Shown: piece after piece, positions 1 through 64,000 of the stretch
Position numbering within the stretch: the stretch's first letter is position 1
Layout of the letters: the number at the start of each line of letters is the position of its first letter
Assembly (NCBI RefSeq): GCF_020991005.1
Contig: NZ_JAJLLW010000005.1
Location: 248,001 to 312,000, forward strand
Source of the DNA: Halomonas sp. CUBES01
GTDB lineage: Bacteria; Pseudomonadota; Gammaproteobacteria; Pseudomonadales; Halomonadaceae
Direction: 5' to 3'
Length of the DNA: 64,000 nucleotides
Notes under the pieces: model-generated
The model's input: only the letters and a program-made list of their open reading frames with translations
Database searches by the model: none
What the model was told of the DNA's origin: nothing
Program-made: the position numbers and the translations under genes

Positions 1-262
1 GTGGTTGAGCGTCGATTATGCCACTCGAGATGGCACCGCCACCGCCGGGGAAGACTATGTTGCCGTGGCCGATACGCTGATCCTTTATCCGGATGAAACC
101 CGGGCTGCGATTCCAGTGGAGGTGATCGGTGATGACACCCCGGAGCCCGATGAAACCTTTTACCTCGACGTGTTCAACCCCGTTGGTGGCAGCTTCGGAG
201 AGGATGTACTCATGCTGACGGCAGTGCGCACCATTCAGGATGATGATGGCTGGATCGCGTAA
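1..262 (+). CDS. Calx-beta domain protein, 3' end only
   Basis: An open frame enters from the left edge (reading from base 2) and stops with TAA at 260-262, so only about 86 C-terminal residues are visible. They form one Calx-beta repeat: a VDYATRDGTATAGEDY start, a strand-rich middle, then DDTPEPDETFYLDV and a terminal DDD before the stop. Calx-beta repeats are calcium-binding beta-sandwich modules common in large secreted or surface bacterial proteins and adhesins. The protein is probably exported, but its N-terminus, length and partner domains lie outside the window. Confidence 0.8.
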   Translation, partial: WLSVDYATRDGTATAGEDYVAVADTLILYPDETRAAIPVEVIGDDTPEPDETFYLDVFNPVGGSFGEDVLMLTAVRTIQDDDGWIA

Positions 263-558
263 GGTGCTTTGACTCACAACAGTGTTAGTAACATATACGT
301 TGCCATCATCTTGAGGAAAGAGGGGACAGGTTCGTGGATCAATCATGATCGAGAGGGCAGTCGGCATGATACGTGCAAACAAGTCACTTGCTTGATGCCG
401 CTGCCAGAGTGCCTGATGAAATGCCCTGTTCGGCCAATAAGTAAAATTTTTAATAAATCCTTTTAAAACATATATTTATAATTTTAAGCCTGGTTGGCTT
501 GCGGCCTGGTAGCTGACAGCGAGAACGTATTCGTGTTTCATGACGCTCCAGTTTCTGA
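263..558. other. Intergenic stretch without recognisable genes
   Basis: About 300 bases between the Calx-beta protein and the O-antigen-ligase-like gene. The part around 440-485 is AT-rich (TAAAATTTTTAATAAATCC) and could hold the promoter of the downstream gene. No convincing terminator, RNA gene or protein fragment was seen. Confidence 0.5.
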
Positions 559-1827
559 ATGGTGATGATGCCAGTGAGTGAGTCGTTCTTCTTGTCGGGT
601 TCTGCTGCCGTGTATTCGCGTTACACCTCTCTCGCGGTTTTTTTGCTGTGTGCCATCGCGCTGGTGGTGCCAAGCGGTTACTCGCTGGGTGCCGTCATGC
701 TGTTGCTGGGCAGCGGCGTGCTGTTGGCAACTCGCCCATTGCTTCGCTTGGGCCATCAGGACATGTGGGTGATGGCCGTCATGGCAGCGTATGCGCTGGT
801 TGGCATGCAGTCAGCTCTCTGGGACGGCCAGGGCGTCAGCGGGCTGGATAAACCGCTACGTTTCCTGCTCGCCGTTCCTGCACTATTGCTGGTGGTGGCT
901 TATCCTCCTCGATTGTCCTGGCTGTGGAGCGGGATCGCCGTGGGGGCGGTTGGCTCGGGTAGCTGGGCCATCTGGCAGAAATTCGCGCTGGAGGTGGAGC
1001 GCGCCACGGGGTATACCCATACGATCCAATTCGGCAATTTGAGCATGCTGCTCGGGGTGCTGTGTATTGCCGCGCTAGGCTGGGCGGTGATTCAGCCGCG
1101 TCGTCACCTGTGGGTGGTGGCCCTGTTAATCGCCGCGCTGTTGGGCGCCCTCGGTTCGCTGTTATCCGGTAGTCGGGGCGGCTGGGTGGGGATTCCTTTC
1201 GTTTTGCTTGTGCTGTTTCGTGCGTATGGCCGCTTTATCTCTCGGAAGTTGCTGGTGGCGATAAGTGGCCTGCTGTTGGTTGCCGGTATCGGCGTTTATG
1301 CCGTTCCTGAGCTGGGCGTGCAAGCCCGAGTGCACCAGGCGTTGGACGAAGTGGCGCGCTATGCAGAGGGTGATAGAAGCCATTCGTCAGTGGGGGCGAG
1401 GTTTGAAATGTGGCGGGGGGCGAGCCATTTGATTACCGAGAAGCCGCTGTTGGGGTGGGGAGACAATGGCTACGCTGACGCCATGCAGGCACTCGGTCAG
1501 GAAGGGGTGATTAATGCCCGGGCCGCCCAGTATGGCCATGCACATAATGAGTTTATTGATAGCCTGGCCAAACGCGGCGTATTGGGTTTGGCGGTGCTGC
1601 TGGCGCTCTATCTAGTCCCGATGCGCTTTTTTGCACAGTCACTGGGGGCGGCAGATTTATCGAGGCGATCCATTGCCACGGCAGGCGTCCTGCTACCGGT
1701 GACGTACATTGATTTTGGCCTGACGCAAACGTTTCTGTCTCATAACAGCGGCGTGATGATGTATGCGTTTTTACTGGCGGTGCTTTGGGGGATTTACGCT
1801 CGACAGGCTAGATCATCGTATTGCTGA
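559..1827 (+). CDS. O-antigen ligase/polymerase family membrane protein
   Basis: A 422-residue polytopic inner-membrane protein of the Wzy/WaaL-like O-antigen ligase family. It has many hydrophobic segments, a conserved SGSRGGWVG loop near residues 204-212, and the family signature HAHNEFIDSLAKRGVLGL near 331-348. WaaL-type enzymes transfer undecaprenyl-linked glycans to lipid A-core, whereas related PglL enzymes glycosylate proteins, and sequence alone does not separate these. The start ATG at 559 is followed by GTG-ATG-ATG, so the true start could be a few codons later. The gene stands alone, without glycosyltransferase neighbours in the window. Confidence 0.8.
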   Translation: MVMMPVSESFFLSGSAAVYSRYTSLAVFLLCAIALVVPSGYSLGAVMLLLGSGVLLATRPLLRLGHQDMWVMAVMAAYALVGMQSALWDGQGVSGLDKPLRFLLAVPALLLVVAYPPRLSWLWSGIAVGAVGSGSWAIWQKFALEVERATGYTHTIQFGNLSMLLGVLCIAALGWAVIQPRRHLWVVALLIAALLGALGSLLSGSRGGWVGIPFVLLVLFRAYGRFISRKLLVAISGLLLVAGIGVYAVPELGVQARVHQALDEVARYAEGDRSHSSVGARFEMWRGASHLITEKPLLGWGDNGYADAMQALGQEGVINARAAQYGHAHNEFIDSLAKRGVLGLAVLLALYLVPMRFFAQSLGAADLSRRSIATAGVLLPVTYIDFGLTQTFLSHNSGVMMYAFLLAVLWGIYARQARSSYC

Positions 1828-1889
1828 GCGCTTACGACATCCGCTGCCTGCACCCAGCCCATGTCGATATCGTCTCTCGATATTAACTG

Positions 1890-1908
1890 AAGGGGCTTGA
1901 TGCCCCTT
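1890..1908 (+). terminator. Possible hairpin after the O-antigen-ligase-like gene
   Basis: AAGGGGC (1890-1896) and GCCCCTT (1902-1908) form a perfect 7-bp stem with a 5-base loop, 63 bases after the stop codon. No T-run follows, so it may be an mRNA-stabilising or Rho-dependent element rather than a classical terminator. Confidence 0.35.
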
Positions 1909-2012
1909 GCGGCCGATATTCCCGTGCCTTACTTTGCTGGGGATGCGGGAGAGGAACCTGAGCCGGTCGGGATTTTATGTGAGTGGCGATGACGGTAGCC
2001 CCTGGCAGGTGG
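1909..2012 (+). pseudogene. Remnant of an AraD1-type (FAH superfamily) gene
   Basis: Translation from 1909 gives AADIPVPYFAGDAGEEPEPVG, which matches EADMPVPHFAQDAGEEPELAG in the intact AraD1-type protein encoded at 11005-11991. A one-base insertion near 1970 then shifts the frame, and YVSGDDGSPWQV continues the match to YVIGDDGSPWRV. Nothing upstream or downstream aligns. This is a roughly 100-bp decayed internal fragment of a sugar-acid dehydratase gene. It differs enough from the intact gene to be an old paralogue, not a recent copy. Confidence 0.8.
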
Positions 2013-2135
2013 AGAAGGCATGTCGCACAAGGACAGCCATCTTTGCTGATTAGCGGGGCGCTTCATGGCCCATTCGATGTTTTCAAGTGTTCCAGCATAG
2101 GCGGCTGACCTTGAAGGCAGCTGCAAGGATAATGC

Positions 2136-2157
2136 TTGATCTATTATGATAGATCAA
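2136..2157. promoter_or_regulatory. HipB-type operator 1
   Basis: A perfect inverted repeat TTGATCTA-N6-TAGATCAA lies 110 bp upstream of hipB in an AT-rich region. Together with two related sites further down it forms a set with identical spacing, the pattern expected for autoregulation by the HipB homodimer. The binding itself is inferred. Confidence 0.7.
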
Positions 2158-2213
2158 AATATTTTTGTGATATGTTATCTTGAATAAATAATTATTGAGC
2201 ATCTCCGCATAAG

Positions 2214-2233
2214 TGATCTATTTTAATAAATCA
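2214..2233. promoter_or_regulatory. HipB-type operator 2
   Basis: TGATCTA-N6-TAAATCA has the same arm sequence and 6-bp spacer as operator 1, with one mismatch. Its centre is 77 bp downstream of the centre of operator 1. Confidence 0.6.
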
Positions 2234-2244
2234 ATTTATGCCAA

Positions 2245-2266
2245 ATGATGTATAAAAGTAGATCAA
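2245..2266. promoter_or_regulatory. HipB-type operator 3, abutting the hipB start
   Basis: ATGATGTA-N6-TAGATCAA carries the same design as operator 1, with two changes in the left arm. Its right arm ends at the base before the hipB ATG and covers the place of the ribosome-binding site. Bound repressor would block transcription close to the start codon. Its centre is 32 bp from that of operator 2, about three helical turns. Confidence 0.55.
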
Positions 2267-2851
2267 ATGAGCTATGGAACGGAACACTTAGCCGCACGCC
2301 TAAAGGCTGCACGAGAAGCTAAGGGGCTGAGTCAGCGGGAACTGAGCGCGCTTGCCGGTGTGCCGCAGTCGCACATCTCCAAAATAGAAAATGATGCCGT
2401 TGATTTGCGCGTCTCAAGCCTTTCTTCCATCGCCCACTCGCTGGATCTGGAATTGATGCTCGTGCCCCGCAAGGCGATTCCGGCTGTCCAGTCAATTACC
2501 CGCAGCGTCGCCAGCGCGCCGGTCATCAACGCGGCAACACAGCGGGAACTCGACCGCATCCGCGAGACGGTGAATGAACTCGCATCGCATGCATCCAGCG
2601 CGAGCATCGACAACCTCCAGCGCCGCATCCGCGAGATCACCCAAATCCAGAGCCAGATTGACCCTGATATTCTAAAAAAGGTACGGCGCATCCTTGAGTC
2701 TATCGAGTCTTCGGGCAGCAATGAGGCCGTCAACCGGGCTGTCGAAAATATCCGCTCTTTGCGCAACCAGCTCGCCCATCGAGCCTCGTCCCAAGAGACG
2801 CCGCGTGCCCCAAGACCGGCCTATCGGCTAGAGGAGGATCAAGATGGCTGA
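2267..2851 (+). CDS. hipB: HipB-like antitoxin, XRE-family repressor
   Basis: A 194-residue protein with an XRE helix-turn-helix at about residues 7-63 (LKAAREAKGLSQRELSALAG, then VPQSHISKIEN). It is the antitoxin and autorepressor of the hipA toxin directly downstream, overlapping it by 8 bases. Classical HipB is about 88 residues. Here about 110 extra residues follow, rich in charged heptad-like sequence (RIRETVNELASHASS and on) and suggestive of a coiled coil, possibly for oligomerisation across several operators. There is no canonical Shine-Dalgarno; an operator half-site occupies that position. Identification as an antitoxin rests on the pairing with HipA. Confidence 0.85.
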   Translation: MSYGTEHLAARLKAAREAKGLSQRELSALAGVPQSHISKIENDAVDLRVSSLSSIAHSLDLELMLVPRKAIPAVQSITRSVASAPVINAATQRELDRIRETVNELASHASSASIDNLQRRIREITQIQSQIDPDILKKVRRILESIESSGSNEAVNRAVENIRSLRNQLAHRASSQETPRAPRPAYRLEEDQDG

Positions 2852-4073
2852 TGTCTTTGTCCTTGATGTCCTGCTTTATGGGGAGCCTATTGGTACTCTT
2901 ACCAATGTTGGCGGAGACCGAACGATTTTTGCCTTCAACGACGCCCATATCGACAACCCTGACAGGCCGACGCTGGGGCTGGCCTTCAAGGACGAATTCG
3001 GCGCGTTGCTTACGGACTTCAGACCCTATCAGAAGCGCGTGATGCCGTTTTTCTCGAATCTTCTACCTGAAGGCCATCTGCGTAAATACCTTTCAGAGAA
3101 TGTGGGCGTAAATCCCGAGCGTGAGTTTCATCTACTTTGGGCATTCGGTCATGACCTGCCCGGTGCGGTCACGATCAAACCCGCTGATGGCGAGGCATGG
3201 CCGCCGATTGGCGGTGAGAGTACTGATGTTGATGAGACCGAAGGTGGTCGCCGAGAGCACGCCTTGCGGTTCTCGCTTGCTGGGGTACAGCTAAAATTCT
3301 CGGCGGTTCTGGCCCCGACCGGCGGCCTGACGATTCCCGCATCCGGCGTTGGTGGCTCATGGATCGTGAAGCTCCCATCGCGCGAGTTCAAAGGCGTTCC
3401 CGAAAACGAGTTTTCGATGATGACGCTCGCGCGCCTTATCGGAATAGATGTCCCACCTATTGATCTTGTCGATGTCGGCAGCATCAAGAATCTGCCCGAA
3501 GGAATCGACAAGATCGGCCAAAGCGCCTTCGTTATTGAACGGTTCGACAGGCTGTCTGACGGCAGCGCCGTTCATATCGAGGATTTCGCACAGGTCTTCG
3601 ATGTCTATGCCGAGCAAAAGTACAAAACGGCCACCTTGCGCAATATTGCACAGGTACTTGCCGCTGAGACCAGCGACGCCGATATCGCCGAATTCATCCG
3701 GCGGCTGGTTTTCTGCGTTCTGATCGGAAACGGCGACATGCACATGAAGAACTGGTCGCTTATCTATCCCGACCGGCGAAACGCTGCGCTCGCTCCGGCT
3801 TACGATCTTGTCTCGACCATCCCTTATATCCCCAGCGACAATATGGGGCTCAGGATCAGCCGGACTCGCGCGTTTTCCGAACTGACCAACGACGAGCTTG
3901 AGCATTTGGCAGCCAAAGCCGCCATTCCCGAAAAACTTGTTCTGGATACGGCTCATGAGGCGGCCGCACGCTTCCACCAGCACTGGCAGGCCGAGAAACA
4001 CAACCTCCCGATGACAAAGCAAGTTCGTGAGGCTATCGAGGCTCATATCAAGAGCCTCCCAATAGCGCAATAA
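2844..4073 (+). CDS. hipA: HipA-like serine/threonine kinase toxin
   Basis: A 409-residue HipA-family kinase. The N-terminal domain (VLLYGEPIGTL ... LPEGHLRKYL) is followed by the kinase core: LAGVQLKFSAVL (about 146-157), SWIVKLP with the nucleotide-binding lysine, VIERFDR, the catalytic-loop sequence GNGDMHMKNWSLIY, and APAYDLVS in the position of the metal-binding DFG motif. In Escherichia coli HipA phosphorylates glutamyl-tRNA synthetase and causes growth arrest; the target here is unknown. All key motifs appear intact. A strong GAGGAGG lies 7 bases before the ATG, inside the end of hipB. The pair sits between two gene remnants, consistent with horizontal gain. Confidence 0.9.
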   Translation: MADVFVLDVLLYGEPIGTLTNVGGDRTIFAFNDAHIDNPDRPTLGLAFKDEFGALLTDFRPYQKRVMPFFSNLLPEGHLRKYLSENVGVNPEREFHLLWAFGHDLPGAVTIKPADGEAWPPIGGESTDVDETEGGRREHALRFSLAGVQLKFSAVLAPTGGLTIPASGVGGSWIVKLPSREFKGVPENEFSMMTLARLIGIDVPPIDLVDVGSIKNLPEGIDKIGQSAFVIERFDRLSDGSAVHIEDFAQVFDVYAEQKYKTATLRNIAQVLAAETSDADIAEFIRRLVFCVLIGNGDMHMKNWSLIYPDRRNAALAPAYDLVSTIPYIPSDNMGLRISRTRAFSELTNDELEHLAAKAAIPEKLVLDTAHEAAARFHQHWQAEKHNLPMTKQVREAIEAHIKSLPIAQ

Positions 4074-4246
4074 AAAGCGACCACGGTGATAGAGCTTGAT
4101 CGCCCAGAAATATCAATTGACGAGAGTCTCGGGGTTGATGTCATGAATCAAGTCTACGGCGTGTTTGATGTTGAGAGTATGTGTGCAGTATCAAGACTAG
4201 TGGAGCTTGGCGCGTATTGCCGAAAAAAACCCTTGATTGAAAGTCG
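4074..4246. other. Spacer after hipA without recognisable gene
   Basis: About 170 bases between the hipA stop and the truncated enolase copy. Open frames here continue into antisense of the remnant and show no family motif. The junction at 4246 is where similarity to the 21.5-kb locus begins abruptly. Confidence 0.4.
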
Positions 4247-4723
4247 CTACTGCCAAGTTGCCTGGTTGGCGCGGGTAGCCGCGAGACGTGCTTCATCAAG
4301 TGTAATGCCGAGGCCAGTCTCGTCAGTGAGTGTCAGCGAGCCTTCGGCATCGGGCTTTATGGCGGTCGTCAGCGGAAAGTCGCGAACCTCGGGTCTCCAT
4401 TCCGGTGGGTCGAAGGGGTATTCCAGATAAGGGCAGCCTTCTGGGCCAACCGCCCCGGCGGTGAGGTGCAGATTGGCGGCAAGGCCGATACCGTTCCCCC
4501 AGATATGCGGCGTGAACCACTTGTCTGCTGTTGTGACCTCTTTCGCCAGTCTGGATAAGCCGAGAAGCCCGATTGAGCAGACGGCGTCCGGTTGGTAGAC
4601 GTCAAGACACTGCTGTCGCAACATTTCGCGGAATTCGTGGGGTTCGCGGGGCATCTCGCCACCGGCGATTTTAAGCCGCTCGCCGGTCGGGTCGTTGAGA
4701 GCGCGCATGCCGGGGCGATTCAA
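4247..4723 (-). pseudogene. Truncated copy of an enolase-superfamily (MR/MLE) gene
   Basis: The 158-residue leftward frame matches the C-terminal part of the intact mandelate-racemase/muconate-lactonizing-family protein at 21486-22628, from [20 protein letters not shown] through the last residues NQATWQ. Similarity runs without gaps from 4246 to about 4716, a constant offset of 17,239 bases. It keeps the metal-ligand glutamate (AGGEM) and the catalytic histidine, though in HIWGNG instead of HTWGNG. It lacks the N-terminal capping domain and the first part of the barrel, including the catalytic lysine and first metal ligands. It cannot be an active enzyme. Confidence 0.85.
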
Positions 4724-4934
4724 ATATCGCTAAAAACTGGGTGTCACGGCTTAGACTGCCGACTTTTTATCCCATTTCCGTCTTCCAGCTCTATGGGTGC
4801 GCTTTGGTAATATGTTTCGCTCCAGCGGCTTGGTGGTACCGCTTTTACGTCGTCAGATGTTGGAGGCAATTTTGGGGCCGGGATGATTTGATTGCTCAAC
4901 ACGCTGAGCGTCAACAAGGGCCTGATCTTCAGGG
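4717..4934. other. Intergenic segment between enolase remnant and gntR
   Basis: About 220 bases with no coding signal I recognise. A degenerate REP-like palindrome lies at 4888-4920. The segment may contain scars of the event that truncated the enolase copy. Confidence 0.4.
4888..4920. repeat. Degenerate REP-like element (copy E)
   Basis: TGATTGCTCAACACGCTGAG followed by CGTCAACAAGGG resembles the dispersed palindromes at 21355, 21440, 50885 and 52015: a GCTCA/TGAGC stem, then a short A/C-rich tail. It is the weakest member of the set. Confidence 0.35.
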
Positions 4935-5672
4935 CTATGTTTGGCTGGTCGTCAACTTGGTCTTGGTGGTGCGATAGACGCTATCCAGGTGGGCGAGCAT
5001 GGCGCGTTCGGCAGCGTCCGGGTCGCCGCGTTTCAGGCCATCCACGATATGCCGGTGCTCGTGATAGCTGCGCTCGATGGCGCCGGGCTCGCGCATCACC
5101 TGACGGCGAATATGCAGGCCGAAGGCATAAAGCTCTTCGGCATAGCGCAACAGTATCTCGTTGTTGGCGTATTCCGATATCAGCTTGTGGAAGTTCTGGT
5201 CGGAGAGTTGGAAATGCACGGGAGAGTCGAACAGTCGGCTTTGCGCGTCGAGTAGCTGTTCCAGGCCTTCAATGCCTTTGTCGTCGATATTGATGGCGGC
5301 GCGCCGGGCAATGGCGGCTTCCACCACGATGCGACTTTCGAAGACGCTGTCCACGTCAAAGCGGTTCATCTCGCGGGATGTGCCGTCAGCAGTGGCGGGG
5401 CGGCAGCGTGCCAACGTTTCTTCATCCGCGCGAATGCGTGTCTTGCTGCCATGGGAGACGCTGATCAGGCCGTGAGCCGTCAGCTGGGCGAGTGCCCCAC
5501 GGACGGTTTCGCGGCTCACGCCAAATAACTGTGCCAGCTCACGCTCGCTGGGCAATTCATCGCCGTCTCTTAGCAGCCCGGTCAGGATCATGTCGGTCAG
5601 CTTGTCGGCCAGGATTTCTTTCTTGGTCCGATTCTTGAGTGTTTTTTCGAAAGCGAATGCCGGGTTGCTCAT
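4935..5672 (-). CDS. GntR-family regulator, FadR subfamily (FCD domain)
   Basis: A 245-residue regulator. The N-terminal winged helix (about residues 18-85) contains LPSERELAQLFGVSRETVRG and the wing LISVSHGSKTRI. A C-terminal FCD domain follows, whose usual metal and ligand residues are visible: D-x3-H in DQNFHKLI, H in HEHRHIVD and H in AMLAHLDSVY. FCD regulators typically sense carboxylic or sugar acids. The gene is divergent from the TRAP/pentonate operon starting at 5879, with palindromes in the shared region, so it is probably the local repressor, released by the sugar acid or a pathway intermediate. Confidence 0.88.
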   Translation of the reverse strand: MSNPAFAFEKTLKNRTKKEILADKLTDMILTGLLRDGDELPSERELAQLFGVSRETVRGALAQLTAHGLISVSHGSKTRIRADEETLARCRPATADGTSREMNRFDVDSVFESRIVVEAAIARRAAINIDDKGIEGLEQLLDAQSRLFDSPVHFQLSDQNFHKLISEYANNEILLRYAEELYAFGLHIRRQVMREPGAIERSYHEHRHIVDGLKRGDPDAAERAMLAHLDSVYRTTKTKLTTSQT

Positions 5673-5690
5673 GATCCCTCCTGTCTCAGC

Positions 5691-5709
5691 TGGTCTGGAT
5701 AATAGACCA
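5691..5709. promoter_or_regulatory. Candidate GntR operator near the gntR start
   Basis: TGGTCT-N7-AGACCA is a perfect 6-bp inverted repeat 19-37 bases upstream of the gntR start codon. The TGGTCT half-site recurs in the larger palindrome at 5808-5844, suggesting one regulator acting on both divergent promoters. Confidence 0.55.
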
Positions 5710-5777
5710 TAAGCTGATCAAATACTACATCCCCTTTCTGGTCCTTTCGACAAAGGTATAACGCCTTAATTCAGTGC

Positions 5778-5806
5778 TTGACGGTACCTGATGAGCGGTT
5801 TAAGTT
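5778..5806 (+). promoter_or_regulatory. Candidate promoter of the TRAP/pentonate operon
   Basis: TTGACG (5778-5783) and TAAGTT (5801-5806) are separated by 17 bases. The expected start point, near 5813, falls inside the palindrome at 5808-5844, a classic repression geometry. The -10 match is weak. Confidence 0.4.
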
Positions 5807-5807
5807 T

Positions 5808-5844
5808 CTGGACTACTGGTCTGGTTAACCAACCAGCAGTCCAG
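5808..5844. promoter_or_regulatory. Large palindromic operator before the TRAP operon
   Basis: The arms CTGGACT-A-CTGGT and ACCAG-C-AGTCCAG (13 bases each, one non-matching position) flank an 11-base centre containing the perfect palindrome TGGTTAACCA. It lies 35-71 bases upstream of the DctP-type gene. Likely a GntR-type operator; the transcript could also fold it into a 5' hairpin. Confidence 0.6.
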
Positions 5845-5878
5845 TGAAGCAAAACCAATTACAATCCAGGAGTGCATC

Positions 5879-6853
5879 ATGCTCAAGAAGCTACTCGGCG
5901 TTTCCGCTCTCACTCTGGCCATCGCCAGTACGCATGCCCAGGCTGACAAAATCGTCTTCGCGATCGGTGGTACCCCCAACAGCCTGCAGGGCCAAACGGC
6001 GCAGGAGTTCGCCGACCGCCTGCAGGACCGCCTTGGCGACAATCATCAGGTGGAGTATTACCACAGCGGCCAGTTGGGCGACGAGAGGCAGCTCGTCCAG
6101 AAGCTGCGGCTCGGCACGGTCGACCTCGCGGGGATCTCTTCCATCATGTCATCGGTCTCGCCCGAATTCGCTCTTTTCGATATGCCTTTCCTGGTCAAGG
6201 ACCGGGACCATCTGCGACGTATCGATCGCGAGATCGTGATGCAGGATCTGGCTGAGAGCGCCGGGGAGCAGGGGCTCAATATCATCTCTACCTGGGAAAA
6301 CGGCTTCCGTCATATCACCAATAACGAACGCCCCATCAATGAGCCCGCCGACCTGGAGGGGTTGAAGATCCGCACGCCCCAGAGCGAGTGGCGCACGCTG
6401 ATGTTCGATACCTGGGGTGCCAATCCGACCCCGATGGCGTTTTCCGAAGTCTTTGTCGGCCTGCAGACCGGGGTGGTCGATGGCCAGGAGAACCCCCTCA
6501 GCAATATCAACGGGGCCAAATTCCAGGAAGTACAGGATTATCTCTCGCTCTCCAATCACGTTTACTCGCCGATCTGGTTGACCGCTGGCAAGGGCGGATG
6601 GGAACAGCTCTCAGAGGACGTTCGTGCTGCCATTACGGCGGTTGCCATCGAGACGCAGGACTGGGCACTTGCAAAAGGGGCCGAACTCGATAACTCACTG
6701 CTGGAGGCCATGCGTAACGACGGCATGGAGGTCAACCGGGTGGATCGCGATGCCTTTGTCGAGGCCAGCAACCCGGTTTATGCGGAGTTTGCCGAGAAAG
6801 TAGACGGCGGCCAGGAACTGGTGGACCGGGCCATGGCGTTGGCCGAGGAGTAA
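5879..6853 (+). CDS. TRAP transporter solute-binding protein (DctP type), system 1
   Basis: A 324-residue periplasmic binding protein with a signal peptide (MLKKLLGVSALTLAIAS, cleavage after HAQA near residue 22). Family features include GQLGDERQLVQKLRLGTVDLAG near 63-84, the ligand-clamping region GLKIRTPQSEWR, and NPTPMAFSEVFVGLQTGVVDGQENP. The conserved arginine in KIRTP normally pairs with the substrate carboxylate. An AGGAG lies 6 bases before the start. It is first in an operon with the two membrane subunits and sugar-acid enzymes, so the ligand is probably an aldonic acid such as a pentonate. Confidence 0.9.
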   Translation: MLKKLLGVSALTLAIASTHAQADKIVFAIGGTPNSLQGQTAQEFADRLQDRLGDNHQVEYYHSGQLGDERQLVQKLRLGTVDLAGISSIMSSVSPEFALFDMPFLVKDRDHLRRIDREIVMQDLAESAGEQGLNIISTWENGFRHITNNERPINEPADLEGLKIRTPQSEWRTLMFDTWGANPTPMAFSEVFVGLQTGVVDGQENPLSNINGAKFQEVQDYLSLSNHVYSPIWLTAGKGGWEQLSEDVRAAITAVAIETQDWALAKGAELDNSLLEAMRNDGMEVNRVDRDAFVEASNPVYAEFAEKVDGGQELVDRAMALAEE

Positions 6854-6922
6854 CGCCAGATGTCATCCCCAACGGGCGCCGTCACGGCGCCCTCTCTCAC
6901 TCAAGCGCAGGAGGGCTACGCC

Positions 6923-7477
6923 ATGAGTTTACTGGGTCGTGTCAATCGACTGCTGGAACGGTTGCTTGAAGCGCTGACCGTGTTTCTGTTGCTGGCGCTA
7001 ACCTCGATCGTCATTGCCGCTGTGGGGTTTCGTATGGTTGGCAACTCGTTCTCCTGGTACGACGAGGTGGCCTCTATCGGCCTGGCATGGCTGAGCTTTT
7101 ACGGTGCCAATCTGGCAGCCCTCAAGCGAACCCATATGGGCTTTCCCGGGCTGGTCAGCCGCGCGCCAGCAGCCATTCGTGCCAGCCTGTTCATTTTCTC
7201 GGAAGTCGTCGTCATCGGCTTCTTCCTGGTGATCGCTTACTACGGTTATGTCGTTCTCGACATCCTTGCCTGGGATAACCTGGTGTCCCTGCCCTGGATC
7301 GGTCTGGATGTGACCCAGTCGGTCATTCCGATCAGCGCCGTACTGTTCATTGTCTGTGAGCTGCTCAGTATGCCCATGGCATGGCGCAAGATGCGCAGTG
7401 GCGTGGACGGTGACGCGGAAGAAATCGAAGCGGCCATCCGCCAAGCCGAGGAAGACCTGAAGGAGTACCGCGCATGA
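6923..7477 (+). CDS. TRAP transporter small membrane subunit (DctQ type), system 1
   Basis: The four-helix small subunit of the TRAP transporter, about 184 residues. An ATG at 6860 would add 21 residues of low-complexity sequence. I prefer 6923 because AGGAGG sits 8 bases before it and the protein then begins MSLLGRVNRLLERLLEALTV, typical for the family. Conserved features include SWYDEVASIGLAWLSFYGA in the second helix region. The C-terminus is charged and cytoplasmic. It overlaps the large subunit by 4 bases (ATGA). Confidence 0.85.
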   Translation: MSLLGRVNRLLERLLEALTVFLLLALTSIVIAAVGFRMVGNSFSWYDEVASIGLAWLSFYGANLAALKRTHMGFPGLVSRAPAAIRASLFIFSEVVVIGFFLVIAYYGYVVLDILAWDNLVSLPWIGLDVTQSVIPISAVLFIVCELLSMPMAWRKMRSGVDGDAEEIEAAIRQAEEDLKEYRA

Positions 7478-8754
7478 CTCTTTTGATCATAATCGCTGCT
7501 CTGTTTGCCTTGGTCCTGGTCAACGTGCCGATCGCCGTTGCCATCGGGGTGGTGGGCGTCGTGGGCGTCTATCTGAACATGGGCGCTGAGGCGTTGGTGA
7601 ACGTGCCGCTCACGTTGTTCAACGGGGCGACCAAGTTTCCTCTGATTGCTATCCCGCTGTTTATTTTCGCCGGGGCATTGATGAACACGTCCGGCATTTC
7701 GTTGCGGCTCATCAACATGGTCACCGCGATTGTCGGCTTCGTTCGGGGTGGCCTGGCGATGGTCAATGTCGGGGTCTCGCTGTTTTTTGCCGAGATATCC
7801 GGGTCCGCCGTTGCCGATGTGGCCGCCACCGGGTCGGTATTGATCCCGGAAATGAAACGGCGCAAATACAACCCCAACTTTTCTGCCGCGATCACGTCCT
7901 CGTCGGCGTCTCTGGCCATCATCATTCCGCCGTCGCTGTCGATGATTCTGTATGGCGCGATCGCCGATACGTCCATCGTCAAACTGTTCGTCGCCGGTAT
8001 CGTACCCGGGCTGATCGGCGCTGCGGGCCTGGCGGGTGCCTGCTATTACTATGCGGTCAAGTATGACTTGCCCCGCGAAGAGTCGTTTTCGCTCAGCACC
8101 CTGGGCAAGGCGTTCAAGGAGGCTTTCTGGGCACTCCTGCTGCCGGTGATCATCCTGGGTGGCATCTTCGGTGGCTTTGTCACCGCGACGGAGGGCGCCG
8201 GTATCGCCGTGCTGGCGGCCCTGCTGATCGGTGGGCTGGTCTACCGGGAGCTGAATTTCAAGATTCTTTATCGCGCCGTGATCGAAGGGGTCATCCAGAC
8301 CGCCGTCGTAATGCTGCTGGTGGCGACCTCGGCCGTGCTCGGTCTGTTCTTGACCGAAATGCAGCTCCCTCAACAGCTGGCCAGCGAAATTACCGCCATT
8401 ACCGACGACCCGGTGCTGGTGCTGGCACTGCTCAACGTATTGTTGCTGCTGCTGGGCATGTTCCTGCACGGGGCGGCGGCGATCATTCTGGTCGTGCCCA
8501 TCGTCATGCCGTTGGTGCATCAGATTGGTATCGATCCCATCCATTTCGGTTTGATCCTGACGCTCAACCTGGCCATCGGCCAGCAGACACCGCCGGTTGC
8601 TTCCGTGCTGGCGACGTCCTGCTCGATTGCCAAGACCGACATGTGGGAAACCACGAAGGTCAATTTCCCCATGATTCTGGTGCTGTTCGTGGTGCTGATG
8701 CTCGTCACCTATGTGCCAGCGATTCCCATGACGCTCGTTAACTTCTTCTATTGA
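7474..8754 (+). CDS. TRAP transporter large membrane subunit (DctM type), system 1
   Basis: A 426-residue polytopic transporter subunit that forms the Na+-coupled translocation path. Typical motifs are PLFIFAGALMNTSGIS near 65-80, the SGSAVADVAATG sequence near 109-120, ITSSSASLAIIIPPSLSMILYGA, and GGFVTATEGAGIAVLAAL. Length and motif order match the family, with no sign of disruption. It is translationally coupled to the small subunit and is followed one base later by the upstream sequence of the PdxA-like gene. Confidence 0.92.
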   Translation: MTLLIIIAALFALVLVNVPIAVAIGVVGVVGVYLNMGAEALVNVPLTLFNGATKFPLIAIPLFIFAGALMNTSGISLRLINMVTAIVGFVRGGLAMVNVGVSLFFAEISGSAVADVAATGSVLIPEMKRRKYNPNFSAAITSSSASLAIIIPPSLSMILYGAIADTSIVKLFVAGIVPGLIGAAGLAGACYYYAVKYDLPREESFSLSTLGKAFKEAFWALLLPVIILGGIFGGFVTATEGAGIAVLAALLIGGLVYRELNFKILYRAVIEGVIQTAVVMLLVATSAVLGLFLTEMQLPQQLASEITAITDDPVLVLALLNVLLLLLGMFLHGAAAIILVVPIVMPLVHQIGIDPIHFGLILTLNLAIGQQTPPVASVLATSCSIAKTDMWETTKVNFPMILVLFVVLMLVTYVPAIPMTLVNFFY

Positions 8755-8767
8755 TATGGAGCTCACT

Positions 8768-9796
8768 ATGTCTGATATACGCCCTGTCATCGCCGTGACG
8801 CTCGGCGACCCCGCCGGCATCGGCCCCGAGCTGATAGCAAAACTGTTCGCCGAGGAAACGCTATTCCGCAATGTGCATACCGTGCTGGTGGGTGACCGTT
8901 GGCTGTGGCAGGAGGGCCAGCGCGTTGGCGGGCAGGCCCATGACCTGCCGGAGGTCGAGCGTTTTGCCGAGGCTCGCCAGCATGAGGGGCCGGTCTTCAT
9001 GCCGGTGGATAGCGTCGCCCAGGGTGCCGTTGGTTACGCAGAAGAGACGGCAGAGGGCGGCGCCTCGGTGCTGGCCGTGTTGTCGCGCTGCCTGGAGGCC
9101 GCGCAGTCAGGCGAGGTGGATGCCATCTGTTTCGCCCCGCTCAACAAGTTCTCGATGAAGAAAGGGGGCTTGGCGCATGAGGATGAACTGCACTTCTTCG
9201 CCGAGAAGCTGGGGGTCACCGGTTATTTCTGCGAGTTCAATACGCTGGGTGATCTTTGGACGTCCCGCATTTCGTCGCACATTCCGCTCAAGGACGCCGC
9301 CAGCTACGTGACCCAGGACCGTATCGTCTCGGCCAGTCGCCTGATTTATGACTCCCTGAAACTGGCGGGCAACGATGCCCCCCGCATCGCCGTGGCGGCC
9401 TTCAACCCCCATGCGGGTGAGGGCGGTACCTGCGGGCGCGAGGAAATCGAGGTCATCGCCCCTGCTGTGGAGGCGTGCAAGGCGCAGGGGTATCCGGTCG
9501 ATGGGCCCTATCCTGCCGACACCATCTTCCTCAAGGCACGGGATGGCGAGTATGACGCCATCGTCACCATGTACCACGACCAGGGCCAGATCGCGATCAA
9601 GCTGATGGGCTTCAAGCAGGGTGTCACGGTGCAGGGTGGCCTGCCTATTCCCATCACCACCCCGGCTCACGGTACGGCCTTTGATATCGCGGGCACCGGC
9701 AACGCCGACGTCAACCCGACCCGTAATGCCTTCACCATTGCCTGCCAGATGGGTGGGAACCTGAGACGTCAGCGCCTGGAAGCCGCCGCTGGATAA
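8768..9796 (+). CDS. PdxA-like NAD-dependent dehydrogenase
   Basis: A 342-residue homologue of 4-hydroxythreonine-4-phosphate dehydrogenase. It has TLGDPAGIGPEL near the N-terminus and the metal-ligand histidines in HEDELHFF, FNPHAGEGG and MYHDQGQ, plus TTPAHGTAFDIAG. The start at 8768 is chosen because GGAG lies 6 bases upstream; the in-frame ATG at 8756 would leave no room for it. PdxA2-type paralogues act on 4-phospho-D-threonate or erythronate and normally sit beside a DUF1537 kinase. No such kinase is in this operon (the only one in the window is otnK, 33 kb away), so the substrate is unclear. The operon context argues against a role in pyridoxal phosphate synthesis. Confidence 0.82.
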   Translation: MSDIRPVIAVTLGDPAGIGPELIAKLFAEETLFRNVHTVLVGDRWLWQEGQRVGGQAHDLPEVERFAEARQHEGPVFMPVDSVAQGAVGYAEETAEGGASVLAVLSRCLEAAQSGEVDAICFAPLNKFSMKKGGLAHEDELHFFAEKLGVTGYFCEFNTLGDLWTSRISSHIPLKDAASYVTQDRIVSASRLIYDSLKLAGNDAPRIAVAAFNPHAGEGGTCGREEIEVIAPAVEACKAQGYPVDGPYPADTIFLKARDGEYDAIVTMYHDQGQIAIKLMGFKQGVTVQGGLPIPITTPAHGTAFDIAGTGNADVNPTRNAFTIACQMGGNLRRQRLEAAAG

Positions 9797-9823
9797 TCGT
9801 TCGTTTACAAGGAAACTCAGCAC

Positions 9824-10996
9824 ATGAAAATTACACAGGTAAAAGCACGTGTTTTTGAGTGGAAGGGCCATACCGTTCCCGCTCAGCCGCATTTCTGCTC
9901 GAACGCCATGGATGAACTCTGGGACAAGAGCGACTCCATGGGGACCTTCCGCTTCCACGGCTGGACCACGGTCGAGATCGAAACCGATACCGGCCTGGTG
10001 GGGCTGGGCAACGTGGCGCTGGCACCGACCATTGCCAAGGCGATCATCGATCAGTACCTGGCGCCGTTGGTGATCGGCCAGGACCCGTTCGATTATGAAT
10101 ACCTCTGGCAGCGCATGTACCGGGCGACCCATGCCTGGGGGCGCAAGGGCATCGGCATGGCGGCGATTTCGGGTGTCGATATCGCTATCTGGGATATCAT
10201 GGGCAAGGCGGTCAACAAGCCGGTCTTCAAGCTGCTGGGTGGGCGCACCAAGGAGAAAATCCCCTGCTATGCGTCAAAGCTCTACCGCACCGACCTGAAA
10301 AGCATGCAGGACGAGGCCCAGTCGTACCTCGACCAGGGCTTCACCGCCATGAAGATGCGCTTTGGCTATGGCCCCAAGGACGGTCCGTCCGGCATGCGCG
10401 AAAACCTGAACAGTGTGGCCGCGGTACGCGAAGTGATTGGCGACGATGTCGACCTGATGCTCGAGTGCTACATGGGCTGGAACCTGGAATATGCCAAGCG
10501 CATGCTGCCCAAGCTGGAACGATTCGAGCCCCGCTGGCTCGAGGAACCCGTGCTCGCGGACGATATCGATGGCTATGCCGAACTGAATCAGCTCACCAGC
10601 ATTCCGATTTCCGGCGGTGAGCACGAATTCACCCATTATGGCTTCCGCCAGCTGTTGGAGAAGCGTGCCATTTCGGTCATCCAGTACGATACCAACCGTG
10701 TCGGTGGTATCACCGCGGCCCGCAAGATCAATGCACTGGCGGAATCGTTCAGCGTTCCGGTCATTCCCCACGCCGGCCAGATGCATAACTACCACCTGAC
10801 CATGTCGACGCTGGCCTCGCCCATGTCGGAATTCTTCCCCGTTCATGACGTCGAGATTGGCAATGAGCTCTTCTACTACCTGTTCAAGGGAGACCCTGAA
10901 CCGGTGAATGGCTTCATCGATCTGGATGATGACGTGCCGGGCCTTGGTCTGTCGCTTAACCATGATCATTTTGATCAATTTCATATCATCGAGTGA
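9824..10996 (+). CDS. Sugar-acid dehydratase, enolase superfamily (RhmD-like subgroup)
   Basis: A 390-residue mandelate-racemase-subgroup enzyme. Visible active-site residues are K177/R179 in MKMRFGYGP, metal ligands E214, E240 and E266, and the dyad D289/H316. Such enzymes remove water from aldonic acids to give 2-keto-3-deoxy acids. The next two genes would turn a 2-keto-3-deoxypentonate into 2-oxoglutarate, which points to a pentonate substrate; L-lyxonate is a reasonable candidate because a related L-lyxonate dehydratase feeds the same route in Pseudomonas. It is clearly distinct from the true RhmD at 14859. The substrate assignment is inference. Confidence 0.85.
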
Positions 10997-11004
10997 GGCC
11001 CATT

Positions 11005-11991
11005 ATGCGATTGATCCAGTGTCTCCATGAGGGCGCGCCGTGCGCTGCGTTGGTCGAGAGTGCAGAAGAGGTGCGCCTGCTCGATGCCGATACCTGCTCT
11101 CTGGCCCGCCGCGCGATGGCGGCGGGGCAGTCGTTGGCGGAAGCGGTTGAAAACGCGCTGACGCCGACGCGGCTCGATTATGCACAGCTGATCGACGACA
11201 AGCGGCTGTTGCCCCCGCTGACACATCCGGACCCGGCCCATTGTCTGGTGACCGGCACCGGCCTGACCCATCTGGGGAGCGCCGATACGCGCTCGGCCAT
11301 GCATGCCAAGACGCAAGTGAGCGAGGACGAGCTTACCGACTCGATGCGCATGTTCAAGTTGGGGGTCGAGGGCGGTAAGCCAGCGCCCGGTGAAGAGGGG
11401 GCTCAACCCGAATGGTTCTACAAGGGTGACGGTGCTTGCGTGGTCGCCCCGGAGGCCGACATGCCCGTGCCGCACTTCGCCCAGGATGCAGGGGAGGAGC
11501 CCGAGCTGGCCGGTCTTTATGTGATTGGCGATGACGGTAGCCCATGGCGGGTGGGGTACGCGATCGGCAATGAGTTTTCGGACCATGTCACCGAGCGTTT
11601 CAATTACTTGTGGCTGGCGCATTCCAAGCTGCGTGCCTGCAGCTTCGGCCCGGAACTTTGGGTGGGAGCGCTCCCCGCTCACCTGGAGGGCGTCAGCCGT
11701 ATCGTGCGCGGCAATGAGACGCTCTGGGAGAAACCCTTCCTGACTGGCGAGGCCAATATGGCGCACAGCCTGGCGAACCTCGAGCACCATCATTTCAAGT
11801 ACGCAGGCTTTCGACGCCCGGGCGATGTTCACGTGCATTTCTTCGGCACCGCCACCCTGAGCTTTGCCGACAATATCCGCACCCGCGAGGGTGATCGCTT
11901 CGAGATCAGTCTCCCCGAGTTCGGTCGGCCGTTGCGTAACCCGCTTCGCTTTGAAGCGGACGGTACGCCTGTCGACGTGAAATCACTCTAA
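11005..11991 (+). CDS. AraD1/GguC-type dehydratase, FAH superfamily
   Basis: A 328-residue protein of the fumarylacetoacetate-hydrolase superfamily, AraD1/GguC type. Landmarks are TGTGLTHLGSADTRSAMH, EWFYKGDGACVVAPEADMPVPH, IGNEFSDHVTERFNYLWLAHSKLR and GDVHVHFFGTATLSF. Relatives dehydrate 2-keto-3-deoxypentonates to 2,5-dioxopentanoate. It lies between the aldonate dehydratase and the semialdehyde dehydrogenase, which fits that step. An upstream GTG at 10993 overlaps the previous stop, but the ATG at 11005 has a GAGG at 6-base spacing and is preferred. A decayed paralogue fragment sits at 1909-2012. Confidence 0.82.
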   Translation: MRLIQCLHEGAPCAALVESAEEVRLLDADTCSLARRAMAAGQSLAEAVENALTPTRLDYAQLIDDKRLLPPLTHPDPAHCLVTGTGLTHLGSADTRSAMHAKTQVSEDELTDSMRMFKLGVEGGKPAPGEEGAQPEWFYKGDGACVVAPEADMPVPHFAQDAGEEPELAGLYVIGDDGSPWRVGYAIGNEFSDHVTERFNYLWLAHSKLRACSFGPELWVGALPAHLEGVSRIVRGNETLWEKPFLTGEANMAHSLANLEHHHFKYAGFRRPGDVHVHFFGTATLSFADNIRTREGDRFEISLPEFGRPLRNPLRFEADGTPVDVKSL

Positions 11992-12018
11992 GGACTGCAT
12001 GACACAAGGAGTTTATCC

Positions 12019-13593
12019 ATGAACCTGGAAGGCAAGTTACTTATCGGCCAGGCGGCCGTCAGTGGCAGTTCCAGACCTATCGACGCCATCAATCCGGCCA
12101 CCAACGAGCGTCTCGCGCCCACCTATAAGGGCGGCACCCGAACCGAGGTGGAGCGTGCCTGTGAGCTTGCCGAGACGGCCTTCGCCACCTTCCGCGAGAC
12201 GTCTCCCGAAGCGCGCGCGGCGTTTCTCGACACCGTCGCCCGCGAGATCGAGGGCATCGGCGATACGCTGATCGAACGTGCCATGGCCGAAACCGGCCTG
12301 CCGAGGGCGCGCCTGGAAGGCGAGCGTGGCCGAACCTGTGGCCAGCTGCGTCTGTTCGCGAATGTGGTACGCGCTGGCGAGTGGCTCGACGTGCGCATTG
12401 ACCCGGCCATGCCGGACCGTCAACCGATGCCGCGCGCCGACCTGCGACAGCGCCATATCGGCCTGGGGCCGGTGGCGGTGTTCGGTGCCAGCAACTTCCC
12501 GCTGGCTTTCTCGGTCGCCGGGGGTGATACCGCCTCGGCGTTAGCTGCCGGGTGTCCGGTGATCGTCAAGGGCCACTCCGCCCACCCCGGCACCTCTGAG
12601 CTGGTAGGGCGTGCGGTGCAACGGGCGGTGACAGCCTGCGGACTGCCGGAGGGCACCTTCTCGCTGCTGTTCGGCTCAGGCAGTGAGATCGGTCAGGCCC
12701 TGGTCGCCGATCCGCGTATCCAGGCGGTGGGCTTCACCGGGTCGCGGGGCGGTGGCAACGCGCTGCTGAAAACGGCGCAGGCGCGCCCGCAGCCGATCCC
12801 GGTCTATGCGGAGATGAGTTCGATCAATCCGGTGTTCCTGATGCCCGAGGCGCTCAAGGCGCGTGGTGAGCAGGTCGCCGACGGCTTCGTCGGGTCGCTC
12901 AATATGGGCGCGGGCCAGTTCTGTACCAACCCCGGCCTGGTGATCGCCATCAAGAGTCCCGAGCTCGATGACTTCATCGCGGCGGCGGCGGAAGGCGTCA
13001 AGGGCAGTGCGTCCCAGACGATGCTGACCCCTGGCATCCACAACGCCTACGAACAGGGCGTCGCCAGGCTGTCCAGCAGTCACAAGGTCCGCGAAGCGGC
13101 GCGCGGCCAGGTGGGGGAGTTGCCCAACCAGTGCCGGGCGGGGCTGTTCGTGACGACGGCGGAGGACTTCCTCAATGAGCCTGAACTGCAGGAGGAAGTC
13201 TTCGGCGCGACCTCGCTGGTCATCGAGTGTGCTGACCATAACGATTTGAGGCGTGTGGCGTCCCAGCTCGAGGGCCAATTGACGATTACCCTACAACTGG
13301 ATGACGGTGACCTGCCAGCGGCCAGGGCGCTGATGCCGATCGTGGAACGCAAGGCAGGGCGGGTGCTCGCCAACGGCTGGCCGACCGGGGTCGAGGTATG
13401 CCATGCCATGGTGCACGGCGGGCCTTACCCGGCAACGTCCGACAGCCGCACCACCTCGGTGGGCAGCGCGGCGATCTTCCGCTTCCTGCGTCCGGTGTGC
13501 TACCAGGCATTGCCGGAAGCGCTTCTGCCCGAGCCCCTCAAGGACAGCAACCCGTGGCGGGTATCGCGCTTGGTGGACGGTAAGCGTGAATAA
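12019..13593 (+). CDS. 2,5-dioxovalerate (2-oxoglutarate semialdehyde) dehydrogenase
   Basis: A 524-residue aldehyde dehydrogenase of the KGSADH type III group, which oxidises 2-oxoglutarate semialdehyde to 2-oxoglutarate using NAD(P)+. Features are the [41 protein letters not shown] cofactor region (about 154-190), the general base in [11 protein letters not shown] and the catalytic cysteine in [10 protein letters not shown]. The unusual phrases YAEMSSINP and [21 protein letters not shown] are hallmarks of this subfamily. It ends the operon and feeds the TCA cycle. AAGGAG precedes the start. A strong terminator follows at 13620. Confidence 0.9.
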
Positions 13594-13619
13594 CTGACGG
13601 CTGCTGACAGAGCTATAGG

Positions 13620-13657
13620 CCGGTATCAATTCAGAGGCGATTGATACCGGTTTTTTT
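13620..13657 (+). terminator. Rho-independent terminator of the pentonate operon
   Basis: CCGGTATCAAT (13620-13630) and ATTGATACCGG (13640-13650) form a perfect 11-bp stem with a 9-base loop, followed by seven T residues. It ends the rightward operon just before the convergent lysR gene. Confidence 0.93.
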
Positions 13658-13677
13658 ATGTCTCAGTTATCAGAACG

Positions 13678-14622
13678 TCAGCTTAATTGCCGAGCGGCAT
13701 TCCGCAGTAGTTCTCGGAATTGATTCACAGGTTCAGCATAGAGCGTATCCTTGCGTACCAGGATGCCAAAAGGAGAAAGGGCACGGCCGAGGGATATAGG
13801 GAGCCTTTCAATCAATCCGGCCCCCAAGTGGTCGCGTAGCACGGTTTCTGCCATGACCATCAGGGCATCGCTTTTCTGCACCAATTGCAGGGCGGCAAAA
13901 ATTGAGCTGCATTCGATGATATCCCTTGGGGACACCAGGCCCTCGGTTTCGAATTGTTTTTCTAACGCCTGACGAGCTGGTGTTTGCATTGGCTGCAGGA
14001 TCCATGGCCACTCATCGAGCAGTTTTTCCAGTGAGGGAAGCGCTTCCGAACAAAGCGGATGACCACTACGTACAACCGTTACCAGCGTTTCATTGCCAAG
14101 CGGTTCGAAGTCGAACTGGTTGTGCTGAATGGCATTGGCATAACGGGCAATGGCTATGTCCACCTTGCCTTGCCCAAGCAGCTCCATCAACTGATCGCTG
14201 GTTTCTCCCATCAGGCGAACCTGAAGTTGTGGGTGCTGGCGCTTCATTTCAATGATGGCGCTGGCGACTAGGTCCGGTGCGGCACCCACGATAGCCCCCA
14301 CAGTCAACTGCCCTCGCCCCCCGAGCTGGTAGCGATAAACCTCTTCGGCGCAACGATCGAGGCGGGTCAAGGCATTATCGGCAAAGTCGATCAGCATTTC
14401 CCCGACTGGTGTCGGGTGCATGCCTCGGGCAGTTCGTTCGAATAAACGGCAACCAAAACCTTTTTCTATTTCACCTAGCATGCGAGTAGCGGCGGGTTGG
14501 GACATGTACATAGCGTCGGCCGCCTGATGGAGGTTGCGGTGCTTGCCGAGCATGGTGATCATCAGCAAATGTTTATAGCGCAAGCGATTGAGCAGTGCTG
14601 TAAACCCCTCCATCTTCACCAT
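13678..14622 (-). CDS. LysR-family regulator, probable activator of the rhamnonate operon
   Basis: A 314-residue LysR-type regulator. The N-terminal winged helix (about 16-75) contains NLHQAADAMYMSQPAATRMLGEIEKGFGCRLFERTARGMHPTP. The effector domain follows from about residue 105. It resembles the GbpR-like subgroup that controls sugar and sugar-acid uptake. It is divergent from rhmD across a 236-base AT-rich region, the usual layout for a LysR activator controlling both itself and the facing operon. The effector is probably L-rhamnonate or 2-keto-3-deoxy-L-rhamnonate, by context only. Confidence 0.87.
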   Translation of the reverse strand: MVKMEGFTALLNRLRYKHLLMITMLGKHRNLHQAADAMYMSQPAATRMLGEIEKGFGCRLFERTARGMHPTPVGEMLIDFADNALTRLDRCAEEVYRYQLGGRGQLTVGAIVGAAPDLVASAIIEMKRQHPQLQVRLMGETSDQLMELLGQGKVDIAIARYANAIQHNQFDFEPLGNETLVTVVRSGHPLCSEALPSLEKLLDEWPWILQPMQTPARQALEKQFETEGLVSPRDIIECSSIFAALQLVQKSDALMVMAETVLRDHLGAGLIERLPISLGRALSPFGILVRKDTLYAEPVNQFRELLRNAARQLS

Positions 14623-14858
14623 CCTGTTGATTCGTTAGGTCAAAATCGTGCATGCATAAATGTGAATAACCGGCATACATTAGTCTAATAAAAGCGCAAT
14701 ATGAATAATGCCTAATGTTAAAAAGGAGCGCTGGTATGTGGCTTTCCGGCTGCCGATAACAAAAAGGTATCACAAACTATATGAATGGCATTGGTTGATT
14801 GTGTCCTCCATGGGTAGGTTTGCAGGTATCAATCAACTCCCATTCACAAGGTAAGTCC
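14623..14858. promoter_or_regulatory. Divergent control region between lysR and rhmD
   Basis: AT-rich region with several small dyads: TGCATGCA near 14649, ATTAGTCTAAT at 14679-14689, and CATTAG (14678-14683) facing CTAATG (14712-14717). LysR proteins bind T-N11-A dyads in this position. I cannot single out the true site. Confidence 0.4.
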
Positions 14859-16043
14859 ATGAGCGAAGTGACTATCAAACAGGTGCGAGCCTATACCGTT
14901 CGCGGCGGCGGTGCTGACTATCACGACCAGGCTGAAGGTCACTGGATCGATTCCCAGATCGCGACGCCGATGAGCAAATATCCCGACTACCGTATGACCC
15001 GTCGCAGCTTTGGCTTGAATGTTCTAGGCACCCTGGTGGTCGAGCTTGAAGCAAGTGATGGTTCGGTTGGCTTTGCGGTAACGACAGGCGGTGAGATTGG
15101 CGCCTGGATTGTCGAAAAACATTTGGCACGCTTTATCGAAGGGAAGCAGGTCACCGAGATCGAAAAGGTCTGGGACCAGATGTTTAATGCCACACTTTAC
15201 TATGGCCGCAAAGGCGTGGTGATCAACACCATTTCTTGTGTTGATCTTGCCATGTGGGACTTGCTTGGCAAGGTCCGCGGCGAGCCGGTTCATCAGTTGC
15301 TCGGTGGCCCGGTACGCGACGAACTCACCTTCTACGCTACCGGCCCCCGTCCCGACCTGGCCAAGAAGCTTGGATTCATTGGCGGCAAGATGCCGCTGGT
15401 TCACGGACCGGCCGAGGGTGAAGAAGGCCTGGCCCGTAATCTGTCGAAGCTGGCGGATATGCGCAGTGCCGTAGGTGACGATTTCTGGCTGATGTACGAC
15501 TGCTGGATGAGCCTTGATGTCAATTACGCGACACGGCTTGCCCAAGGGGCACATGAATTCGGCCTCAAGTGGATTGAAGAAGCCCTCCCACCCGATGACT
15601 ACTGGGGCTATGCCCAGCTCAAGCGCGATGTCCCCAAGGGCATGCTGGTCAACACCGGCGAACATGAGGCAACACGTTGGGGCTTCCGCCTGCTTTTTGA
15701 AATGGATTGCTGTGACATTATTCAGCCGGATGTAGGTTGGTGCGGTGGGATTACAGAATTGATAAAAATCTCCGCATTAGCCGATGCTCACAACAAGTTG
15801 GTCGTGCCGCATGGCTCATCAGTTTATAGCTATCACTTTGTCATCACACGCCACAACAGCCCTTTGGCCGAGTTCTTGATGATGGCGCCTAACGCGGATG
15901 AGGTGGCGCCCATGTTTAATCCGCTGCTGCTAGACGAGCCGGTGCCCGTCAATGGGCGGATGTCGGCTTCTGCGCTTGATAAGCCTGGGTTTGGTGTTCG
16001 GTTGAATCCAGAATGCCAACTTTCCAGGCCCTATGAGCACTGA
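14859..16043 (+). CDS. rhmD: L-rhamnonate dehydratase
   Basis: A 394-residue enolase-superfamily enzyme that converts L-rhamnonate to 2-keto-3-deoxy-L-rhamnonate. It follows Escherichia coli RhmD almost motif for motif: [26 protein letters not shown] at 16-41, [61 protein letters not shown], and the C-terminal [10 protein letters not shown]. Metal ligands are D214, E240 and E268; the catalytic dyad is D291/H318. The start at 14859 is chosen over 14799 because family members begin just before this point. It is the first gene of the rhamnonate operon. Confidence 0.95.
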
Positions 16044-16110
16044 ATGACGTTTTCAAACTTATAAAACCCATCGTAAGTGGGATGTAGTAACTAAAACCAA
16101 GGAGCACACA

Positions 16111-17115
16111 ATGAAAATAAACGACCACGCCATTAAAAAAGTACGCTTTCCATTGCACTTAGGTTTGGCAAGCCTACTGTTCGCGGTGCCTTTCGGTGGT
16201 GCCATGGCTGAGACAACCATTAGTTTTGCGCACCATCTGCCTACCGAATCAGAGCAGCATCTCGCAGCCGAGCGATTTCGCGACTTGGCCAGCGAATATA
16301 GTGACGGGAACGTCAAGGTTGAAATACTCCCGGCCGGGCAAATGGGCGGACAGCGGGAAATCATCGAATCTGTCGAGCTAGGCACGTTAGAAATGGGCTA
16401 TGGAGAGTCCGGACTATACGCGAACTATGTACCTGAGTTTGGTCTGTTGACGCTTCCCTTCCTTTATCGTGACGTCGAGCATTGGAATAGTGTGGTCCAG
16501 GGTGAAATCGGCGATAGTCTGATTGAACAGTTGGTCGATACGTCAGGGGTCAGGCCGCTTAACTGGATTTTGGCAGGTTATCGCGACACCTATCTGGCTG
16601 ACGGCGTCATCGAGACGCCCGAGGACTTCGAGAATTTGAAGATCCGTGTGCCTGAATCACCTGTTTTTGTGGGTACGTTCTCTACACTTGGCGCTCAGCC
16701 AACACCTGTCCCGATGCCTGAAGTTTATACGGCCATGCAGACGGGCCTTGTTGACGCGATGGAGGGGACACCAGAAGTCGGTTATACCTTCCGGATATTT
16801 GAAGTGGCTGAATCACTCTCCAAAACGCGACATATTCTCTTCGATGGCAGCTTTGCCATTAATGAAAGCTTCTATAACAACCTTTCCGAAAGCGACCGCG
16901 AGGCAGTGACCCGTGCCGCCATCGAGGCCGCTGAAATGCAGCGCAGCGAGTGGTCTGAGCGCGAGGCATCCTGGTTCGAGAAGCTGGAAGAAGAAGGCAT
17001 TGCCATTAATGAGGTTGACCAGGCGCCTTTCCAGGAAGCCTCGGCAAGCTTTCGCGAAGAGTTTGCAACAGAGATCAATGCCACTGAACTGCTCAATTCC
17101 ATCGAGCAACAATGA
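16111..17115 (+). CDS. TRAP transporter solute-binding protein (DctP type), system 2
   Basis: A 334-residue periplasmic binding protein. A longer than usual signal peptide ends AVPFGGAMA near residue 33. Core motifs are GQMGGQREIIESVELGTLEMGYGE, NLKIRVPESPVF with the carboxylate-binding arginine, and AQPTPVPMPEVYTAMQTGLVDAMEG. AAGGAG lies a few bases before the start. Placed between rhmD and rhmA, its ligand is most likely L-rhamnonate. Confidence 0.9.
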   Translation: MKINDHAIKKVRFPLHLGLASLLFAVPFGGAMAETTISFAHHLPTESEQHLAAERFRDLASEYSDGNVKVEILPAGQMGGQREIIESVELGTLEMGYGESGLYANYVPEFGLLTLPFLYRDVEHWNSVVQGEIGDSLIEQLVDTSGVRPLNWILAGYRDTYLADGVIETPEDFENLKIRVPESPVFVGTFSTLGAQPTPVPMPEVYTAMQTGLVDAMEGTPEVGYTFRIFEVAESLSKTRHILFDGSFAINESFYNNLSESDREAVTRAAIEAAEMQRSEWSEREASWFEKLEEEGIAINEVDQAPFQEASASFREEFATEINATELLNSIEQQ

Positions 17116-17134
17116 TTGAGTGAGGAGCGTGCAA

Positions 17135-17614
17135 ATGCGTCGTTACCTGGATCATGCATTTGCCACCCTGGGAGCCATGGTCGTCGCTATCTTTGCGGCG
17201 ATCATGGTTCTGATTTTCATTCAGGTGATCAACCGTTTTCTACTGGGTTTACCGCTTTTTTGGACAGAAGAAGTGGTGAGAATGCTCCTGGTCTGGTTGG
17301 TGCTGATGGGAACTCCTGTGGTGGTCTACCAGTATCAAGAAATCAAAGTGGAGCTCTTTAATTTTAAAAGTCCCCATCTTGAAGCATTTAGGCAAGTCAT
17401 CGTTTCCATTTTATCCGTCGTATTCTGCGGAATGTTGGCATATTGGGGATACTTATTCATGGAACGGTCTTTGGGCACCATGCAGCCATCTCTGGGTATA
17501 TCAAGGGCATGGTTATATGCGCCGATCCCTTTGGGGAGCATTCTTACGATAATTGCTTTTCTCGTTCGTGGAAAAGAAGTTAAAGAGCCGTCAGATCCAG
17601 GTAAAAGAATATGA
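17135..17614 (+). CDS. TRAP transporter small membrane subunit (DctQ type), system 2
   Basis: About 159 residues with four hydrophobic segments, starting MRRYLDHAFATLGAMVVAIF. A GTG at 17120 would add five residues, but GAGGAG at 17122-17127 is correctly spaced for the ATG at 17135. Conserved features are FWTEEVVRMLLVWLVLMGTPVVV and the arginine-containing last loop (GISRAWLYAPIPLGS). It overlaps the large subunit by 4 bases. Base composition is more AT-rich than in the systems at 6-9 kb. Confidence 0.85.
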   Translation: MRRYLDHAFATLGAMVVAIFAAIMVLIFIQVINRFLLGLPLFWTEEVVRMLLVWLVLMGTPVVVYQYQEIKVELFNFKSPHLEAFRQVIVSILSVVFCGMLAYWGYLFMERSLGTMQPSLGISRAWLYAPIPLGSILTIIAFLVRGKEVKEPSDPGKRI

Positions 17615-18894
17615 TTGTTGCTTTGATGTTCTGCTTGTTTACAGCACTCCTTGCGCTGGGCATACCGATTGCCTTCGCGATGGGACTTAGTGCTGTCACT
17701 GTACTCGTTATCGATGGTGGGGTGCCGTTATTAGTACTCCCTCAGCGTTTTTTCAGTTCGCTGGATAGTTTTCCCCTGCTTGCCATTCCGTTGTACATAT
17801 TTGCCGGAAACTTGATGAATTATGGTGGGATTACCTCAGCCATTGTCGGTTTTTCCCGGTCTTTAGTTGGTCATATACGAGGTGGACTTGGCCAAGTAAA
17901 TATTATGACAAGTGTTCTTTTTTCGGGCATATCGGGTTCTGCATCGGCTGATGTTGCTGCCGTTGGCGGGATGATGATACCGGCCATGAAAAAGGAGGGA
18001 TATCGTCCCGAATGGGCGGTGGTGATTACAGCGGCGTCGGCGATCCTGGGGCCCATTATTCCCCCCAGCTTGCTGATGGTGATTTATGGTGCCATGACGG
18101 GGCTATCGATTGGCACTCTATTCCTGGCAGGCATTATACCTGGCTTGTTCCTGGCCTTTATAATGATGATCGTCGTTTACTGGAAAGCTAATGAAATAGG
18201 TGCCCCGCGTCACACCCGAGCTAGTTTCGGTGCAACCGTCAGGGTTTTTCTTAAGGCTGCGCCTGCATTAGTTATGCCAGTCATTATTGTCGGTGGCATC
18301 CAGAGTGGTTTATTTACACCCACTGAAGCAGGAATTGTGGCGGTGGTATACGGCCTTTGCTTTGGATTATTGACTCATCGCCTCGACTTCAAGAAGACTT
18401 ATCGCTTTGCTTACCAGTCTGTGGTTACCTCTGCCAGCATTTTAATCATATTGGGCAGCGCCGCCTTATTTAGCTGGATTATTGCTCGTCAGGGCGTACC
18501 TGCTGCGATGGCGGCCTGGCTATCGAGTGTCACGAATGAACCGGCGATTATCTTGTTGCTTATCGTCCTGGCACTGATATTGGTAGGTATGTTTGTGGAA
18601 ACCATATCCGCCTTAATCCTTGTAGTGCCTATTCTGACGCCCATCGCCCAGATGTTTGGCTTCGATATGATTCATTTTTCTATTGTAGTGATCGTGGCGC
18701 TACTGCTGGGTTCGTTGACCCCGCCTGTTGCATTGATTGTCTTGATGGGGTGCAAGATCGCTCAAGTCGATTACATGAAAACGATGCGCCCCCTCATACC
18801 TTTCTTTACGGTCCTGGTGATAGGGCTGCTGTGCATCATGTATGTACCAATGATTACCCTGGGGCTGCCTGAATTACTTGGGGCCTTTGATTAG
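17611..18894 (+). CDS. TRAP transporter large membrane subunit (DctM type), system 2
   Basis: A 427-residue polytopic subunit with the family landmarks PLYIFAGNLMNYGGITSAIVGF, SGISGSASADVAAVGGMMIPAMKK, ASAILGPIIPPSLLMVIYGAM and SGLFTPTEAGIVAVVYG. It forms the sodium-driven translocation path and couples to the binding protein through the small subunit. It is intact and translationally coupled upstream (ATGA). It is followed by rhmA after 38 bases. Confidence 0.92.
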   Translation: MIVALMFCLFTALLALGIPIAFAMGLSAVTVLVIDGGVPLLVLPQRFFSSLDSFPLLAIPLYIFAGNLMNYGGITSAIVGFSRSLVGHIRGGLGQVNIMTSVLFSGISGSASADVAAVGGMMIPAMKKEGYRPEWAVVITAASAILGPIIPPSLLMVIYGAMTGLSIGTLFLAGIIPGLFLAFIMMIVVYWKANEIGAPRHTRASFGATVRVFLKAAPALVMPVIIVGGIQSGLFTPTEAGIVAVVYGLCFGLLTHRLDFKKTYRFAYQSVVTSASILIILGSAALFSWIIARQGVPAAMAAWLSSVTNEPAIILLLIVLALILVGMFVETISALILVVPILTPIAQMFGFDMIHFSIVVIVALLLGSLTPPVALIVLMGCKIAQVDYMKTMRPLIPFFTVLVIGLLCIMYVPMITLGLPELLGAFD

Positions 18895-18932
18895 GTTGTA
18901 TTGACTAGGTTCTCTTGAACAGGGATTAAACA

Positions 18933-19733
18933 ATGAAAATACCCAAGAATGAATTCATGGCAGGGCTTCTGAGTGGAAATGTCCAATACGGACTGTGGGC
19001 CGGCTTTGCCACTGGCTATGCTGCTGAGATAGCAGCGTCTACCGGTTTCGACTGGCTGTTGATCGATGGTGAGCATGCACCCAATACGGTGCCAGCGATT
19101 CTGGCTCAGTTGCAGGCCGTGGCGCCCTATGATTCCGCGCCTGTGGTGCGAACCGTTAATCACGATCCGTCATTGATCAAGCAACTGCTGGATGTTGGTG
19201 CTCAAACGCTGATGGTGCCGATGGTTGAAAACGCTGAGCAGGCAAAAGCGTTGGTGCGTGCCATGCGTTATCCACCCCACGGCATGCGAGGTGTGGGGGG
19301 AGGTCTAGTGCGTGCTACCCGTTGGGACGGCGTCGACGACTACTTGGCACATGCGCATGAGGAACTCTGCTTGGTTGTGCAGGTGGAGTCTCCCAGAGGA
19401 ATCGAAAATGTGGAAGAAATTGCCGCCACCGAGGGCGTGGACGCCGTGTTTGTTGGCCCAGCTGATCTCTCGGTGGGAATGGGGCAGCCAGGCAACCCTG
19501 GACACCCCGATGTTCAGGCTGCCATCGCCCATGCCATCAAGGCTGTCCAGGCAGCTGGCAAACCTGTCGGTATCTTGGCCCCTGTAGAAGCTGATGCACG
19601 TCGTTATCAATTGATGGGCTGCCAGTTCATTGCCGTGGGCATTGATATCAGCTTACTACGTCAGGCGGCGCTGGAAACCATCGCGCGTTACAAGGATGGG
19701 ACCTCCGCTGTGCCGGTCTCGTCCACCTATTAA
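18933..19733 (+). CDS. rhmA: 2-keto-3-deoxy-L-rhamnonate aldolase
   Basis: A 266-residue class II aldolase of the HpcH/HpaI family. It cleaves 2-keto-3-deoxy-L-rhamnonate to pyruvate and L-lactaldehyde. Key residues are visible: H48 in DWLLIDGEHAPNT, R73 in VVRTV, E152 in VQVESPRG and D178 in VFVGPADLS, which match the base, pyruvate-binding and metal-binding positions. The sequence tracks Escherichia coli YfaU closely (AEIAASTGFDWLLIDGEHAPNT, QTLMVPMV, ERGVG-like region). It lies downstream of the TRAP genes, with aldA next to consume the lactaldehyde. Confidence 0.94.
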   Translation: MKIPKNEFMAGLLSGNVQYGLWAGFATGYAAEIAASTGFDWLLIDGEHAPNTVPAILAQLQAVAPYDSAPVVRTVNHDPSLIKQLLDVGAQTLMVPMVENAEQAKALVRAMRYPPHGMRGVGGGLVRATRWDGVDDYLAHAHEELCLVVQVESPRGIENVEEIAATEGVDAVFVGPADLSVGMGQPGNPGHPDVQAAIAHAIKAVQAAGKPVGILAPVEADARRYQLMGCQFIAVGIDISLLRQAALETIARYKDGTSAVPVSSTY

Positions 19734-19771
19734 TAATGCACTTCCATTTATAACAATACAGGAGTCTTACC

Positions 19772-21208
19772 ATGAGCCAGCCCACCATCTATCAGAACTA
19801 TATCAATGGCGCCTTTGAGTCGGTAGACGATCACCTTGAGGTCTATAATCCGGCGAACCAGGCGTTATTATCTCGAGTGCCGGAGTCTGGAAGCGCTGAT
19901 GTGGAGCGTGCCCTGGCTGCCGCCCGTGCGGCTCAAAAAGGCTGGGGTGCGCGACCCGCTGTAGAGCGGGCTGCTTTCTTACACCGACTGGCAAACAAAC
20001 TGCGCGAAAACGTCGCGTCTTTAGCCCGGGTGATTACCGAAGAGCAGGGCAAGGTCAGTGCGCTGGCCGAGACCGAGGTGAACTTTACGGCCGATTATTT
20101 GGATTATATGGCCGAATGGGGGCGTCGGATTGAAGGGGAGATCATCGAGAGTGATCGGCCCGGCGAGAATATCTTTTTATTCCGTAAGCCACTGGGGGTT
20201 GTCGCGGGCATTCTGCCCTGGAACTTCCCGTTCTTCCTGATCGCGCGCAAGATGGCCCCAGCGCTGGTGACAGGGAACACCATTGTCATCAAACCCAGTG
20301 AAGAGACCCCTAATAACTGCTTCGAGTTTGCCAAGCTGGTCGATACGCTGGGGTTACCGCCGGGCGTCTTCAATGTGGTCAGCGGCAGCGGGGCGACTAC
20401 AGGCAGCGCTCTGACGTCCAGCTCCGAGGTCGACATGATCAGCTTCACGGGAAGTGTCGCCACCGGGTCGCGCATCATGGCCAATGCCGCTGACAATATT
20501 ACCAAACTCAACCTTGAGCTGGGTGGCAAGGCACCGGCGATCGTCCTTGACGACGCTGACATCGACTTGGCCGTGAAGGCGATACATGGCTCGCGGATCA
20601 TCAATAGCGGCCAGGTTTGCAATTGCGCCGAGCGTGTTTATGTTCAGCGCGGCGTTGCCGATGCCTTCGTTCAGAAGATGGCCAAAGCGATGGATGCCAC
20701 TCGCTATGGGGACCCACTTGCCCAAAGCGATGTGGATATGGGGCCGCTGATCAACCAAGCGGGCCTCGATAAGGTAGCCAAAATGGTTGAAACCGCCCGG
20801 AGAGAAGGTGCTGAGTTGATCACTGGCGGCAACGTCGCCGACCTTGGTGCCGGTTACCACTATCAGCCGACAGTGTTGGCCGGTTGTCGCCAGGAGATGG
20901 CGATTATGCGGCAGGAAATCTTTGGTCCGGTATTGCCCATTCAGATCGTTGATGACCTGGAAGAGGCGATCGCTCTTGCCAATGACTCCGACTATGGCCT
21001 CACGTCATCCGTCTATACGCGCAGCCTCAAGCATACAATGCAAGCGTGTCGAGGGCTTGATTTTGGTGAAACCTACGTCAATCGTGAAAACTTTGAAGCC
21101 ATGCAGGGTTTTCATGCTGGGGTTCGCAAGTCCGGTGTCGGTGGCGCTGACGGAAAGCATGGCCTTTACGAGTACACCCACAGCCACGTGGTGTACCTGG
21201 AGGCGTAG
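19772..21208 (+). CDS. aldA: Lactaldehyde dehydrogenase
   Basis: A 478-residue NAD-dependent aldehyde dehydrogenase very close to Escherichia coli AldA. Shared stretches include EVNFTADYLDYMAEWGRR, GEIIESDRPGENIFLFRKPLG, PWNFPFFLIARKMAPALVTG, NSGQVCNCAERVYVQ with the catalytic cysteine, and NRENFEAMQGFHAG. It oxidises L-lactaldehyde from the RhmA reaction to L-lactate, and glycolaldehyde in other settings. AGGAG precedes the ATG. It is the last gene of the rhamnonate operon. Confidence 0.93.
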   Translation: MSQPTIYQNYINGAFESVDDHLEVYNPANQALLSRVPESGSADVERALAAARAAQKGWGARPAVERAAFLHRLANKLRENVASLARVITEEQGKVSALAETEVNFTADYLDYMAEWGRRIEGEIIESDRPGENIFLFRKPLGVVAGILPWNFPFFLIARKMAPALVTGNTIVIKPSEETPNNCFEFAKLVDTLGLPPGVFNVVSGSGATTGSALTSSSEVDMISFTGSVATGSRIMANAADNITKLNLELGGKAPAIVLDDADIDLAVKAIHGSRIINSGQVCNCAERVYVQRGVADAFVQKMAKAMDATRYGDPLAQSDVDMGPLINQAGLDKVAKMVETARREGAELITGGNVADLGAGYHYQPTVLAGCRQEMAIMRQEIFGPVLPIQIVDDLEEAIALANDSDYGLTSSVYTRSLKHTMQACRGLDFGETYVNRENFEAMQGFHAGVRKSGVGGADGKHGLYEYTHSHVVYLEA

Positions 21209-21259
21209 ACTCAAACGCGAGTTAAAAGGACTGATGACAGGCTGACGTCCATTAATAAA

Positions 21260-21296
21260 GAACCGCTTATCAGACGCTTCTGATGGGCGGTTTTTC
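21260..21296 (+). terminator. Terminator of the rhamnonate operon
   Basis: AACCGCTTATCAGA (21261-21274) pairs with TCTGATGGGCGGTT (to 21292) around a short CGCT loop, followed by a T-rich tract. It lies 52 bases after the aldA stop. Confidence 0.85.
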
Positions 21297-21354
21297 ATTT
21301 TGGCAGGGTATTTCGATCCAGGGAGTGGTAGACAATTTTCAGGCTGGAATGGCC

Positions 21355-21389
21355 GCTGATCGCTTATGAGTTGAGCTTCTACGAGACCC
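21355..21389. repeat. REP-like palindrome (copy A)
   Basis: GCTGATCGCTTATGAGTTGA, then GCTTCTACGAGACCC. It contains an imperfect GCTTA/TGAGC stem. It shares the layout TGATCGC-palindrome-CNTACNANACCC with the copies at 21440, 50885 and 52015, and the reverse strand resembles Pseudomonas-type REP elements. Confidence 0.6.
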
Positions 21390-21395
21390 ACCTGC

Positions 21396-21419
21396 ACCCG
21401 GCTTTTGCCGGGTTTTTTT
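21396..21419 (+). terminator. Strong Rho-independent terminator
   Basis: ACCCGGC-TTTT-GCCGGGT (21396-21413) followed by a run of T. It sits between two REP-like copies and acts as a second stop for rightward transcription before the convergent enolase-superfamily gene. Confidence 0.88.
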
Positions 21420-21439
21420 CTGTGTGGCGGGGTGATTGG

Positions 21440-21474
21440 TGATCGCCCAATGAATTGGGCTCTTACGAACCCCC
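21440..21474. repeat. REP-like palindrome (copy B)
   Basis: TGATCGCCCAATGAATTGGG followed by CTCTTACGAACCCCC. The stem GCCCAAT/ATTGGGC is perfect and the tail resembles that of copy A. It lies 11 bases from the 3' end of the duplicated enolase-superfamily gene. Confidence 0.7.
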
Positions 21475-21485
21475 ATGCACATATG

Positions 21486-22628
21486 CTACTGCCAAGTTGC
21501 CTGGTTGGCGCGGGTGGCTGCGAGGCGTGTTTCATCAAGTGTAATGCCGAGGCCAGGTTCGTCAGAGAGTGTCAGCCAGCCTTCGGCATCGGGCTTGATA
21601 GCGGTTGTCAGCGGAAAGTCGCGAACCTCGGGTGTCCATTCCGGTGGGTCGAAGGGATACTCCAGATAAGGGCAGCCCTCTGGACCAACTGCCCCGGCGG
21701 TGAGGTGCAGATTGGCGGCAAGGCCGATGCCGTTCCCCCACGTATGTGGTGTGAACCACTTGCCTGCCGTGGTGACCTCTTTCGCCAGTCTGGATAAGCC
21801 GAGAAGCCCGATTGAGCAGACGGCGTCCGGTTGGTAGACGTCAAGGCACTGCTGTCGCAGCATTTCGCGGAATTCGTAGGGTTCGCGGGTCATCTCGCCA
21901 CCGGCGATTTTAAGCCGCTCGCCGGTCAGGTCGTTGAGGGCGTGCATGCCGGGGTAGTCGCCGCGATAGAGCGGCTCCTCCATCCACAGCACATTATGGT
22001 GGATTAACTCCTCAGCAACCTCGCTTGCCTTGGCCAGGTCCCAGGGGGCTTGGGTATCCCAGGGCATCCGCCAACCCTGGTTGCAGTCGACCATCAGGTC
22101 CAGTTCTTTTCCCACGGCATTACGTACCGCCGCGAGCACCGCTAGATCATCGTCGAGCCGGTGACGGCCAAAGCGTAGTTTCATGGCGGGGATGCCCGCG
22201 TCGCGAATCTGCTCGGCGAGGGCAACGACCTGCTCCGTAGGGCGATGAGTACCGCTGGAGGCGTACGCCTTCAGGCGCGACGAGGTGCCGCCCAATAACT
22301 GCCATAACGGTTGTGCCTTGATCTTGCCGATCAAGTCCCATAAAGCGACTTCCAGTGGCCAGCAACGCCCGGCATGAAAGCCGATGTTGTCGATCACGGC
22401 ACTGTGGCGTTCGATGGCTAAGGGGTCTTGCCCAATGAATAGCGACCGGAAGTCGTCGAAGCCATACATGGCATCGCCCGATCCGATGCCTTCACGGCCT
22501 TCGCTGTCGATCACGCGAACGATGGCGGCCGGAAACTTTTGCCTGGGTTGGCTATCCCAGGCCGCCGGGAAGGGTGGGTCGAGCTCGCACTGGTGCTGAC
22601 TGATCTCGATACGCTCGATCACGTTCAT
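21486..22628 (-). CDS. Enolase-superfamily (mandelate racemase/muconate lactonizing) enzyme
   Basis: A 380-residue MR/MLE-family protein. Likely active-site residues are K150/R152 in PAMKLRFG, metal ligands D191 (VDCNQGW), E217 (WMEEPLY) and E245 (AGGEM), then D268 and H295 (HTWGNG). It probably abstracts the alpha proton of a carboxylate substrate for dehydration, racemisation or cycloisomerisation; the substrate is unknown. The start at 22628 overlaps the Fe-ADH stop by ATGA, so the longer frame from 22706 is rejected. It is the last gene of a leftward operon with ALDH and Fe-ADH. A 3'-end copy of this gene is found at 4247-4723. Confidence 0.87.
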
Positions 22629-23824
22629 GCGCTGATCTCCCGGTTCTGGGTGGCAAGCTCGGCAACACGGCGCTCGAACACAGATACAGTGGCGTCGGCG
22701 AGCCATTGCCAGTCCTCGCCAGTGGGACGGCGGGCCGCGTTGCGCGCCATGGGCGAGTTCTCGTCTTTTTGCATGGTCAAGGCTAGCGCCTCAGCGTCTA
22801 GTGTCAGCGTGGCGAAGGGGGCAAGGGCTTGGTTGAAGCGGGTCTGATCAGCAAGCTCGCGGAATAGCCTGGGCAAGTCTTGCGCTTTGCACCCGGTTTT
22901 CAGGGCATGGGCCGCTGGCGCGAAACACGCCTCATTGTCTGCCACCGACCACGCCAGTGACGCTTCCAGCGCCAGCGTTACGGCAACACCGTGGGGTAAA
23001 TGAAAACAGCTACCCAGGGCATGGCCGATGTTGTGGGCGATGCCGGTACCGCCATTGTCAATGGCCTGGCCCGCCAGGCAAGCGGCCTCCTGCATGCGTT
23101 GGCGGGCCTCTAAATTATGCGGGGTAGCCACAGCAATGGGCAGCGCCTCGCCTACCTGGCGGATGGCCTGCAGCGCTGGCGCTTCAATAAAAGTGTGTCG
23201 CCCTTGGCCGGTAGTGGCCTCCAGCGCATGGACGAAGGCATCCAGGCCGGTGGTGGCAGTGAGCGGGGCGGGCAAGCCACGGGTTAACGCCGGGTCGAGC
23301 AGGACCGCGTCGGGTAGCAGTTCGTCGCCCCAGGCCCAAAGCTTGCGTCCCTCAGCGTCGGTGAGGATCGATGTGCGTGTGACCTCGGAGCCGGTACCCG
23401 AGGTCGTTGGCACCATCACGGCGGGTACGCGCCCTGACCAGGGGGTCCTGGCCAACAGGTAATTTTCCATATCGCCCTGGCTTTCTGCCAGGGCTGCGAC
23501 CAGCTTGGCGATGTCTAACGCGGTGCCGCCGCCCAGCCCTATCACCATGGGGCGGCCGGGCAGGGCACGCACCGCGGCCGCGGCTGCATCGGCGGTAGCG
23601 ACGCTGGGTTCGCCCGGCGGTGCCAGGAAGGTATCTACCTCGGCATCAGCTGTCAGGTCGTCGACCAGTGCATCGACCAGGCCGGTCGCGGCAAGGCCCT
23701 GGTCACTGATGACCATATAACGGCTGGCCCCCAGGCGGCTGCGAAGCTCGGGTAGCTGCTCAAGACTGCCAGGTCCCGCGATGATCGGTGTCTGACGTCC
23801 GGTGTGAAAATGGTTCAGGGGCAT
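22625..23824 (-). CDS. Iron-containing alcohol dehydrogenase
   Basis: A 399-residue group III (Fe-type) alcohol dehydrogenase starting [19 protein letters not shown]. It has the NAD-binding glycine motif [12 protein letters not shown], then [12 protein letters not shown], and the metal-ligand region [11 protein letters not shown] ... [23 protein letters not shown] with the family histidines. The longer open frame (from 24076) runs over the ALDH gene and lacks family similarity; 23824 leaves a 4-base gap to the ALDH stop. It probably interconverts a hydroxy group and a carbonyl in the pathway of this operon. Confidence 0.88.
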
Positions 23825-23828
23825 GGGT

Positions 23829-25322
23829 TCAAATCTCGATCCAGGTGGTCTTGAGTTCTGTGTACTTATCAAAGGCATGGAGCGATTTGTCGCGGCCCTG
23901 GCCGGATTGCTTGTAGCCACCAAACGGCGCATTGATCGATGTGTGGTCGTAACAGTTGACCCAAACGGTGCCTGCTCGCAGGGCACGGGCGGCGCGGTGG
24001 CCGTCGCGTAGCCGGTCAGTCCAGATCGCCGCTCCGAGGCCGTAGTCGGTGTCATTGGCGATGGCCAATGCCTCATCCAGGTCGTCCACGGTAATCACCA
24101 CCAGGACAGGGCCGAATATCTCTTCGCGGGCCACCCGCATATCGTTGGTGACATCGTCGAGTACTGCCGGGGTCAGGTAGTGCCCGCCGCTCTCGCCGCG
24201 TACTTGCTCGCCGCCGAACAGCCGTTGCGCCCCTTCGCGCTGGCCCTGTTCGAGATACCCCTGCACCTTTTCCATATGCGCCTGCTCGATCATCGCCCCC
24301 ATCTGTACCGATGGGTCGAGCGGGTCACCGGGCTGTAGTGCTTCGGCCCAGCCGCGAAGTTTGGCAAGAAGGGTTTCCTTGACGGCTCGATCGACGATCA
24401 AGCGGGTACCCGCGTGGCAGGTCTCGCCCTGGTTGTACCAGACGCCATAGGCGACCGACATGGCGATGGTGTCCAGGTCTTCCACATCGCGCGTGACGAT
24501 GTGCGGGCTCTTGCCGCCGCACTCCAGGCCGATGCGCTTCATATTGGAGTGCGCGGAATACTCAAGAAAAGCCTTCCCGACCTCAGTGGAGCCGGTGAAA
24601 CCGACGGCATCGACGCCGTCATGCAGGCCCAATGCCTTGCCAGCGATGTGGCCCAGCCCGGTGACCACCTGGAAGGCGCCCGCGGGAATGCCAGCCCCTT
24701 GGGCGAGCTCGGCCACCTTGAGCGTTGCCAGGCTAGACTGCTCGGCGGGCTTGAGGATCACCGAGTTGCCAGCGCCCAGTGCCGGGCCGATCTTCCAGCT
24801 GGCGATAATCAAGGGGTAGTTCCATGGCACCACGGCGGCCACCACGCCCATTGGCTCACGGTCTATCAGGCAGACGCTCGTTGACCCGTTGGGTGCCGTT
24901 TCACCGTAAAGCTTGTCGAGTGACTCAGCATACCAGCGCAGCCCTCCGACCAGGCCGGGCACATCCACGGTGGTGGTCTGACCGATGGGCTTGCCGGTTT
25001 CCAGAGTCTCGAGCAACGCAATGTCGTCTAGCTGTGCCTCAATGGCATCCGCCCAGGCGAGCATGCGCGATTTGCGCTCGGTGGGCGGCAGGTCTCGCCA
25101 TTCACCACTCTCGAAACTGCGGCGAGCACTGGCGACGGCGAGGTCGACGTCAGGGTTGTCGCAAGCCGCCACTTCCGTGAGTACCTGGCCGGTGGCAGGA
25201 TTCTCTGCTGAAAAAGTGGCGCCGCTGAGCGCGTGGACGAATTGTCCGTCGATATAGGCCAATTGCGGAAGAGGGAGAGTGCTTGCGCGGTTCTGCCAGT
25301 CGGCGTGGGAGCGGTCTGTCAT
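23829..25322 (-). CDS. Aldehyde dehydrogenase (BetB/PuuC-like)
   Basis: A 497-residue NAD(P)-dependent aldehyde dehydrogenase. It shows the Rossmann region VPWNYPLIIASWKIGPALGAGNSV, KPAEQSS, GFTGSTEVGKAF, the general base in ECGGKSPH, the catalytic cysteine in NQGETCHAGTR and the C-terminal NAPFGGYKQSGQGRD. The closest groups act on betaine aldehyde, gamma-aminobutyraldehyde or similar aldehydes. It is first in a leftward operon with the Fe-ADH and enolase-family genes and is divergent from a LysR gene across 183 bases. The in vivo aldehyde is not known. Confidence 0.88.
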   Translation of the reverse strand: MTDRSHADWQNRASTLPLPQLAYIDGQFVHALSGATFSAENPATGQVLTEVAACDNPDVDLAVASARRSFESGEWRDLPPTERKSRMLAWADAIEAQLDDIALLETLETGKPIGQTTTVDVPGLVGGLRWYAESLDKLYGETAPNGSTSVCLIDREPMGVVAAVVPWNYPLIIASWKIGPALGAGNSVILKPAEQSSLATLKVAELAQGAGIPAGAFQVVTGLGHIAGKALGLHDGVDAVGFTGSTEVGKAFLEYSAHSNMKRIGLECGGKSPHIVTRDVEDLDTIAMSVAYGVWYNQGETCHAGTRLIVDRAVKETLLAKLRGWAEALQPGDPLDPSVQMGAMIEQAHMEKVQGYLEQGQREGAQRLFGGEQVRGESGGHYLTPAVLDDVTNDMRVAREEIFGPVLVVITVDDLDEALAIANDTDYGLGAAIWTDRLRDGHRAARALRAGTVWVNCYDHTSINAPFGGYKQSGQGRDKSLHAFDKYTELKTTWIEI

Positions 25323-25505
25323 CTAATAACCTCGGCGGTGAGTTGGCATGTCGGCGTGATACTAGGCGCTCAGCTGTGGCCCCACAAACGATGAAAGCGA
25401 ACCCTGGGTATTCCTATAACTCATGCAAAGCTGGTAATGGGCAGGTGTTTACTGACATTATTGGGTCAGTTGCTGCGAAAAAATCACCCAAAGAGGCTCC
25501 GGCGC

Positions 25506-26411
25506 ATGTCACGCACTTTACCCCCGCTCAATTCTCTCAAGGCCTTCGAGGCCGCCGCCGAGTGTGCGAGTTTTACACTAGCGGCACAGCGGCTCTGCGT
25601 GACTCAGAGTGCGGTCAGTCGTCAAGTCAAGTTGCTGGAGGAGCAGTTGGGAGTGTCGCTTTTCCAACGCGGTTCAGGTCACCTTCGACTGACCGATGCG
25701 GGGCGACGGTTACAACCTGTGCTGCGTCAGTCCTTTGATCGCATTGCCTGGACCGTAAGAGGCTTGCAAGAGCCAGATGCTGTTCCCCACCTGCGCCTGA
25801 ATGCGCCACCCACCTTTGCCAATCGATGGTTGATTCCGAGGCTGGGGCGCTTGAAATCATTGCACCCGGATCTGGAGCTGTCCCTGACAACGCGCGCTGA
25901 CGACGACCTTGTAGGCGACGAAAACCTGGATGCCGCGATTCGTTTTGGAACCGGTGAGTGGTCGGATGCCGAGATAGTTCACTTGATGCAGGAAAGTCAT
26001 ATCGCCGTCTGCGCACCCAAGCTCAGGGGATCCATGCGTCGTGATGCGCTCGACCTCAATCACCAGGTGCTGCTCCATGTCCTTTGGGGCGAGGATCGCT
26101 TTCATACCTGGGATCACTGGTTGTCAGCGGCCGGTATCGAAGGCGTGAAGACCAGCGGGGGTATCGCGTTCGATCTTCTGGAATTGGCGATTCATGCCGC
26201 CGTCAACGCCGTCGGGGTGACTATCGCTGATCGGCACATGGTTGCCCGTGAGCTGGATAGAGGGGAGCTCGTGCCGTGGCTTGATGTCGAGGTCACCGGG
26301 CATCGTTCCTACTGGTTGGCAACCCGGCCACACCAGGTGGAGTCGGCCAACCTCAAGCTTTTTCGCCAATGGCTGGCGCAGGAGATTGAAGATCCCCCCA
26401 CCGGTCTATAG
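25506..26411 (+). CDS. LysR-family regulator, GcvA-like
   Basis: A 301-residue LysR-type regulator of the GcvA/AmpR-like group, recognised by LPPLNSLKAFEAAAECASFT and LAAQRLCVTQSAVSRQVKLLEEQLGVSLFQR at about 7-60. The effector domain begins HLRLNAPPTFANRWLIPRL. The ATG at 25506 matches the typical family N-terminus and follows AGAGG; the frame upstream to 25437 is not family-like. It is divergent from the ALDH/Fe-ADH/enolase operon and so is its likely regulator. Confidence 0.87.
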   Translation: MSRTLPPLNSLKAFEAAAECASFTLAAQRLCVTQSAVSRQVKLLEEQLGVSLFQRGSGHLRLTDAGRRLQPVLRQSFDRIAWTVRGLQEPDAVPHLRLNAPPTFANRWLIPRLGRLKSLHPDLELSLTTRADDDLVGDENLDAAIRFGTGEWSDAEIVHLMQESHIAVCAPKLRGSMRRDALDLNHQVLLHVLWGEDRFHTWDHWLSAAGIEGVKTSGGIAFDLLELAIHAAVNAVGVTIADRHMVARELDRGELVPWLDVEVTGHRSYWLATRPHQVESANLKLFRQWLAQEIEDPPTGL

Positions 26412-26470
26412 CTGTCATGTTTAAGAGTCCATTTGCGGAAAGGTCTTTTTGAGGAAAGAGCGTCACTGGG

Positions 26471-27382
26471 CTAGGAGGCGTCGTGGAGGCTGTTATCGGA
26501 GAGAAGTTGTTCTCGCAGTAAGTCGATGAGCGTATCCCCCGCGGGGTGCTGGAAACTCGGCGATTGGCGAACCGTCAGTTCGGCAGGTGGCAGTGCCGGG
26601 AACCCGTCCGCTTCATCAAGGATGCGCCAGTTCTCTGGCATGGCGCGTCGATCAGTGACTGTGACGGCCTTGCCCTGGTTGACGGCAACGCGCAGCCCGG
26701 TGGGGCTTTGGGTGGTATATTCCAGCGACCATTGCCTGCCCATGCGAGCAAGGGCTTCCAGGGCGCGTTCTCGATAAGGGCAGTGGTCGGGGAAGAGCGC
26801 CAGCGCGAGCGGCGCATTGGGGTCGACACAATAATCTCGATGCGCTGCCCAAACCACTTCCTCGTGGCCCATTGATACCCCATGCCGTTGGCTCTTGTGT
26901 TGAATGGTCAGTACGAGATCCAGTTCTCCCGCTTCCAATGACTCGATGAGTTCACTCGACATGCGGCAGTGAATATGCGGCCGAATGCGCGGATGGCGTT
27001 CGGCAAAGCGGCCCAATAGTGCCGGTAGCCAGGCTTCGGCATAATTTTCCGGTAGGCCGAAACGAATCACTCCGTCGTGGTCTCCGTGACCAAGCACGCT
27101 CAACGCCTCGCGTTGCAATTGCAACAGGCGACGGGCGTAGACCAGAAACGTTTCACCATCTTGAGTGAGTGTCAGTTGACGACTCGTGCGCTGCAATAAA
27201 CGCGTGCCGAGACGCTCTTCCAGGGTGCGTATGCGCAGACTAATGGTCGACTGCGTCTTATGCAGCTGGTTGGCGGCAGCAGTAAACCCATTGTTGTCCA
27301 CCACGGCAACGAAAGCACTCAGCAGCTCATTGTCGAGTGACGGGGTGCGGGACGAGCTATCGGTAAAGTCGATGGAATCCAT
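26471..27382 (-). CDS. LysR-family regulator
   Basis: A 303-residue LysR-type regulator. The DNA-binding domain contains LDNELLSAFVAVVDNNGFTAAANQLHKTQSTISLRIRTLEERLG, followed by the effector domain from about residue 95. It is divergent from the oxygenase gene at 27484 with only 101 bases between starts, so it probably controls the oxygenase/M24/binding-protein cluster. A GTG one codon upstream (27385) is an alternative start with a slightly better spaced GAGGAA. It is convergent with the GcvA-like gene. Confidence 0.86.
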   Translation of the reverse strand: MDSIDFTDSSSRTPSLDNELLSAFVAVVDNNGFTAAANQLHKTQSTISLRIRTLEERLGTRLLQRTSRQLTLTQDGETFLVYARRLLQLQREALSVLGHGDHDGVIRFGLPENYAEAWLPALLGRFAERHPRIRPHIHCRMSSELIESLEAGELDLVLTIQHKSQRHGVSMGHEEVVWAAHRDYCVDPNAPLALALFPDHCPYRERALEALARMGRQWSLEYTTQSPTGLRVAVNQGKAVTVTDRRAMPENWRILDEADGFPALPPAELTVRQSPSFQHPAGDTLIDLLREQLLSDNSLHDAS

Positions 27383-27483
27383 CACAAGGAATTGTTTCCT
27401 CAATAGAGCGTGTTTATTCACTATGCCTCCAGATAAGCCCGGGTGCCAACCCGGTTCCTGTTTTACTGCTGGAGGATAATGCA

Positions 27484-28374
27484 ATGCTGAACGCTGACCA
27501 GTTGGCGGATGCGGAGCGCCTGGATCTGTCTGCCTTCGTCAATACCGAACGCTATCCACTCGATGACCCCAATAGTCCGTCGCTGCTTGAGGTCATTGAG
27601 TCTGCCCGGCGTGATCTTGACCGTGAGGGCTGTGCGGTGCTTCGAGGCTTTCTGCACCCGAGTGTCCTTGAGCAAGCGCGGACAGAGAGTGCGCACATGG
27701 CCGAGAAAAGTTTCTTCAACACGCGTCAGGTCAATGCCTATTTTACGGCTGATGACCCCTCGCTGCCGGATGATGATCCCCGCCGGATATTCATGACGCG
27801 TACCAGCGGTTTCGTTACACGGGACATGATCACGGCGGATAGCCTGATTCATAGGCTCTACGTCTCCAGGGCAATGAAGTCGCTGGTGGCACGCTGTCTT
27901 GGCGAAGAGCAAATTTACGAGTATGCCGACCCCTTTGCTGGCCTCGTGCTCAATGTATTGCCCGATGGTACTCAGCAACCGTGGCACTACGACACCAACG
28001 AATTCATCGTCACCATGATGACGCAGCAGCCCGAGGCGGGCGGCGTTTTCGAGTATTGCCCGGGTATTCGTACACCGCAGGACGAAAACTATTCCGGTGT
28101 CAGGGCGGTGATTCGTGAGGATGACTCAACACCTGTAAAGCGTTTGGATCTGCGTCCGGGGGATCTACAGCTTTTCAAAGGGCGCTTCAGTCTGCACCGC
28201 GTCTCAGAGGTGCAAGGTGATACGCCAAGACTGACGGCCATTTTCGCCTATTCGCAGCAGCCCGGCGTGGTCGGCAAGCTGGAACGCACACGCCAACTGT
28301 ACGGGCGTGTCGCTGAGCAGCATATCCAGGCAGAAGCCCGCTATGCCGAGCGTACTGACGGGCTGATCGACTAA
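27484..28374 (+). CDS. Non-haem Fe(II)/2-oxoglutarate-dependent oxygenase
   Basis: A 296-residue oxygenase. The iron-binding facial triad is visible as H168-Y-D170 in PWHYDTNEF and H238 in SLHRV, with R249 (TPRL) in the position that binds 2-oxoglutarate. The phrase TMMTQQPEAGGVFEYCPGIR followed by ENYSGVRAV resembles the carrier-free amino-acid hydroxylase/halogenase group around BesD. The aspartate at 170 (not glycine) predicts hydroxylation or oxidative cleavage, not halogenation. The substrate is unknown; neighbours suggest a small zwitterion. GGAGG is correctly placed before the ATG. It is 58 bases upstream of the M24 gene. Confidence 0.8.
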   Translation: MLNADQLADAERLDLSAFVNTERYPLDDPNSPSLLEVIESARRDLDREGCAVLRGFLHPSVLEQARTESAHMAEKSFFNTRQVNAYFTADDPSLPDDDPRRIFMTRTSGFVTRDMITADSLIHRLYVSRAMKSLVARCLGEEQIYEYADPFAGLVLNVLPDGTQQPWHYDTNEFIVTMMTQQPEAGGVFEYCPGIRTPQDENYSGVRAVIREDDSTPVKRLDLRPGDLQLFKGRFSLHRVSEVQGDTPRLTAIFAYSQQPGVVGKLERTRQLYGRVAEQHIQAEARYAERTDGLID

Positions 28375-28378
28375 GCAC

Positions 28379-28417
28379 GCCTCCCTATATTTCAAGAAAG
28401 CCTCCCTATATTTTCAA
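28379..28417. repeat. Tandem direct repeat before the M24 gene
   Basis: GCCTCCCTATATTTCAA (28379-28395) is repeated as GCCTCCCTATATTTTCAA (28400-28417), a 21-base period between the oxygenase stop and the M24 ribosome-binding site. It could be a tandem duplication or a regulator/mRNA element. Confidence 0.75.
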
Positions 28418-28432
28418 TAAAGAGGAGAGACC

Positions 28433-29686
28433 ATGAAGATGGATCTCGATACCCTCGGCATTCTTCCGCCGACCCACGAGCCCAGCGATTGCGAGCCGAC
28501 GCAAGCCGAGATTGAACAGGTATTACTTGACCGCCTTGGCCGGGTTCGACGTGAACTTGTCAAACGCGACATGACCGCGGTCGTGCTTTTTGATCCGGCA
28601 CACGTACGTTATGCGACAGGGTCGCGCAACATGCAGGTCTATAGTTCGCGCAACCCGGCACGCTATGCGTTCGTGCCCGCCGAAGGGCCTGTGGTGTTGT
28701 TTGAGTTTTCCGGCTGCGAGCACTTGGCCAGGCACCTGCCTACGGTGGATGAGATTCGCCCAGCGAAAGCGATTTCTTATTACTTCAATGAGAAAAATAC
28801 CGAGGCGGTGACCCGTGCCTGGGCGGACGAGATCATCGACCTCGTTCGGCAATGTGGGGGTGGTAAACGTATCGGCATCGAAAGCGCCACACCGGAAGCG
28901 GCCTTCATGCTGCAGAGGAGTGGCTTAGAGGTATTGGATGCACAGGCGCCACTGGAGTTGGCGCGTGCCATCAAGGTACCCAATGAGATCAAGATGGTGC
29001 GTTCGTCGCTTCGCGCGGTAGAAGATGGTGTTCGTCATCTTGAAAGGGCGATCAAGCCGGGAGTGAGTGAGAACGCTGTGTGGTCACGGTTGCACCAGCA
29101 CATCATCCAAACCGACGCTGATTTTGTCGAGACGCGACTGATGAACTCGGGACCGCGCACCAACCCATGGTTCCAGGAGTGTTCAGATCGCATCATCCAG
29201 GATGGCGAACTGGTGGCGCTGGATACCGACGTGGTTGGGCGCTACGGCTATTATGCCGACTTCTCTCGCACTTTCCTGTGTGGCGATGGCCAGGCAAGCC
29301 AGGCGCAGAAGGATCTCTACGCCATGGCATATGAACAGATACGTACCAATATGGAAAACATCCAGCCCGGCATCAGTTTCAAGGAATACGCCGAGCGTGC
29401 CTGGCGACTGCCAGAAGCCTACAAGGCGCGCCGTTACTTTGCCTTGGCGCATGGCGTTGGCATGAATGGCGAGTATCCCTACATCGTTCATCGTGAGGAT
29501 ATCGACGATAAGGGCTACGACGGCATTATAGAGCCGGGAATGACGCTTTGCGTGGAGAGTTTCATCGGCCACGAAGGGGGTGGAGAGGGCGTCAAGCTTG
29601 AAGAACAGCTCTACGTACGCGACGACGGAAAAGTGGAGCTACTGTCCGATTACCCCTTCGATTCCAGGTTGCTGGGATACACCTAG
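28433..29686 (+). CDS. M24-family metalloenzyme resembling DMSP lyase DddP
   Basis: A 417-residue pita-bread-fold (creatinase/Xaa-Pro peptidase) protein. Its C-terminal half follows DddP from roseobacters in unusual detail: ETRLMNSGPRTNPWFQEC, then ALDTDVVGRYGYYADFSRTF, AHGVGMNGEYP, LCVESFIG and VKLEEQ. Predicted metal ligands are D264, D266, D276, H340, E375 and E390, the DddP set. DddP cleaves dimethylsulfoniopropionate to DMS and acrylate, but relatives of this type may act on other osmolytes. A betaine-type binding protein follows. It could instead be a peptidase or amidohydrolase; DMSP activity is a hypothesis. Confidence 0.75.
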   Translation: MKMDLDTLGILPPTHEPSDCEPTQAEIEQVLLDRLGRVRRELVKRDMTAVVLFDPAHVRYATGSRNMQVYSSRNPARYAFVPAEGPVVLFEFSGCEHLARHLPTVDEIRPAKAISYYFNEKNTEAVTRAWADEIIDLVRQCGGGKRIGIESATPEAAFMLQRSGLEVLDAQAPLELARAIKVPNEIKMVRSSLRAVEDGVRHLERAIKPGVSENAVWSRLHQHIIQTDADFVETRLMNSGPRTNPWFQECSDRIIQDGELVALDTDVVGRYGYYADFSRTFLCGDGQASQAQKDLYAMAYEQIRTNMENIQPGISFKEYAERAWRLPEAYKARRYFALAHGVGMNGEYPYIVHREDIDDKGYDGIIEPGMTLCVESFIGHEGGGEGVKLEEQLYVRDDGKVELLSDYPFDSRLLGYT

Positions 29687-29722
29687 TGAAACGGCGCTGC
29701 ATTCTTTTTTCTCATGATAGCT

Positions 29723-29752
29723 ATTCGGTAATGTCGATCGTCATTCGGTAAT
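29723..29752. promoter_or_regulatory. Twin direct repeats upstream of the betaine-type binding protein
   Basis: ATTCGGTAAT occurs at 29723-29732 and again at 29743-29752, exactly 20 bases apart (about two helical turns). It lies 55-84 bases before the start codon. This looks like a regulator-binding array upstream of a separate promoter for the following gene. Confidence 0.55.
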
Positions 29753-29806
29753 AACCTGCTACGATTGACTTTTTAGAATGGCTAAAACAAAAGGAAGGAA
29801 CTTGGT

Positions 29807-30676
29807 ATGAATAAAATGTCATCATCGGTCTTGATGGTAGGGCTTTTGGCAGCGGCAACTAGCGTTCAGGCAGACGATCACAAGTCATTGGTGATCGGCA
29901 CCAACAACTGGGCCGAGAACATTGCCGTCGCCAACATGTGGAAGATCATTCTTGAAGAAGAGCATGGCTATGACATCGAACTCTCCGATGTCAGCAAGAG
30001 CGTGCTTTACAGTGGTCTGGCCAACGAAGATATCGATCTTTCCATGGAAATCTGGCTACCCACTACGGATGCTTCTTTCCTTGAGCCCCACAAGGATGAG
30101 ATCGACGTGCACGATGTCTGGTACGAAGGCACTGGGTTGGGCTTGGTGGTGCCGAGCTTCGTCGACATCAATACTATCCCCGAGCTTGGCGAAAACTCTG
30201 AGTCTTATGAGTACCAGGGTAGCCCGACGATTCTTGGTATTGACTCAGGTTCGGCGATTGCAGGCTCTACCGAGGAGGCAATAGAAGCTTATGCATTGCC
30301 GCTCAAGCAGATCAACAGCTCCGGGCCGGCGATGATGGCGGCGCTTGATGATGCTTACCAGCGCGAAGAGCCGATCGTCGTGACACTGTGGAGCCCGCAT
30401 TGGGCTTTTGCTGAGTACGACCTCAAATACCTGGAAGATCCTGAAGGCGTTTACGGCGAAAGTGATGATATTCATTGGATGTCGCGCAAAGATTTCGGAG
30501 ACGATGATCCCTGGCTAACGTCCGTACTCAATGACTGGCACATGGACGACGATACATTGGGTGGCTTGATGGCCGAAATCGAGCAAACCGGCGACCCGGT
30601 GGAAGGTGCCCAGACCTGGATCGATGAAAATCGTGACTTGATTGATGAATGGTTAGCTGCTGGCGATGGGGAATAG
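29807..30676 (+). CDS. Glycine-betaine/choline-type substrate-binding protein (OpuAC family)
   Basis: A 289-residue periplasmic binding protein with a signal peptide (MNKMSSSVLMVGLLAAATSVQA). OpuAC/ProX-type features are GTNNWAENIAVANMWK near 31-46, EIWLPT, VWYEGTGLGLVVP, GIDSGSAIAGSTEEAIEAY and TLWSPHWAFAEYDLKYL. Tryptophans W35, W83, W105, W195 and W199 could form the aromatic cage that holds trimethylammonium or dimethylsulfonium groups. No ABC permease or ATPase is adjacent, so it must borrow a transporter elsewhere. Context suggests it delivers the substrate of the M24 enzyme and oxygenase. Confidence 0.88.
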   Translation: MNKMSSSVLMVGLLAAATSVQADDHKSLVIGTNNWAENIAVANMWKIILEEEHGYDIELSDVSKSVLYSGLANEDIDLSMEIWLPTTDASFLEPHKDEIDVHDVWYEGTGLGLVVPSFVDINTIPELGENSESYEYQGSPTILGIDSGSAIAGSTEEAIEAYALPLKQINSSGPAMMAALDDAYQREEPIVVTLWSPHWAFAEYDLKYLEDPEGVYGESDDIHWMSRKDFGDDDPWLTSVLNDWHMDDDTLGGLMAEIEQTGDPVEGAQTWIDENRDLIDEWLAAGDGE

Positions 30677-30807
30677 TTCAGCACTATTTCAGTGTCTATC
30701 ATTGAAACAGAAAATGACCATGGCCGCCTGAAGGGCTTCTAAATATCGTCCCGGTGATAAATGAATGTCAGGTGAATAACGTCGTGGTCAACAGCTTGCG
30801 GTATCCC

Positions 30808-30845
30808 AAGGCCTGAACTCTTACCACAAGGAGTTCAGGCCTTTT
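30808..30845. terminator. Bidirectional terminator between opuAC-like gene and tctA
   Basis: AAGGCCTGAACTC (30808-30820) and GAGTTCAGGCCTT (30831-30843) form a perfect 13-bp stem with a 10-base loop and TTTT on the right side. It separates the convergent binding-protein gene and the tctA operon. Confidence 0.85.
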
Positions 30846-30860
30846 AGATGGCGTCTGAGG

Positions 30861-32366
30861 CTAAGCATCTTGCGGCTTTTGGCGGTTCTCTCGTAAGTGG
30901 TAGCGAATGGCCAGCACGATAGAAATGACCGCGAGCCCGAGGAGCACCGCAGAGATCGGCCGTGTAAAGAACAGCGTCCAGTCTTCATTGGTCATCAACG
31001 CGCGGCGCAGGTTGGTCTCGGCGATGGGACCCAGAATTACCCCAAGCACCAATGGTGCCAGTGGATAGTCGAGCTTGGTCATGATGTAGCCGACCACGCC
31101 GATGCCCAGCAGCAGGTAGATGTCAGTGACGCGGTTATTCAGGGTAAAGGCACCCACCAGGCAGCAGGTCAGCACCACCGGGACGATGATTGATTTTGGA
31201 ATGCTGGTGACCTTGAGGAACAAACGCATGCTGCAAAGGCAGATGACCAGCATCATGGCACCGGCGACGAACATGGCCATGAACATGCCATAGACCGTAT
31301 CGGCGTGGTCCATGATAAGACGCGGACCGACCCCGATGCCGTGTACCATCAAGGCTGCCATCAGCACGGCATCCACGGCACTGCCGGGAATCCCCAGGGC
31401 GATCATGGGAATCAAGCCGCCACCGGAGGTGGCCGAGTTGCCGGACTCTGAGGCAATGACGCCTTCGCTGCTGCCCTTGCCGAAGTCTTCAGGACGACGG
31501 GAGCCTCGCTTGGCCTGGTCATAGGCGAGCAGGTTGGCGATGCTGCCCCCCGCCCCAGGTACGGCACCGATGAATACCCCGACCATGGACGAGCGTAGCA
31601 GGTTGATGGGGTTCATCAGAACTTCGCGCAGGGCCGCAAAGGGATGAAATTCGATCCGCCCGGTAATCAGTTGGCGCCCCTGTTGCACCTGGTCGGGGTT
31701 TTCCACTTCCTTCAGCAGTTGACTCACGGCATAGATGCCGATCAGCACGACCAGGAAGGGAATGCCTGCCGAGAGCACGCGCAGGTCAAAGGTAAACCGG
31801 GTAACGCCCATCAGCGGGTCTGCGCCGACGGTGGCAATCAGCAGGCCCAACAGACCGGCCAGCAGGCCCCGTATCATCGAGCGTCCGACCAGGCTCGCCA
31901 CGATGGTCAGGGCAAATATGACGAGTGAGAAGTACTCCCATGCGCCCAGCTTCACGGCAATGAGCGCCAACGGCGGTGCCGCGACAATGAGAACCAGGGT
32001 ACTGACCAGGGTACCGAAGAAGGAGGCCCAGATGCCCAGGGCCAAGGCTCGCCCTGGTTCACCGTTGCGTGACATGGGGTAGGCATCAAAGGTGGTGGCC
32101 ACCGCAGAGGGTGTGCCGGGGATGCCAAGCAATGCGGCACTGATCATACCGCCGGTGTAGCCGCCGATGTACACGGCCAGCATGGTCGCCACGCCTTGCA
32201 GCGGAGGCATGGTGAAGGTCAGCGGCAAGGTCAGGACAATCGCCATGGTGATGGTGAAGCCTGGAATGGCGGCGGCGATGACGCCCACCGTTACCCCCAC
32301 CAGCATGGTGAGCATGGTCGTGAAGGTAAAGAGCTGATCAGCCCCTAAAAAGATGGCTTCTAGCAT
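30861..32366 (-). CDS. tctA: Tripartite tricarboxylate transporter, large permease TctA
   Basis: A 501-residue polytopic membrane protein of the TctA family. Motifs include GVTVGVIAAAIPGFTITMAIVLTLPLTF near 23-50, GGYTGGMISAALLGIPGTPSAVATTFDAYPM, GVFIGAVPGAGGSIANLLAYDQAKR and SEGVIASESGNSATSGGGLIPMIALGIPGSA. It is the main translocation subunit of a secondary carboxylate importer. It lies last in the leftward order tctC-tctB-tctA, 39 bases after tctB. Confidence 0.93.
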   Translation of the reverse strand: MLEAIFLGADQLFTFTTMLTMLVGVTVGVIAAAIPGFTITMAIVLTLPLTFTMPPLQGVATMLAVYIGGYTGGMISAALLGIPGTPSAVATTFDAYPMSRNGEPGRALALGIWASFFGTLVSTLVLIVAAPPLALIAVKLGAWEYFSLVIFALTIVASLVGRSMIRGLLAGLLGLLIATVGADPLMGVTRFTFDLRVLSAGIPFLVVLIGIYAVSQLLKEVENPDQVQQGRQLITGRIEFHPFAALREVLMNPINLLRSSMVGVFIGAVPGAGGSIANLLAYDQAKRGSRRPEDFGKGSSEGVIASESGNSATSGGGLIPMIALGIPGSAVDAVLMAALMVHGIGVGPRLIMDHADTVYGMFMAMFVAGAMMLVICLCSMRLFLKVTSIPKSIIVPVVLTCCLVGAFTLNNRVTDIYLLLGIGVVGYIMTKLDYPLAPLVLGVILGPIAETNLRRALMTNEDWTLFFTRPISAVLLGLAVISIVLAIRYHLRENRQKPQDA

Positions 32367-32405
32367 GAGAGGTTCCTTGTAACGATGTACCGATAACGGT
32401 GCTCG

Positions 32406-32942
32406 TCACCACATGCCGCGCGGCAGCGAAATGGTGAAAACATGGCGGAACAGGCTGTCCAGGCCAAATGACAACGCCAGTGCAACCACCGTTGCGATGA
32501 CCAATGCCTTGGTGCTGCGTGCGCCCAGCAGATATTGGCAGCCGATCAGGAACGGAAGGCTGGCCCAGCGAAAGCCAATAACTGGAACGGCTGCGGTCAT
32601 AAGGGCGAACAGGATCAGTACCCCAAAGGCGAGCCGGTGCTCGATCAGCCAGGCGCGAACGGCCCCTTGGGAAAGTGCCGATGTCTGCCTGAGCTTGGGT
32701 AGTTCCTTGGCGATGATCATCACGTTAAAAGCGACCAGTAGGGCAAGCACAATCCTTGGGAAAGTCCCTGCCCCCAAGGGCTCCCACATCGAAGAGGGAA
32801 GCTCGCCTGCACGCATGAACATGAACGCGAATAGCAGGGCTAGGATGGCATTGAAAAGAATATGCCCCCATGCCTTGGCTCGTTTGGCGTCGGTAGGTGC
32901 CCGGTCATCCAATGACCGGGCGTTGCGATTGACATCACTCAT
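32406..32942 (-). CDS. tctB: Tripartite tricarboxylate transporter, small subunit TctB
   Basis: A 178-residue DUF1468-type membrane protein with four hydrophobic segments and the usual short charged N-terminus. A conserved MWEPLGAGTFPRIVLALLVAFNV stretch lies at about 52-74. It overlaps tctC by 4 bases. It is the accessory membrane subunit of the importer. Confidence 0.88.
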   Translation of the reverse strand: MSDVNRNARSLDDRAPTDAKRAKAWGHILFNAILALLFAFMFMRAGELPSSMWEPLGAGTFPRIVLALLVAFNVMIIAKELPKLRQTSALSQGAVRAWLIEHRLAFGVLILFALMTAAVPVIGFRWASLPFLIGCQYLLGARSTKALVIATVVALALSFGLDSLFRHVFTISLPRGMW

Positions 32943-33937
32943 TGCTGCAGCTGCCCTGCGAGGCGTTCAACCGTGGCATTGAGACGTTCCAGGTGGGCAC
33001 GGAACTCGTCAGGCCCCATGAACTGAACCTCAGCGCCCGAGTTGTTAACGGCGCGGACAAAATCCTCATCGTTAGAGGTGGCTTCCAGCGCTGCCGCCAG
33101 TACATCGATGCGATCTTCCGATGTACCCTTCGGTGCGATAAGCCCCCTGAGGATCGACAGCTGCAGGTCTTCGTAACCCAGTTCCATCATGGTCGGTACA
33201 TCGGGTGTCTGGGCCATGCGCTCGGTGTGGCCCACCGCCAGGAACGATAGATCACCGTTTTCGACAAACTGGTTACTGGAGGCGATATCACCCATGGCGG
33301 CATCAATATGCCCGCCTACCAGGGCGCGGATGCGCTCGCCGGTGCCTTCAAAACCGACGAAGCGGAAGTCCAGGTCCTCGGCCTCAGCGATCATCGCGGC
33401 ATGGAGGTGAGGAACACCGCCAAGGGTCACACCGAAACGAACCTCTCCGGGGTTCTCGCTGGCATAGTCGACGAAGTCTTGCATCGTCTCCCAGCCTTTG
33501 TCCGGGTTGACGGTGAGGTACTGTGGTGAGGCAGTGATCGAGCCGACGGGTTCGAAGTCGTCCCAGTTGAGTGGGGTCAGCCCGGTGTGGTGAGAGACAA
33601 GGAAACCATCATGGATCTGGCCGACCGTGTACCCATCGTTGGGACGTTCTGCCAGGTCAGCAAGGCCGACGGTACCACTGACGCCTGGCATGTTGATCAC
33701 CGGCAGTGGTTGGCCCAGGTGATCTTCAATGTGGTTGGATACCAGGCGCATCAGAATGTCGCTACCGCCACCCGGCCCCCAGGGCACGATGAACTCGACG
33801 GGGTCTTCAGGGTAGGTGGCTTCCTGTGCGCTCGCCGAGGCACAGCCAACGGCAAGGACGGAACCGGCCACGGCGGTGAGAACGTGGCGCGACCAGGGTG
33901 AGGCGGTGTCATTGGCATTAGAATGTCCAGCTTGCAT
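32939..33937 (-). CDS. tctC: Tripartite tricarboxylate transporter, binding protein TctC
   Basis: A 332-residue Bug/TctC-family periplasmic binding protein. A signal peptide ends in AVGCASASAQ near residue 38; the preceding AVGCA could even act as a lipobox. Family motifs are VEFIVPWGPGGGSDILMRLVS, MPGVSGTVGLADLAERPNDGYTVG and GGVPHLHAAMIAE. The ligand cannot be read from sequence; Bug proteins bind diverse carboxylates. AAGGAGA precedes the start. It is 72 bases downstream of the ggt-like gene, so the four genes may be one operon. Confidence 0.9.
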   Translation of the reverse strand: MQAGHSNANDTASPWSRHVLTAVAGSVLAVGCASASAQEATYPEDPVEFIVPWGPGGGSDILMRLVSNHIEDHLGQPLPVINMPGVSGTVGLADLAERPNDGYTVGQIHDGFLVSHHTGLTPLNWDDFEPVGSITASPQYLTVNPDKGWETMQDFVDYASENPGEVRFGVTLGGVPHLHAAMIAEAEDLDFRFVGFEGTGERIRALVGGHIDAAMGDIASSNQFVENGDLSFLAVGHTERMAQTPDVPTMMELGYEDLQLSILRGLIAPKGTSEDRIDVLAAALEATSNDEDFVRAVNNSGAEVQFMGPDEFRAHLERLNATVERLAGQLQQ

Positions 33938-34009
33938 GGTGCATCTCCTTGTCTTTTTGATTGCATTGCCGACCGCAACATCGTTCCGCTCGGCATCATG
34001 CCCGGGCTG

Positions 34010-35620
34010 TTACCAGGGCAGTACCGCGGCATCGGTGCGAGGCTCAGTGCCGCCGCAGAGCACCCCGGTTTCCGCGTCGCGCAGAATGATCTGTCCACGA
34101 CCGAAACTCACAGAATCTGCTTTCTTGACGATGTGATGGCCTCGACGCGCGAGAGCCTGCGCCAGGTGGTCGGGAAAATGGGGTTCGACTTCCACAGTCC
34201 GGCCTCCCGTCCACTGCCAGCGTGGTGTGTCCAGCGCCGCCTGAGGATTCAGGGCGTCATCCAGCATCCCCGTGATGACCTGGACATGGCCCTGGGGTTG
34301 CATGAAGCCTCCCATGACCCCGAACGGTCCCACTGCCTGGCCGTTGCGGGTGATAAACCCGGGAATGATGGTGTGGTAGGTGCGTTTGCCAGGCGCCAGG
34401 GCATTGGTGTGCCCCTCATCCAGCTTGAAGGACCAGCCGCGGTTTTGGAGGCTGATGCCCGTGCCCGGGACGACGATGCCTGAGCCGAAGCCTTTGAAGT
34501 TGCTCTGGATTAAGGAAACCATGTTGCCTTCGGCGTCCGCCGTGGCGAGATAGACCGTTCCTCCGGTGATGGGGTTGCCGTGCACCGGATCCATTGCTTT
34601 CTCACCGATGGTGGCAGCACGGCGCTTCAGGTAGCCAGTGTCCAGCATCTGAGCGACGCTCGGCTTCATTGCCTCGGGGTCCGTGATGTGATGCAGCCCG
34701 TCCACGTAGGCGAGCTTGGTGGCCTCGATGCGGCGATGCAGCGTCTCGACGGGGTCTCTTCCTTCTTCACCAAGGTGCTCGAGCATGCCGAGTGCCTGAA
34801 GCGCGATCATGCCGCAGCCGTTGGGCGGAATTTCCCATATCTCATGGTCGCGATAGCGCGTACTGATGGGAGTTACCCACTCCGGCGCAAAGGCCGCGAG
34901 GTCCTCTTTGCGCAGCAATCCCCCGTGTTCACGGAAGAAGGCGTCGATACGATCGGCCAGTTCGCCTTCATAGAAAGCCCGGGCGTGGGTGTCTGCGATC
35001 AAGCGCAGGCTTTGTGCATGATCAGGGGACGCCCACATCTCGCCTGGGCGAGGCGCATGCCCTTTGGGCGCGAAGGTTTCGAACCACGGCTTAAAGGCGG
35101 CTTCCTCGTAGCGGCTGAAGGCCTGATAACCGTCTTCCCATAGCTGGCTTACCAAGGGAGATACCGGGAAGCCTTCTTCGGCCAGGCTAATGGCTGGTGC
35201 CAGAAGATCTGCAAACGGCAGGCGGCCAAAACGTTCCGACAGCGTGGCCCAGGCAGCGGGAGCGCCGGGAACCGTTACGGGAATGAGGCCGTGCTCGGGC
35301 ATGGTGTCGTGATGACCCATTCCTTTGACGGCCTCGATCGTGGCCGACTGTGGCGCGGGGCCACTGGCATTCAGGCCGTGGAGCTCGCCATTCATCCATA
35401 CGATGGCGAAAGCGTCACTACCCAGGCCGTTGGACGTCGGCTCCACTACGGTGAGGGCGGCAGCGGTGGCGATCGCCGCATCAACGGCATTACCACCCTG
35501 ACGCAGGATCTGCATACCGGCTTCAGCACCGAGAGGCTGTGAGGTGGCGACCATGCCACGGCGGCCAAAGGTTGCCATACGGCGGGAGGGGCTTGGGTAA
35601 TAACGCGCATCGAATTGCAT
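34010..35620 (-). CDS. Gamma-glutamyltransferase family protein
   Basis: A 536-residue N-terminal-nucleophile hydrolase of the GGT family. Recognised by GMVATSQPLGAEAGMQILRQGGNAVDAAIATAAAL near 22-56 and PTSNGLGSDAFAIVW. The processing site and probable nucleophile T355 is in GNPITGGTVYLATADAEGNMVS, and PFGVMGGFMQPQGHVQV lies near the C-terminus. There is no signal peptide, unlike classical periplasmic GGT, so it is probably cytoplasmic and may act as an acylase or hydrolase on gamma-glutamyl or other amide conjugates. The tctCBA importer downstream and the divergent amino-acid ABC importer suggest uptake and hydrolysis of a conjugate. Confidence 0.88.
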   Translation of the reverse strand: MQFDARYYPSPSRRMATFGRRGMVATSQPLGAEAGMQILRQGGNAVDAAIATAAALTVVEPTSNGLGSDAFAIVWMNGELHGLNASGPAPQSATIEAVKGMGHHDTMPEHGLIPVTVPGAPAAWATLSERFGRLPFADLLAPAISLAEEGFPVSPLVSQLWEDGYQAFSRYEEAAFKPWFETFAPKGHAPRPGEMWASPDHAQSLRLIADTHARAFYEGELADRIDAFFREHGGLLRKEDLAAFAPEWVTPISTRYRDHEIWEIPPNGCGMIALQALGMLEHLGEEGRDPVETLHRRIEATKLAYVDGLHHITDPEAMKPSVAQMLDTGYLKRRAATIGEKAMDPVHGNPITGGTVYLATADAEGNMVSLIQSNFKGFGSGIVVPGTGISLQNRGWSFKLDEGHTNALAPGKRTYHTIIPGFITRNGQAVGPFGVMGGFMQPQGHVQVITGMLDDALNPQAALDTPRWQWTGGRTVEVEPHFPDHLAQALARRGHHIVKKADSVSFGRGQIILRDAETGVLCGGTEPRTDAAVLPW

Positions 35621-35958
35621 TCTGGGTTCCTTGCTTGTGGCGTCGGCAGTCGAGTTTCGGCACTAAAATTGATTTTGACGCTGGTGTTATCTTTTCTGAT
35701 AAAAAATCGATTATCTTTTATAGAATATATGTTGTGGCAGAAAGCAGCGTCAACCTTCAGTGAAAGGAGGCCCATTGAGCCTGAACGGGTTTCTGCGAAC
35801 GCAGGGAGGGACGGCGGTGTTCCGCTGGCGGAAAATTGGCGATCTGTATGCTTGTGAGCGCTTATCAACTTGACAGGCTTGCTCGGAGCTGACCAAACTC
35901 AAATCTGCTAAAAATAAACCCGAAATTACAAAAACCACACAAATCAAAGGGAAACTTC
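35621..35958. promoter_or_regulatory. Divergent control region between ggt and the amino-acid ABC operon
   Basis: A 338-base region without a gene. It is AT-rich at 35660-35740, with TTATCTTTT repeated at 35687-35695 and 35711-35719 and a possible TTGACG box near 35675. The segment before the binding-protein start (35900-35958) is also AT-rich with a GGGAAA ribosome-binding site. The promoters are not resolved. Confidence 0.4.
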
Positions 35959-36810
35959 ATGAAAAAACTATCTTTTTTATCCGCCGCAGTGCTTTGTTCG
36001 GCGATTAGCGGAAGCTTTTTTATAACGTCTGCGCAGGCTCAGGAGTCTTATACTGTCGGCGTGGAAGCTTCTTTCCCGCCCTGGGCATACGTTGAAGGTG
36101 GTGAATTCAAAGGGATTGCCATTGATGCCATGGACGCCATTGCGGATGAGGCCGGTTTTGAAATTGAGTTTCAGGATATGCCCTTTCCGTCATTGATCCC
36201 CGCATTAGCTGCAGAAAAAATTGATATTCTCGCCACTGGGCTGACGGTGACTGAAGAGCGTAGCCAGAATATCGACTTTACGATTCCCTGGTGGGAAACG
36301 AACGACGTGGTGCTGGTGCCCGAGGACTCTGATCTAAACGTCTTTACGGCGGTGTGCTGTGGTGCGCGCGTGGGTGTTCAGGGGGGCTCTTCTCAGCAAG
36401 CCTGGATGGAAGAAAATATTGTCAACTCCAGTGATATAGACGTAGAACTTGCCAAGTACGATAACTATGTCACTGCTGTTGATGATATGGCAATCGGCCG
36501 TATTTCCTCGGTCATTGTCGACGATACATCCGCACAGGAATATATCAATGCGGGCAGACCAGTAAAAATGGCAGGTAAGATCTACATACGTGCCCCGCTG
36601 GCGCTTGCCGTTTCTAAAGGTGACCCGCAGGAAATTCTGGGCGATCTAAACCAGGGTATTCTGTCGATTTATGAGGCGGGTATCTGGGGCGAGATTATCG
36701 AGGAATACATTCCCGGCGTGACGCCTCCTGCGATTCCTGGCCATATGCCCGGCTTTGTTGACACTTATCAGAAGCCTGTTGCTGGTCTTCCCGAGTTAGG
36801 TAACGAATAA
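35959..36810 (+). CDS. Polar amino-acid ABC transporter binding protein
   Basis: A 283-residue periplasmic family 3 binding protein with a signal peptide ending ITSAQA near residue 27. Landmarks are YTVGVEASFPPWAYVEGGEFKGIAIDAMDAIADEAG, MPFPSLIPALAAEKIDILATGLTVTEERSQNIDFT and RVGVQGGSSQQAWME. The usual acidic and arginine residues that clamp the amino-acid head group are present (TEERSQ). It opens an operon with two permeases and one ATPase. The exact amino acid is not predictable. Confidence 0.9.
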   Translation: MKKLSFLSAAVLCSAISGSFFITSAQAQESYTVGVEASFPPWAYVEGGEFKGIAIDAMDAIADEAGFEIEFQDMPFPSLIPALAAEKIDILATGLTVTEERSQNIDFTIPWWETNDVVLVPEDSDLNVFTAVCCGARVGVQGGSSQQAWMEENIVNSSDIDVELAKYDNYVTAVDDMAIGRISSVIVDDTSAQEYINAGRPVKMAGKIYIRAPLALAVSKGDPQEILGDLNQGILSIYEAGIWGEIIEEYIPGVTPPAIPGHMPGFVDTYQKPVAGLPELGNE

Positions 36811-36875
36811 CCGTTCGTTTTCCAGGTGCGGCCTGATCTAAATCAGGTCGCTCCCTGTGTTGTAGGGAAGCTTTC

Positions 36876-37544
36876 ATGAATATCTACGACGTATTGATAC
36901 GTGATTTCCCTTTCTTGCTTAAAGGGTTGGGCGTCGCCATCGTTCTGTTGGCGGCGCTTCTCTTGATCGGTTTTGTACTTGGGATGGCAATTTGCTTGAT
37001 CCAGCTCTATGGGCCCAAGTCACGCCTGGTGCAGTGGCCGCTAAAAGCTTATGAACGTATCTTTCGTGGCATTCCGATCATCATCATGCTGTTCATCTTT
37101 TATTATGGTATCTCGGGCGTTTGGGATATTTCAGCATTTGGTGCCGCTATTCTTGCCATGGGGCTTCGCTCAGCGGCTTACCAGTCGCAGATTTTCCGTA
37201 GTGCCTTCCAGTCGGTGCCTGCAGGGCAAATGATGGCCGCCCGTGCTATGGGAATGTCCAAATTAAGTGCCATTCGGCACATCATGTTTCCGCAGGCAGC
37301 ACGCCATGCGATTGGCCCCTGGACGAACGAGTTTTCTTCCGAGATCAAAGAGACGTCTCTGGCTTATGTCATTGGTGTCGTTGAGCTGACACGTCAGGCG
37401 CACTATATCATTACCAGTACCCAGGGGAATGTGTTGACCGTGTTTGCCGTGGTCGCGCTCTTGTACTTCATTCTTAATCGCGCGGGTAACAGTTTGCTGT
37501 ACGCCTTTGAGCGTAAGTTGGCCGTGCCAGGATTCGAAAAATAA
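36876..37544 (+). CDS. Amino-acid ABC transporter permease (HisM/GlnP type), first
   Basis: A 222-residue inner-membrane permease with about five transmembrane segments. The family EAA loop reads SVPAGQMMAARAMGMSKLSAIRHIMFPQAAR near 119-149. The N-terminal IFRGIPIIIMLFIFYYG segment is characteristic of HisMQ-type permeases. It pairs with the second permease at 38309. Confidence 0.9.
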   Translation: MNIYDVLIRDFPFLLKGLGVAIVLLAALLLIGFVLGMAICLIQLYGPKSRLVQWPLKAYERIFRGIPIIIMLFIFYYGISGVWDISAFGAAILAMGLRSAAYQSQIFRSAFQSVPAGQMMAARAMGMSKLSAIRHIMFPQAARHAIGPWTNEFSSEIKETSLAYVIGVVELTRQAHYIITSTQGNVLTVFAVVALLYFILNRAGNSLLYAFERKLAVPGFEK

Positions 37545-37564
37545 CCTAAGGGGTTCAACCTGCA

Positions 37565-38305
37565 ATGGTCAACGATCTGATTCTGGACGTGCACGACCTG
37601 AAAAAGGCCTACGATGGTGTGGACGTTCTAAAAGGCATCGGCTTTAGTTTGAAAAAGGGGGAAACCAAGGTACTGATTGGCCCTTCAGGGTCGGGTAAAA
37701 GCACGTTGTTGAGGTGTATCAACTATCTCACTACTCCGGATGCCGGTTGTATCAAGTTAAACGGTGAAGAAGTCCTGGACACGAATATTGATGCAATGCG
37801 GGCGCGAATGGGCTTTGTTTTCCAGGATTTCAATCTATTTTCTCATTTGACCGTGCTCGACAATGTGCGGATTTGCCAGATCAAGGTGAAGGGTAAAGAT
37901 AAGGCTTCTGCCACTGAACGGGCACACCAGGAGCTTGAGCGGGTCGGCTTGGCCGATAGAGCGGAGGCGTATCCCGCTGAGCTTTCCGGTGGCCAGCAGC
38001 AACGTGTTTCGATTGCGCGTGCCTTGGCGATGGACCCCGACGTTCTGCTGTTTGATGAGCCAACATCGGCGCTTGACCCTGAGCTAACGGGGGAAGTGAC
38101 AAAAGTGATGCAACAGCTCGCCAAGGAAGGCATGACAATGGTGGTGGTGACTCATGAAATGAGCTTTGCCCGTCAAGCAGCTGACGAGATTATCTTTATG
38201 GAACATGGGTATATCGTTGAACAGGGGGCGCCCGACTTCATGTTCAATCAATCTACCCACGAGCGGACACGCGCTTTTCTCAACGTTATTGCCGAGCACG
38301 GGTGA
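37565..38305 (+). CDS. Amino-acid ABC transporter ATPase (GlnQ/HisP type)
   Basis: A 246-residue ATPase. It has Walker A GPSGSGKST near residues 40-48, Q-loop FQDFNLF, signature LSGGQQQRVSIARALAMDP, Walker B VLLFDEPTSALDP, and the H-loop VVTHEM. The order SBP-permease-ATPase-permease with tight spacing (20 and 3 bases) marks a complete importer. Confidence 0.95.
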   Translation: MVNDLILDVHDLKKAYDGVDVLKGIGFSLKKGETKVLIGPSGSGKSTLLRCINYLTTPDAGCIKLNGEEVLDTNIDAMRARMGFVFQDFNLFSHLTVLDNVRICQIKVKGKDKASATERAHQELERVGLADRAEAYPAELSGGQQQRVSIARALAMDPDVLLFDEPTSALDPELTGEVTKVMQQLAKEGMTMVVVTHEMSFARQAADEIIFMEHGYIVEQGAPDFMFNQSTHERTRAFLNVIAEHG

Positions 38306-38308
38306 TCC

Positions 38309-38977
38309 ATGCAGGAATTCATTGAATTTGGGATCGAGTGGCTGCCCTCGCTTCTTGCGGGGGTGCCAATCACGCTGTCGCTCTGGATCATTGCGATCAC
38401 GTTGGGGTTCTTTCTAGGCCTCATACTGTGTTGGGCCAGGGTGTATGGCAATCGCCTCTTTTATTGGATCAGCACCGTGTATGTGGAGTTGTTCCGTGGG
38501 ACGCCGATGCTAGTGCAGATGTTTTTTATCTATTTGGGGCTGCCGCATGTCGGGATTGTTTTCGATGCATTCACGGCTGCCGTTATCGCCATAACGCTAA
38601 ACAGTGCGGCCTACCAGGCTGAATATTTTCGTGGATCGGTGCTGTCGGTGCCGCAAGGGCAATTGGTCGCTGCGCGCGCGTGCGGGATGAGTCAGTGGCA
38701 GGCCATTCGCCATATCATGCTGCCACAGGCATTGCGCCGTGTGATTCCTCAGTGGTCCAACGAGGCGATCATCGAGCTCAAGTTTACCTCTATTGCTTAT
38801 ACGATCGGTGTGGTGGAGATCACCGCGATTGCGTCAGATATCGGCTCACGCACGCTGGACTTCTTCATGGTCTTTCTCTGGGCGGGGGTGATTTATCTGG
38901 TGCTGACATCTACCGTAGCAAGTTTGCTGGGCCTGCTCGAAAGACGGACTTACGTTCCCGGTGTTACCAATGTTTAA
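38309..38977 (+). CDS. Amino-acid ABC transporter permease (HisM/GlnP type), second
   Basis: A 222-residue permease homologous to the one at 36876. It has VELFRGTPMLVQMFFIYLG and the EAA loop SVPQGQLVAARACGMSQWQAIRHIMLPQALR. The two permeases should form a heterodimeric channel. It ends the operon, after which the sequence becomes a mosaic with an insertion-sequence scar. Confidence 0.9.
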   Translation: MQEFIEFGIEWLPSLLAGVPITLSLWIIAITLGFFLGLILCWARVYGNRLFYWISTVYVELFRGTPMLVQMFFIYLGLPHVGIVFDAFTAAVIAITLNSAAYQAEYFRGSVLSVPQGQLVAARACGMSQWQAIRHIMLPQALRRVIPQWSNEAIIELKFTSIAYTIGVVEITAIASDIGSRTLDFFMVFLWAGVIYLVLTSTVASLLGLLERRTYVPGVTNV

Positions 38978-39501
38978 TCGTTGTTCAGGCGAGATGGTCC
39001 GTTCCGATGGCAGGGTAGGGTAGGAAAGTGGCTGTTTGAGCGTCGCAAGCGGTGGGCAGCTTCAACCCTTTGGCGGTAATCCTCAAGAAAAACCAGGGTG
39101 CTCAAAAGTAGAATGTTCGGCAAGCTAAACGCAGGGAGATTCTGCATGAAAAAATCAGGTTTTTCCGACCGCCAGATCATGGCCATCCTGAAGCAAGCTG
39201 AGAGCGGTGTATCGGTGCCTGAGCTCCGTAAGCATGGCATGATCAATTGATGCTGAACGCATGATGCAACCGATAAGGATATAAGGCCTTTCCGCAGTGG
39301 TTTGCGACTAAGCGTGTTTGCCTGGGAGAGGCAAAACATTCCCAGCTTACTCATCTAATGACGAACTCTGAAACGTCCGTACACAACCGTCTTCTGCGTT
39401 TCCTGGTCATCAGATACCTAGTTTGTGGTGGCGTTATACCACCTACGTCGGTGTCCAGAATCAGTGAACCACGACACAACAGCGATAGCAAAAAAGATGG
39501 A
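38978..39501. other. Gene-poor segment containing an IS3 scar
   Basis: A 524-base stretch between the ABC operon and the LacI-type regulator. Apart from the orfA remnant at 39146-39250 no gene is visible. It contains the hairpins TTTGCCT-N5-AGGCAAA (39317-39335) and GGTGG-N7-CCACC (about 39427-39443), which could be transcription stops or the edges of lost elements. I could not find paired IS terminal repeats. Confidence 0.5.
39146..39250 (+). pseudogene. IS3-family transposase OrfA remnant
   Basis: A 34-codon frame beginning MKKSGFSDRQIMAILKQAES and GVSVPELRKHGM, the conserved N-terminus of IS3-type OrfA (helix-turn-helix domain). It stops shortly after that. The rest of orfA, the orfB integrase and the inverted repeats are missing, so this is a dead fragment marking an old insertion or deletion event. 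Confidence 0.85.
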
Positions 39502-40536
39502 CTAGGTGCTCTCACCCAGTTGAAGCTTGAAACCGACATCATGCTGACGGCGGACAACATTTTTACCGCTTAGCCGACGGATCAGCTCTTTGGCGGCTAA
39601 ACGGCCCATTTCTTCCCGGGGAGACAGGATCGTGGTCAGTTGGGGAGTGACGTGCTGTCCAAGCGGCAGGCCATTGAATCCTGCAATAGCGATATCATTG
39701 GGGACATTCAGCCCCTGGCGTTGGGCAGCAAGCAGCGCGCCGGCCGCCAGGTCATCGTTGGCGAAATGAATGGCTTGCGTCTTGGGATGTTGCGCAAACA
39801 CTTGATCCAGGCTCTCGGAGCCTGCCTTTAGACTCCCCAGGGTATCGAGTTCGACGATTGGAGCGTCAATGCCATGGGCTTGCAACACCGCCTTATGCCC
39901 TTCATAACGCATGCTGGCCCGGTAATCCTGCGCGAGTCTTGCCCCCACATAAACAATATCCCGATAGCCTTTATCAACCAGGTGGCTGGCCATACAGCGG
40001 CCTGCAGCGACGTGATCGAGACCAACGTTCAGATCCATGCCCTTGCCCAGTTCCATCACCTCCATGATGGGATGCTCCCAGTTTGCCAAAAGTTTGTGGC
40101 AGGCCTTGTTATGGCGAAGTCCGGCGGTGACCAGTGCAGAGCAGGACCAGCCCAGGAAGGTGCGCACTAACTGATACTCGCGATCCAGGTCGTAGTCGGT
40201 ATTACCCAGCAGTATCTGATAGCCCTCGGCTTCCAGCGTTTCCTGCAAGCCCTTGATGACTTCAACAAACACGCTATTGATCAATGACGGCACAATGACG
40301 GCAATCAGCTTTGAACGAGAAGAGGCCAGGCTCCCGGCAACCAGGTTAGGCACGTAGCCCAAGCGTTCCACAGCCGCTAAAACGTTGCGTCGGGTTGTAT
40401 CGCTAACCTTGGTTGGGTTGTTGAGTGCTCTCGATGCCGTAATGGGCGACACGCCAGCCGATTTTGCGACTTGGCTGAGCGTGACCTGATCGGAGTGGCG
40501 TCGATGTTTAGGGGTATGTGAGGGATCTTTAGACAT
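39502..40536 (-). CDS. LacI-family regulator of the tetronate operon
   Basis: A 334-residue LacI/GalR-type repressor. The N-terminal helix-turn-helix reads VTLSQVAKSAGVSPITASRALNNPTKVSDTTR near 18-49, with the hinge helix VAGSLAS. The effector domain (SKLIAVIVPSLINSVFVEVIKGLQE and on) resembles gluconate-type GntR repressors. The start at 40536 is chosen because the upstream extension is not family-like and would overlap operator sequence. It is divergent from ltnD with two palindromic operators in between, so it very likely represses the L-threonate/D-erythronate operon. Confidence 0.9.
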   Translation of the reverse strand: MSKDPSHTPKHRRHSDQVTLSQVAKSAGVSPITASRALNNPTKVSDTTRRNVLAAVERLGYVPNLVAGSLASSRSKLIAVIVPSLINSVFVEVIKGLQETLEAEGYQILLGNTDYDLDREYQLVRTFLGWSCSALVTAGLRHNKACHKLLANWEHPIMEVMELGKGMDLNVGLDHVAAGRCMASHLVDKGYRDIVYVGARLAQDYRASMRYEGHKAVLQAHGIDAPIVELDTLGSLKAGSESLDQVFAQHPKTQAIHFANDDLAAGALLAAQRQGLNVPNDIAIAGFNGLPLGQHVTPQLTTILSPREEMGRLAAKELIRRLSGKNVVRRQHDVGFKLQLGEST

Positions 40537-40592
40537 TGGTTGTATGGGCCTGATGTTTAGCTTGTCAATGTAAAAATAATAATCTAAAAAGA

Positions 40593-40608
40593 ATGATAGC
40601 GCTATCAT
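40593..40608. promoter_or_regulatory. LacI-type operator, perfect palindrome
   Basis: ATGATAGCGCTATCAT is a perfect 16-bp palindrome with the central CG step typical of LacI-family sites. It lies between the divergent regulator and ltnD. Confidence 0.85.
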
Positions 40609-40622
40609 GACAGCGCTATCAT
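40607..40622. promoter_or_regulatory. LacI-type operator, second overlapping copy
   Basis: ATGACAGCGCTATCAT differs from the first palindrome at one position and overlaps it by two bases, with centres 14 bp apart. Two dimers could hardly bind both sites on the same face, so they may be alternative or cooperative sites for the two divergent promoters. Confidence 0.75.
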
Positions 40623-40701
40623 AAGCCTTGAAATAACGGACAATCTAAAAATTAGCGCCGTGTTGATGGCAACCAACGCAACAAAATTGAGGTGGCAGCC
40701 A

Positions 40702-41634
40702 GTGAGTCAAGACAAACAACAATCACTTCAAGTAGGCGTTATTGGCCTGGGTGCCATGGGGGTGGGAACCGCTTCCACCCTGCATCAGCAGGGCTTTGAC
40801 GTGACCGGGTGTGATATTTCTGCCGAGGCGCGTGATGCCTTTGCGGCAGCCGGGGGAAAAAGCGTGGCAACCCCTGCTGAACTGGCTCACTGCCATATCG
40901 TGTTGGTGGTCGTCGTTAACGGGGCCCAGGCTGAACAGGTGCTGTTCGGTGAACAGGGGGTGGTAAGCCGTCTGGCGCCGGGTAGCCTGATCATCCAGTG
41001 TGCGACGGTGGCGCCCAGCCAGGCAAAACAGCTGGGTGAACGTTTGTCGGCCGCGGGGGTGATGCTCCTCGATGCGCCGATCAGCGGTGGTGCGGCTAAA
41101 GCCAAAAGCGGCGAACTATCGGTGATGGCGTCCGGCGCCGAGGACGCTTTTACATACGGCCAGCCAGTGCTCGACGCCATGGCCGCCAAGGTCTACCGCC
41201 TTGGCGATGCCCCTGGGGTCGGTTCCAGCATGAAGCTGGTCAATCAACTCTTGGCAGGCGTGCATATTGCCACCGCCGCTGAAGCCATGGCGTTGGGGAT
41301 TCGCATGGGACTCGACCCTGACGTCATGTACGAGGTGATTACCCACTCGGCAGGCAATTCCTGGATGTTCGAAAACCGGGTGCCTCACATTCTGAATGGC
41401 GACTACACACCGCTTTCGGCCGTGGATATCTTCGTTAAAGACCTCAATATCGTCCACCAAACCGGGCGCGAGCTATCGCTATCAACGCCGGTAGCGGCCA
41501 GTGCGCTGCAGCAGTTTACCGCCGCCAGCGGTGCCGGTTTTGGGCGCGACGATGATTCGTCGGTGATTAAAGTTTATCAGCGCCTATCAGGTATCGAGTT
41601 GCCCGAAGCCGCCAACGACCACCAGGGAGCCTGA
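40702..41634 (+). CDS. ltnD: L-threonate dehydrogenase (beta-hydroxyacid dehydrogenase family)
   Basis: A 310-residue NAD-dependent dehydrogenase. It has the Rossmann motif VGVIGLGAMGVG near the N-terminus, DAPISGGAAKAKSGELSVMASG and the catalytic lysine in GSSMKLVNQLLAGVHIATAAEAMALG. Operon context with OtnK, OtnC and OtnI identifies it as LtnD, which oxidises L-threonate at C2. The start is uncertain: GTG at 40702 has GAGG at a good distance and is preferred over ATG 40666, which would add 12 residues. Confidence 0.88.
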   Translation: MSQDKQQSLQVGVIGLGAMGVGTASTLHQQGFDVTGCDISAEARDAFAAAGGKSVATPAELAHCHIVLVVVVNGAQAEQVLFGEQGVVSRLAPGSLIIQCATVAPSQAKQLGERLSAAGVMLLDAPISGGAAKAKSGELSVMASGAEDAFTYGQPVLDAMAAKVYRLGDAPGVGSSMKLVNQLLAGVHIATAAEAMALGIRMGLDPDVMYEVITHSAGNSWMFENRVPHILNGDYTPLSAVDIFVKDLNIVHQTGRELSLSTPVAASALQQFTAASGAGFGRDDDSSVIKVYQRLSGIELPEAANDHQGA

Positions 41635-41637
41635 ACC

Positions 41638-42933
41638 ATGGGGATGGGATCACGCATCGTACTGGGCGCCATTGCCGATGACTTCACTGGGGCGACCGAT
41701 CTTGCCAACAACCTGGTGCGTGGTGGCATGCGCTGCCTGCAGGTCATCGGTGTGCCCCGGGAAGATATTGACCTGACGCATATCGATGCGGTGGTGGTGG
41801 CGCTGAAGTCCCGCTCCTGTCCGGTGGATGAGGCCGTGGCCGATTCCCTCGCGGCGCTGGACTGGCTCCGTCGGCAGGGTGCCCGTCAGGTGTTCTTCAA
41901 GTACTGCTCCACCTTTGATTCCACCGACCAGGGCAATATCGGCCCGGTCGCTGATGCGTTGCTAGACGCTTTAGGGGCTTCTCAAACCGTGATGGTGCCC
42001 GCCTTCCCGGTCAATGGCCGTACGGTTTATCAAGGCCATCTGTTTGTGGGCGACCGTTTGCTCAACGACAGCGGCATGCAGGACCATCCTTTGAACCCCA
42101 TGCAGGATGCGGACCTGGTGCGGGTGCTCTCCCGGCAAACACCGCACAAAGTGGGGTTGGCCAACCATGCGTTACTCGCCCAGGGCGCTGACGCAACGCG
42201 TCGGCATTTATCGGCACTCGCCGACAAGGAGGTACGTCACGTCATTTGCGATTCCCTGGACGAAAAGGATCTGGACGTCCTCGCTGAAGCGACTGTTTTG
42301 ATGCCCTTGGTCACTGGCGGCTCTGGTCTGGGGCAGGCGCTGCCTGCCCAGTACCGGGCCCATGGCTGGCTGGCTACCATCAATGAGCCAGGGCGTTTAT
42401 CCCCTGCCACTGGAAGTGCGTTGGTGCTTTCCGGCAGTTGTTCCCGTGCGACGCTTGCCCAGGTGGAGGATTTTCTGGCCAAACACCCGGATGGTGGCTT
42501 TGCTCTTGATCCGTTGGCGTTGGCTGAAGGCGGGCAGCAGGAAAAGGCGTTGGCCTTTGCTCGGCAGCGGTTGTCTCAGGAGGCCCCCCTACTGATCTAC
42601 GCCTCGGCTATGCCTGAAAAGGTGAATGCAGCGCAGCAAGCGCTAGGCGTGGCGCGTGCTGGCGCCCTGGTAGAAGAGGCGCTCAGCCAATTGGCGGTCA
42701 CACTGGTCAAGGAGGGTGTTGGCCGGTTGCTGGTGGCCGGGGGGGAAACCTCAGGTGCCGTGGTGTCGGCGTTGGGGATTACGGCCTTGCATATTGGTGA
42801 GCAGATCGACCCCGGCGTGCCCTGGACCCAGGCCCCGCTACCCGGGCGCGAGGCACCGCTTTCCATGGCACTGAAGTCCGGCAACTTTGGTGGCGTCGAT
42901 TTCTTCACAAGAGCGTTCGAGGTGCTGGCATGA
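41638..42933 (+). CDS. otnK: 3-oxo-tetronate 4-kinase (DUF1537 family)
   Basis: A 431-residue four-carbon acid sugar kinase. The N-terminal substrate domain starts LGAIADDFTGATDLANNLVRGG. The C-terminal nucleotide domain contains SGSCSRATLAQVEDF, LLVAGGETSGAVVSALGI and a terminal PLSMALKSGNFGGVDFF. It phosphorylates the 3-oxo acid made by OtnI so that OtnC can decarboxylate it. It is spaced three bases after ltnD and overlaps otnC by 4 bases. Confidence 0.93.
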   Translation: MGMGSRIVLGAIADDFTGATDLANNLVRGGMRCLQVIGVPREDIDLTHIDAVVVALKSRSCPVDEAVADSLAALDWLRRQGARQVFFKYCSTFDSTDQGNIGPVADALLDALGASQTVMVPAFPVNGRTVYQGHLFVGDRLLNDSGMQDHPLNPMQDADLVRVLSRQTPHKVGLANHALLAQGADATRRHLSALADKEVRHVICDSLDEKDLDVLAEATVLMPLVTGGSGLGQALPAQYRAHGWLATINEPGRLSPATGSALVLSGSCSRATLAQVEDFLAKHPDGGFALDPLALAEGGQQEKALAFARQRLSQEAPLLIYASAMPEKVNAAQQALGVARAGALVEEALSQLAVTLVKEGVGRLLVAGGETSGAVVSALGITALHIGEQIDPGVPWTQAPLPGREAPLSMALKSGNFGGVDFFTRAFEVLA

Positions 42934-43577
42934 GCATTCACGACCAGAACAGCCTGCGGGAGCAGATCAGCATCCTGGGCAAGTCGTTGTTTGATCGCGG
43001 CCTGACGATGGGATCCAGCGGCAACATCAGCGTCCGCCTGGATGATGGCGGCTGGCTGATGACACCCACGAACGCCTGCTTGGGTCGACTGGATCCAGCG
43101 CGCATTTCTCATCTGGATGAGAAAGGCCAGTTGCTGGGTGGCGATAAGCCTACCAAAGAACAGTTTCTCCACATGGCGATGTATGCCGAGAGGCCACAGT
43201 CAGGCGCGATTGTGCATCTGCATTCTACCCACTCGGTCGCCGTTTCGTGCCTGCCGGAAATAGATCAGTGCGACTGTATTCCACCGCTTACGGCTTATTA
43301 CGTGATGCGGGTCGGCAAGCTGCCTCTCGTCCCCTATCACATGCCGGGGGACCCAAAGCTCGGCGACGCGGTTCGTGGCCTGGCGGGTAAGCACAGTGCA
43401 GTGCTTCTGGCCAATCATGGGCCGGTGGTGGCGGGGAAAAACCTTGATGCTGCCGTGTATGCCACCGAGGAGCTGGAAGAGACGGCCAAGCTCTACCTGC
43501 TGTTACGCGGCCAGAACCCCCGGGGGCTAACGCCGGAGCAGGTGGCTGAGCTTGAAGCCAAGTTTCCGCGAGGTTAA
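42930..43577 (+). CDS. otnC: 3-oxo-tetronate 4-phosphate decarboxylase (class II aldolase/adducin family)
   Basis: A 215-residue zinc-dependent enzyme. Landmarks are GLTMGSSGNISVRLDDGGWLMTPTNACLG near 28-56, the metal-binding HLHSTHSVAVSCL and the third histidine in LLANHGPVVAG. OtnC decarboxylates 3-oxo-tetronate 4-phosphate to dihydroxyacetone phosphate, the exit point to glycolysis and gluconeogenesis. Its length and position directly after otnK are typical. Confidence 0.92.
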   Translation: MSIHDQNSLREQISILGKSLFDRGLTMGSSGNISVRLDDGGWLMTPTNACLGRLDPARISHLDEKGQLLGGDKPTKEQFLHMAMYAERPQSGAIVHLHSTHSVAVSCLPEIDQCDCIPPLTAYYVMRVGKLPLVPYHMPGDPKLGDAVRGLAGKHSAVLLANHGPVVAGKNLDAAVYATEELEETAKLYLLLRGQNPRGLTPEQVAELEAKFPRG

Positions 43578-43622
43578 TAACGATCTTGCGGGTAATAAAC
43601 AGTAAATAACAAGAGTTCCACC

Positions 43623-44420
43623 ATGATTCGACTGGCTGCCAACCTCAGCATGCTGTTTAACGAGTACGAGTTTCTAGATCGCTTCGCCGCCGCCGCGAAT
43701 ACGGGCTTCAAAGGCGTGGAGTACTTGTTTCCTTACGCGTTTTCTCCTGAAGTGTTGCGCCAGGCATTGCAAGAATGCCAGCTGGAGCAGGTGTTATTCA
43801 ATCTGCCGCCAGGCGATTGGGAGGCCGGAGAGCGTGGGCTGGCCAGTCTGCCCGGCCGCGAGTCGGAGTTTCGTTACTCGGTAGTTGAGGCATTACGTTA
43901 CGCGGAAGCTCTCAACTGCCCACGCGTCCATGCCATGGCCGGTTTGCTTCCGGCGGGCGCTGATGACGCCACCCAGGCTGAGCATCATGCCACCTACGTT
44001 CGCAACCTTCGCTTTGCGGCGGGGGAGGCGGCCAAAGTGGGGCGAGAAATTCTCATCGAGCCGATCAACACCCGCGATATGCCAGGCTTCTTTCTATCCC
44101 GCCAGGCCCAGGCCATGGCCGTCATAAAAGAGGTAGGCGCGGAAAATTTAAAGCTCCAGTTTGATCTTTATCACTGCCAGATCATGGATGGCGACTTGAT
44201 TCGTCACCTTGAACGCCATTTCAGTGCCATCGGCCATATTCAAGTCGCAGGCGTGCCCGAGCGCCACGAGCCGGATGTGGGTGAAGTCCACTATCCCGCT
44301 ATTTTTGACCGCTTGAGGGCATTGGGCTATCGCGGCTGGATTGGCTGCGAATATCGACCACGTGCCGAAACGCACGCGGGTTTGGGCTGGGGCGAACCGT
44401 TGGGACTGACGGGTCACTGA
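43623..44420 (+). CDS. otnI: 2-oxo-tetronate isomerase (hydroxypyruvate-isomerase family)
   Basis: A 265-residue TIM-barrel isomerase. It starts [37 protein letters not shown] and has the catalytic/metal residues in [14 protein letters not shown] (Glu), [15 protein letters not shown] (Asp/His), [14 protein letters not shown] and GCEYRP (Glu). It converts the 2-oxo acids from LtnD or DenD to 3-oxo-tetronate. Membership in the otn operon favours OtnI over hydroxypyruvate isomerase Hyi. Confidence 0.9.
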
Positions 44421-44470
44421 GCGGGTTTAACGTACATGAACAAAAATAGCCGTCTATCAGGAGCATAAAG

Positions 44471-45433
44471 ATGCATATCGCCATTACCGGTGCAGCCGGT
44501 TTTCTCGGCCAGCGTTTAGTAAAGCAACTGCTTAAGCGTGGTGAGCTTCGCCAGCACCCCATTACACGATTAACGCTGATTGATCAGGTGGAAGCGCCGC
44601 AGCCCGAAGCCGGCAATATCGCGGTGACATCCATGGCGATGGATATTACCCAGCCGGGCGCGTTGGATAGCGTTTTTGAGCAACGCCCGGAGGTTATCTA
44701 CCACCTGGCAGCCGTTGTGAGTTCGGCGGCAGAAGCGGATTTTGACCTGGGGCTAAGGGTCAATTTCGATGCGACACGTGCGCTGTTGGAAGCCTGTCGC
44801 AAGCGGGAATTGAGTGATACCCGCTTGATCATGGCCAGTTCGGTGGCGGCCTATGGCGGGGACCTGCCCGAGGTGCTGGATGATATGACGGCGCTTCACC
44901 CGCAAAACTCTTACGGCGCTCAGAAAGCCATGTCGGAGCTGTTGGTCAACGATTACAGCCGCCGAGGCTTGGTCGACGGTCTTGTGCTGCGTTTGCCCAC
45001 CATTGTCATTCGACCTGGGCGGCCGAATGCGGCTGCGTCCAGCTTTGCTTCCAGTATTTTACGCGAACCGTTGAATGGCGAAGAAGCGATCTGCCCTGTG
45101 CCGGTGGAACTGCCCATGTTCGTGATGTCGCCGGGTAAGGTCGTCGATGCGCTTGTCCACGGCGCAGAGGTGCCGGGTGAGGCGCTAGGTGCTTTTCGGG
45201 CGTTCATGTTGCCGGGTATCACCATCACGGTGGCCGAGATGCTGGAGGCGCTGCGTGACGCAGCGGGAGAGAAAGCCTTTTCATTAGTACGCCATGAGCC
45301 TGACCCGCGCATCGAATCCATTGTCGCGAGCTGGCCTGCGCGCTTTAACACGGCAAAAGCCACACGGCTTGGCTTTGTGGGCGATGAAAACTTCAAACAG
45401 ATTATTGATGCGTTCGTGACAGAACGCGCTTGA
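44471..45433 (+). CDS. denD: D-erythronate dehydrogenase (extended SDR family)
   Basis: A 320-residue extended short-chain dehydrogenase. It has GAAGFLGQRLVKQLL at the N-terminus, the YHLAAVVSSAAEADFDLGLRVN segment, ASSVAAYGG and the catalytic YGAQK (YxxxK). The sequence continues VVIRPGRPNAAASSFASSILREPLNG, typical of DenD. It oxidises D-erythronate to the 2-oxo acid that OtnI uses. Together with LtnD the operon can therefore take both L-threonate and D-erythronate. Confidence 0.9.
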   Translation: MHIAITGAAGFLGQRLVKQLLKRGELRQHPITRLTLIDQVEAPQPEAGNIAVTSMAMDITQPGALDSVFEQRPEVIYHLAAVVSSAAEADFDLGLRVNFDATRALLEACRKRELSDTRLIMASSVAAYGGDLPEVLDDMTALHPQNSYGAQKAMSELLVNDYSRRGLVDGLVLRLPTIVIRPGRPNAAASSFASSILREPLNGEEAICPVPVELPMFVMSPGKVVDALVHGAEVPGEALGAFRAFMLPGITITVAEMLEALRDAAGEKAFSLVRHEPDPRIESIVASWPARFNTAKATRLGFVGDENFKQIIDAFVTERA

Positions 45434-45538
45434 GTTCCTACGCGGCTAACCGCCGTAGGTAATTGCCTGGGCCAAGTTCGCACATCTGGCGATTTGCCCA
45501 AAAAACCCACCCTCACAACAACAAAAGAGGGAATCAAG

Positions 45539-46537
45539 ATGACTAAAAACTTTGCTCGTCACTCACTCGTGGCCGCTATCGCTGCCATTGCTACCACTGG
45601 CGTTGCACTTCAGGCCCACGCGGCGACGGAAGTCAACCTGGGCCATACCCTGTCTTCCTCGTCGCATTACTCGGTGGGCGCAGATGCCTTCAAGGAGACG
45701 CTGGAAGAGCTATCCGATGGGGCCTATACCGTGAACGAACATCCGTCGGGTTCCCTGGGCGGTGAGCGGGAAATGATTGAAGGCTTGCAGATCGGCACGG
45801 TCGATTTTGTGATCACGTCAACGGGTCCGTTGGGTAACTTCGTGCCGGAAACCTACGTGCTCGACTTGCCATTCCTATTTGAAGACTACGAAGAAGCGCG
45901 CTGCGTACTGGACAGTGATCTAGGTGATGAGCTCCTCGCCAAAATGAGTGATCACGATCTTGTCGGCTTGGCCTGGTCGGAAAATGGCTTCCGCCATATG
46001 ACCAACAGCCAACGTGAGATCGCTACGCCTGAAGACGCAGAAGGTCTACGCGTCCGCACAATGGAAAATTCGGTGCACCAGGAAGCGTTTCGTCAAATGG
46101 GCGCACGGCCGACTCCCATGGCATTCCCTGAGCTTTTCACGGCGCTTCAGCAAGGTACCGTGGATGGTCAGGAAAACCCAATCACGGTGATTGTCGCCAC
46201 CAACTTCTGGGAAGTGCAGGACTACCTTTCGCTGACCGGGCATGTGTATTCACCGGCTGTCGTGCTGGGTTCGCCAATTTTCATGGATGGTTTGAGCGAG
46301 GAGGAGCGAGGCTGGTTTGAGCAGGCAGCGCAAGCTTCTGCTGAAGCAACCCGTGAAGAAGTTTCCCGCCTGGAGCGTGAAGGCGTAGCACTGCTCGAAG
46401 AGAAAGGCATGACGGTCAAAACGGATATTGATGTTGCGCCTTTCCAGGAAGCGGTAAAGCCAGCTTACGAGATATTTACCTCGGAGTACGGCAACGAAAT
46501 GCTTGAGCGCGTTCAGGAAAAAGCCAGCGATTGCTGA
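45539..46537 (+). CDS. TRAP transporter solute-binding protein (DctP type), system 3
   Basis: A 332-residue periplasmic binding protein. The signal peptide ends GVALQAHA near residue 24. Motifs are GSLGGEREMIEGLQIGTVDFVITSTGPLGNFVPE, GLRVRTMENSVHQ with the conserved arginine, and ARPTPMAFPELFTALQQGTVDGQENP. The start at 45539 is chosen because it gives a normal signal peptide and follows GAGGGA. By position its ligands should be L-threonate and/or D-erythronate. Confidence 0.9.
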   Translation: MTKNFARHSLVAAIAAIATTGVALQAHAATEVNLGHTLSSSSHYSVGADAFKETLEELSDGAYTVNEHPSGSLGGEREMIEGLQIGTVDFVITSTGPLGNFVPETYVLDLPFLFEDYEEARCVLDSDLGDELLAKMSDHDLVGLAWSENGFRHMTNSQREIATPEDAEGLRVRTMENSVHQEAFRQMGARPTPMAFPELFTALQQGTVDGQENPITVIVATNFWEVQDYLSLTGHVYSPAVVLGSPIFMDGLSEEERGWFEQAAQASAEATREEVSRLEREGVALLEEKGMTVKTDIDVAPFQEAVKPAYEIFTSEYGNEMLERVQEKASDC

Positions 46538-46596
46538 GCACTTCCTCCACTTCGGCCTCCAGTCTTCTGGAGGCCGTTTCTGCACGGTGACCCTTT

Positions 46597-47160
46597 ATGC
46601 TAGCGGTATTTCTTCGTCTGGAAAGCCACTTAACACGCTTAGCCCTGCTCATTGCAGTAGTGATGCTAGCCATATCAGTGACGCTAAGTTTTTACCAAGT
46701 CCTCACTCGCTTTGTTTTTAATGCGCCTTCTACCTGGTCTGAAGTCGCCTCGCGCACGGCGATGATCTGGTGTGTGTTCATGGCCGCGGCGGCTACCTTT
46801 CGGGGTGGTTACATGATGGCGGTGGAGGTCATTTATAAACTCGTACCACCGCGTTTTATGAAGCTACTGGAAATCGTCATTGTGGTGTGTTGCCTCTTGG
46901 TGCTTGGCGTGCTGATTCATTACGGAATTCAGATGACGCTGCGTGTAAGCAGCCAGACCATGTCGGGCATGAATATATCGATGTCATGGGCGTATGCGGC
47001 GATCCCCATGGGGTCAAGTTTTGCGATCGTTGCCGCCGTTGCAAGGTTGTTGGCGCAGTTAAGTGGTCGAGAGCAGGTGGGTCCAGAAAATAGCGAGACG
47101 CTACCCGAGACAGAGCTGCCTCAAGAGGGTGACTTGCCAAAAGGAGGATCGCAGCCATGA
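46597..47160 (+). CDS. TRAP transporter small membrane subunit (DctQ type), system 3
   Basis: A 187-residue four-helix membrane protein. It contains FNAPSTWSEVASRTAMIWCVFMAAAATFRGGYMMAVE and SMSWAYAAIPMGSSFAIVAA, the family hallmarks. The acidic C-terminal tail is cytoplasmic. It overlaps the large subunit by 4 bases. Confidence 0.88.
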   Translation: MLAVFLRLESHLTRLALLIAVVMLAISVTLSFYQVLTRFVFNAPSTWSEVASRTAMIWCVFMAAAATFRGGYMMAVEVIYKLVPPRFMKLLEIVIVVCCLLVLGVLIHYGIQMTLRVSSQTMSGMNISMSWAYAAIPMGSSFAIVAAVARLLAQLSGREQVGPENSETLPETELPQEGDLPKGGSQP

Positions 47161-48434
47161 ACATGGTGATTGGTCTGTCCTTGATTATCTTGTTTACGGT
47201 CGGTGTGCCGATTGCTATTTCCATCATTCTGGCATCGATTATCGGCATTGAGTTCTTCACTCGGTTGCCATTACTGCTGGTGCCTCAGCAGATGTTTATC
47301 GGCATTGATAAGTTCCCATTAATGGCTATTCCTTTCTTTATTCTCGCCGGTAACCTGATGGCGGCAGGCGGGATATCTCAACGCCTGGTGGATCTGGCCA
47401 AGTCCATCGTAGGGAGAGTGCAGGGCGGTCTGGCGATGTCCTGTGTACTGACATGCATGATGTTTGCAGCGGTCTCAGGGTCAAGTGTGGCCACGACCTT
47501 TGCGATCGGTGCCATCTTGATTCCAGCAATGGTGAAACATGGCTACCCCAGACCGTTGGCGGCTTCCATTCAGGCGACATCGGCAGAGCTGGGTGTGCTT
47601 ATTCCGCCATCCATTCCGTTGATTTTGTATGGTGTGAGTACCGATACGTCTATTGGGCAGCTGTTTCTTGCAGGCGTGGGGCCGGGCATATTGATCGGCA
47701 GCGCGCTGATCATCTTCCTTTATCTGTTCTGTAAGGTGCGGGGCTTTGGTAAAGAAGATTATAAAGACAGCACCGGCTTTATGGTCTCGGTCAAGCGTGC
47801 GTGGGTGGCAATGCTCATGCCGGTGGTCGTCATCGGGGGGATTTACGGTGGTATTTTCACCCCTACCGAAGCATCGGCCGTGGCGGTATTCTTTGCCCTC
47901 ATCGTGGGTGGTTTTTACTACCGTGAATTGAAAATAGACGATGTGTGGCCGATTTTTCGCCAAAGCGTGATTTCTACCGCTGCCGTCATGCTGATTATTG
48001 CGGCGGCCTCACTATTCAGTTTTCTTCTCAGCCGCACGGGACTCCCTGCGCAAATCGCCACCCTGGTCACCAATACGATCAGTGATCCCATGATGTTCCT
48101 GTTGGTGGTCAATGGGTTGCTGTTAGTCGTCGGTATGTTTATTGAAACGTCCGCCGCCATTCTGGTGCTGGCCCCCATTTTGACCCCGATCGCGATGCAG
48201 TTCGGGATTCATCCCGTGCATTTTGGCCTTGTCATGGTGGTTAACCTGGCCCTTGGGATGATTACACCGCCTTTGGGCGTGAACCTCTTCGCGGCTTGTG
48301 CGGTGGCCAAGATATCGATCGATCAGATGCTGCCCTGGTTGGTTCGTTTTGTATTGGTGATCTTGGCGTGTTTGATGGCGATTACCTATATGCCGTGGAT
48401 TTCGCTTGGGTTGGTGGATTTTCTTTATGGTTAG
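47157..48434 (+). CDS. TRAP transporter large membrane subunit (DctM type), system 3
   Basis: A 425-residue polytopic transporter subunit with MAIPFFILAGNLMAAGGISQRLVDLAKSIVG near 60-90, then AAVSGSSVATTFAIGAILIPAM, SAELGVLIPPSIPLILYGV and GGIFTPTEASAVAVFFAL. It is complete and translationally coupled to the small subunit. Confidence 0.92.
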   Translation: MNMVIGLSLIILFTVGVPIAISIILASIIGIEFFTRLPLLLVPQQMFIGIDKFPLMAIPFFILAGNLMAAGGISQRLVDLAKSIVGRVQGGLAMSCVLTCMMFAAVSGSSVATTFAIGAILIPAMVKHGYPRPLAASIQATSAELGVLIPPSIPLILYGVSTDTSIGQLFLAGVGPGILIGSALIIFLYLFCKVRGFGKEDYKDSTGFMVSVKRAWVAMLMPVVVIGGIYGGIFTPTEASAVAVFFALIVGGFYYRELKIDDVWPIFRQSVISTAAVMLIIAAASLFSFLLSRTGLPAQIATLVTNTISDPMMFLLVVNGLLLVVGMFIETSAAILVLAPILTPIAMQFGIHPVHFGLVMVVNLALGMITPPLGVNLFAACAVAKISIDQMLPWLVRFVLVILACLMAITYMPWISLGLVDFLYG

Positions 48435-48483
48435 GTGAGCGGCTTTGAAGCGCATCGAACAAGGACAATAACAGGAGTATTTC

Positions 48484-49944
48484 ATGTTGAAGACGACGGA
48501 TTTACCGCCCCAACAGGCCCTCATTGGTGGTGATTGGGTGAACTCTGCCACCACGCTGGAGGTAGAAGTACCTGCCACGGGCGAACCCTTGGCACGTATT
48601 GCGCGCTGCCAATCCGACCATATAGACGCCGCTGTAAAGGCAGCGAAGCAAGCTTTTTCCGGCCAGTCGGGTGAATGGGCCAGTTGGTCTGCCCGCAAAC
48701 GCAGTGAATGGTTACTTCGTTTTGCCGATACTATCGAAGCACATCAGGAACAGCTGGCGCGGCTTGAGTGTGCCGATACTGGCAAGCCCATGACCCAGGC
48801 CAAGGGCGATATAGCGGCCTGTGCCCGCTATTTTCGCTTTTACGGTGGTGCGGCTGACAAGCTCCATGGTGAAACCATTCCTTTTGAAACCGATTTCGCC
48901 GTGATGACGCTGCGCGAACCTTACGGTGTATGTGCGCAGATTATTCCCTGGAACTACCCGTCACAGATTTTTGGGCGCTGTGTGGCAGCGGCGTTGGCGG
49001 CAGGCAACACGGTGGTGCTCAAACCGGCGGAAGATGCCTGTTTGAGCGTTCTACGCTTGGCGGAACTGGCCGTGAACCATGGCTTGCCCGCCGGTGCGCT
49101 TAATGTGGTGCCAGGGCTTGGCTCTGAGGCAGGTGCGGCGTTGGCGTCACACCCTGATATCGATCATCTGTCTTTTACGGGCTCGCCTGAAACGGGCACT
49201 TACGTCGCCCAAGCGGCCGCGCAGCATCACGTTCCGGTCACATTGGAATTAGGCGGCAAATCACCCCAATTGGTGTTCGCGGATGCGGATCTCGACGCTG
49301 CGCTTCCCGCCGTCATAAAAGGGATTATTCAAAATGCTGGGCAGACGTGTTCAGCAGGCAGCCGCCTATTGGTTCAGCGCGAAATCGCCGATAGCGTCGT
49401 CGCGAAACTTTGTGAGCGTTTCGCTGCCCTGCGCTGTGATGCAGGTGAGGCGGATGCCGACTGTGGCCCGCTGATCAATGCGCGTCAGAAAGCCAAGTTG
49501 GACGCGCGTCTGGCTGCCGCCGAAGCGGATGGTATTCGCGTGGCGGCAAAGGGGCAGCTAGCGCCCAATGCACCCACTGGCGGTCATTTCGCCGTTCCTC
49601 AGTTGCTTACGGACATTCCCAAAGGGCATGCAGTGCTGCACGAGGAGTTGTTCGGCCCCGTGCTGGTAGTGCAGGTGTTTGAAGATGAAGCAGAAGCCCT
49701 CGAATTGGCCAACGCCACGGATTTTGGCCTTTGCGCTGGGATATGGACCCGCGATGGTGGCCGCCAGCTACGCTTGGCAAAAGGCATTCGCAGCGGCCAG
49801 GTGTTCGTCAATAACTACGGTGCAGCCGGTGGCATAGAACTGCCGTTCGGCGGCGTTGGCCGCTCTGGCCATGGCCGGGAAAAGGGCTTTGAAGGCCTGC
49901 GCAGCTATACTCGGATCAAGACCGTCGCGATCAAGCACAGCTAG
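48484..49944 (+). CDS. Aldehyde dehydrogenase (BetB-like)
   Basis: A 486-residue NAD(P)-dependent aldehyde dehydrogenase. It has IIPWNYPSQIFGRCVAAALAAGNTVVLKPAE, SFTGSPETGTYV, the general base in LELGGKSPQ, the catalytic cysteine in NAGQTCSAGSR and LPFGGVGRSGHGREKG. It continues the tetronate operon with 49-base spacing and an AGGAG site. It is not part of the known LtnD/DenD-OtnIKC scheme, so it may open an entry route from a four-carbon aldehyde or aldose. Confidence 0.88.
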   Translation: MLKTTDLPPQQALIGGDWVNSATTLEVEVPATGEPLARIARCQSDHIDAAVKAAKQAFSGQSGEWASWSARKRSEWLLRFADTIEAHQEQLARLECADTGKPMTQAKGDIAACARYFRFYGGAADKLHGETIPFETDFAVMTLREPYGVCAQIIPWNYPSQIFGRCVAAALAAGNTVVLKPAEDACLSVLRLAELAVNHGLPAGALNVVPGLGSEAGAALASHPDIDHLSFTGSPETGTYVAQAAAQHHVPVTLELGGKSPQLVFADADLDAALPAVIKGIIQNAGQTCSAGSRLLVQREIADSVVAKLCERFAALRCDAGEADADCGPLINARQKAKLDARLAAAEADGIRVAAKGQLAPNAPTGGHFAVPQLLTDIPKGHAVLHEELFGPVLVVQVFEDEAEALELANATDFGLCAGIWTRDGGRQLRLAKGIRSGQVFVNNYGAAGGIELPFGGVGRSGHGREKGFEGLRSYTRIKTVAIKHS

Positions 49945-49974
49945 GATGTCAGCAATATAAATGGAGCGATAACA

Positions 49975-50850
49975 ATGACAACATCTCGACAGGTAGGCAT
50001 TGTCGGTGTGGGCCTGATGGGCCATGGTATTGCCAATAGCCTGCTGCGTGCAGGCCATGAGGTCAGCTTTCTTGAACATCCTGGTAATCAGCCTGTGGAT
50101 GATCTCATGGCAGCCGGCGCCACCCCACTGAGTTCGGGCCGGGAAGTGGCACAGAATGCAGAGGTGGTGATTTTATGCGTCACCGGATCGCCGCAAGTAG
50201 AAGCGGTGCTCTTTGAACCCAACGGCGTTCTGGAAGGCTTAAAGGCCGGTAGTGTCGTCGTCGACTGTTCTACCGCACTACCCAGTTCGACAGAAACAGT
50301 GGCGGCCAGGGTGGTGGCGGCAGGTGGCCGCTTTATGGATGCGGCGATGACGCGTACCCCTAAAGAAGCGGAAGAGGGGCGGCTTAATCTGATTGTCGGC
50401 GCCCCGACGGCGTTATTCGATGAAACCCTGCCACTACTGCAAGGGTTTGCCGAAAACATTGCCCATGCTGGGGACGTAGGCGCCGGGCATACGCTAAAGC
50501 TACTGCATAACTTTGTGTCGTTGGGCTTTTCGGCCGTGCTGGCCGAGGCCACCGCTGCGTCTCGCAAGGCGGGTATCAGCGATAGCGCACTATTAGAAGT
50601 GCTGGGAGCGGGTGGTGGAGGTGGCGTTGTACTGGAGCGACTGCGTCCTTATATCGTTAACCATGACCCCTCTGGTTTCAAATTCACCGTTGCCAATGCC
50701 ACTAAAGACCTCGGTTACTATCACACCATGACCAACGAATTGGGAGTGGAGCGTGGCGTCGCCGAGGCTGTTCATGCCCTTTATACATCTATCGACGACA
50801 CAACAGCGGCCGTGCCGGAGGTGATAGGCGTTCTGGAGAAGCGAACATAG
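49975..50850 (+). CDS. Beta-hydroxyacid dehydrogenase family oxidoreductase
   Basis: A 291-residue NAD(P)-dependent dehydrogenase of the 3-hydroxyisobutyrate/tartronate-semialdehyde-reductase family. It has VGIVGVGLMGHGIANSLLRAGHEVSF, the VDCSTALPSST segment, DAAMTRTPKEAEEGRLNLIVGA and the catalytic lysine in AGHTLKLLHNFVSLGFSAVLAEA. It is a clear paralogue of LtnD with different substrate-pocket sequence. It is the last gene of the operon and could reduce an aldehydic by-product or oxidise another hydroxy acid. Confidence 0.87.
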   Translation: MTTSRQVGIVGVGLMGHGIANSLLRAGHEVSFLEHPGNQPVDDLMAAGATPLSSGREVAQNAEVVILCVTGSPQVEAVLFEPNGVLEGLKAGSVVVDCSTALPSSTETVAARVVAAGGRFMDAAMTRTPKEAEEGRLNLIVGAPTALFDETLPLLQGFAENIAHAGDVGAGHTLKLLHNFVSLGFSAVLAEATAASRKAGISDSALLEVLGAGGGGGVVLERLRPYIVNHDPSGFKFTVANATKDLGYYHTMTNELGVERGVAEAVHALYTSIDDTTAAVPEVIGVLEKRT

Positions 50851-50884
50851 CGCTAGGTGCTGGGATGGGGCAACTGTGCTCAAG

Positions 50885-50912
50885 TCCGCTAATGAATTAG
50901 GCACTTACGGAA
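50885..50912. repeat. REP-like palindrome (copy D)
   Basis: TCCGCTAATGAATTAGGCAC followed by TTACGGAA. The CTAAT/ATTAG stem is perfect and differs from the CCCAAT/ATTGGG stem of copy B by paired changes. It lies 48 bases beyond the 3' end of the Rpn-type gene. Confidence 0.6.
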
Positions 50913-50959
50913 AAACGCTCGCTACATGCCTTTGGGTATCCGGACTTCGTCTGGCGACG

Positions 50960-51931
50960 TCAGGGCTTGGTTGCTTCCCATAATTGGGCAATGTCTTCTA
51001 GTGGTAATCCGGTTGCTTCAGCAATTTGTTCTTTGCTGAGTACACCGAGGGCTAGTAGATTGCGGGCCGTTGAGCGTTTAGCTTCTAATCGCCCCTCTTG
51101 CCGTCCTTCCTGGCGTCCTTCCTGGCGACCTTCCAAACGTCCTTTTTCTTCCCAGCGCTCTGGCCATTGTTTAATGCGTTCTGCCAACATGTGATGTAGC
51201 TCGTGTAAGTCGTTGAACTCGGGCAGTTCCATCTCGGGTGCCCGGTTAGGTAGTAGTACTCGGCGTATCCATACCACAAAGGCTCTCCGAAGCGCCGTCT
51301 GCTCGGAGGCTTTAAGCCATTCTACCAGGCTACCCAGCACTTCCAGCATGTCTTGCTCATCGCGATTGTGCTCCAACCGGAAGAGTGCGGCGGCGACATT
51401 GCGCATCCTATCCGACCATTCAGGGTCGTTGACGATGGCGCCTTCGTCCAACAGCAGGTATTCGAGATTAGGACGGTAGCGCTCTAAGCCGCCCGGTACC
51501 CATTCGACCAGATCAGCCACATTTTGTGCCGCTGTCCAGCGTTCTTCCCCATTGTAGAGCACCACGGGCAAAACGGGAGGTAGCTTACCGCTGGGAGCAA
51601 AGGTTTTTTGCCGAATCAGGTCCTGATAAAGCAGCCTCAGGTAGCTCATTATTCGCACCGCCATGTGCTTGTCTTCACTGGATTGAAATTCCAGTAGCAG
51701 GTAGACGTAGAGCCAGCCATCCCCCCAACGTACGCGCCAGATAATGACGTCCTCGCGGTCACGTAGCTCGTCGGTGATGTAAGAGCCGCTTACTTTTTCC
51801 AGCGTCGAGAAATCGATCTGCTCGACCCAGGCTTCTTTCACGAACCCGGTGAGTAGATCCTCAACCATTTCGGGATGTGAGAAAAGTAGCTTGTAGCTGT
51901 GATCGTGGCGGCTGTGAAGGTGGCTGGCCAT
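50960..51931 (-). CDS. Rpn family recombination-promoting nuclease/putative transposase
   Basis: A 323-residue PD-(D/E)XK-type nuclease of the Rpn/YhgA-like family, starting HDHSYKLLFSHPEMVEDLLTGFV. The core LYVYLLLEFQSSEDKHMAVRIMSYLRLLYQDLI near 95-127 carries the E-x-Q motif, followed by PPVLPVVLYNGEERW. Rpn proteins nick or cut DNA and raise RecA-independent recombination in Escherichia coli. Near the C-terminus the four-residue unit GRQE is repeated (GRLEGRQEGRQEGRQEGRLE), encoded by 12-base tandem repeats around 51090-51145 that could vary in number. The start at 51931 follows AGGAG. REP-like palindromes flank the gene. Confidence 0.87.
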   Translation of the reverse strand: MASHLHSRHDHSYKLLFSHPEMVEDLLTGFVKEAWVEQIDFSTLEKVSGSYITDELRDREDVIIWRVRWGDGWLYVYLLLEFQSSEDKHMAVRIMSYLRLLYQDLIRQKTFAPSGKLPPVLPVVLYNGEERWTAAQNVADLVEWVPGGLERYRPNLEYLLLDEGAIVNDPEWSDRMRNVAAALFRLEHNRDEQDMLEVLGSLVEWLKASEQTALRRAFVVWIRRVLLPNRAPEMELPEFNDLHELHHMLAERIKQWPERWEEKGRLEGRQEGRQEGRQEGRLEAKRSTARNLLALGVLSKEQIAEATGLPLEDIAQLWEATKP

Positions 51932-52014
51932 AAGCACTCCTGGCTAGATAACTGGAGCTTATCACAGCCAATTGGTGTGGAGTGCGTGTGGTTAAACTGG
52001 GTAACGGGATCGCT

Positions 52015-52052
52015 GCTGATCGCTCAACAAGTTGAGCGCCTGCAAGAACCCT
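52015..52052. repeat. REP-like palindrome (copy C)
   Basis: GCTGATCGCTCAACAAGTTG, then AGCGCCTGCAAGAACCCT. The stem GCTCAA/TTGAGC is perfect. It lies 83 bases upstream of the Rpn-type start codon and before the DUF1266 gene. Confidence 0.7.
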
Positions 52053-52085
52053 CTTTAGCCTGCCTTTGCAGCACCTTCCTGTAAA

Positions 52086-54659
52086 TTGATTGCTTATCAA
52101 AGCGGCGTGCTATCGGCGTTTGGGGTGGTTTCCGTTACACTAGCGGGCTTTACGCTGGTCGGTGGCCGGCGGGTGTTTTTTTGTCGAGGTGGTCTCTTGG
52201 GTGACGCGTTGCATGCTTGGTGGGCGCAGCAGCTGGTGCTGTGCGATTGGCATTTTACGCCGCATCCGTTATCGGTGGATGCGGGGGCGGCGGAGCAGCG
52301 GTTGCTGCGCCAGGGCATTACCCATCGTGGTGAGCTGGCGACGCAATGGCTGGAAGCGCTGCATGCCCCCACAGGCGAGGCAGATCGGCTGTTGGCGGCG
52401 CTCGAGTGGGCGGCGCTGGCGGGGGCGGCTGGCTGGATAAGCGCTGAACAGGCAAGCGATTGGGCCTGCTGTGTGATGCAGCGCATTACCCAGGAGTACC
52501 GTGACCTGCGCGGCTGGCTGGGCGATGTGCGCCGCTCATTGGGCGTGCGCGGCTGGGCCACCGGTGCTGATGACCGCTTTATCGATGCCTGCCAGGCGTT
52601 GGGAGATTCGGAAGCCGAGGGCGTGGGCATTACCTGGGAGGTGTTCGAGACCGCGCTGCGCCGCCACGGCGAGGTCAACCTGTGGCCGAGCGAACCCGAG
52701 GCGCAGCCCTGGCGGCTGTGCGCGCTGTTTCGCCCGGTGCTCAACTATCCGGCGAGCACGCAGGACTGGCCCGACGCTGCCAGCTGGCTGCATACCGCCT
52801 GGGAAATCGAGGATCGTGACGAGCTGCTCACCGGCCTGCTGTGGCTGGGTGCCCAGGGTGAACGCCAGCGCTGGGACATTGAAGCGCGCGATTTATTAAG
52901 CATGGATACCGCCCAGCGCCAGGAGTGGCAGCGCAACGCCCGGGCCGAGTCCCGCCACGCAAGCGTACTGTGCCGCTTTGTGAACCAGGGCGAGCCACTG
53001 GAGTGGGCGGCCTGGGATTGGCTGCGCCTGGTCGAATTGGCCTGGGCGGGGGCGTGCAGCGGCTGGCTGAGCCAAGCCGAAGCGGATGCCTTCGCCGCCC
53101 ACGCCGCCGAGCTGATGCCGCGCCGCTACCACGACTGGCGGGCGGTGATTGCCGCCTACCGGCGCGGGCAAAGTTTGTTCGACGGTATCGACCGTCGCGA
53201 GATGACGCCGTCCGCCCGTGAAAGCCTGCTGCTGCGCAGTCCGTTCAGCCCCTGGCAGACTGCCGTGGACAACCTGCTGCATGATGAGACCCAGGCGGCT
53301 TCCCGGGCGCTGCTCGGCCAATGGCGCAATACGCCGCATCACTGGCTGCTGACCCTGGCTGGCGTGCGCGAGCCGGACGCCATGCTGCGCCTGGCCAATC
53401 CCGCCGCGTCGGTAAGCGAGACCCAGCGCGGCGAGGCCGCCGAGTACCTGCACGCGTCGCTGGGGATGCACGCCGACGAGGGCGCCGCCGCCATGTCACG
53501 CTACTGGCTGCCGGCCCAGGCGCATCACTTGAACCAGCTCGCCGCCGATGCGGCCCATGGCGTGATGCCGCCGTCGGCGACGCTGTTCGGTCAGCCGGAT
53601 TTCCCGGTCAACGCCCAGCGCCAGGCGTTGAAGGGCGTCAGTCGCCACGCCGCGACGATCCACATGGCCGAGAAGTTTGCCTTCTACCTGCACATGGCGC
53701 TGACCAGCGATGTGCTGGACGCCGAGCCGTTGCTGGAATACGCGCGTTCATTGCGCAACTGTTTATGCCGCTTTTATCCCAACGCCAAACGCCTGTTGGA
53801 AGCTTGGCTGGCATGGGAGGACTGCCTGCCGGAAAGCGAGCACGCCTCGCTGTGCAATGAAATTGCCTGGCACCTGGAGGATCCGGGTAGCCTGTTTCAT
53901 TGGCTGGACTGGCGCGCCGAGGCCTGGAGTGAACCCAGCGAGCGGCCGACGCTCAGCCAGTTTACTGCGATGTCGCTGGTCGGGCCGCTGAACAGCGCCG
54001 TGTGGAGCGAGCCGCAGCCGGAAAGTCCCCGCGAGTGCGCGGAGATCCGCGAGTGGGTGGAAACCCATTACCACCTGGCCAGCGCCGAGGACATGCAGGC
54101 CTTCCTGACCTCGATGCTGGAAGCGGGCGACCGCCAGGAATACCAGATCAACTACGAGCCCTATACGCTTAACCTCCAGCGTCTGGACGCTGAGATTGCC
54201 ATTCTCGAATCCGGTGACTGCGTGGAGGAGGAGCGCCACCACCTGCTGCGGCTGCGGCGGGTGCGCGACAACGAAGACGGCTGCAACGACGTCGACATGG
54301 CCGCCTGGGACATCGCCCAGCTGGTTGACCTGGCCATTGCCGGGCGGCAGCTCGGCTGGCTGTCCGCCTCCGCCTTTGCCGATGTGCTGGCGCGTGCCTA
54401 CCAACTGGCCGCCGAGCACTACGCCGGCTGGCAGGACTACGCGGCGGGCATGTACGCCGGGTTTTCGTTTTTCATGGGCGAAACGCCGGAGCGGGAAACC
54501 TTTCTCGCCAGCTTTCGCCAGGCGCTGGTCGCCTGGCTGTGCGCGGCGCCGGTACTGGCCGGGCCCTGGGCAAGCCTTGACTTTCCGGGCAACAAGCCGC
54601 GCCATTTTGCCCCGCTGCACATCGACACGCTGCCCGGCGATCAGCGCACGCTGCACTGA
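52086..54659 (+). CDS. Large DUF1266-repeat protein (YbeU/YbeR-like)
   Basis: An 857-codon frame of a poorly known family. I see three copies of a DUF1266-like unit: LEWAALAGAAGWISAEQASD with ITQEYRDLRGW (about 106-153), AWDWLRLVELAWAGACSGWLS with YHDWRAVIAAYRRGQSLFDG (309-367), and AWDIAQLVDLAIAGRQLGWLS with YAGWQDYAAGMYAGFSFFMG (740-799). It has no signal peptide or membrane helix beyond a weak N-terminal hydrophobic patch, so it is probably cytoplasmic. The start is doubtful: 52086 is TTG and promoter-like TACACT overlaps the first codons; GTG 52173 or TTG 52197 (after GAGGTGG) are good alternatives. The function is unknown. Confidence 0.75.
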   Translation: MIAYQSGVLSAFGVVSVTLAGFTLVGGRRVFFCRGGLLGDALHAWWAQQLVLCDWHFTPHPLSVDAGAAEQRLLRQGITHRGELATQWLEALHAPTGEADRLLAALEWAALAGAAGWISAEQASDWACCVMQRITQEYRDLRGWLGDVRRSLGVRGWATGADDRFIDACQALGDSEAEGVGITWEVFETALRRHGEVNLWPSEPEAQPWRLCALFRPVLNYPASTQDWPDAASWLHTAWEIEDRDELLTGLLWLGAQGERQRWDIEARDLLSMDTAQRQEWQRNARAESRHASVLCRFVNQGEPLEWAAWDWLRLVELAWAGACSGWLSQAEADAFAAHAAELMPRRYHDWRAVIAAYRRGQSLFDGIDRREMTPSARESLLLRSPFSPWQTAVDNLLHDETQAASRALLGQWRNTPHHWLLTLAGVREPDAMLRLANPAASVSETQRGEAAEYLHASLGMHADEGAAAMSRYWLPAQAHHLNQLAADAAHGVMPPSATLFGQPDFPVNAQRQALKGVSRHAATIHMAEKFAFYLHMALTSDVLDAEPLLEYARSLRNCLCRFYPNAKRLLEAWLAWEDCLPESEHASLCNEIAWHLEDPGSLFHWLDWRAEAWSEPSERPTLSQFTAMSLVGPLNSAVWSEPQPESPRECAEIREWVETHYHLASAEDMQAFLTSMLEAGDRQEYQINYEPYTLNLQRLDAEIAILESGDCVEEERHHLLRLRRVRDNEDGCNDVDMAAWDIAQLVDLAIAGRQLGWLSASAFADVLARAYQLAAEHYAGWQDYAAGMYAGFSFFMGETPERETFLASFRQALVAWLCAAPVLAGPWASLDFPGNKPRHFAPLHIDTLPGDQRTLH

Positions 54660-54773
54660 AACTCGCCTTCAAGGGGCTATTTGGCTTATAGTCTTAAGGT
54701 ATCCAGGATGAGTGCGGTCATGCCTTTGTCTGACGCACTGTACGTTCTGCCAACTATCTACGAGGGATCGCGC

Positions 54774-55472
54774 ATGGTTGCGTTGCCACCACCTGCTGTC
54801 ACCGCTGTCCGTGTTGTGTGTCGATATACCTGTTTATGGCGCGAACGCCACGCGCCGCTGGCCCTGGTGGGCTGCGCTCTGGTGGTCGTGCTGAGCGGCT
54901 GTGCCAGCACGGCGCCACAGGACGACACCCCCGACGATTATTTTGCCCGTTCGATGCCGGGGTTGCCCGACGACTGGAAATCGCAGATGTCGCCCTCTGA
55001 TGGTCAGTACGATGCGTTCGGCAACTGGCAGGCGGCGCCCGTCGAGCAGGTGCGCGAAGCACTGCTGGCGCAGCACGAACAGTGGGTGGGGACGCCGTAC
55101 CGGCTCGGCGGCACCAGCCAGCGCGGGATCGACTGCTCGGCGCTGGTGCGCAATATCTTTCGCGACACTTTCGAGCTGGATCTGCCGCGTTCCACCCGGG
55201 GGCAAGTTCATGAGGGACGCCCGATCGACCGCCAATCATTGCGGGCAGGCGATCTGGTGTTCTTCCGTCCCCCGGGCGCCTACAACCATGTGGGCATTTA
55301 CGTCGGCGACGGCCACTTCCTGCATGCGTCCAGCTCAAAAGGGGTGATCATTTCCCGCCTGGATAATGTCTACTGGAACCGTTACTACTGGCAGTCACGG
55401 CGGCCGCTGGCGCCTTCGCACCTGGCTAAGCTCAGCGAATCGCAGCTTTTGAGCGCATCACAGTCCATGTAA
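54774..55472 (+). CDS. NlpC/P60 family lipoprotein endopeptidase
   Basis: A 232-residue envelope protein. The signal sequence ends in the lipobox LSGC with the lipidated cysteine at 43. The C-terminal NlpC/P60 domain (about 95-215) contains the catalytic set C121 in RGIDCSALVR, H172 in NHVGIYVG and H184 in HFLHASS. It resembles Spr/MepS-type enzymes that cut D-Glu/meso-Dap or peptide cross-links in peptidoglycan. The ATG at 54774 follows GAGGGA and is preferred over the upstream frame start at 54681. An arginine-rich stretch precedes the hydrophobic core of the signal. Confidence 0.9.
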   Translation: MVALPPPAVTAVRVVCRYTCLWRERHAPLALVGCALVVVLSGCASTAPQDDTPDDYFARSMPGLPDDWKSQMSPSDGQYDAFGNWQAAPVEQVREALLAQHEQWVGTPYRLGGTSQRGIDCSALVRNIFRDTFELDLPRSTRGQVHEGRPIDRQSLRAGDLVFFRPPGAYNHVGIYVGDGHFLHASSSKGVIISRLDNVYWNRYYWQSRRPLAPSHLAKLSESQLLSASQSM

Positions 55473-55508
55473 GCGGCACCTGATTCGTCCCAACCTGCCA
55501 GGAACGGC

Positions 55509-56693
55509 ATGATTGAAGCCAAGACCCGCGCCTGGTGGCGCGCTACCTTTGCCCTGTGTCTGGGCTCCTTTCTGGTGTTTATCAATCTCTATGCCCCGCA
55601 GCCGTTGCTGCCGGGGCTGAAAGAGACCTATGGCGTCTCCACCCTGGGGGTGAGCCTGCTGATGTCGGTGGCGACGCTGTCGCTGGCGTTGGCGCTGCTG
55701 GTGTTCGGGCCGCTTTCCGACGCCATTGGCCGCGAAGGTATCATGCGGATCACCTTGCTGCTGGCGGGCGGCTGCTCGTTGGCGCTGGCGTTTGCGCCTA
55801 ATTTTGAAAGCTTGCTGGCGCTTCGCCTGGTGCATGGCTTTGTACTAGGCGGGCTACCCGCGGTGGCGATTGCCTGGATGGGCGATGAGTTCGATAAACC
55901 GGCACTGCTCAGTGCGGTGGGGCTGTATATCGGCGCCAACTCGCTGGGCGGCATCAGCGGCCGCGTGGTCGGTGGTGCGGCGGCGGATATCGGCGGGCCG
56001 ACGGCGGCGTTTCTCACCGTGGGCGTACTGACGCTCATCGGCTGCGCGGTGTTCTGGCGCTTGCTGCCCACCAGCCAGGCGTTTCGCCCCCAGCGCTTTC
56101 AGCTGGGCGTCGCGCTGAGCGACCTTGCCGGGCACCTGCGTACCCCGGTACTGCTTGCCGCCTATGCGCTGGGCGGTATCAACTTCCTGATTTTTATCAA
56201 CCAGTACAGCTACATTACCTTTCGGCTTGCCGATGCGCCCTACCAACTGGCGGCGAGCAGCCTGGGGCTGATCTTTCTGACCTACCTGGGCGGCACCGTG
56301 GGGTCGACGCTCTCGGGGCGGCTGGCTCAGCGCTTTTCACCGGCGGCGTGCATGAGCGCGGGCGTGGTGATTCTGATGCTGGGCACGGCGATTACCCTGG
56401 CCGATTCGCTGGTGGTGATCATTGTTGGCCTGACCGTCAACGCCTTCGGGTTTTTCCTGGCGCACTCGCTGGCCTCCAGCTGGGTGGGACGCAACGCCCA
56501 GGGCGCCCGTGGCAGCGCTTCGGCACTGTACCTGGTGTTTTACTACGTGGGGGCGAGCCTCGGCGGTTTCTGGCTGGAGCCGTTCTGGCAGTGGGCGGGC
56601 TGGCAGGGCGTGACGCTGGGCTCGTGGCTGCTGCTTAGCGTGACGCTGGCGATTGCTTTGGGGCTATGGCGGGTGGAGCACCGTGACGTGTAG
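55509..56693 (+). CDS. Major facilitator superfamily transporter (YnfM-like)
   Basis: A 394-residue carrier with about 12 transmembrane segments. The loop between helices 2 and 3 reads GPLSDAIGREGIMR, the usual MFS signature. It resembles the YnfM/arabinose-efflux group (LYAPQPLLPGLKETYGVS near 28-45). The substrate is unknown; an exporter role is likely. Its 3' end overlaps the 3' end of the convergent nikE by 59 bases. Confidence 0.88.
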   Translation: MIEAKTRAWWRATFALCLGSFLVFINLYAPQPLLPGLKETYGVSTLGVSLLMSVATLSLALALLVFGPLSDAIGREGIMRITLLLAGGCSLALAFAPNFESLLALRLVHGFVLGGLPAVAIAWMGDEFDKPALLSAVGLYIGANSLGGISGRVVGGAAADIGGPTAAFLTVGVLTLIGCAVFWRLLPTSQAFRPQRFQLGVALSDLAGHLRTPVLLAAYALGGINFLIFINQYSYITFRLADAPYQLAASSLGLIFLTYLGGTVGSTLSGRLAQRFSPAACMSAGVVILMLGTAITLADSLVVIIVGLTVNAFGFFLAHSLASSWVGRNAQGARGSASALYLVFYYVGASLGGFWLEPFWQWAGWQGVTLGSWLLLSVTLAIALGLWRVEHRDV

Positions 56694-57303
56694 AGGGGCG
56701 CAGTCGCCCCTCGCTGAGCGTCAATCGGCGTGCACATAGGCGCTCCAGCAAGGCCGCGTCGTGGCTGATCACCAGCACGCCCAGTTGCCGTTCATCGGCC
56801 ACTCGGCGTAGCCCCTGCCAGAGGTCAAGCTGGGTAAGCGGGTCGAGCATGCTGGAAATCTCATCGGCCACCAGGTAACGCACGCCGGGCACAAGGGCTC
56901 GCAGCACGCAAACCCGCTGCAGCTCACCCCCGGAAAGTGCCTGGGGAAAGCGGTTCATCCATGCCGACTCAATGCCGAAGGCGTCGCGCAGGGCATCGGG
57001 TGGCGTCCAGGCTTCTTCCAGAATTTGCTTGACCCGCCAGCGCGGATTTACCGCCAGCTCCGGCGATTGCGGCAGCCACTGCACAGGGCGCAGTGCGCGC
57101 CGGGGCGGCGGCGCGCCATCCACCGTTACCGTCCCCGCCTGGGGCGTTAGATACCCGGCCAGTAGCTGGCCCAGGGTGGATTTCCCCGCGCCTGAAACGC
57201 CGTCAACCCCCAGCCATTCCCCCGCCTCCAGCGTCAGCGAGACGTCATTGAGGATCACCGGCTGCCCGGCAACGCCATACCGAAGGCCGCTGGCGTCAAG
57301 CAA
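56635..57303 (-). CDS. nikE: Nickel ABC transporter ATPase NikE-like
   Basis: A 222-residue ATPase with Walker A GVSGAGKST near residue 39, signature LSGGELQRVCVLRAL, Walker B YLVADEIS (shorter than the usual DEPT) and the H-loop VISHD. It is the last of five leftward genes that end next to a NikR regulator, so it is assigned to nickel import. The last 20 or so residues form a tail that overlaps the convergent MFS gene. It overlaps nikD by 8 bases. A general peptide-type ABC role is the alternative. Confidence 0.82.
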   Translation of the reverse strand: MLDASGLRYGVAGQPVILNDVSLTLEAGEWLGVDGVSGAGKSTLGQLLAGYLTPQAGTVTVDGAPPPRRALRPVQWLPQSPELAVNPRWRVKQILEEAWTPPDALRDAFGIESAWMNRFPQALSGGELQRVCVLRALVPGVRYLVADEISSMLDPLTQLDLWQGLRRVADERQLGVLVISHDAALLERLCARRLTLSEGRLRPSTRHGAPPAIAPKQSPASR

Positions 57304-58111
57304 CGTGCGGCGCCGGTTGCGTTTCGGGATGGCTGAAGTGGTTGTCCGGCAGTGCCCGCCAGAGCGCCTGGGCGTAGCGGGTCGTCAGGGTGTGGCCGTC
57401 GCCCTCGAAGGCGGCGGCGGGGGCGGTCTCCACGCAGCGGCCCTGGCGCATGATCGTCACCCGCCGGGCGATCGGCAGGGCGTGGCGCAGGTCGTGGCTG
57501 ATCAGCAGCACCGCCTTGCCTTCGCGGGCCAGCGCGGCCAGCGCGTTGAGCACCCGGTCGCGCTGCTGCGGGTCGAGGCCCACGCTAGGCTCGTCGGCAA
57601 TGATCAACTGGGCGCTGCTCACGTGGGCCATGGCGGTGAGTACCCGCCGCGCCATGCCGCCGGAGAGCTGATGAGGAAACGCCTGCTGGGCGCGTTCGTC
57701 CAGTTGGTAGTGGGCCAGCGCCTGCCGGGCGGTATGCTGAACGCGGGCGGCGGCGTGGCCGGCGCGCTTGGCCGCCCAACTGACCTGGCGCTGGCTGCGC
57801 ACCAGCGGGTCCAGGGCGCTGAGCGACTGGGGAATCAGCGCCAGTTCACGGCCGCGCAGCCGGCGCTGGCGGGCGGCGGTGAGTGGCTGGCCCTGGAAGG
57901 TCAGGCGGCCGGTTTGCCGGTAGGGCGCGGGCAACAGGCCCATCAGCGCGTGGGCCAACAAGCTTTTGCCCGCCCCGGAGGCGCCGATGACCGCATGTAC
58001 CTCGCCGGGGTGAACCTCAAGCGAGACGTTACATAGCACCTCGGCCCATTGGCGCCGCCACCAGTTGGCGTAATAGGGCAGCTGTAGGGCTAGGTCGTCG
58101 ATCTCAAGCAT
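57296..58111 (-). CDS. nikD: Nickel ABC transporter ATPase NikD-like
   Basis: A 271-residue ATPase of the Dpp/Opp/Nik group. It has Walker A GASGAGKSLLAHAL, signature LSGGMARRVLTAMA, Walker B LIIADEPSVGLDP and H-loop LISHD. SGGMxQR-type signatures with M after GG are common in NikD. It lies 13 bases after nikC and overlaps nikE. The assignment to nickel rests on the adjacent NikR and operator. Confidence 0.84.
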   Translation of the reverse strand: MLEIDDLALQLPYYANWWRRQWAEVLCNVSLEVHPGEVHAVIGASGAGKSLLAHALMGLLPAPYRQTGRLTFQGQPLTAARQRRLRGRELALIPQSLSALDPLVRSQRQVSWAAKRAGHAAARVQHTARQALAHYQLDERAQQAFPHQLSGGMARRVLTAMAHVSSAQLIIADEPSVGLDPQQRDRVLNALAALAREGKAVLLISHDLRHALPIARRVTIMRQGRCVETAPAAAFEGDGHTLTTRYAQALWRALPDNHFSHPETQPAPHVA

Positions 58112-58124
58112 CGTTGTTTGCTCC

Positions 58125-58928
58125 TTAGCTTGTGGACCAGGCGCGCCGCAGCGTCTCGCCCAGGCGTTGGATGCACAGCACCATCAGCAGCAGCCCGGCG
58201 CCGGGAAATACCCCCAGCCACCAGTCACCGCCGCTCACGTGGCGCATCGATTCGCCAAGCAGCACGCCAATCGCTGGCTGCTCGGCGGAAAGCCCCACGC
58301 CCAGAAACGACAGTGCGGCTTCGTGGAGCACCGCGTGGGGAAACAGCAGCAGTGCGCCCACCAAGCACTGGGGCAGCACTTGGGGCATCCAGTGGTAGCG
58401 GACAATGAATCCCCGCGACTTGCCCAGCGCCTGGGAAATCTGCACGTAGGGCGCCTGGCGGAGGTGCAGCAGCTCGGCGCGTAGTACCCGGGCAAGGCGC
58501 GGCCAGTGGCTCAGTGCCACGGCGATGATCACCGCGTGGGTGCCGCCGCCCAGGGTAAAGGCGATCATCAATAACAGCAGCAGGTGCGGCACGCTGAGTA
58601 GTGTGTCGATCGCGAGGCTCACCAGCGCATCCCACCGCGGGCCGAGCATGGCGGTAAGCGCCATGCCCAGGGCGATGAGGGTGCCGAACAGCGCCGCCAG
58701 GCTGCCCACCCAGAAGCTAAGCGTCAGCCCGGCCAGCGTTCTTGCCGCCATATCGCGCCCCAGCGCATCGGTGCCGAACCAGAAGTCCGTGCTGGGCGGT
58801 GTCAGGCGGGCGTCGAAATGCATCTGTCGCGGGGCATCGCCCAGCCCAGCGGCGACGATCATCACGCCCGCCAGCAGCAGCGCCGCCAGGGCGGTGCCGA
58901 GCACTGCGCTCAGGCGCGGCTGACTCAC
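58125..58928 (-). CDS. nikC: Nickel ABC transporter permease NikC-like
   Basis: A 267-residue permease starting with GTG at 58928, which overlaps the nikB stop (GTGA). The open frame extends further upstream but that part is an antisense-like shadow of nikB. It has DFWFGTDALGRDMAARTLAGLTLSFWVGSLAAL near 50-82 and the EAA loop QAPYVQISQALGKSRGFIVRYHWMPQVLP. Several transmembrane helices are present. It pairs with NikB in the membrane. Confidence 0.85.
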   Translation of the reverse strand: MSQPRLSAVLGTALAALLLAGVMIVAAGLGDAPRQMHFDARLTPPSTDFWFGTDALGRDMAARTLAGLTLSFWVGSLAALFGTLIALGMALTAMLGPRWDALVSLAIDTLLSVPHLLLLLMIAFTLGGGTHAVIIAVALSHWPRLARVLRAELLHLRQAPYVQISQALGKSRGFIVRYHWMPQVLPQCLVGALLLFPHAVLHEAALSFLGVGLSAEQPAIGVLLGESMRHVSGGDWWLGVFPGAGLLLMVLCIQRLGETLRRAWSTS

Positions 58929-59902
58929 CCCTGCCTCCGCAGCCGTGGGTCGATCAGCCGGTAGAGGCCGTCGGCGGTAGCGTTGCCCAGGCTCACCAGC
59001 AGCGCAGTGAACAGGGCGATGGCCATCAACAGCGGGACGTCGCTGCGCAGGGCGGCTTCCACCGTGGCGCGGCCCAGCCCCGGGTAGGCAAACACCTGCT
59101 CGATCAACATCACGCCGCCGAACAGCTCGCCAAGCGACGCGCAGGCCAGCGTGATGGCGGGCAGGCAAGCGTGGCGCGCGCCGTGCCGCCAGGCGACCTC
59201 CCAGCGGCTGGCGCCCTGGGCAAACGCCTGGGTGGCCACCGGCGAGGCCATCAGCTCGCGCATGCGGGCGCGGGTGTGCAGAGTAATCGGGGCGGTACTC
59301 AGCAGCGTGAGCGTGGCCACCGGCAGCGCCAGGTGGTGCAGGCGGGTCACCAGGCTCACCTCGTCTCTCAGGCTGCCGCTGGGCCCGGCGCAGCATACCG
59401 GCGTCCAGCCCAGGGTCACCGAAAACAGCAGCAGGCCGAGCATGGCCAGCCAGAACGCCGGGGTGGCAGCGGTGATGTAGGCGTAGCCGCTGATGACGCG
59501 ATCCAGAGAGCTTTGTTCCCGCACGCCCGCCAGCACGCCCAGCGCAAAGCCGAGCAGGGCGGAGAGCAGCCAGGCAAGCCCCAGCAACGCCAGCGAGCCC
59601 TGAAAACGCTGGGTAATGACCTCGCTAACCGGCTGGTTGTAGACGTGGCTCCAGCCCAGTTCGCCGCTCGCCAGCTGGCCCAGCCAGTGGCCGAACTGCA
59701 TGAGCGGTGGCTGATCAAACCCCCAGCGTGCGGCGATCAGCTCGCGCTGCTCGGCGCTGGCCTGGGCGATTTGCGGGCCCAGATAGGCGTCGATGGGGTC
59801 GATGGGCGAGGCAAGCATCAGGCCGAACGTCAGCCCCGCCACGCATAGCAGTACCAGGGCCATGCGCAGCAGGCGAACGCTCAGCAGGCGGATTACGGGC
59901 AT
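58925..59902 (-). CDS. nikB: Nickel ABC transporter permease NikB-like
   Basis: A 325-residue permease beginning MPVIRLLSVRLLRMALVLLC, typical of DppB/NikB proteins. An upstream extension to 60073 is not family-like and would overlap nikA heavily. It has RWGFDQPPLMQFGHWLGQLASGELGWSHVYNQPVSEVI near 61-98 and the EAA loop SPVATQAFAQGASRWEVAWRHGARHA. The start lies 10 bases inside the end of nikA. Confidence 0.85.
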   Translation of the reverse strand: MPVIRLLSVRLLRMALVLLCVAGLTFGLMLASPIDPIDAYLGPQIAQASAEQRELIAARWGFDQPPLMQFGHWLGQLASGELGWSHVYNQPVSEVITQRFQGSLALLGLAWLLSALLGFALGVLAGVREQSSLDRVISGYAYITAATPAFWLAMLGLLLFSVTLGWTPVCCAGPSGSLRDEVSLVTRLHHLALPVATLTLLSTAPITLHTRARMRELMASPVATQAFAQGASRWEVAWRHGARHACLPAITLACASLGELFGGVMLIEQVFAYPGLGRATVEAALRSDVPLLMAIALFTALLVSLGNATADGLYRLIDPRLRRQG

Positions 59903-61506
59903 GTCCAGCGCCAGTCGAGCAGGTTGGCGGTAATTGGCCAGCCGTGGCCGTGGGGCGCCACGCCCAGTTCGCCAACGTCCAGGCAGGCATCGGCGGCGTA
60001 GACGTGGTCGAGGTTGACCAGCCACGCCCAGGCGGCATCGCCGTGCACGCCGTAGCCGGTGTCGCCATCCCACTGGGCGTCGCGCCAGTGGCGGTTGGCT
60101 TGCTCGACGCTCGCGGCGGCCTGGGCGGCGTCCAGGTGATCATCCACGGTGGCGTTGGCGTAAAAGCCGCTGTTGAAGTAGCCGTCTCCCGCGTGGCGGC
60201 TGTGAAACAGCGTGTAGATTTCCTGGGGGCTGCGGCTGCCCCAGCCGAACAGCACCGCGTCCTGGTGCATCGCTTCGCGGCGTAGCTCGTTCCATGGGCG
60301 GCGGGTGGGCTGCATATCGATGCCCAGTGGGCGGACCATCTCGGCGCTGGCTTCGGCAAGCCACTGGCGGGTGATGTCGCCGCTTGGGTAGCTGAGCCTG
60401 AAGCGGGCGGGCTGACCGTGTTTTTTGCGCAGGCCGTCGTCGTCGCGCTGCCAGCCGGCATCGTCGAGCATCGCTGCGGCGCGCTCGAGGTCGGGGGCAT
60501 CGAGGATTTCGTCGGGACGGCTCCAGGGCATGTCATCGGCGGGGCTAAAGGCGGCGCGGCCGTGGCCGTTGAGCGCGACCTCGACCAGGGTGTTGCGATC
60601 CAGGGCCAGGTTGATGGCGTGGCGAATCGCCGGGTCGGCGGTAACGTCGTTGCCGATGGGCGCGCCATTCTTGGCTTGCTCGCCCCGGTCAGGCACGGTG
60701 GGAAACAGGATTCCCCGGTTATCGACGCTCTGCATGACAAGGCGCTGCATGCTATCCGGGTAGGCGTCGTCAAGGGCAGGCGGTACGCTGGCGAGATCCA
60801 CCTGGCCTGCCTGGGCGGCGCGCAGGGTGGTGTCTTCCCCGGTGAACAGGAATACCAGGCGCTCGAACGGCGGCGTGGGGCCGTAGAAGTACGGGTTGCG
60901 TTCGACGATCAGCTGTTCGCCTTCCTGCCATTCGACCAGCCGGTAGGGGCCGCTGCCCAGGGGCTTACGGCCGTAATCCTCGTCGTAGCCGTTTTCACGG
61001 CGGGCGGCGGGCACGATGCCCAGGCTATACAGCTGGTCGATAAAGGTAATGCGTGGGGCGTGAAGGGTTATGCTGACGCGATGATCGTTTATCGCCTCGG
61101 CGCGTTTGAGAGCGCTCAAGTCGGCGCGGCCGCCGGCCTCGGCGGCGGCGTTGAAGGTGTAGGCGACGTCTTCAGCGGTCAGCGGCGTGCCGTCGGCAAA
61201 GCGGGCGTCGTCGCGCAGCGTCAGCTGCCAGGTGCGCCGGTCATCGGAGAGCGACCAGTCGGTGGCGAGCGCCGGGCGGGGCGAGAAGTCTTCGCTCTGA
61301 GTCAGCAGCGTCGACTGAAACAGCGGGTGGCCGTATTGGCCCCAGCCCAGCAGCGGGTCGAAGCCCTGCTCGGGTTCGCCGCCGATCGCCAGCGTCAGCG
61401 TTTCCTTGGCGGACGCCGGGCTCGTCGACAGCAGGCAAGCGACGCACAGGCTCGCTAGGGTGCAGACGGCTCGCCGCCTTGGCTTGATTGGCATCGTGGT
61501 GGGCAT
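59893..61506 (-). CDS. nikA: Nickel ABC transporter binding protein NikA-like
   Basis: A roughly 537-residue periplasmic binding protein of the peptide/nickel family. The signal peptide ends STSPASA near residue 30. Features are LTLAIGGEPEQGFDPLLGWGQYGHPLFQSTLL, FADGTPLTAEDVAYTFNAA, LGSGPYRLVEW, RHAINLALDRNTLVEVALNG and FGWGSRSPQEIYTLFHSR. Peptide-binding homologues exist, but the divergent nikR with a perfect NikR operator 20 bases before the start makes nickel (probably as a chelate) the likely cargo. The start could be GTG 61515, ATG 61506 or ATG 61494; no strong ribosome-binding site decides. Confidence 0.85.
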   Translation of the reverse strand: MPTTMPIKPRRRAVCTLASLCVACLLSTSPASAKETLTLAIGGEPEQGFDPLLGWGQYGHPLFQSTLLTQSEDFSPRPALATDWSLSDDRRTWQLTLRDDARFADGTPLTAEDVAYTFNAAAEAGGRADLSALKRAEAINDHRVSITLHAPRITFIDQLYSLGIVPAARRENGYDEDYGRKPLGSGPYRLVEWQEGEQLIVERNPYFYGPTPPFERLVFLFTGEDTTLRAAQAGQVDLASVPPALDDAYPDSMQRLVMQSVDNRGILFPTVPDRGEQAKNGAPIGNDVTADPAIRHAINLALDRNTLVEVALNGHGRAAFSPADDMPWSRPDEILDAPDLERAAAMLDDAGWQRDDDGLRKKHGQPARFRLSYPSGDITRQWLAEASAEMVRPLGIDMQPTRRPWNELRREAMHQDAVLFGWGSRSPQEIYTLFHSRHAGDGYFNSGFYANATVDDHLDAAQAAASVEQANRHWRDAQWDGDTGYGVHGDAAWAWLVNLDHVYAADACLDVGELGVAPHGHGWPITANLLDWRWTCP

Positions 61507-61526
61507 GGAAGACACGCGCTCGACGA

Positions 61527-61554
61527 GTATGATGTTTTGTTAATATCATCATAC
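61527..61554. promoter_or_regulatory. NikR operator
   Basis: GTATGA (61527-61532) and TCATAC (61549-61554) are separated by exactly 16 bases, the known Escherichia coli NikR operator consensus GTATGA-N16-TCATAC. The dyad extends to GTATGATG/CATCATAC. It lies 21 bases before nikA and 68 bases before nikR, so nickel-loaded NikR should shut off the transporter operon and perhaps itself. Confidence 0.95.
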
Positions 61555-61621
61555 TGGCGGGCAGGGGTCAATTTGGGAAGGCAATGTCGGCAAGGGCATG
61601 TCAACGGAGAGGGGGAAAACG

Positions 61622-62023
61622 ATGCAGCGAGTAACGGTAACGCTTGACGAGGAGTTGCTGGGGGAGGTAGACGCGCTGATACAGGAACGCGGCTACCAGA
61701 ACCGTTCCGAGGCAATCCGCGATTTAACCCGCAGCGGGCTCCAGCAGGTGCGCGAGGAAGCTGCGCCTCAGGCGCCGTGCATGGGCGCGCTGGTGTACGT
61801 CTACGACCATGCGGCGAGGGAGCTCTCCAAGCGCCTGACGCGCCATTCCCACGCCAATCATGACCTCACGCTGTCGACCCTGCACGTGCACCTCAACGCG
61901 GAAAGCTGTATGGAAGTCGCGCTGCTCAAGGGCCAAAGCGACCAGCTAAAGCAGTTTGCCGCTGAAGTCACCTCGTCGCGCAGCGTCCGCCACGGCCGCC
62001 TGGTGCTGATACCGGAGGAGTGA
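61622..62023 (+). CDS. nikR: Nickel-responsive regulator NikR
   Basis: A 133-residue ribbon-helix-helix repressor. The N-terminal RHH reads MQRVTVTLDEELLGEVDALIQERGYQNRSEAIRDLTR. The C-terminal ACT-like domain holds the nickel ligands H77, H88, H90 and C96 (RHSHANH ... TLHVHLNAESC), one position off the Escherichia coli numbering 76/87/89/95. It tetramerises and represses nik genes when nickel is bound. The start at 61622 matches the family N-terminus. It is divergent from nikABCDE. Confidence 0.95.
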   Translation: MQRVTVTLDEELLGEVDALIQERGYQNRSEAIRDLTRSGLQQVREEAAPQAPCMGALVYVYDHAARELSKRLTRHSHANHDLTLSTLHVHLNAESCMEVALLKGQSDQLKQFAAEVTSSRSVRHGRLVLIPEE

Positions 62024-62029
62024 ACATAA

Positions 62030-62056
62030 AAAAGGCGACCGCTTGGGTCGCCTTTT
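62030..62056. terminator. Bidirectional terminator between nikR and slyD
   Basis: AAAAGGCGACC (62030-62040) and GGTCGCCTTTT (62046-62056) form a perfect 11-bp stem with a 5-base loop; the outer A and T runs let it work in both directions for the convergent genes. Confidence 0.9.
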
Positions 62057-62097
62057 CGCATGACACGTATGGGCTGAAAACAGCCGTGGGGCTGAGC

Positions 62098-62580
62098 TTA
62101 GTGCTCTTCGCCGCCTTCACCGTGTACATGGCCGTGTTCAACTTCTTCTTCGCTGGCTTCGCGTACTTCGGCGATTTCAACGTCAAAGTTGAGGTGCTGG
62201 CCGGCTAACGGGTGGTTGCCGTCAACGACGACGGTGTCGCCTTCAACTTTCTTCACGGTGACCATCAGCGGGCCGCCTTGAGTCTGTGCCTGGAACTGCA
62301 TGCCCGGCTCGACGCTTTCAACGCCTTGGAACGCATCGCGCGGCACTTCTTGCATCAGCTGTTCCTGAACTTCGCCGTAACCTTCTTCAGGCGCTACTTT
62401 GACGTTCAGCTTTTCACCAGTGGCGCGACCTTCAAGCTCTTTTTCCAGGCCGGGAATGATGTTGCCCGAGCCGTGGAGGTAAGTGAGCGGTTCGCGGCCT
62501 TCGGAACTGTCTAGCACTTCACCTTCATCATTGGTTAAGGTGTAGTGGAACGCGACAACCGAGTTTTGCGCAATTTGCAT
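62098..62580 (-). CDS. slyD: FKBP-type peptidyl-prolyl isomerase SlyD
   Basis: A 160-residue SlyD protein: FKBP domain (FHYTLTNDEGEVLDSSEGREPLTYLHGSGNIIPGLEKELEG near 12-51), insert-in-flap chaperone domain (EEGYGEVQEQLMQEVPRDAF), and a short histidine-rich tail HGHVHGEGGEEH that can bind Ni(II). SlyD is a folding helper and supplies nickel to metalloenzymes in Escherichia coli. Its place beside nikR-nikABCDE fits a nickel-handling role, though the gene has its own promoter region. The start at 62580 is chosen by family length; the frame could begin at 62604. Confidence 0.93.
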   Translation of the reverse strand: MQIAQNSVVAFHYTLTNDEGEVLDSSEGREPLTYLHGSGNIIPGLEKELEGRATGEKLNVKVAPEEGYGEVQEQLMQEVPRDAFQGVESVEPGMQFQAQTQGGPLMVTVKKVEGDTVVVDGNHPLAGQHLNFDVEIAEVREASEEEVEHGHVHGEGGEEH

Positions 62581-62752
62581 TAAATGACCTTTCGGTGAGT
62601 GCATGTCCCAACATGGTAACGCGTGAGCGCTGGCTTGTCAGGGGGTAGCGACGGTTTTTCCGCCTTCCACCTTTAGACGGTATTGCGCCCTGGGTGGCGC
62701 AGAGCTACCCTAGCGCGATACTTTTCTCGACGCACCTTCTACGGAGCATGAC

Positions 62753-63031
62753 ATGACCCTAATAGTGATTTGGCTGATCGCCCTGGTGCTGATTGGTTAC
62801 CTTGTGAATTCCCGCTGGGACACCGTGAGTGCCGGGCTGGATAAAATGCTGCCAGACGTGATGAAAACCCACGGTGATAACCGCTGGCTGTGGGTCTCGG
62901 CGCTGGCTGTGCTTGGCGCGACGACGCTGATCCGCCCGGTGGATATCCTGCTGGTGGGTATCCTGATCGGGATTATCGGCCTGGTGGTTTACAAGCTGAT
63001 CAACTGGGCATCCAGCAAAGCCCTCCACTGA
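62753..63031 (+). CDS. Small membrane protein of unknown function
   Basis: A 92-residue protein with an N-terminal transmembrane helix (MTLIVIWLIALVLIGYLV), a soluble middle (SRWDTVSAGLDKMLPDVMKTHGDNR) and two more hydrophobic stretches (LWVSALAVLGATTLI and DILLVGILIGIIGLVVYKLI). ACGGAG lies before the ATG. I do not recognise a family with known function. It is a monocistronic gene with its own terminator. Confidence 0.75.
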   Translation: MTLIVIWLIALVLIGYLVNSRWDTVSAGLDKMLPDVMKTHGDNRWLWVSALAVLGATTLIRPVDILLVGILIGIIGLVVYKLINWASSKALH

Positions 63032-63062
63032 TCCACGCCGTGAACCGGTGACTGGAAACACA

Positions 63063-63097
63063 AGCGCCCCGCCAGCATCGCTGGCGGGGCGCTTTGC
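63063..63097 (+). terminator. Terminator of the small membrane protein gene
   Basis: AGCGCCCCGCCAGC (63063-63076) and GCTGGCGGGGCGCT (63080-63093) form a perfect 14-bp GC-rich stem with a 3-base loop, followed by TTTGCTTT. It lies between convergent genes and may serve both. Confidence 0.88.
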
Positions 63098-63115
63098 TTT
63101 GGCTGCGCTTGGCGT

Positions 63116-63583
63116 TTAGTAGGGCGCGACGCTGACGTTGGCACCGCTGCCAATCAGGCGGACGCGCTGACCGGGCTGAAACTGGCGGTCGGCGCGCTGG
63201 ACGACGACCACGTCGCTGCCGTTATCGAGGGCGATTTCCAGCTCGAGCGCGTCAATGCGGTTAGTACGCTCTTCAGCGGCGGTACCGGCGACCGCTCCCC
63301 CCAGGGCGCCGACGACCGTGGCGAGCTGGCGGCCGGAGCCACCGCCTACCTGGTTACCCAGCAGACCACCGATGACGGCACCGCCGCCGCTACCCAGCAG
63401 GCCTCCCGCGCGGCTGTCCGCCTGGATTTGCACCGGGCGTACGGCGGCAATGGTGCCCAGCCTTACGCTCTGGCTGGTCTTGGCCTGATTGCCGCTGTAA
63501 ACATCGCCGGAATAGCCCGCTGTATTGGCGCAGCCGGCAAGCGTCAGCACGCTGAGTGCGGCAATGGGAAGAAAACGTTTCAT
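63116..63583 (-). CDS. SlyB/PcP-type outer-membrane lipoprotein with glycine zipper
   Basis: A 155-residue lipoprotein. The signal MKRFLPIAALSVLTLAGC gives a lipidated cysteine at 18. A glycine-zipper segment (GGLLGSGGGAVIGGLLGNQVGGGSGRQ and VVGALGGAVAGTAAEERT) follows, then a small C-terminal domain (ELEIALDNGSDVVVVQRADRQFQPGQRVRLIGS). This layout matches the SlyB/PcP family, which inserts in the outer membrane and can wrap around outer-membrane proteins under stress. Start 63583 follows CGGAGGTGTCC on the minus strand. Confidence 0.9.
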   Translation of the reverse strand: MKRFLPIAALSVLTLAGCANTAGYSGDVYSGNQAKTSQSVRLGTIAAVRPVQIQADSRAGGLLGSGGGAVIGGLLGNQVGGGSGRQLATVVGALGGAVAGTAAEERTNRIDALELEIALDNGSDVVVVQRADRQFQPGQRVRLIGSGANVSVAPY

Positions 63584-63785
63584 GGACACCTCCGAGGGGT
63601 TCACAGAATCACGCCGGCACGACGCAATGATGTGGCTAGATTATAAAACAGTGTTCGGTAACAACATACCCGATAACGCAGACGTTGAACAGCGGTCTGT
63701 TGTAACGCCCGATTATTCCTCCAAGTGTAGCCGCTGATTAAGCATGAAGTGTGCAAGACCCGATGAAAAAACGCGCAGCGAAGTA

Positions 63786-63820
63786 TAAAAAACGCCCGGA
63801 AGATAGCGGCTTCCGGGCGT
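63786..63820 (-). terminator. Terminator of the isocitrate lyase gene
   Basis: ACGCCCGGAAG (63792-63802) and CTTCCGGGCGT (63810-63820) form an 11-bp stem with a 7-base loop; on the minus strand it is followed by a run of T (A-run 63786-63792 on the plus strand). It lies 43 bases beyond the stop. Confidence 0.9.
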
Positions 63821-63862
63821 AAGGCGGCTGGCCTGGGCCAGCCGTGGGTCAGATAGCCGGCG

Positions 63863-64000
63863 TTAGCCGAACTGGTTCATGGTGTTGTCCTTGCCGCCGG
63901 CCTTCAGCGCCGCATCACCGTGGAAGAACTCCTTGTGGTCGTCGCCGATGTTGGAGCCGGCCATGTCCTGGTGACGCACCGTGGCGATGCCCTGACGGAT
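63863..64000 (-). CDS. aceA: Isocitrate lyase, C-terminal end only
   Basis: The last 45 residues and TAA stop of a leftward gene that continues past the right edge. The sequence IRQGIATVRHQDMAGSNIGD and the end AALKAGGKDNTMNQFG match the C-terminus of the longer (Pseudomonas-type) isocitrate lyases. The enzyme cleaves isocitrate to glyoxylate and succinate in the glyoxylate shunt. The active site is outside the window, so the call rests on the tail only. Confidence 0.8.
   Translation of the reverse strand: MRQGIATVRHQDMAGSNIGDDHKEFFHGDAALKAGGKDNTMNQFG

Follow-up and report, generated by a model that had tools for sequence, protein, structure and literature searches.

A gene set pairing a HalD/BesD-family oxygenase with a relative of DddP in Halomonas and many other bacteria, and its probable use of a betaine-like nutrient

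The M24 family includes hydrolases such as creatinase, which, like the ectoine hydrolase DoeA, acts on a small zwitterion. The DMS-making enzyme DddP is a further member. In PMC4108388, DddP residues Tyr366 and Asp377 are described as invariant, and Asp377 is put forward as the catalytic base, a role that is itself a proposal. Among Fe(II)/2OG enzymes, halogenases of the HalD/BesD family lack the aspartate that binds iron and have at its position a residue that does not. Where the function of HalD/BesD enzymes is known, the carbons they oxidise belong to side chains, and the characterised enzymes are biosynthetic. In GbcAB (glycine betaine monooxygenase) and MttB-family demethylation clusters, the attack is made by a Rieske or corrinoid enzyme. 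A literature search found no description of an oxygenase-M24 pair, nor of the conserved cluster described below, in agreement with an earlier note on this DNA.

The window analysed is a stretch of 64,000 nucleotides from Halomonas sp. CUBES01. The earlier note had pointed to three adjacent rightward genes and a divergent LysR gene; open reading frames, strands and Pfam families all agree with this description. The features are as follows.

21486..22706, minus strand: MR/MLE (enolase superfamily) enzyme, kept in several Halomonas loci
22625..24076, minus strand: iron-containing alcohol dehydrogenase (Fe-ADH), start uncertain, its ORF overlapping the ALDH ORF
23829..25322, minus strand: aldehyde dehydrogenase (ALDH), PuuC/BADH-like, scoring under the PuuC and BADH cut-offs
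25437..26411, plus strand: second LysR, GcvA-like (269 bits, 288 required)
26471..27382, minus strand: divergent LysR regulator (Pfam LysR), 303 aa from the ATG at 27382
27484..28374, plus strand: HalD/BesD-family Fe(II)/2OG oxygenase, 296 aa, HxD...H hydroxylase-type site (H168, D170, H238, R249)
28433..29686, plus strand: M24 enzyme, DddP-related but outside DddP, 417 aa (D264, D266, D276, H340, E375, E390; G346 against DddP Asp377)
29807..30676, plus strand: OpuAC-type periplasmic binding protein, 289 aa, with a Trp35/Trp83/Trp195 cage

The ORF list and alignments show the three rightward genes to be genuine and unbroken, with the residues given above. The M24 gene follows the oxygenase gene after 58 bp and precedes the binding-protein gene by 120 bp. 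The minus-strand LysR frame is open from 26471 to 27484. The TTG given as its start in the ORF list coincides in part with the first codon of the oxygenase gene; in our judgement the internal ATG at 27382 is the likelier start. The TctABC genes (30861-33937) and GGT (34010-35620) were left out of the module, because among the mapped loci they follow it in L029 only.

The oxygenase matches the HalD model (PF23169) with 54.4 bits, above the gathering score of 26. The triad and arginine singled out previously (H168, D170, H238 and R249) are invariant in all 46 aligned oxygenases. The iron ligands are those of the HalD/BesD family, H238 and R249 being in register with BesD H207 and R218 (the 2OG arginine). 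Several database names read "HalD/BesD family halogenase"; we rejected this reading because Asp170 is kept, in contrast to the halogenases, and the site is of the hydroxylase type. PMC13244439 lists E123, D143 and H137 among the lysine contacts of BesD. When these three, out of a set that also has R77, D239 and W241, were mapped onto the window protein by sequence with a fixed offset, they corresponded in the oxygenase group to F/Y151 (F151 in the window protein), T171 and Q165, respectively. Residues 151, 165 and 171 thus disfavour a BesD-like lysine hydroxylase.

The M24 protein scores 108.7 bits against Peptidase_M24 and 30.2 bits against Creatinase_N, and its nearest solved structures are DddPs (4b28 and 4rzy, E about 1e-77). 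The DddP set of six metal ligands, already recognised in the earlier note, is identical in 63 of 63 sequences of the window group and in 11 of 11 DddPs. The two also share a wider clade, the ETRL...NPWFQEC region and the Tyr366 equivalent (Y335 in the window protein). The window enzyme differs from DddP in its pairing with an oxygenase, in Arg65 and Arg73 for Thr and His, and in Gly346: the position of Asp377, present in all 11 DddPs compared, is glycine throughout the 63 window-group sequences. Its score against the DddP equivalog model (NF043017) is 326.1 bits for a cut-off of 600, whereas 12 places in 11 other genomes reach 635-903 bits. In a quick tree with several long branches, in which the three outgroup rows do not fall on one side of any branch, eight DddP rows group together with a support of 100, leaving the window enzyme outside; a ninth protein above the cut-off (row L134, the same place as L209) is the sister of that clade. 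Judged by score, clade and Gly346, the M24 enzyme is not DddP.

Database names for the M24 relatives are those of Xaa-Pro peptidases. The window protein nevertheless stays below the NCBIfam cut-offs for these enzymes (PepQ 49.1/630, PRK09795 65.9/393, PRK10879 40.1/465 bits) and for the ectoine hydrolase DoeA (NF038259 42.6/575, TIGR02993 25.1/613 bits). These curated cut-offs exclude it, at the level of sequence models, from both groups. It is on them that the exclusion rests, since the outgroup rows are scattered in the tree; the tree itself, which the earlier note had named as a possible refutation, sets the enzyme apart from the DddPs. The match to creatinase is weak (7yto, E 6e-14) and covers residues 132-408 only, leaving outside the alignment the N-domain arginines, presumably the carboxylate-binding pair that marks creatinase. 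With DoeA and creatinase, the window enzyme would share a small zwitterion substrate as well as the family.

The binding protein matches OpuAC (PF04069) with 210.9 bits. Its predicted aromatic cage was borne out: Trp35, Trp83 and Trp195 align with the cage residues Trp178, Trp225 and Trp72 of B. subtilis OpuAC. None of the 30 matches above 100 bits, some of which are the same place twice, departs from these three tryptophans. OpuAC His230, which we assume to bind the carboxylate, is replaced by Asp88 in the same 30 matches. Also different from OpuAC is the absence of permease and ATPase genes directly beside the binding-protein gene. Elsewhere its place is taken by a complete ABC transporter of the Opu type, by an SBP_bac_5 system or by a binding protein of the LIV type, and some loci add BCCT carriers; the gene is one among several interchangeable transport genes of the module. 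The Halomonas, Chromohalobacter and Burkholderia-group loci have betaine-type transport genes, Pseudomonas loci have SBP_bac_5 binding proteins, and L181 has a LIV-type one. Because the binding-protein families vary, some homologues of the module may accept other substrates.

Conservation of the neighbourhood was counted mainly by tblastn, since shadow ORFs at high GC blur ORF-based maps. The M24 gene lies immediately 3' of the oxygenase gene in 63 of 80 oxygenase loci, that is, in every non-actinobacterial one. A divergent LysR homologue is found in 59 of the 80 and a binding-protein homologue in 26. Among 58 genomes, M24 adjoins the oxygenase at 10 of 10 places, our own locus counted. This adjacency is more than chance, and the neighbourhood conservation whose absence would have counted against the earlier note is present. 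H. elongata likewise has an oxygenase and an M24 protein of this kind (P0013 and P0124). The trio proposed earlier as a unit is thereby narrowed: the constant core is the divergent LysR, the HxD hydroxylase and M24, with the binding protein replaceable. An ALDH gene about 3.6 kb upstream occurs in 12 of the 80 loci, all of the Halomonas group, and the Fe-ADH gene is kept in several Halomonas loci; ALDH, Fe-ADH, MR/MLE and the second LysR, all upstream, accompany the Halomonas version of the module. A homologue of the second LysR is also found close to the module in Pseudomonas, where 10 loci, one of them scanned, have an ALDH cluster. In L113, an MMSDH above its cut-off adjoins the oxygenase-M24 pair. 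By tblastn and trees (that of the oxygenases a quick one with several long branches, drawn from the midpoint), the oxygenases of L085, L086 and L091 are of the window type but their M24 partners come from a different subclade, as would be expected if the pairing matters. Conversely, 25 of 33 M24 places in a 398-genome sample have no adjoining oxygenase, relatives of M24 being mostly without it, and M24 is missing beside four oxygenases (40-44%) of the family-f73 genomes; downstream of one of these, L187, lie genes of the SBP_bac_5 type.

Within the wider clade, relatives of the M24 enzyme (41-46% identity) stand in or beside demethylation clusters, which use a Rieske or corrinoid enzyme where the window module has a 2OG oxygenase. 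In L196 and L198 they cluster with an MttB-family methyltransferase and an ABC system whose binding protein is of the glycine betaine type. In L197 and L231 they lie directly 3' of a Rieske oxygenase and a presumed reductase, the L197 Rieske protein being GbcA-like (412 bits, under the cut-off of 670); in L231, formaldehyde-detoxification genes adjoin on the opposite strand. Such clusters mostly hold betaine-type transporters. Group names such as "rhizobial MttB-linked" are our own, gene context having been seen for part of the rows. A distant oxygenase relative (34%) clusters with MttB-family and FAD-oxidoreductase genes. L197 also has a 4-hydroxyproline epimerase gene, and L196, L198 and L121 have MR/MLE genes. 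Proline or hydroxyproline betaine was considered as substrate on account of these genes and set aside because their presence varies across the window group. Actinobacterial oxygenases belonging to the subfamily of the window protein are followed in 17 of 17 loci by methyltransferase-like and carnitine-acyltransferase-family genes. This row, outside the window, recalls carnitine biosynthesis and acylation, whose hydroxylases TMLH and BBOX we take to belong to a different family. Carnitine is not established as the acceptor, because the position we take to be CrAT Arg518 is glutamine in all 17 acyltransferases.

With moderate confidence, we propose that these genes serve the catabolism of a zwitterion that is N-methylated, of the betaine type. 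The binding protein would capture the substrate for a permease probably encoded elsewhere, and the oxygenase would hydroxylate it. The bimetallic M24 enzyme would then cut the product, releasing an aldehyde together with either a methylated amine or a betaine that has been shortened. The adjacent ALDH would oxidise the aldehyde, Fe-ADH and the MR/MLE enzyme would act later, and the divergent LysR would sense substrate or product. What the sequences show directly is which genes are present, that their active-site residues are intact, that LysR-oxygenase-M24 is conserved and that the M24 enzyme stands apart from DddP. The quaternary-ammonium nature of the substrate, the order of steps, the bond cut by M24 and what ALDH, Fe-ADH, MR/MLE and LysR each do we infer; the substrate class is read from gene neighbours, some 34-46% identical. 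A betaine-type substrate is suggested by the OpuAC proteins, Opu ABC system and BCCT genes adjoining the module and by the MttB-family or Rieske-oxygenase genes beside M24 relatives, and the aldehyde step by the Halomonas-group and Pseudomonas ALDHs and the L113 MMSDH. The proposal is further favoured by the constancy of the oxygenase-M24 pairing, the distant oxygenase relative among MttB-family genes, the actinobacterial gene row and the replaced BesD lysine contacts. Weighing against it are the varied binding-protein families, Asp88 in place of His230, the many M24 relatives lacking an adjoining oxygenase, the family-f73 oxygenases lacking M24 and the glutamine of the actinobacterial acyltransferases. 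Gene context thus supports the breakdown of a small zwitterion suggested earlier.

Those MttB and Rieske neighbours, the GbcA-like protein and the formaldehyde-detoxification genes could also point to N-demethylation, the oxygenase hydroxylating a betaine N-methyl group so that formaldehyde leaves, as with GbcAB on glycine betaine, and M24, from a family that includes hydrolases, hydrolysing another part earlier or later. We consider this unlikely: Pfam recognised no formaldehyde gene among the 19 window ORFs scanned, the known oxygenase relatives attack side-chain carbons, and the actinobacterial acyltransferase partner suggests a stable hydroxyl product. Quite improbable is peptide-type catabolism, with M24 as a dipeptidase or amidohydrolase whose substrate would be an N-acyl amino acid or a dipeptide that has been hydroxylated. 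Scores far under the cut-offs of the peptidase equivalogs (PepQ, PRK09795) and the betaine-type transport genes are unfavourable to it, even if the Xaa-Pro names, an SBP_bac_5 dipeptide-type ABC system in Pseudomonas L081, and the DUF2817/M14-type peptidase genes that adjoin distant oxygenases on plasmids of Pantoea, Klebsiella and Enterobacter would accord with it.

We give little credence to biosynthetic tailoring, in which a hydroxylated amino acid or betaine would be finished by M24 into a natural product or osmolyte. The characterised HalD/BesD enzymes and the actinobacterial gene row would suit it, but the proteobacterial loci have binding proteins, ALDHs and divergent LysR regulators, as catabolic operons usually do, and no biosynthetic gene was recognised by Pfam among the window ORFs scanned. 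A DMSP (or DMSOP) lyase cluster, with M24 a divergent DddP releasing DMS and the oxygenase acting on a related sulfonium compound, would explain the DddP structures as nearest matches, the kept ligands and Y335, and the OpuAC-type uptake. The shortfall against the DddP model, the separate clade and Gly346 make it very improbable; it was dropped as the leading reading, and with it the "DddP-like lyase" of the earlier note, if that term is taken to mean an enzyme that cleaves DMSP.

Returning to the betaine module, we tentatively entertain a broader view, itself rather doubtful, in which window-type oxygenases form a bacterial betaine C-hydroxylase clade serving two pathways. In Proteobacteria they would prime a methylated zwitterion for new M24 "onium" lyases or hydrolases (DddP relatives with Gly346, Arg65 and Arg73); in Actinobacteria, with the methyltransferase and carnitine-type acyltransferase, they would lead to carnitine-like hydroxybetaine esters.

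The gene set is common to many other bacteria, and its cutting enzyme is related, not identical, to DMS-making DddP; the set probably serves to take up a betaine-like nutrient, oxygenate it and then cut it. Attention is also drawn to the actinobacterial oxygenase-methyltransferase-carnitine-acyltransferase row. In saline habitats and in those associated with plants, methylated osmolytes are carriers of carbon, nitrogen and sulfur. If our reading is right, the module would be an uncharacterised, widely shared route for their breakdown. DddP would then be one member of a larger M24 set partnering betaine-attacking enzymes, which would caution against counting each DddP-like match as a source of DMS.

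The earlier note is right on the three ORFs, on their strands and on the residues it names; the genes lie as follows:

26471..27382, minus strand: divergent LysR-type regulator gene (reading frame open to 27484)
27484..28374, plus strand: HalD/BesD-family Fe(II)/2OG oxygenase
28433..29686, plus strand: M24 enzyme
29807..30676, plus strand: OpuAC-type binding protein

The intergenic gaps within the three-gene row are 58 and 120 bp, and G+C is 0.52-0.57 in the genes, close to the 0.584 of the window. The window belongs to a 3.6 Mb genome (G000, contig C26), and, among the matches listed, Vreelandella and Halomonas supply the closest named oxygenase loci (95-97% identity). Both enzymes exhibit a patchy distribution, the oxygenase (E ≤ 1e-20) being found in 8 and the M24 enzyme (E ≤ 1e-60) in 10 of 58 genomes, own genome counted. 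Close to the LysR start, the LysR-oxygenase intergenic region (window 27382-27484) contains an inverted GGAA...TTCC element, recognized by eye again in 8 of the 12 Halomonas-group loci compared; it is a possible regulator site. Minus-strand genes for a TctABC-type transporter and a gamma-glutamyltransferase (window 30861-35620) adjoin the module and recur in L029 only, among the loci mapped for neighbourhoods.

A scan of genome contigs with an oxygenase alignment gave at least 570 confirmed relatives, the best 80 of which were retained for locus counts. In 63 of these best 80, tblastn identified a same-strand M24 gene directly downstream of the oxygenase, at 0-242 bp by match ends; the 17 loci without M24 (L092-L108) all come from Actinobacteria. 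Of the 80 loci, 59 have a divergent LysR homologue, every one among the 63 M24-paired, and 26 have a binding-protein homologue (>100 bits, anywhere in the locus). By coordinates in the 58 genomes, all 10 oxygenase places are <200 bp from an M24 place, and two genomes (G044, G046) possess the M24 enzyme but no oxygenase. A phylum-wide sample of 398 genomes contained the oxygenase (E ≤ 1e-20) in 23 and the M24 enzyme (E ≤ 1e-100) in 22; of 25 oxygenase places and 33 M24 places, 8 of each were paired by coordinates. Since the 8 paired oxygenases rank among the 9 best-scoring of this sample, the pairing is a trait of the closer oxygenase subfamily; most M24 relatives there have other neighbours. 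The oxygenase-linked label requires 5 changes on the M24 tree, so the pairing has been gained or lost repeatedly, or the partners have been swapped. Three loci (L085, L086, L091) join window-type oxygenases (53-61%) to M24s of another subclade (46-48%). Halomonas sp. ML-15 has a further M24 (54%) adjoining the module (L037:13866-16000), accompanied by a binding-protein gene of its own (67%); no oxygenase is seen alongside this M24, which groups with those of two genomes from other families (L125, L126). Enterobacter/Pantoea plasmids (L123, L230) carry a further oxygenase-plus-metallohydrolase pairing, in which distant oxygenase relatives (~35%) neighbour a DUF2817/M14-type peptidase gene and a regulator gene, LysR-type or other.

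The earlier note had named the M24 enzyme a DddP-like lyase, with DMSP among several candidate substrates. The top PDB relatives of the window M24 are indeed DddPs (4b28, 2e-77; next family 6e-15), and the metal site, Tyr335 (window numbering) and the NPWFQEC region are common to both. However, the window M24 lacks DddP Asp377, favoured as the catalytic base and called invariant among DddPs in PMC4108388. This column is Gly (Gly346 in the window M24) in the window group (sequences >600 bits; 63/63), in a second oxygenase-M24 sub-lineage (M24 44-48% identical to that of the window; 11/11) and in one rhizobial group (9/9), two members of which (L196, L198) have an MttB gene beside them. It is Asp in DddPs (11/11), in a group that includes the two Rieske-linked proteins (4/4) and in another rhizobial group (9/9), and Asn in L085, L086 and L091 (3/3). 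Arg65 and Arg73 are present in every Gly346 group, though not exclusively: Arg65 occurs with Asp in the MPC6 protein, and one or both arginines in some unplaced rows. A quick M24 tree of 73 rows places 8 DddPs in one clade (support 100), to which row L134 (the L209 place, above the DddP cut-off) is sister; the window M24 falls in a separate clade of 22 oxygenase-linked rows (support 99). The DddP model gave 12 above-cut-off places in 11 of 20 selected genomes and no match in 14 control genomes. With Gly at the Asp377 column and a clade apart from DddPs, the DddP/DMSP claim was not borne out.

The oxygenase matches PF23169 (54 bits), and all 46 aligned oxygenases keep H168, D170, H238 and R249. 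The H238-R249 spacing equals that of H207-R218 in BesD (PMC13244439), where E123 and D143 contact the lysine amines and H137 its carboxylate. Asp170 marks the window oxygenase as a hydroxylase-type enzyme. Mapped through an ungapped stretch of alignment to HalB, the equivalents in 67 window-type rows (some places included more than once) are Phe (44) or Tyr (23) at position 151 for E123, T171 (66/67) for D143 and Q165 (67/67) for H137. These residues speak against BesD-style lysine binding, and an aromatic in place of Glu at 151 would suit a methylated cation. Position 151 is Leu and 165 is His in the actinobacterial (17/17) and second sub-lineage (11/11) oxygenases, which thus retain the BesD histidine. 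Near the pair, the Pseudomonas MPC6 plasmid has another, divergent oxygenase gene (40%; L121:9882-10640), and Trp occupies the 2OG-arginine column in 2 of 3 aligned MPC6 rows.

A branch of the oxygenase tree (support 97) unites, in 58 rows, the actinobacterial and M24-linked oxygenases, the former lying between the two main M24-linked groups (supports 84-89; midpoint root). All 17 actinobacterial loci (L092-L108, among the best 80 of at least 570), from Nocardia, Frankia, Amycolatopsis and others, exhibit one gene order, oxygenase, methyltransferase-like, choline/carnitine acyltransferase, for example:

L092:9836-13495: oxygenase, methyltransferase-like gene and carnitine-acyltransferase-family gene

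The methyltransferase-like protein of L097 scores 23 bits in Pfam, below the cut-off of 27, with no PDB match at 0.1. The L092 acyltransferase belongs to the choline/carnitine acyltransferase family (537 bits), its best PDB relatives being carnitine O-acetyltransferase (CrAT; 2e-69) and choline acetyltransferase (4e-59). All 17 keep the presumed catalytic His, along with the residues matching CrAT Tyr452 and Thr465; at CrAT Thr467 and Arg518 they have Ala and Gln, so the acyl acceptor would be carnitine-like at most. No published description of this row or of the oxygenase-M24 pair was found in a full-text search judged by titles and abstract openings, a search with subscription journals mostly outside its reach.

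The neighbours of the module vary. Halomonas flanks include a GcvA-like LysR, ALDH, Fe-ADH and an MR/MLE enzyme; an ALDH match (>200 bits) is located ~3.6 kb upstream on the opposite strand in 12 of the best 80 of at least 570 loci (L029-L039, L059). Paraburkholderia L054 has OpuAC, permease and ATPase genes, Pseudomonas L081 an ALDH, an MFS transporter and an SBP_bac_5 ABC system, L181 a LIV-type binding protein, and Chromohalobacter L042 an OpuAC protein, a BCCT carrier and a second 2OG oxygenase (DIOX_N and 2OG-FeII_Oxy domains). The last gene (L042:12217-13260) lies after the module and before the binding-protein gene, and one 89% identical occurs at L183:11308-12360. In the second sub-lineage, L113 has an MMSDH-type dehydrogenase (TIGR01722, 649 bits vs cut-off 448), and malonate or methylmalonate semialdehyde would fit as an intermediate. 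No permease gene lies beside the window binding protein; because the genome holds six OpuAC-domain proteins and five BCCT carriers, it possibly shares a permease encoded elsewhere.

The case for a betaine as the probable substrate draws on the neighbours of more distant relatives as well as on the actinobacterial row. M24 relatives (41-46%) are clustered with an MttB-family methyltransferase, a glycine betaine-type-binding-protein ABC system and MR/MLE and Ldh-family genes in L196 and L198, and follow a Rieske oxygenase and an oxidoreductase in L197 and L231. The L197 Rieske protein is GbcA-like (412 bits, under the GbcA cut-off of 670), with a glycine betaine ABC system nearby; in L231, whose opposite strand carries formaldehyde-detoxification genes, the stretch examined contains no betaine transporter. 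The L195 M24 (43%) has a desaturase-like protein and a ferredoxin as its partners. One distant oxygenase (34%), unaccompanied by M24, adjoins an SBP_bac_5-like ABC system, an FAD oxidoreductase and an MttB-family gene (295 bits of 525).

We propose that the substrate would be taken up, then hydroxylated by the oxygenase, a step to which the active-site residues point; the M24 enzyme may then cleave the product into an aldehyde and an amine, this chemistry, order and products being our proposal, and the aldehyde would be oxidized. N-demethylation, with the M24 enzyme as a hydrolase on another part of the molecule, is a close rival to this hydroxylation and cleavage. The gene context supports the general idea of the earlier note, that a small zwitterion is broken down; its DddP/DMSP part is unsupported.
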